From JAUWCW01 sp030609125 [NCBI: Candidatus Rokuibacteriota bacterium] (GTDB lineage: Bacteria; JAUVQV01), in NCBI GenBank assembly GCA_030609125.1, contig JAUWCW010000060.1, positions 1 through 9,099 on the forward strand: a stretch of DNA of 9,099 nucleotides, given 5' to 3'. Shown in pieces: positions 1-9,099 of this stretch (its first letter is position 1; each line of letters starts with the position of its first letter). The position numbers were made by a program, and so were the translations under genes. Under the pieces are notes generated by a model. That model saw only the letters and a list, made by a program, of their open reading frames with translations. It made no database searches and was not told the origin of the DNA.

Positions 1-1
1 G

Positions 2-1276
2 GAGCGGATCCGGGCGATCGCGCCGTCGGCCAGGCGGATCTATGTGCTGCGGGAGCGGTTCGACTGCTCGCACTGGAGGTGCGTGAAGGACTGCTTCCAC
101 CAGGTCACCGGCAGGCACATCGTCACCGAGCCCTTGACGCAGGCGGAGCGCAACGCCCTGTACGCCATCTGGGCATTCGAGCGCTTCAAGAGGACCTTCG
201 CCGTGCAGACGGCGAGCGACTACCTGCTGGTCCTGCTGGGGGAGCAGGAAGTGGAGAACGCCGAGCAGAACTACCGGGGGCTCATCACCTCCACCCGCCG
301 GGCCCAGCGCCTTGCCGAGGCGGGACGCCTCCCCTGGTTCCAGTTCGACCAGTCCCTTCAGAACGAGCTGAGGTCGCGGGACCGCTGGGTGCGGTCGAGG
401 GAGTCCTACAACCGGCGTCTCGACGCCTTCAAGGTAGAGATGGGACTGCCCACCGACGCCCGCGTCGAGCTCGATGCGGGTGAGCTGGAGAGGATGGCGG
501 AAGCGGTTCGACGGGTGCTGTCCCTGGACGAGCTGGACCCCGCACCGGAGAGCGTGCCTCCCGCCGACGCGCCGGTGGTGCTGAAGGAGCCCGAATGGCC
601 GGGCGCGGGGCCCATGGAAATAAGAGAGCAGGAGGCCCTCGGGCTGGCCCTGGAGAACCGCCTGGATCTGCGGGTCGCCCTGGGCAGGGTCTATGACGCA
701 CAGAGAAAAGTGGTGGTGGCGGCCGACGCCCTGCGGGCGGAGCTGACTCTCCTCGGCTCAGCCGCGGTCGGCGAAAGGCGCGGACCGGGATCCTCGGAGC
801 TCGCCGACGCGGAAATAGCCTTCGACGAGGGCCGCTACGCCGCCCTCCTGGCCCTCGATCTTCCCCTGGAGCGCACCGCCGAGAGAAACGTCTACCGGGA
901 GAGCTACATCTTTCTGGAACAGGCGGTGAGAAACGTGCAGGGCCTGGAGGACCAGGTCAAGCTCGAGGTGCGCAACCGTCTTCGCAGCCTCCTGGAGTCC
1001 AGGGAGGGGATCACGATCCAGTACCAGGCGGTGCGGATAGCCGAGCGAAGGGTGAAGAGCACGGACCTTTTTCTCCAGGCGGGACGGGCGGACGTGCGGG
1101 ACGTGCTGGAGTCGAGCGAAGCCCTGCTGAACGCGCAGAACGCCCTCGCCTCGGCGCTGGTGGACTACCGCGTCTCCGAGCTGGAGCTGCAACGCGACCT
1201 GGGAGTCCTGGAGGTGGACGAAACAGGCCTCTGGAGGGAATTCAAACCCCGGGAGAGAAAAAATGGAAGATCATAG
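2..1276 (+). CDS. TolC-family outer-membrane efflux channel, 5' end outside window
   Basis: This would be the outer-membrane exit duct of the exporter encoded by the next three genes. The frame is open to the left edge, giving 424 visible codons; signal peptide and true start are not seen. Two TolC-type helical-hairpin halves are visible. The first is around codons 50-180, with the segment IVTEPLTQAER followed by long charged helices and ending near GLPTDARVELD. The second is around codons 210-400, with NRLDLRVALGRVYDAQRKV and later ALVDYRVSELELQRDLGVLEVD, the typical end of an outer membrane efflux domain. The stop overlaps the start of the adaptor gene by 14 nt. The first ~37 codons, containing FDCSHWRCVKDC, do not resemble the family as I remember it, so the junction near base 110 may be divergent or rearranged. 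The family call is firm; the substrate is unknown. Confidence 0.82.
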   Translation, partial: ERIRAIAPSARRIYVLRERFDCSHWRCVKDCFHQVTGRHIVTEPLTQAERNALYAIWAFERFKRTFAVQTASDYLLVLLGEQEVENAEQNYRGLITSTRRAQRLAEAGRLPWFQFDQSLQNELRSRDRWVRSRESYNRRLDAFKVEMGLPTDARVELDAGELERMAEAVRRVLSLDELDPAPESVPPADAPVVLKEPEWPGAGPMEIREQEALGLALENRLDLRVALGRVYDAQRKVVVAADALRAELTLLGSAAVGERRGPGSSELADAEIAFDEGRYAALLALDLPLERTAERNVYRESYIFLEQAVRNVQGLEDQVKLEVRNRLRSLLESREGITIQYQAVRIAERRVKSTDLFLQAGRADVRDVLESSEALLNAQNALASALVDYRVSELELQRDLGVLEVDETGLWREFKPRERKNGRS

Positions 1277-2819
1277 CGGATCTGCCTCCCGGTCTTCGCG
1301 CGGGCTGATTCTCGCGCTCTGTGCGGCAGCCGCGGCAGTTCTTGTTGTGGTGTGGCAGGTGACGCCCGGCCGCCAGGACGAGACCGCGAAGAACCAGCCG
1401 GTTTTCGCCGCCCAACGGGGTCCCCTGACCATCAGCGTCACCGAGTCGGGCACCATCAAGGCCAGGGAACAGATCATCATCAAGAACAAGGTGGAAGGGC
1501 GCACGACCATCCTCAGTCTCGTCCCCGAGGGTACGAGGGTGAAGAAGGGAGACCTCCTGGTGGAGCTCGACGCCAGCAGCCTGAAAGACCGCAAAGTGGA
1601 CCAGCAGATCAGGGTCATGAATGCCGAGGCGGCCTTTGTGCGGTCCCGGGAGAACCTGGAGGTCGTCAGGAACAAGGCGGTGAGCGACGTGGACAAGGCG
1701 GAGCTCGAGTTGCGGTTTGCCGGGGAGGACCTGAAAAAATACGTCGAGGGCGAGTTCCCGCAGAAGGTGATGACCGCGGAGGCGAAAGTCACCCTCGCCG
1801 AGGAGGAGTTGAGCAGGGCGGCGGAGAAGCTCACCTGGTCGAAGGTCCTCTTCGACGAGAAGTACCTCTCGCAGATGGAGCTGCAGGCAGACAAGCTGGG
1901 GGCCAGGAAGGCCGAGCTCGACATCAAGCTGGCCCGGGCGGACCTGGAGCTGCTGAAGAGCTTCACCTACGAGAGGGAGCTGGCCCAGCTCGAGAGCGAC
2001 GTGAGGCAGAAGACCATGGCCCTCGAGCGCGTGCGCCGGGCGGCGGCGGCGGACCTGGTCCAGAGCGAGGCCGATCTGCGGGCGAAAGAGTCGGAGTTCG
2101 AACAGCAGAAGAACAAGCTGGGCAAGGTGGAGAGCCAGATCGTGAAGACCAGGATCGCCGCTCCCGCGGACGGCCTGGTGATCTACGCCACCAGCGCCAA
2201 GGCCACCTGGCGCGGCAACGTGGAGCCCCTTGACGAGGGACAGCAGGTCCACGAGCGCCAGGAGCTGATCTATCTGCCGACGGCCTCCTCGTTCATGGCA
2301 GACGTGAAAGTTCACGAGTCGAGTCTGAAGAAGATCTCCGTCGGCCTGTCTGCCCGTCTGACCGTGGACGCCCTGCCGGGACAGGCCTTCACCGGCACGG
2401 TGGCCAAGATCGCCCCCCTTCCCGACGCGCAGAGCATCTTTCTCAACCCCGATCTGAAGGTCTACAGGACGGAGGTGCACATCGACGGTGACGGCAAGGA
2501 CCTGAGGACCGGGATGAGCTGCCGGGCGAAGATCGTCATCGCCCGCTATGACGACGCGCTCTTTGTTCCGGTGCAGGCGGTTCTCAGGGTGAAGGGCAAA
2601 CCGACGGTCTACGTGCGCGGGAAAAGCGGCTGGGAGCCCCGGGTCATCGAGACCGGCCTCGACAACAACCGCATGATGCGGATCACGGCCGGTCTGGAGG
2701 AGGGGGAGGAGGTCCTGCTCACGCCGCCCCTGGAGGAAGGGGAGGTGGAGCGCGAGGAAGAGGGCCCGTCTCCCTCCACCCCGCGGGCGAAGACCCCGGT
2801 GAGCCGGGAGAGCCCGTGA
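1263..2819 (+). CDS. Periplasmic membrane-fusion (adaptor) protein, MacA/HlyD-like, long hairpin
   Basis: The protein has 518 aa and would link the inner-membrane ABC transporter to the TolC-like channel. An N-terminal signal anchor lies at residues 14-33 (GLILALCAAAAAVLVVVWQV). A first lipoyl half-motif follows at about 57-104 (GTRVKKGDLLVELD), then a long charged coiled-coil hairpin at about 105-293. The second lipoyl half starts at IAAPADGLVIYA near residue 298, followed by beta-barrel and membrane-proximal domains (VPVQAVL, then ITAGLEEGEEVLL). The C-terminal tail is acidic, then proline/serine-rich. At the hairpin midpoint, K189-x6-L196-x6-S203 matches the R-L-S tip motif by which adaptors dock onto TolC, with Lys for Arg. 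The start is chosen from GGGAG at 1251-1255, 7 nt before ATG. At 518 aa it is much longer than E. coli MacA (about 370 aa), largely in the hairpin. The substrate cannot be read from sequence. Confidence 0.88.
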   Translation: MEDHSGSASRSSRGLILALCAAAAAVLVVVWQVTPGRQDETAKNQPVFAAQRGPLTISVTESGTIKAREQIIIKNKVEGRTTILSLVPEGTRVKKGDLLVELDASSLKDRKVDQQIRVMNAEAAFVRSRENLEVVRNKAVSDVDKAELELRFAGEDLKKYVEGEFPQKVMTAEAKVTLAEEELSRAAEKLTWSKVLFDEKYLSQMELQADKLGARKAELDIKLARADLELLKSFTYERELAQLESDVRQKTMALERVRRAAAADLVQSEADLRAKESEFEQQKNKLGKVESQIVKTRIAAPADGLVIYATSAKATWRGNVEPLDEGQQVHERQELIYLPTASSFMADVKVHESSLKKISVGLSARLTVDALPGQAFTGTVAKIAPLPDAQSIFLNPDLKVYRTEVHIDGDGKDLRTGMSCRAKIVIARYDDALFVPVQAVLRVKGKPTVYVRGKSGWEPRVIETGLDNNRMMRITAGLEEGEEVLLTPPLEEGEVEREEEGPSPSTPRAKTPVSRESP

Positions 2820-3526
2820 AAACCACCGCCGCGGGTGCGACCTGTGCCGAGGCCTGCCTGAGGGAGGTTTGCAAGGTTTACAGGATGGGGGACCAGGAGG
2901 TCCCGGCACTGCGCGGCGTCTCCGTGGAGTTTGATCCCGGCAGCTTCTGGGCCGTCATGGGTCCCAGCGGGTCGGGCAAGAGCACTCTTCTCAACATCCT
3001 CGGCTGCCTCGACCGGCCCACGTCCGGCCGGTACCTTCTCCAGGGGGACGACGTGGGCGCCCTCGACGACGACACCCTCAGCGAGCTGCGCCTGCGGCGC
3101 CTGGGCTTTGTCTTTCAGAGCTTCAACCTCATCCCCCAGCTGACGGTGGAAGAGAACATCCAGCTCCCCCTCTACTACCTGGGGTGGGAGCCGGAAAAGA
3201 GCATTGAGCGTGCCCGCGAGCTGGCGGCGAAGTTCGATCTTGCCGACCGTGTGGGACACCGTCCGACGGAGCTCTCGGGAGGGCAGCAGCAGCGGGTCGC
3301 CATCGCCCGGGCCCTCGCCAACGACCCCTCGATCATCCTCGCCGACGAGCCCACGGGGAACGTGGACTCCAGGATGGGCGGGGAGATCATGCAGATCATC
3401 TCGGAGCTGAACAGGTCGGGGAAGACGATCATCATGGTGACCCACGAGCCGCACATCGCCGCTTTTGCCCGCCAGAGGCTTTACATGAAGGACGGCGCCG
3501 TCGAGCACATCGAGGAAGGCCGCTGA
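2816..3526 (+). CDS. ABC transporter ATP-binding protein, MacB/LolD-type
   Basis: This 236-aa cytoplasmic ATPase drives the adjacent FtsX-type permease. All nucleotide-binding motifs are intact: Walker A GPSGSGKS at 49-56, Q-loop Gln101, signature LSGGQQQR at 153-160, Walker B IILADE ending at catalytic Glu178, D-loop NVDS at 182-185 (NLDS/NLDT is commoner) and H-loop His210. The segment PTSGRYLLQGDDV and the overall length fit the MacB/LolD/FtsE group. In E. coli MacB the ATPase is fused to the permease; here it is a separate chain. The start is GTG, overlapping the adaptor's TGA by 4 nt (GTGA), with GGGAG at 2806-2810 spaced 5 nt; the next Met (residue 24) would remove the first beta strand. 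The N-terminus carries a short extension with Cys10 and Cys14. Transport activity is well supported; cargo is unknown. Confidence 0.92.
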   Translation: MKTTAAGATCAEACLREVCKVYRMGDQEVPALRGVSVEFDPGSFWAVMGPSGSGKSTLLNILGCLDRPTSGRYLLQGDDVGALDDDTLSELRLRRLGFVFQSFNLIPQLTVEENIQLPLYYLGWEPEKSIERARELAAKFDLADRVGHRPTELSGGQQQRVAIARALANDPSIILADEPTGNVDSRMGGEIMQIISELNRSGKTIIMVTHEPHIAAFARQRLYMKDGAVEHIEEGR

Positions 3527-4791
3527 TGCGCCGCTCCCGGCTGATGCTCAACGTCAGACTCGGCATCAAGAACCTTCGGCTGCACAAGCTCCGCTCCTTT
3601 CTGACCATGCTCGGCGTGGTCTTCGGGGTGAGCAGCGTCATCGCCATGCTCGCCGTCGGCGAGGGTGCGAGCAAGGAGGCGCTGGAGCAGATCCGGAAGC
3701 TGGGAAGCAACAACATCATTGTCCGCTCCGTCAAGCCGGTGAAGGAGCAGATCCGGGAAGTGAGGACCAGAATGAGCATCTACGGCCTTCTCTACGAGGA
3801 TATGGAACGCATCGCCGGTAGCTTCTCCGCCGTGCGCAGGATCGTGCCCGCCAAGCTCGTGCGGCAGGAGGGGAGACTGGGAGCGCGCACTCTGGAGCTG
3901 AGAGTCGTGGGAACCACGCCGGAGTGGTTCGACCTGGTGCGGAGGCCCCTCGTCGCCGGGAGGGTGATGACCTCCACGGACAACGGGCAGCGCCGGGGGG
4001 TGGTGGTCCTCACCGAGCACGGGGCGAGAAGACTCCTGGCGACGGAGGGCACCATCGGTCAGCCCGTGAGGATCGGGGGAGGCATTTTCGAGGTGATAGG
4101 CATCGTGCAGAGCGAGAGCGGTTTCGGGGGGGACATCCAGACGCCCGACCAGGACGTGGACGCCTACATTCCCCTCGAGGTCGCGCGGGAGCGCTTCGGC
4201 GACATCTTCACGCAGAGGACGGCCGGAGCCCGGATACGGGAGCGGGTCGAGCTGCACCAGCTGATCGCCGAAGTGGCGACGCTGGAAGAGGTGGAGGCCA
4301 CCGCCGCGGGAATCGAATCTCTGCTTATGAGGTTTCACGGGAAGCAAGACTACCGCGTCAGCGTGCCGCTTGCCCTGCTGCGCCAGGCGGAGGCGACAAA
4401 GAGGACGTTCAACATCGTTCTCGGCTCCATCGCAGCCATCAGCCTCCTGGTCGGGGGAATCGGCATCATGAACATCATGCTCGCCTCCGTCACCGAGAGA
4501 ACCCGGGAAATCGGCATCAGAAGGGCGGTAGGCGCCAAGAAAAAGCAGATCGTCGGACAGTTCCTGATCGAGACCGTCGTCCTCTCCACCACCGGCGGAC
4601 TGATCGGGATCGGGATCGGGCTCCTGGTGCCCTGGCTGATCACCAGCTTTGCCGGCATGCCGACGGTGGTCAAACCGGGGAGCCTTGTCCTCTCTCTCGG
4701 CATCAGCATGACCGTGGGGATCCTCTTCGGGATCTATCCCGCCTTCCGAGCCGCCGACCTCGATCCCATAGAGGCCCTGCGCCATGAATGA
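3526..4791 (+). CDS. ABC transporter permease, MacB/FtsX family
   Basis: The protein has 421 aa and forms the inner-membrane part of the exporter, probably as a dimer. The topology fits MacB: a first membrane helix at about 20-42 (SFLTMLGVVFGVSSVIAMLAV), then a large periplasmic domain (about 50-290), then three C-terminal helices starting near 295 (NIVLGSIAAISLLVGGIGI), 340 and 388. Family hallmarks are GGIGIMNIMLASVTERTREI followed by GIRRAVGA (the coupling region that contacts the ATPase) and a C-terminal PAFRAADLDPIEALRHE. MacB proteins move substrates such as macrolides, peptides or lipoproteins by mechanotransmission from the periplasm rather than through a membrane pore; this is family knowledge. 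The start ATG overlaps the ATPase TGA by one base, with GAGGAAGG at 3512-3519. The last codons overlap the following methyltransferase gene by 8 nt. Confidence 0.92.
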   Translation: MRRSRLMLNVRLGIKNLRLHKLRSFLTMLGVVFGVSSVIAMLAVGEGASKEALEQIRKLGSNNIIVRSVKPVKEQIREVRTRMSIYGLLYEDMERIAGSFSAVRRIVPAKLVRQEGRLGARTLELRVVGTTPEWFDLVRRPLVAGRVMTSTDNGQRRGVVVLTEHGARRLLATEGTIGQPVRIGGGIFEVIGIVQSESGFGGDIQTPDQDVDAYIPLEVARERFGDIFTQRTAGARIRERVELHQLIAEVATLEEVEATAAGIESLLMRFHGKQDYRVSVPLALLRQAEATKRTFNIVLGSIAAISLLVGGIGIMNIMLASVTERTREIGIRRAVGAKKKQIVGQFLIETVVLSTTGGLIGIGIGLLVPWLITSFAGMPTVVKPGSLVLSLGISMTVGILFGIYPAFRAADLDPIEALRHE

Positions 4792-5752
4792 GGCGGGAAG
4801 GAAGTCTCGTCCCGGCCCCGAGGCGAGGTTGTGGACGAAGGTCGTGATCGAGACCGGTCGAGGGAGCTGTGAGGAGGTGGCGCTCTTTCTTGCCGAGATG
4901 ACGGGCGGCGGGGTGGAGTGCGTTTCCGTAAGCGACAGGGGGCACTCTCCCAGGGAGCAGGTGGTGGGCTACCTCGGCAGCGACGCCCTCAACCCGTCGC
5001 ACAAGAGCCGGCTGGCAGCATTCCTGGAAGAGCTGGGGGCGCGCGATCCGCTGGCGGCCCCCGTGCTGGTGCGCTCCGAGCCGGTGCCGGAGGAGGACTG
5101 GCGCCACATCTGGAGGACCCACTTCCGGGTGTCGCGGCTGACGCCGAGGCTGGTGGTCAGGCCCCCCTGGGAGGAGTATGTCCCGAAGGGGGAAGAGCGT
5201 GTGCTGGAGATCGACCCGGGCATGGCCTTCGGGACCGGCCTTCACGCCAGCACCCGCCTCACCCTTTCCTTCATCGATGACCTCTTCAAGGAACCGGAGG
5301 AAACAGGGACAGCCCCCACTTTTCCGGAAACGGTGCTCGATATAGGCGTGGGGACGGGCATACTCTCCATGGCCTGCGCCCGACTCGGGGCACGGGATGT
5401 CACGGCCATCGACAACGACCTTGCGGCGGTGAGTGCCGCGGAGGGGAACATCAGGCGCAACGGCCTTGAAAGAATAGTAAAAGTGAGCGGTGTGGACCTT
5501 GCCGCCGTGCCGGGATCGTTCGACCTGATCACGGCCAACATGTTTCACAATATCCTGGTCGAGCTGGCCGCCCGGATTGTTCGTCGGCTCCGGGTTCCCG
5601 GGACCCTCCTCTGCTCCGGCATTCTGGAGGGAGGGCAGGAGGAGAGCCTCAGGCAGGTTTTCGAGGGCCTCGGACTCCATTTCACCGAATCGCGGCACGA
5701 AGGGGAATGGGTGGCCCTGCGCTTCGACAGAACCGGGGACGGTCCACGGTAG
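4784..5752 (+). CDS. prmA: Ribosomal protein L11 methyltransferase
   Basis: PrmA uses S-adenosylmethionine to methylate ribosomal protein L11 in the GTPase-associated centre. The 322-aa protein has an N-terminal substrate-recognition domain (about 16-110), a linker, the PrmA hallmark DPGMAFGTGLHAST at 144-157, and a class I methyltransferase fold: motif I VLDIGVGTG at 184-192, the acidic residue in VTAIDND, and motif IV DLITANMFHNIL starting at 247. Many PrmA proteins have ANILANPL in motif IV, so the MFHNIL variant is divergent but keeps the N-x-x-x-N/P pattern. E. coli PrmA is about 293 aa; the excess is mostly a charged N-terminus and a linker near 168-182. The start ATG lies inside the permease gene (8-nt overlap), with GAGG at 4771-4774 as a plausible ribosome site. 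The tight overlap implies cotranscription with the exporter. A related protein methyltransferase is the main alternative, but the 144-157 motif favours PrmA. Confidence 0.9.
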   Translation: MNEAGRKSRPGPEARLWTKVVIETGRGSCEEVALFLAEMTGGGVECVSVSDRGHSPREQVVGYLGSDALNPSHKSRLAAFLEELGARDPLAAPVLVRSEPVPEEDWRHIWRTHFRVSRLTPRLVVRPPWEEYVPKGEERVLEIDPGMAFGTGLHASTRLTLSFIDDLFKEPEETGTAPTFPETVLDIGVGTGILSMACARLGARDVTAIDNDLAAVSAAEGNIRRNGLERIVKVSGVDLAAVPGSFDLITANMFHNILVELAARIVRRLRVPGTLLCSGILEGGQEESLRQVFEGLGLHFTESRHEGEWVALRFDRTGDGPR

Positions 5753-5788
5753 CGGGGCGAGGGATCTCCTTGTATCCTCCCGTTTTTT
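5753..5788 (+). terminator. Candidate weak intrinsic terminator after prmA
   Basis: Directly after the prmA stop, GAGGGAT (5759-5765) can pair imperfectly with ATCCTCCC (5774-5781) across an 8-nt loop, with one bulge or a G-T wobble. Six T residues follow at 5783-5788. This is the right order for Rho-independent termination, but the stem is irregular. The T-run also sits just upstream of the fusA -35 box and could instead be an upstream promoter element. Confidence 0.4.
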
Positions 5789-5791
5789 CTC

Positions 5792-5820
5792 TTGACAGCC
5801 CCTCTGCAAAACACTATACT
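5792..5820 (+). promoter_or_regulatory. Strong sigma70-type promoter for fusA
   Basis: The -35 box TTGACA (5792-5797) matches the consensus exactly. The spacer is the optimal 17 bp and the -10 box TATACT (5815-5820) differs from TATAAT at one position. A T-rich run lies immediately upstream. In such GC-rich DNA this is very unlikely to be chance. Transcription should begin near 5826-5828, leaving a leader of about 125 nt before fusA. Confidence 0.85.
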
Positions 5821-5836
5821 CTCGCGTCTTTGTGTG

Positions 5837-5860
5837 GTCTGTTGCGGCTCCGGCGCAGAC
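5837..5860 (+). other. Possible hairpin in the fusA 5' leader
   Basis: GTCTGT (5837-5842) and GCAGAC (5855-5860) form an inverted repeat of five Watson-Crick pairs plus one G-T pair. A few further pairs in the GC-rich interior are possible. It lies about 10 nt downstream of the predicted start site, with no T-run after it, so it is more likely a 5'-end stabilising or regulatory structure than a terminator. It may be chance. Confidence 0.3.
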
Positions 5861-5915
5861 GGGGCCGTTTCTCGAATCCCCCCTTCCGGTATCGCATCAC
5901 AAACAGGGCTTATCC

Positions 5916-5948
5916 GTGAAACTGAGAAAGGAAGCAAAAAGGGACTAG
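5916..5948 (+). other. Possible 10-codon leader ORF before fusA
   Basis: A GTG at 5916 opens [10 protein letters not shown] and closes with TAG at 5946-5948, five bases before the fusA ATG. AGGG at 5904-5907 sits 8 nt before the GTG. The peptide is rich in Lys/Arg. Such short frames arise easily by chance, and the stretch also contains the fusA ribosome-binding region, so this is only a candidate for translational coupling. Confidence 0.2.
5940..5944 (+). promoter_or_regulatory. fusA ribosome-binding site
   Basis: AGGGA lies 8 nt before the ATG at 5953. A second purine motif, AGGA at 5947-5950, is too close (2 nt) to be effective. The encoded N-terminus ([17 protein letters not shown]) aligns with the family start, so the ATG at 5953 is preferred over the out-of-frame ATG at 5957. 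Confidence 0.6.
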
Positions 5949-5952
5949 GAAG

Positions 5953-8037
<2,085 letters not shown>

Positions 8038-8077
8038 TGCCGAAGGACGGTCGGACAACCTTGTTTATCTGCAGGAC

Positions 8078-8082
8078 AGGAG
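8078..8082 (+). promoter_or_regulatory. Ribosome-binding site that fixes the ATPase gene start
   Basis: AGGAG is spaced 7 nt from the ATG at 8090. It supports this start over the in-frame upstream ATGs at 7988 and 8009, which lie inside fusA. Those would add an arginine-rich, low-complexity extension encoded mainly by fusA sequence. Confidence 0.75.
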
Positions 8083-8089
8083 CGCCGAT

Positions 8090-8836
8090 ATGCTGAAAAA
8101 AGACCTTATCCTCAAGAACCCCCTCCGGGCCCTCGAGCCCGAGACCGGTCCGAATGCCGCACCGAGCCGCATGGGGCTGGTGATCGCCCGCCGCGGCGTG
8201 GGCAAGACGGCCATGCTCGTCCAGTTCGCCCTGGACAGCCTGCTGCGGGGAAACCGGGTGCTGCACGTGAGCATAGGACAGAAGCTCGAGAAGACCAAGG
8301 CCTGGTATGAGGACCTCTTCGAGGACCTTTCCCGGTCGTACCGCCTCGACCACGCCGGCCAGGTGCACGACGAGATCGCCCGCAACCGCTTGATCATGAC
8401 GTTCAAGGCCACCGCCTTCAGCGGCCCCAAGCTGGAAGAGCGCCTGAACGATCTGCTCTACCAGGACATCTTCAGACCCGAATGCATGGTCATCGACGGC
8501 TACGACTTCGAGAGCGCCACGCGCCCGCAGGTCCAGGACCTGCTCGACCTGACCCAGGCGATGAGCCTGCACACGTGGTTCTCCGCCGTCAGGCACCGGG
8601 AGGATCCCCGCACCAGTGAACTCGGCGTCCCGGTGCCCTGCGACAAGTTCGAGGACCTCTTTGACACCATTCTTCTTCTTGACCCCGAGGAGAAGGGGAT
8701 CGCCCTGCGGACGCTCAAGGACGAGTTCTCAGACGCCGCCGGGAAGAGGAAGCTCATCCTCGACCCCGCGACCTTTCTCGTCAGCACACTTGACCATCAA
8801 AGCCCGGATAAGACCAACGAATCAGGGAGGCAGTAA
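8090..8836 (+). CDS. Uncharacterised P-loop ATPase, RecA/KaiC-like fold
   Basis: I do not recognise a named gene. The 248-aa soluble protein has a Walker A-like loop ARRGVGKT at 33-40, with Ala where the first Gly of GxxxxGKT is expected. Next come a helix and strand typical of RecA folds (RGNRVLHVSIG at 53-63) and a Walker B strand CMVIDGYDF at 132-140 with Asp136. A strand WFSAVRHRE at 163-171 ends in polar residues, as a sensor position would. No signal peptide or membrane segment is seen. The region 64-100 is helical and charged and could bind a partner. It starts 52 nt after fusA with a good ribosome site and no terminator between, so it may share the fusA transcript. The next gene begins 3 nt after its stop, implying a two-gene unit. 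ATP binding is likely; the role is unknown. A KaiC/RadA-like or regulatory ATPase are alternatives. Confidence 0.8.
   Translation: MLKKDLILKNPLRALEPETGPNAAPSRMGLVIARRGVGKTAMLVQFALDSLLRGNRVLHVSIGQKLEKTKAWYEDLFEDLSRSYRLDHAGQVHDEIARNRLIMTFKATAFSGPKLEERLNDLLYQDIFRPECMVIDGYDFESATRPQVQDLLDLTQAMSLHTWFSAVRHREDPRTSELGVPVPCDKFEDLFDTILLLDPEEKGIALRTLKDEFSDAAGKRKLILDPATFLVSTLDHQSPDKTNESGRQ
8825..8830 (+). promoter_or_regulatory. Ribosome-binding site of the last, partial gene
   Basis: GGGAGG lies within the last codons of the ATPase gene, 9 nt before the ATG at 8840. It supports this start and coupled translation of the two genes. Confidence 0.7.
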
Positions 8837-8839
8837 GGA

Positions 8840-9099
8840 ATGAAACCGCAGGAGTGTATTTTGTTCAGCGGCGGCGCCCAGGGAGCGGAAGCGGAATTCG
8901 GGGCGGCGGCGGAAAAGTTCGGCGTCGAGGAGGTGAACTTCACCTTCGAGGGGCACAGGATGGAAAGAGCAAGGGGCATACGCGCTCTCAATCACGAGGA
9001 GCTCAAAAAGGGGGACGTGAGCCTGGCCTATGTCTCGCGGATCATGAACCGCAAGTATCCCGACGCCCCCCTCATAAGGAAGGTGCTGCAGAGCATCTG
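8840..9099 (+). CDS. Hypothetical protein with glycine-rich, possibly SLOG/Rossmann-like N-terminus, 3' end outside window
   Basis: Eighty-six complete codons are visible before the window ends, with no stop. The N-terminus reads ECILFSGGAQGAEAEFGAAA: a short strand, a glycine-rich SGGAxGAE turn, then a helix. This pattern occurs in SLOG (SMF/DprA-LOG) and related Rossmann-like nucleotide-binding proteins. It continues EEVNFTFEGHRMERARGIRA, a helix with HEELKKGDVSLAYVS, and an arginine/lysine-rich RIMNRKYPDAPLIRKV. I have an impression of conserved hypothetical proteins sharing the TFEGH stretch, but cannot name a family. The start is set by GGGAGG at 8825-8830. It follows the ATPase stop by 3 nt, so the two products probably work together. 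The reading frame is convincing; the SLOG assignment is inference from the glycine motif alone, and the catalytic part, if any, may lie beyond the window. Confidence 0.72.
   Translation, partial: MKPQECILFSGGAQGAEAEFGAAAEKFGVEEVNFTFEGHRMERARGIRALNHEELKKGDVSLAYVSRIMNRKYPDAPLIRKVLQSI

Follow-up and report, generated by a model that had tools for sequence, protein, structure and literature searches.

A RecA-fold ATPase gene kept behind one clade of mitochondrial-type EF-G genes in at least six phyla, with an optional SLOG partner

The translocation step of translation is catalysed by EF-G, and to our knowledge no dedicated ATPase partner of this factor has been described. The window analysed here, a stretch of 9,099 nucleotides that forms contig C56 in a draft genome of 2.3 Mb and 376 contigs (Candidatus Rokuibacteriota bacterium), carries two small genes directly behind an EF-G gene, so that the question arises whether these genes belong to the translation factor and, if so, what they might do for it. 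A first, sequence-only reading had treated the two small genes (8090 to 9099) as the unit of interest; the gene pair stands, but its limits do not, as the conserved unit begins at the EF-G gene further upstream. On the + strand, the gene order of the window is TolC-like, MacA-like, MacB-like, PrmA-like, EF-G, RecA-fold ATPase and SLOG gene, and the features of the part under study are as follows.

5792..5820, + strand: sigma-70-like promoter sequence TTGACA-17-TATACT, 5' of the EF-G gene (consensus scan, 11 of 12 matches)
5953..8037, + strand: EF-G of the spdEFG1 / mitochondrial EF-G1 type, 694 aa (TIGR00484, PDB matches, KDG insertion)
8078..8082, + strand: putative ribosome-binding site AGGAG, 7 nt 5' of the ATG at 8090 (read from the sequence)
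8090..8836, + strand: predicted KaiC/DnaB-class RecA-fold ATPase, 248 aa (48-sequence alignment, model and fold matches, profile match to DnaB-like helicase)
8825..8830, + strand: putative ribosome-binding site GGGAGG of the SLOG gene, within the ATPase gene (read from the sequence)
8840..9099, cut by the window end, + strand: predicted cpYpsA-like SLOG protein, N-terminal 86 aa (contig overlap, motifs in 35 sequences, profile match to viral-contig relatives)

The reading frames and the sequence bear out the tight spacing that had been described for the two small genes. The ATPase frame runs from a conserved ATG at 8090 to a stop at 8836, and the SLOG gene follows with an ATG at 8840 after a gap of 3 nt, its ribosome site lying inside the first gene. 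Contig C78 of the same genome, when reverse-complemented, begins with exactly the last 141 bases of the window, a search of the contigs found no other place in the draft genome sharing these bases, and the joined sequence gives a full SLOG protein of 182 aa. Since orthologues of both proteins occur at the same position in another genome (67% and 70% identity), both gene products look real.

Between 5700 and 9099, the consensus scan found a single promoter-like site, compared with a mean of 0.4 in shuffled sequences, and this sequence at 5792..5820 is a candidate for the promoter of an operon. All four terminator-like sites in the same interval lie on the minus strand and none on the + strand, in agreement with the earlier remark that no terminator is visible after the EF-G gene. 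Because the promoter-like site is located 5' of EF-G and no terminator-like site follows on the + strand, a single transcript covering the EF-G, ATPase and SLOG genes is likely.

Several further genes surround the unit. On C78, a gene for a PAS-domain sensor histidine kinase lies 3' of the SLOG gene (L003, 1119-3083), and at the other end of the window, positions 2-4791 hold what looks like an exporter operon, with TolC-like and MacA-like genes and with the MacB-like ATPase and permease encoded separately. Just 5' of EF-G (4784-5752) lies a gene resembling prmA, for the methyltransferase of ribosomal protein L11, which scores 140.8 bits against a family cut-off of 183.15; L11 belongs to the site at which EF-G acts. 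As a member of the EF-G unit, PrmA was nevertheless dismissed, since it was present at only 1 of 31 EF-G loci, namely the window's own (L081), in a check that reached up to about 1.5 kb 5' of EF-G at most of these loci and less far at some.

The earlier reading had placed the pair directly after fusA. The adjacency to an EF-G gene is real, but the gene is not the canonical FusA of the str operon, an assignment ruled out by its scores together with the KDG insertion: it is an EF-G of the spdEFG1/mtEFG1 type. Against TIGR00484 the protein scores 992.6 bits (cut-off 659.4), its best match in the PDB is a mitochondrial EF-G with 830 bits, all others reaching at most 672, and it contains the sequence GKDG, that is, the three-residue KDG insertion in switch I which passages of PMC3150367 give as the mark of spdEFG1. 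The exact KDG was found in 14 of the 17 EF-Gs of the ATPase-partnered clade with readable N-termini (at least two of the remaining three read RDG), in 8 of 17 spdEFG1 proteins without this partner, and in none of 14 canonical EF-Gs.

Over 386 genomes, sampled for spread and not selected by the ATPase gene, the EF-G scores are bimodal: barring a gene fragment in G001, 33 genomes reach at least 777.9 bits and the rest at most 702.4. Adding G179, in which the EF-G gene is split by contig edges, gives 34 genomes of the spdEFG1 type, a lower bound, since the limits applied were E 1e-60 in one search and E 1e-204 in the search for the score groups, and further genes split by contig edges may escape the latter. 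In the draft genome G001 (5% contamination), two different, overlapping spdEFG1 pieces were seen (G001:C192 and G001:C225, with 82% and 72% identity to the EF-G of the window), which represent either a duplicate or a second strain.

Clear homologues of the ATPase were found in both genomes of the window's own phylum, in 32 of 82 genomes of the phylum of G046, in 1 of 7 of the phylum of G036, in 6 of 8 of the phylum of G180 (limit E 1e-20) and in 28 of 195 of the phylum of G263 (limit E 1e-12), as well as in three named Thermodesulfobacteriota assemblies and in 16 of the 386 spread genomes, 7 of these 16 also being contained in the phylum sets. This amounts to 81 genomes from at least six GTDB phyla, because no genome is shared between the five phylum sets and nine of the spread genomes lie outside all of them. 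Excluded from the count over the 386 genomes were 45 of 61 matched genomes that had only weak, partial matches in the P-loop region (at most 32.8 bits, and mainly within longer frames), and 14 loci of such matches (L058-L071) were left out of the linkage count over the 81 genomes.

A survey of gene neighbourhoods, as had been suggested for the surroundings of fusA, gave a uniform result. In 79 of the 81 genomes, the gene directly upstream of the ATPase and on its strand is that of EF-G; these 79 are all the genomes in which the upstream gene can be read, and the distance from alignment end to alignment end is 10 to 304 nt. The two remaining carriers are contig edges: in G443, two overlapping contigs give the same order of EF-G and ATPase, and in G477 just 14 bases precede the ATPase match. 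The adjacency extends over 27 numbered family labels and at least six phyla. Among the open frames within about 1.5 kb 3' of the ATPase in the 79 genomes, the only clusters found in more than two families were SLOG (27 genomes, 7 families) and shadow frames of SLOG. As downstream genes thus turn over and PrmA is rare upstream, it is the EF-G-ATPase pair that is kept and not its surroundings.

The linkage also holds when it is approached from the side of EF-G, with the ATPase occurring in 16 of the 34 spread genomes with an spdEFG1-type EF-G versus 0 of the 352 others. In the 18 spdEFG1 genomes without it, the DNA 3' of EF-G holds unrelated open frames or the contig ends. One could argue that the two genes have no functional tie at all, and that a DNA or housekeeping protein of the RecA/DnaB class merely uses the promoter of EF-G, the pair having moved together. 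The best PDB profile matches of the ATPase, a DnaB-like helicase followed weakly by Twinkle and RadA, would fit this explanation, as would the location of the sole promoter-like site between 5700 and 9099 in front of EF-G. It would further be in line with one ATPase copy found away from EF-G: G481 carries a divergent second copy (L160) behind a gene that we take to be urocanate-hydratase-like, with no EF-G within 1.5 kb upstream, so that the family may have a second genomic context. However, an adjacency that persists across 27 family labels and at least six phyla while the other neighbours turn over, together with the absence of the ATPase from all 352 genomes that lack an spdEFG1-type EF-G, makes a mere passenger fairly unlikely in our opinion.

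Phylogenetic trees of EF-G show that the linkage arose once. In a FastTree phylogeny of 110 EF-Gs, the 76 partnered proteins and three rows from contig edges form one clade with a support of 99 and one change of state, and the 17 spdEFG1 proteins without an ATPase fall outside of it. When three omitted partnered EF-Gs were added, all 79 were placed in the clade (support 99), together with the three edge rows already named; the EF-G fragment L039, left out of the 110-row tree and of the IQ-TREE analysis, was restored in this tree. An IQ-TREE phylogeny of 50 rows, 25 of them partnered, likewise gave a single clade of partnered EF-Gs (SH-aLRT 99) and one change. As most of the partnered rows had been found by way of the ATPase, the spread sample is the best guide to loss within the clade, and in it the EF-Gs of the clade are accompanied by the ATPase wherever the DNA behind EF-G can be read. 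In G308, an EF-G lies inside the partnered clade and no ATPase match was found in the draft genome; here, the contig ends 189 bases after EF-G.

The ATPase is not generally needed by spdEFG1, as it is missing from 17 spdEFG1 genomes outside the clade. This bears on the idea that the protein acts on the ribosome and not on EF-G, taking part in the same step as spdEFG1 as a factor for rescue, recycling or hibernation. Such a role could draw on the same linkage data, and also on the division of the translocation and recycling functions of EF-G between spdEFG1 and spdEFG2, as set out in passages of PMC4342817 and PMC3150367. The ATPase, however, tracks one EF-G clade and not ribosomes at large, the 17 other spdEFG1 genomes lacking it, and we regard a ribosome factor as unlikely.

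The partnered and unpartnered EF-Gs were further compared position by position, and at the thresholds used, only positions 228 and 414 set the clade apart. With just two such positions, a signature of an EF-G interface was not found. The same result weighs on another possibility, that the ATPase is a biogenesis or quality-control factor, such as a chaperone or modifying partner, that makes or maintains the EF-Gs of this clade. The strict order of EF-G followed by ATPase and the single origin are what a maturation partner would lead one to expect, but proteins that differ consistently at two positions only, and in which no feature requiring maturation is visible, render this role quite improbable.

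What kind of protein, then, has been kept behind EF-G? The ATPase of the window passed no cut-off of Pfam or NCBIfam; against the KaiC families it scores 13.5 bits for PF06745 (cut-off 26.6) and 16.9 bits for TIGR03880 (cut-off 249.45). None of nine relatives scanned in Pfam with cut-offs passed either. With other members, values down to E 8.3e-7 were obtained for AAA_25 and down to 5.7e-6 for KaiC, and some members may hence pass the cut-offs of these generic families. Searched as a profile against the PDB, the family finds a DnaB-like helicase best (1.7e-11). A structural model made from four sequences (pLDDT 68.5, pTM 0.70) is, at these values, trustworthy in its core only; in Foldseek its top row is the KaiC CI domain 4tl6 (E 6.1e-11), and in VIA-align its Z scores against DnaB, RadA, the RAD51 group and KaiC range from 18 to 19.5, with T4 gp41 (19.5), DnaB (19.4), RadA (19.2) and KaiC (18.6) tied within about 1. 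We assign the protein to the KaiC/DnaB class of RecA-fold ATPases, with a single domain.

The alignment of 48 sequences, which predates the searches of the G180 and G263 phyla, agrees with this assignment. G36, G38 and K39 of Walker A, which spans G36-T40, and D136 of Walker B are invariant in all 48, and the description of the first protein as RecA-like with a P-loop is supported by these residues and by the match of the model to the KaiC, DnaB and RadA folds. W163 and K210 are likewise invariant, and by analogy K210 could be a trans-acting lysine, a feature of KaiC-type rings. A catalytic glutamate after the second core strand, in turn, was not found in the family. The corresponding column, set by the aligned residue of gp41 (a glutamate in two solved chains and a glutamine in a further one, with an E227Q mutant named), holds A22, S8, G7 and N5 (42 of 48) and others, with E in 1 of 48, the placement being uncertain by one position. 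The usual glutamate thus appears to have been lost, and with the Walker residues invariant and this column not E in 47 of 48, we infer an intact ATP site with weak hydrolysis. Hydrolysis would still be possible, given that the column next to it is acidic in 39 of 48 sequences (D31, E8). In viral contigs, only two partial matches in the P-loop region were obtained for the ATPase.

For the second protein, the assignment as SLOG-like has gained support from conserved motifs, from a profile match to relatives in viral contigs, and from the model of one of these relatives. GGA-GAE-like, GGTGW and GTGTR motifs are largely kept across 35 sequences, with G15, E17, G113 and W114 present in 35 of 35 and G110-T112 in 32 to 34; we take the GGA-GAE/D and GGTG motifs as marks of SLOG. 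The full protein passed no Pfam cut-off and matched no SLOG family; its fragment in the window scores 13.2 bits against YAcAr (gathering score 28.2), and among 28 relatives the best values are E 0.0057 in Pfam (cpYpsA, 1 of 28) and E 0.0078 in NCBIfam. A scan of viral contigs found 121 SLOG relatives, of which 80 were kept (L164-L243), and the profile of the bacterial proteins matches that of 30 viral relatives with an hhalign probability of 100% (2.9e-50); 3 of these 30 show a weak match to cpYpsA. One viral relative was modelled (pLDDT 97.2), and its top match is 3imk, a putative molybdenum carrier protein, with a Z of 13.3 over 130 residues, the next row being at 5.8; the protein of 3imk presumably belongs to the Pfam family cpYpsA. 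Judged by these comparisons, we place the second protein among the cpYpsA-like SLOG domains, its fold match resting on the model of the viral relative. Some of the relatives in viral contigs lie inside very long frames, one of them with a helicase-like stretch. A clear match of either protein to a well-known unrelated family, which would have spoken against the proposed unit, was not obtained, both proteins of the window staying below the cut-offs of the families scanned.

The pairing of ATPase and SLOG is not confined to the window: where it had been left open that their homologues might never be adjacent in other genomes, they were found side by side, and in many genomes fused. G263 and G001, the one relative of the window, encode both in a single frame. 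Among the 28 carriers in the phylum of G263, 27 have SLOG next to the ATPase or fused with it, G665 (locus L139) being the one without, and of 26 SLOG-bearing loci 25 have it in the ATPase frame and L153 does not; the match at L154 has an internal stop. Of all 81 carriers, 29 have SLOG next to the ATPase and 52 do not. The window and G263 hold separate places in the EF-G tree, so that SLOG must have been joined on more than one occasion, been frequently lost, or moved. Standalone SLOG homologues occur in five genomes at six places (L074-L078 and L080) with mixed neighbours; a match in G048 (E 1.5e-4) was left uncounted. Two of the standalone genes (L075 and L076) adjoin genes that we name, provisionally, as larC-like and as small and cysteine-containing. 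The proposal of a translation-linked accessory unit of P-loop and SLOG proteins is therefore supported as far as the linkage to EF-G is concerned, but not as a constant pair, as the ATPase is constant and SLOG optional; the functional link itself stays conditional.

The SLOG domain might also point to a defence or stress shut-off module, with SLOG as the reader of a signal nucleotide and the ATPase as the part that stops EF-G. Cyclic ADP-ribose isomers are reported to activate the SIR2-SLOG effectors of Thoeris (PMC11204291), and the frequency of SLOG relatives in viral contigs could be seen in the same light. Against PADLOC, however, the best value for the ATPase is E 0.021, and two SLOG domains gave no match at E 0.1. 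The mostly single-copy, clade-wise spread with one origin is also unlike that of a patchy defence island, and with 52 of 81 carriers having no SLOG beside the ATPase, such a module appears very improbable.

From our point of view, the most plausible explanation is that the ATPase represents a dedicated nucleotide-binding accessory factor of spdEFG1-type EF-G that tunes translocation, with SLOG as an optional sensor, and we would give this view an even chance of being correct; any detailed mechanism deserves less confidence than that. In such a mechanism, the ATPase would keep its ATP-binding site and, probably in oligomeric form, act as a nucleotide switch that hydrolyses slowly or not at all. 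It would bind its cognate EF-G, either free or on the ribosome, and in the bound form tune translocation to the nucleotide or energy state of the cell. SLOG, whether beside or fused, would add a second small-molecule input, possibly a nucleotide, in the lineage of the window and in nearly all carriers of the G263 phylum. More broadly, one could speculate that a clade of mitochondrial-type EF-G has its own KaiC-like regulatory ATPase switch, kept since one origin in at least six phyla, as a layer of elongation control that gates translocation by nucleotide state with SLOG as second reader. This wider formulation is tentative, and we consider it somewhat less probable than not.

In the literature searched (titles and openings of abstracts, with most subscription journals outside its scope), no EF-G-ATPase pair was found. 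A published survey of EF-G gene context, as described in passages of PMC3150367, was based on orthologues of E. coli genes and, being limited to these, would miss any gene that lacks an E. coli orthologue. The spdEFG1 group, which includes the EF-G type found here, is reported in part of PMC4342817 as the source of mitochondrial EF-G1; there, mtEFG1 and mtEFG2 are traced back to spdEFG1 and spdEFG2, and these two are described as subfunctionalised for translocation and recycling. That one EF-G clade has retained a partner across at least six phyla suggests a control of elongation of a kind not seen in E. coli. The parts belong to known superfamilies, no searchable family fits the ATPase or the SLOG protein, and the pair is new within the literature searched; if the regulatory role can be shown, the novelty would be greater than the known parts imply.

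Compared with known systems, the ATPase shares the RecA fold with the ATPase domains of KaiC, DnaB and RadA, as judged by Foldseek and VIA-align, but differs from them in being one short domain, in a catalytic glutamate column that is not E in 47 of 48 sequences, and in its linkage to EF-G. The SLOG protein resembles the cpYpsA-type SLOG of 3imk through the model of its viral relative (Z 13.3) and through weak matches to Pfam cpYpsA, whereas the protein of the window stays below Pfam cut-offs and is joined to an ATPase behind EF-G. With ThsA of Thoeris (SIR2-SLOG), it has in common a SLOG domain of the kind found there in a nucleotide-activated protein (PMC11204291); at the locus of the window, however, no SIR2-like or ThsB-like part was seen, and SLOG is partnered by a P-loop ATPase and EF-G. 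The EF-G itself is like spdEFG1 and mitochondrial EF-G1, both in its best solved match, a mitochondrial EF-G, and in the KDG insertion described in passages of PMC3150367, and what distinguishes it is the ATPase neighbour, which among the genes examined is confined to one spdEFG1 clade.
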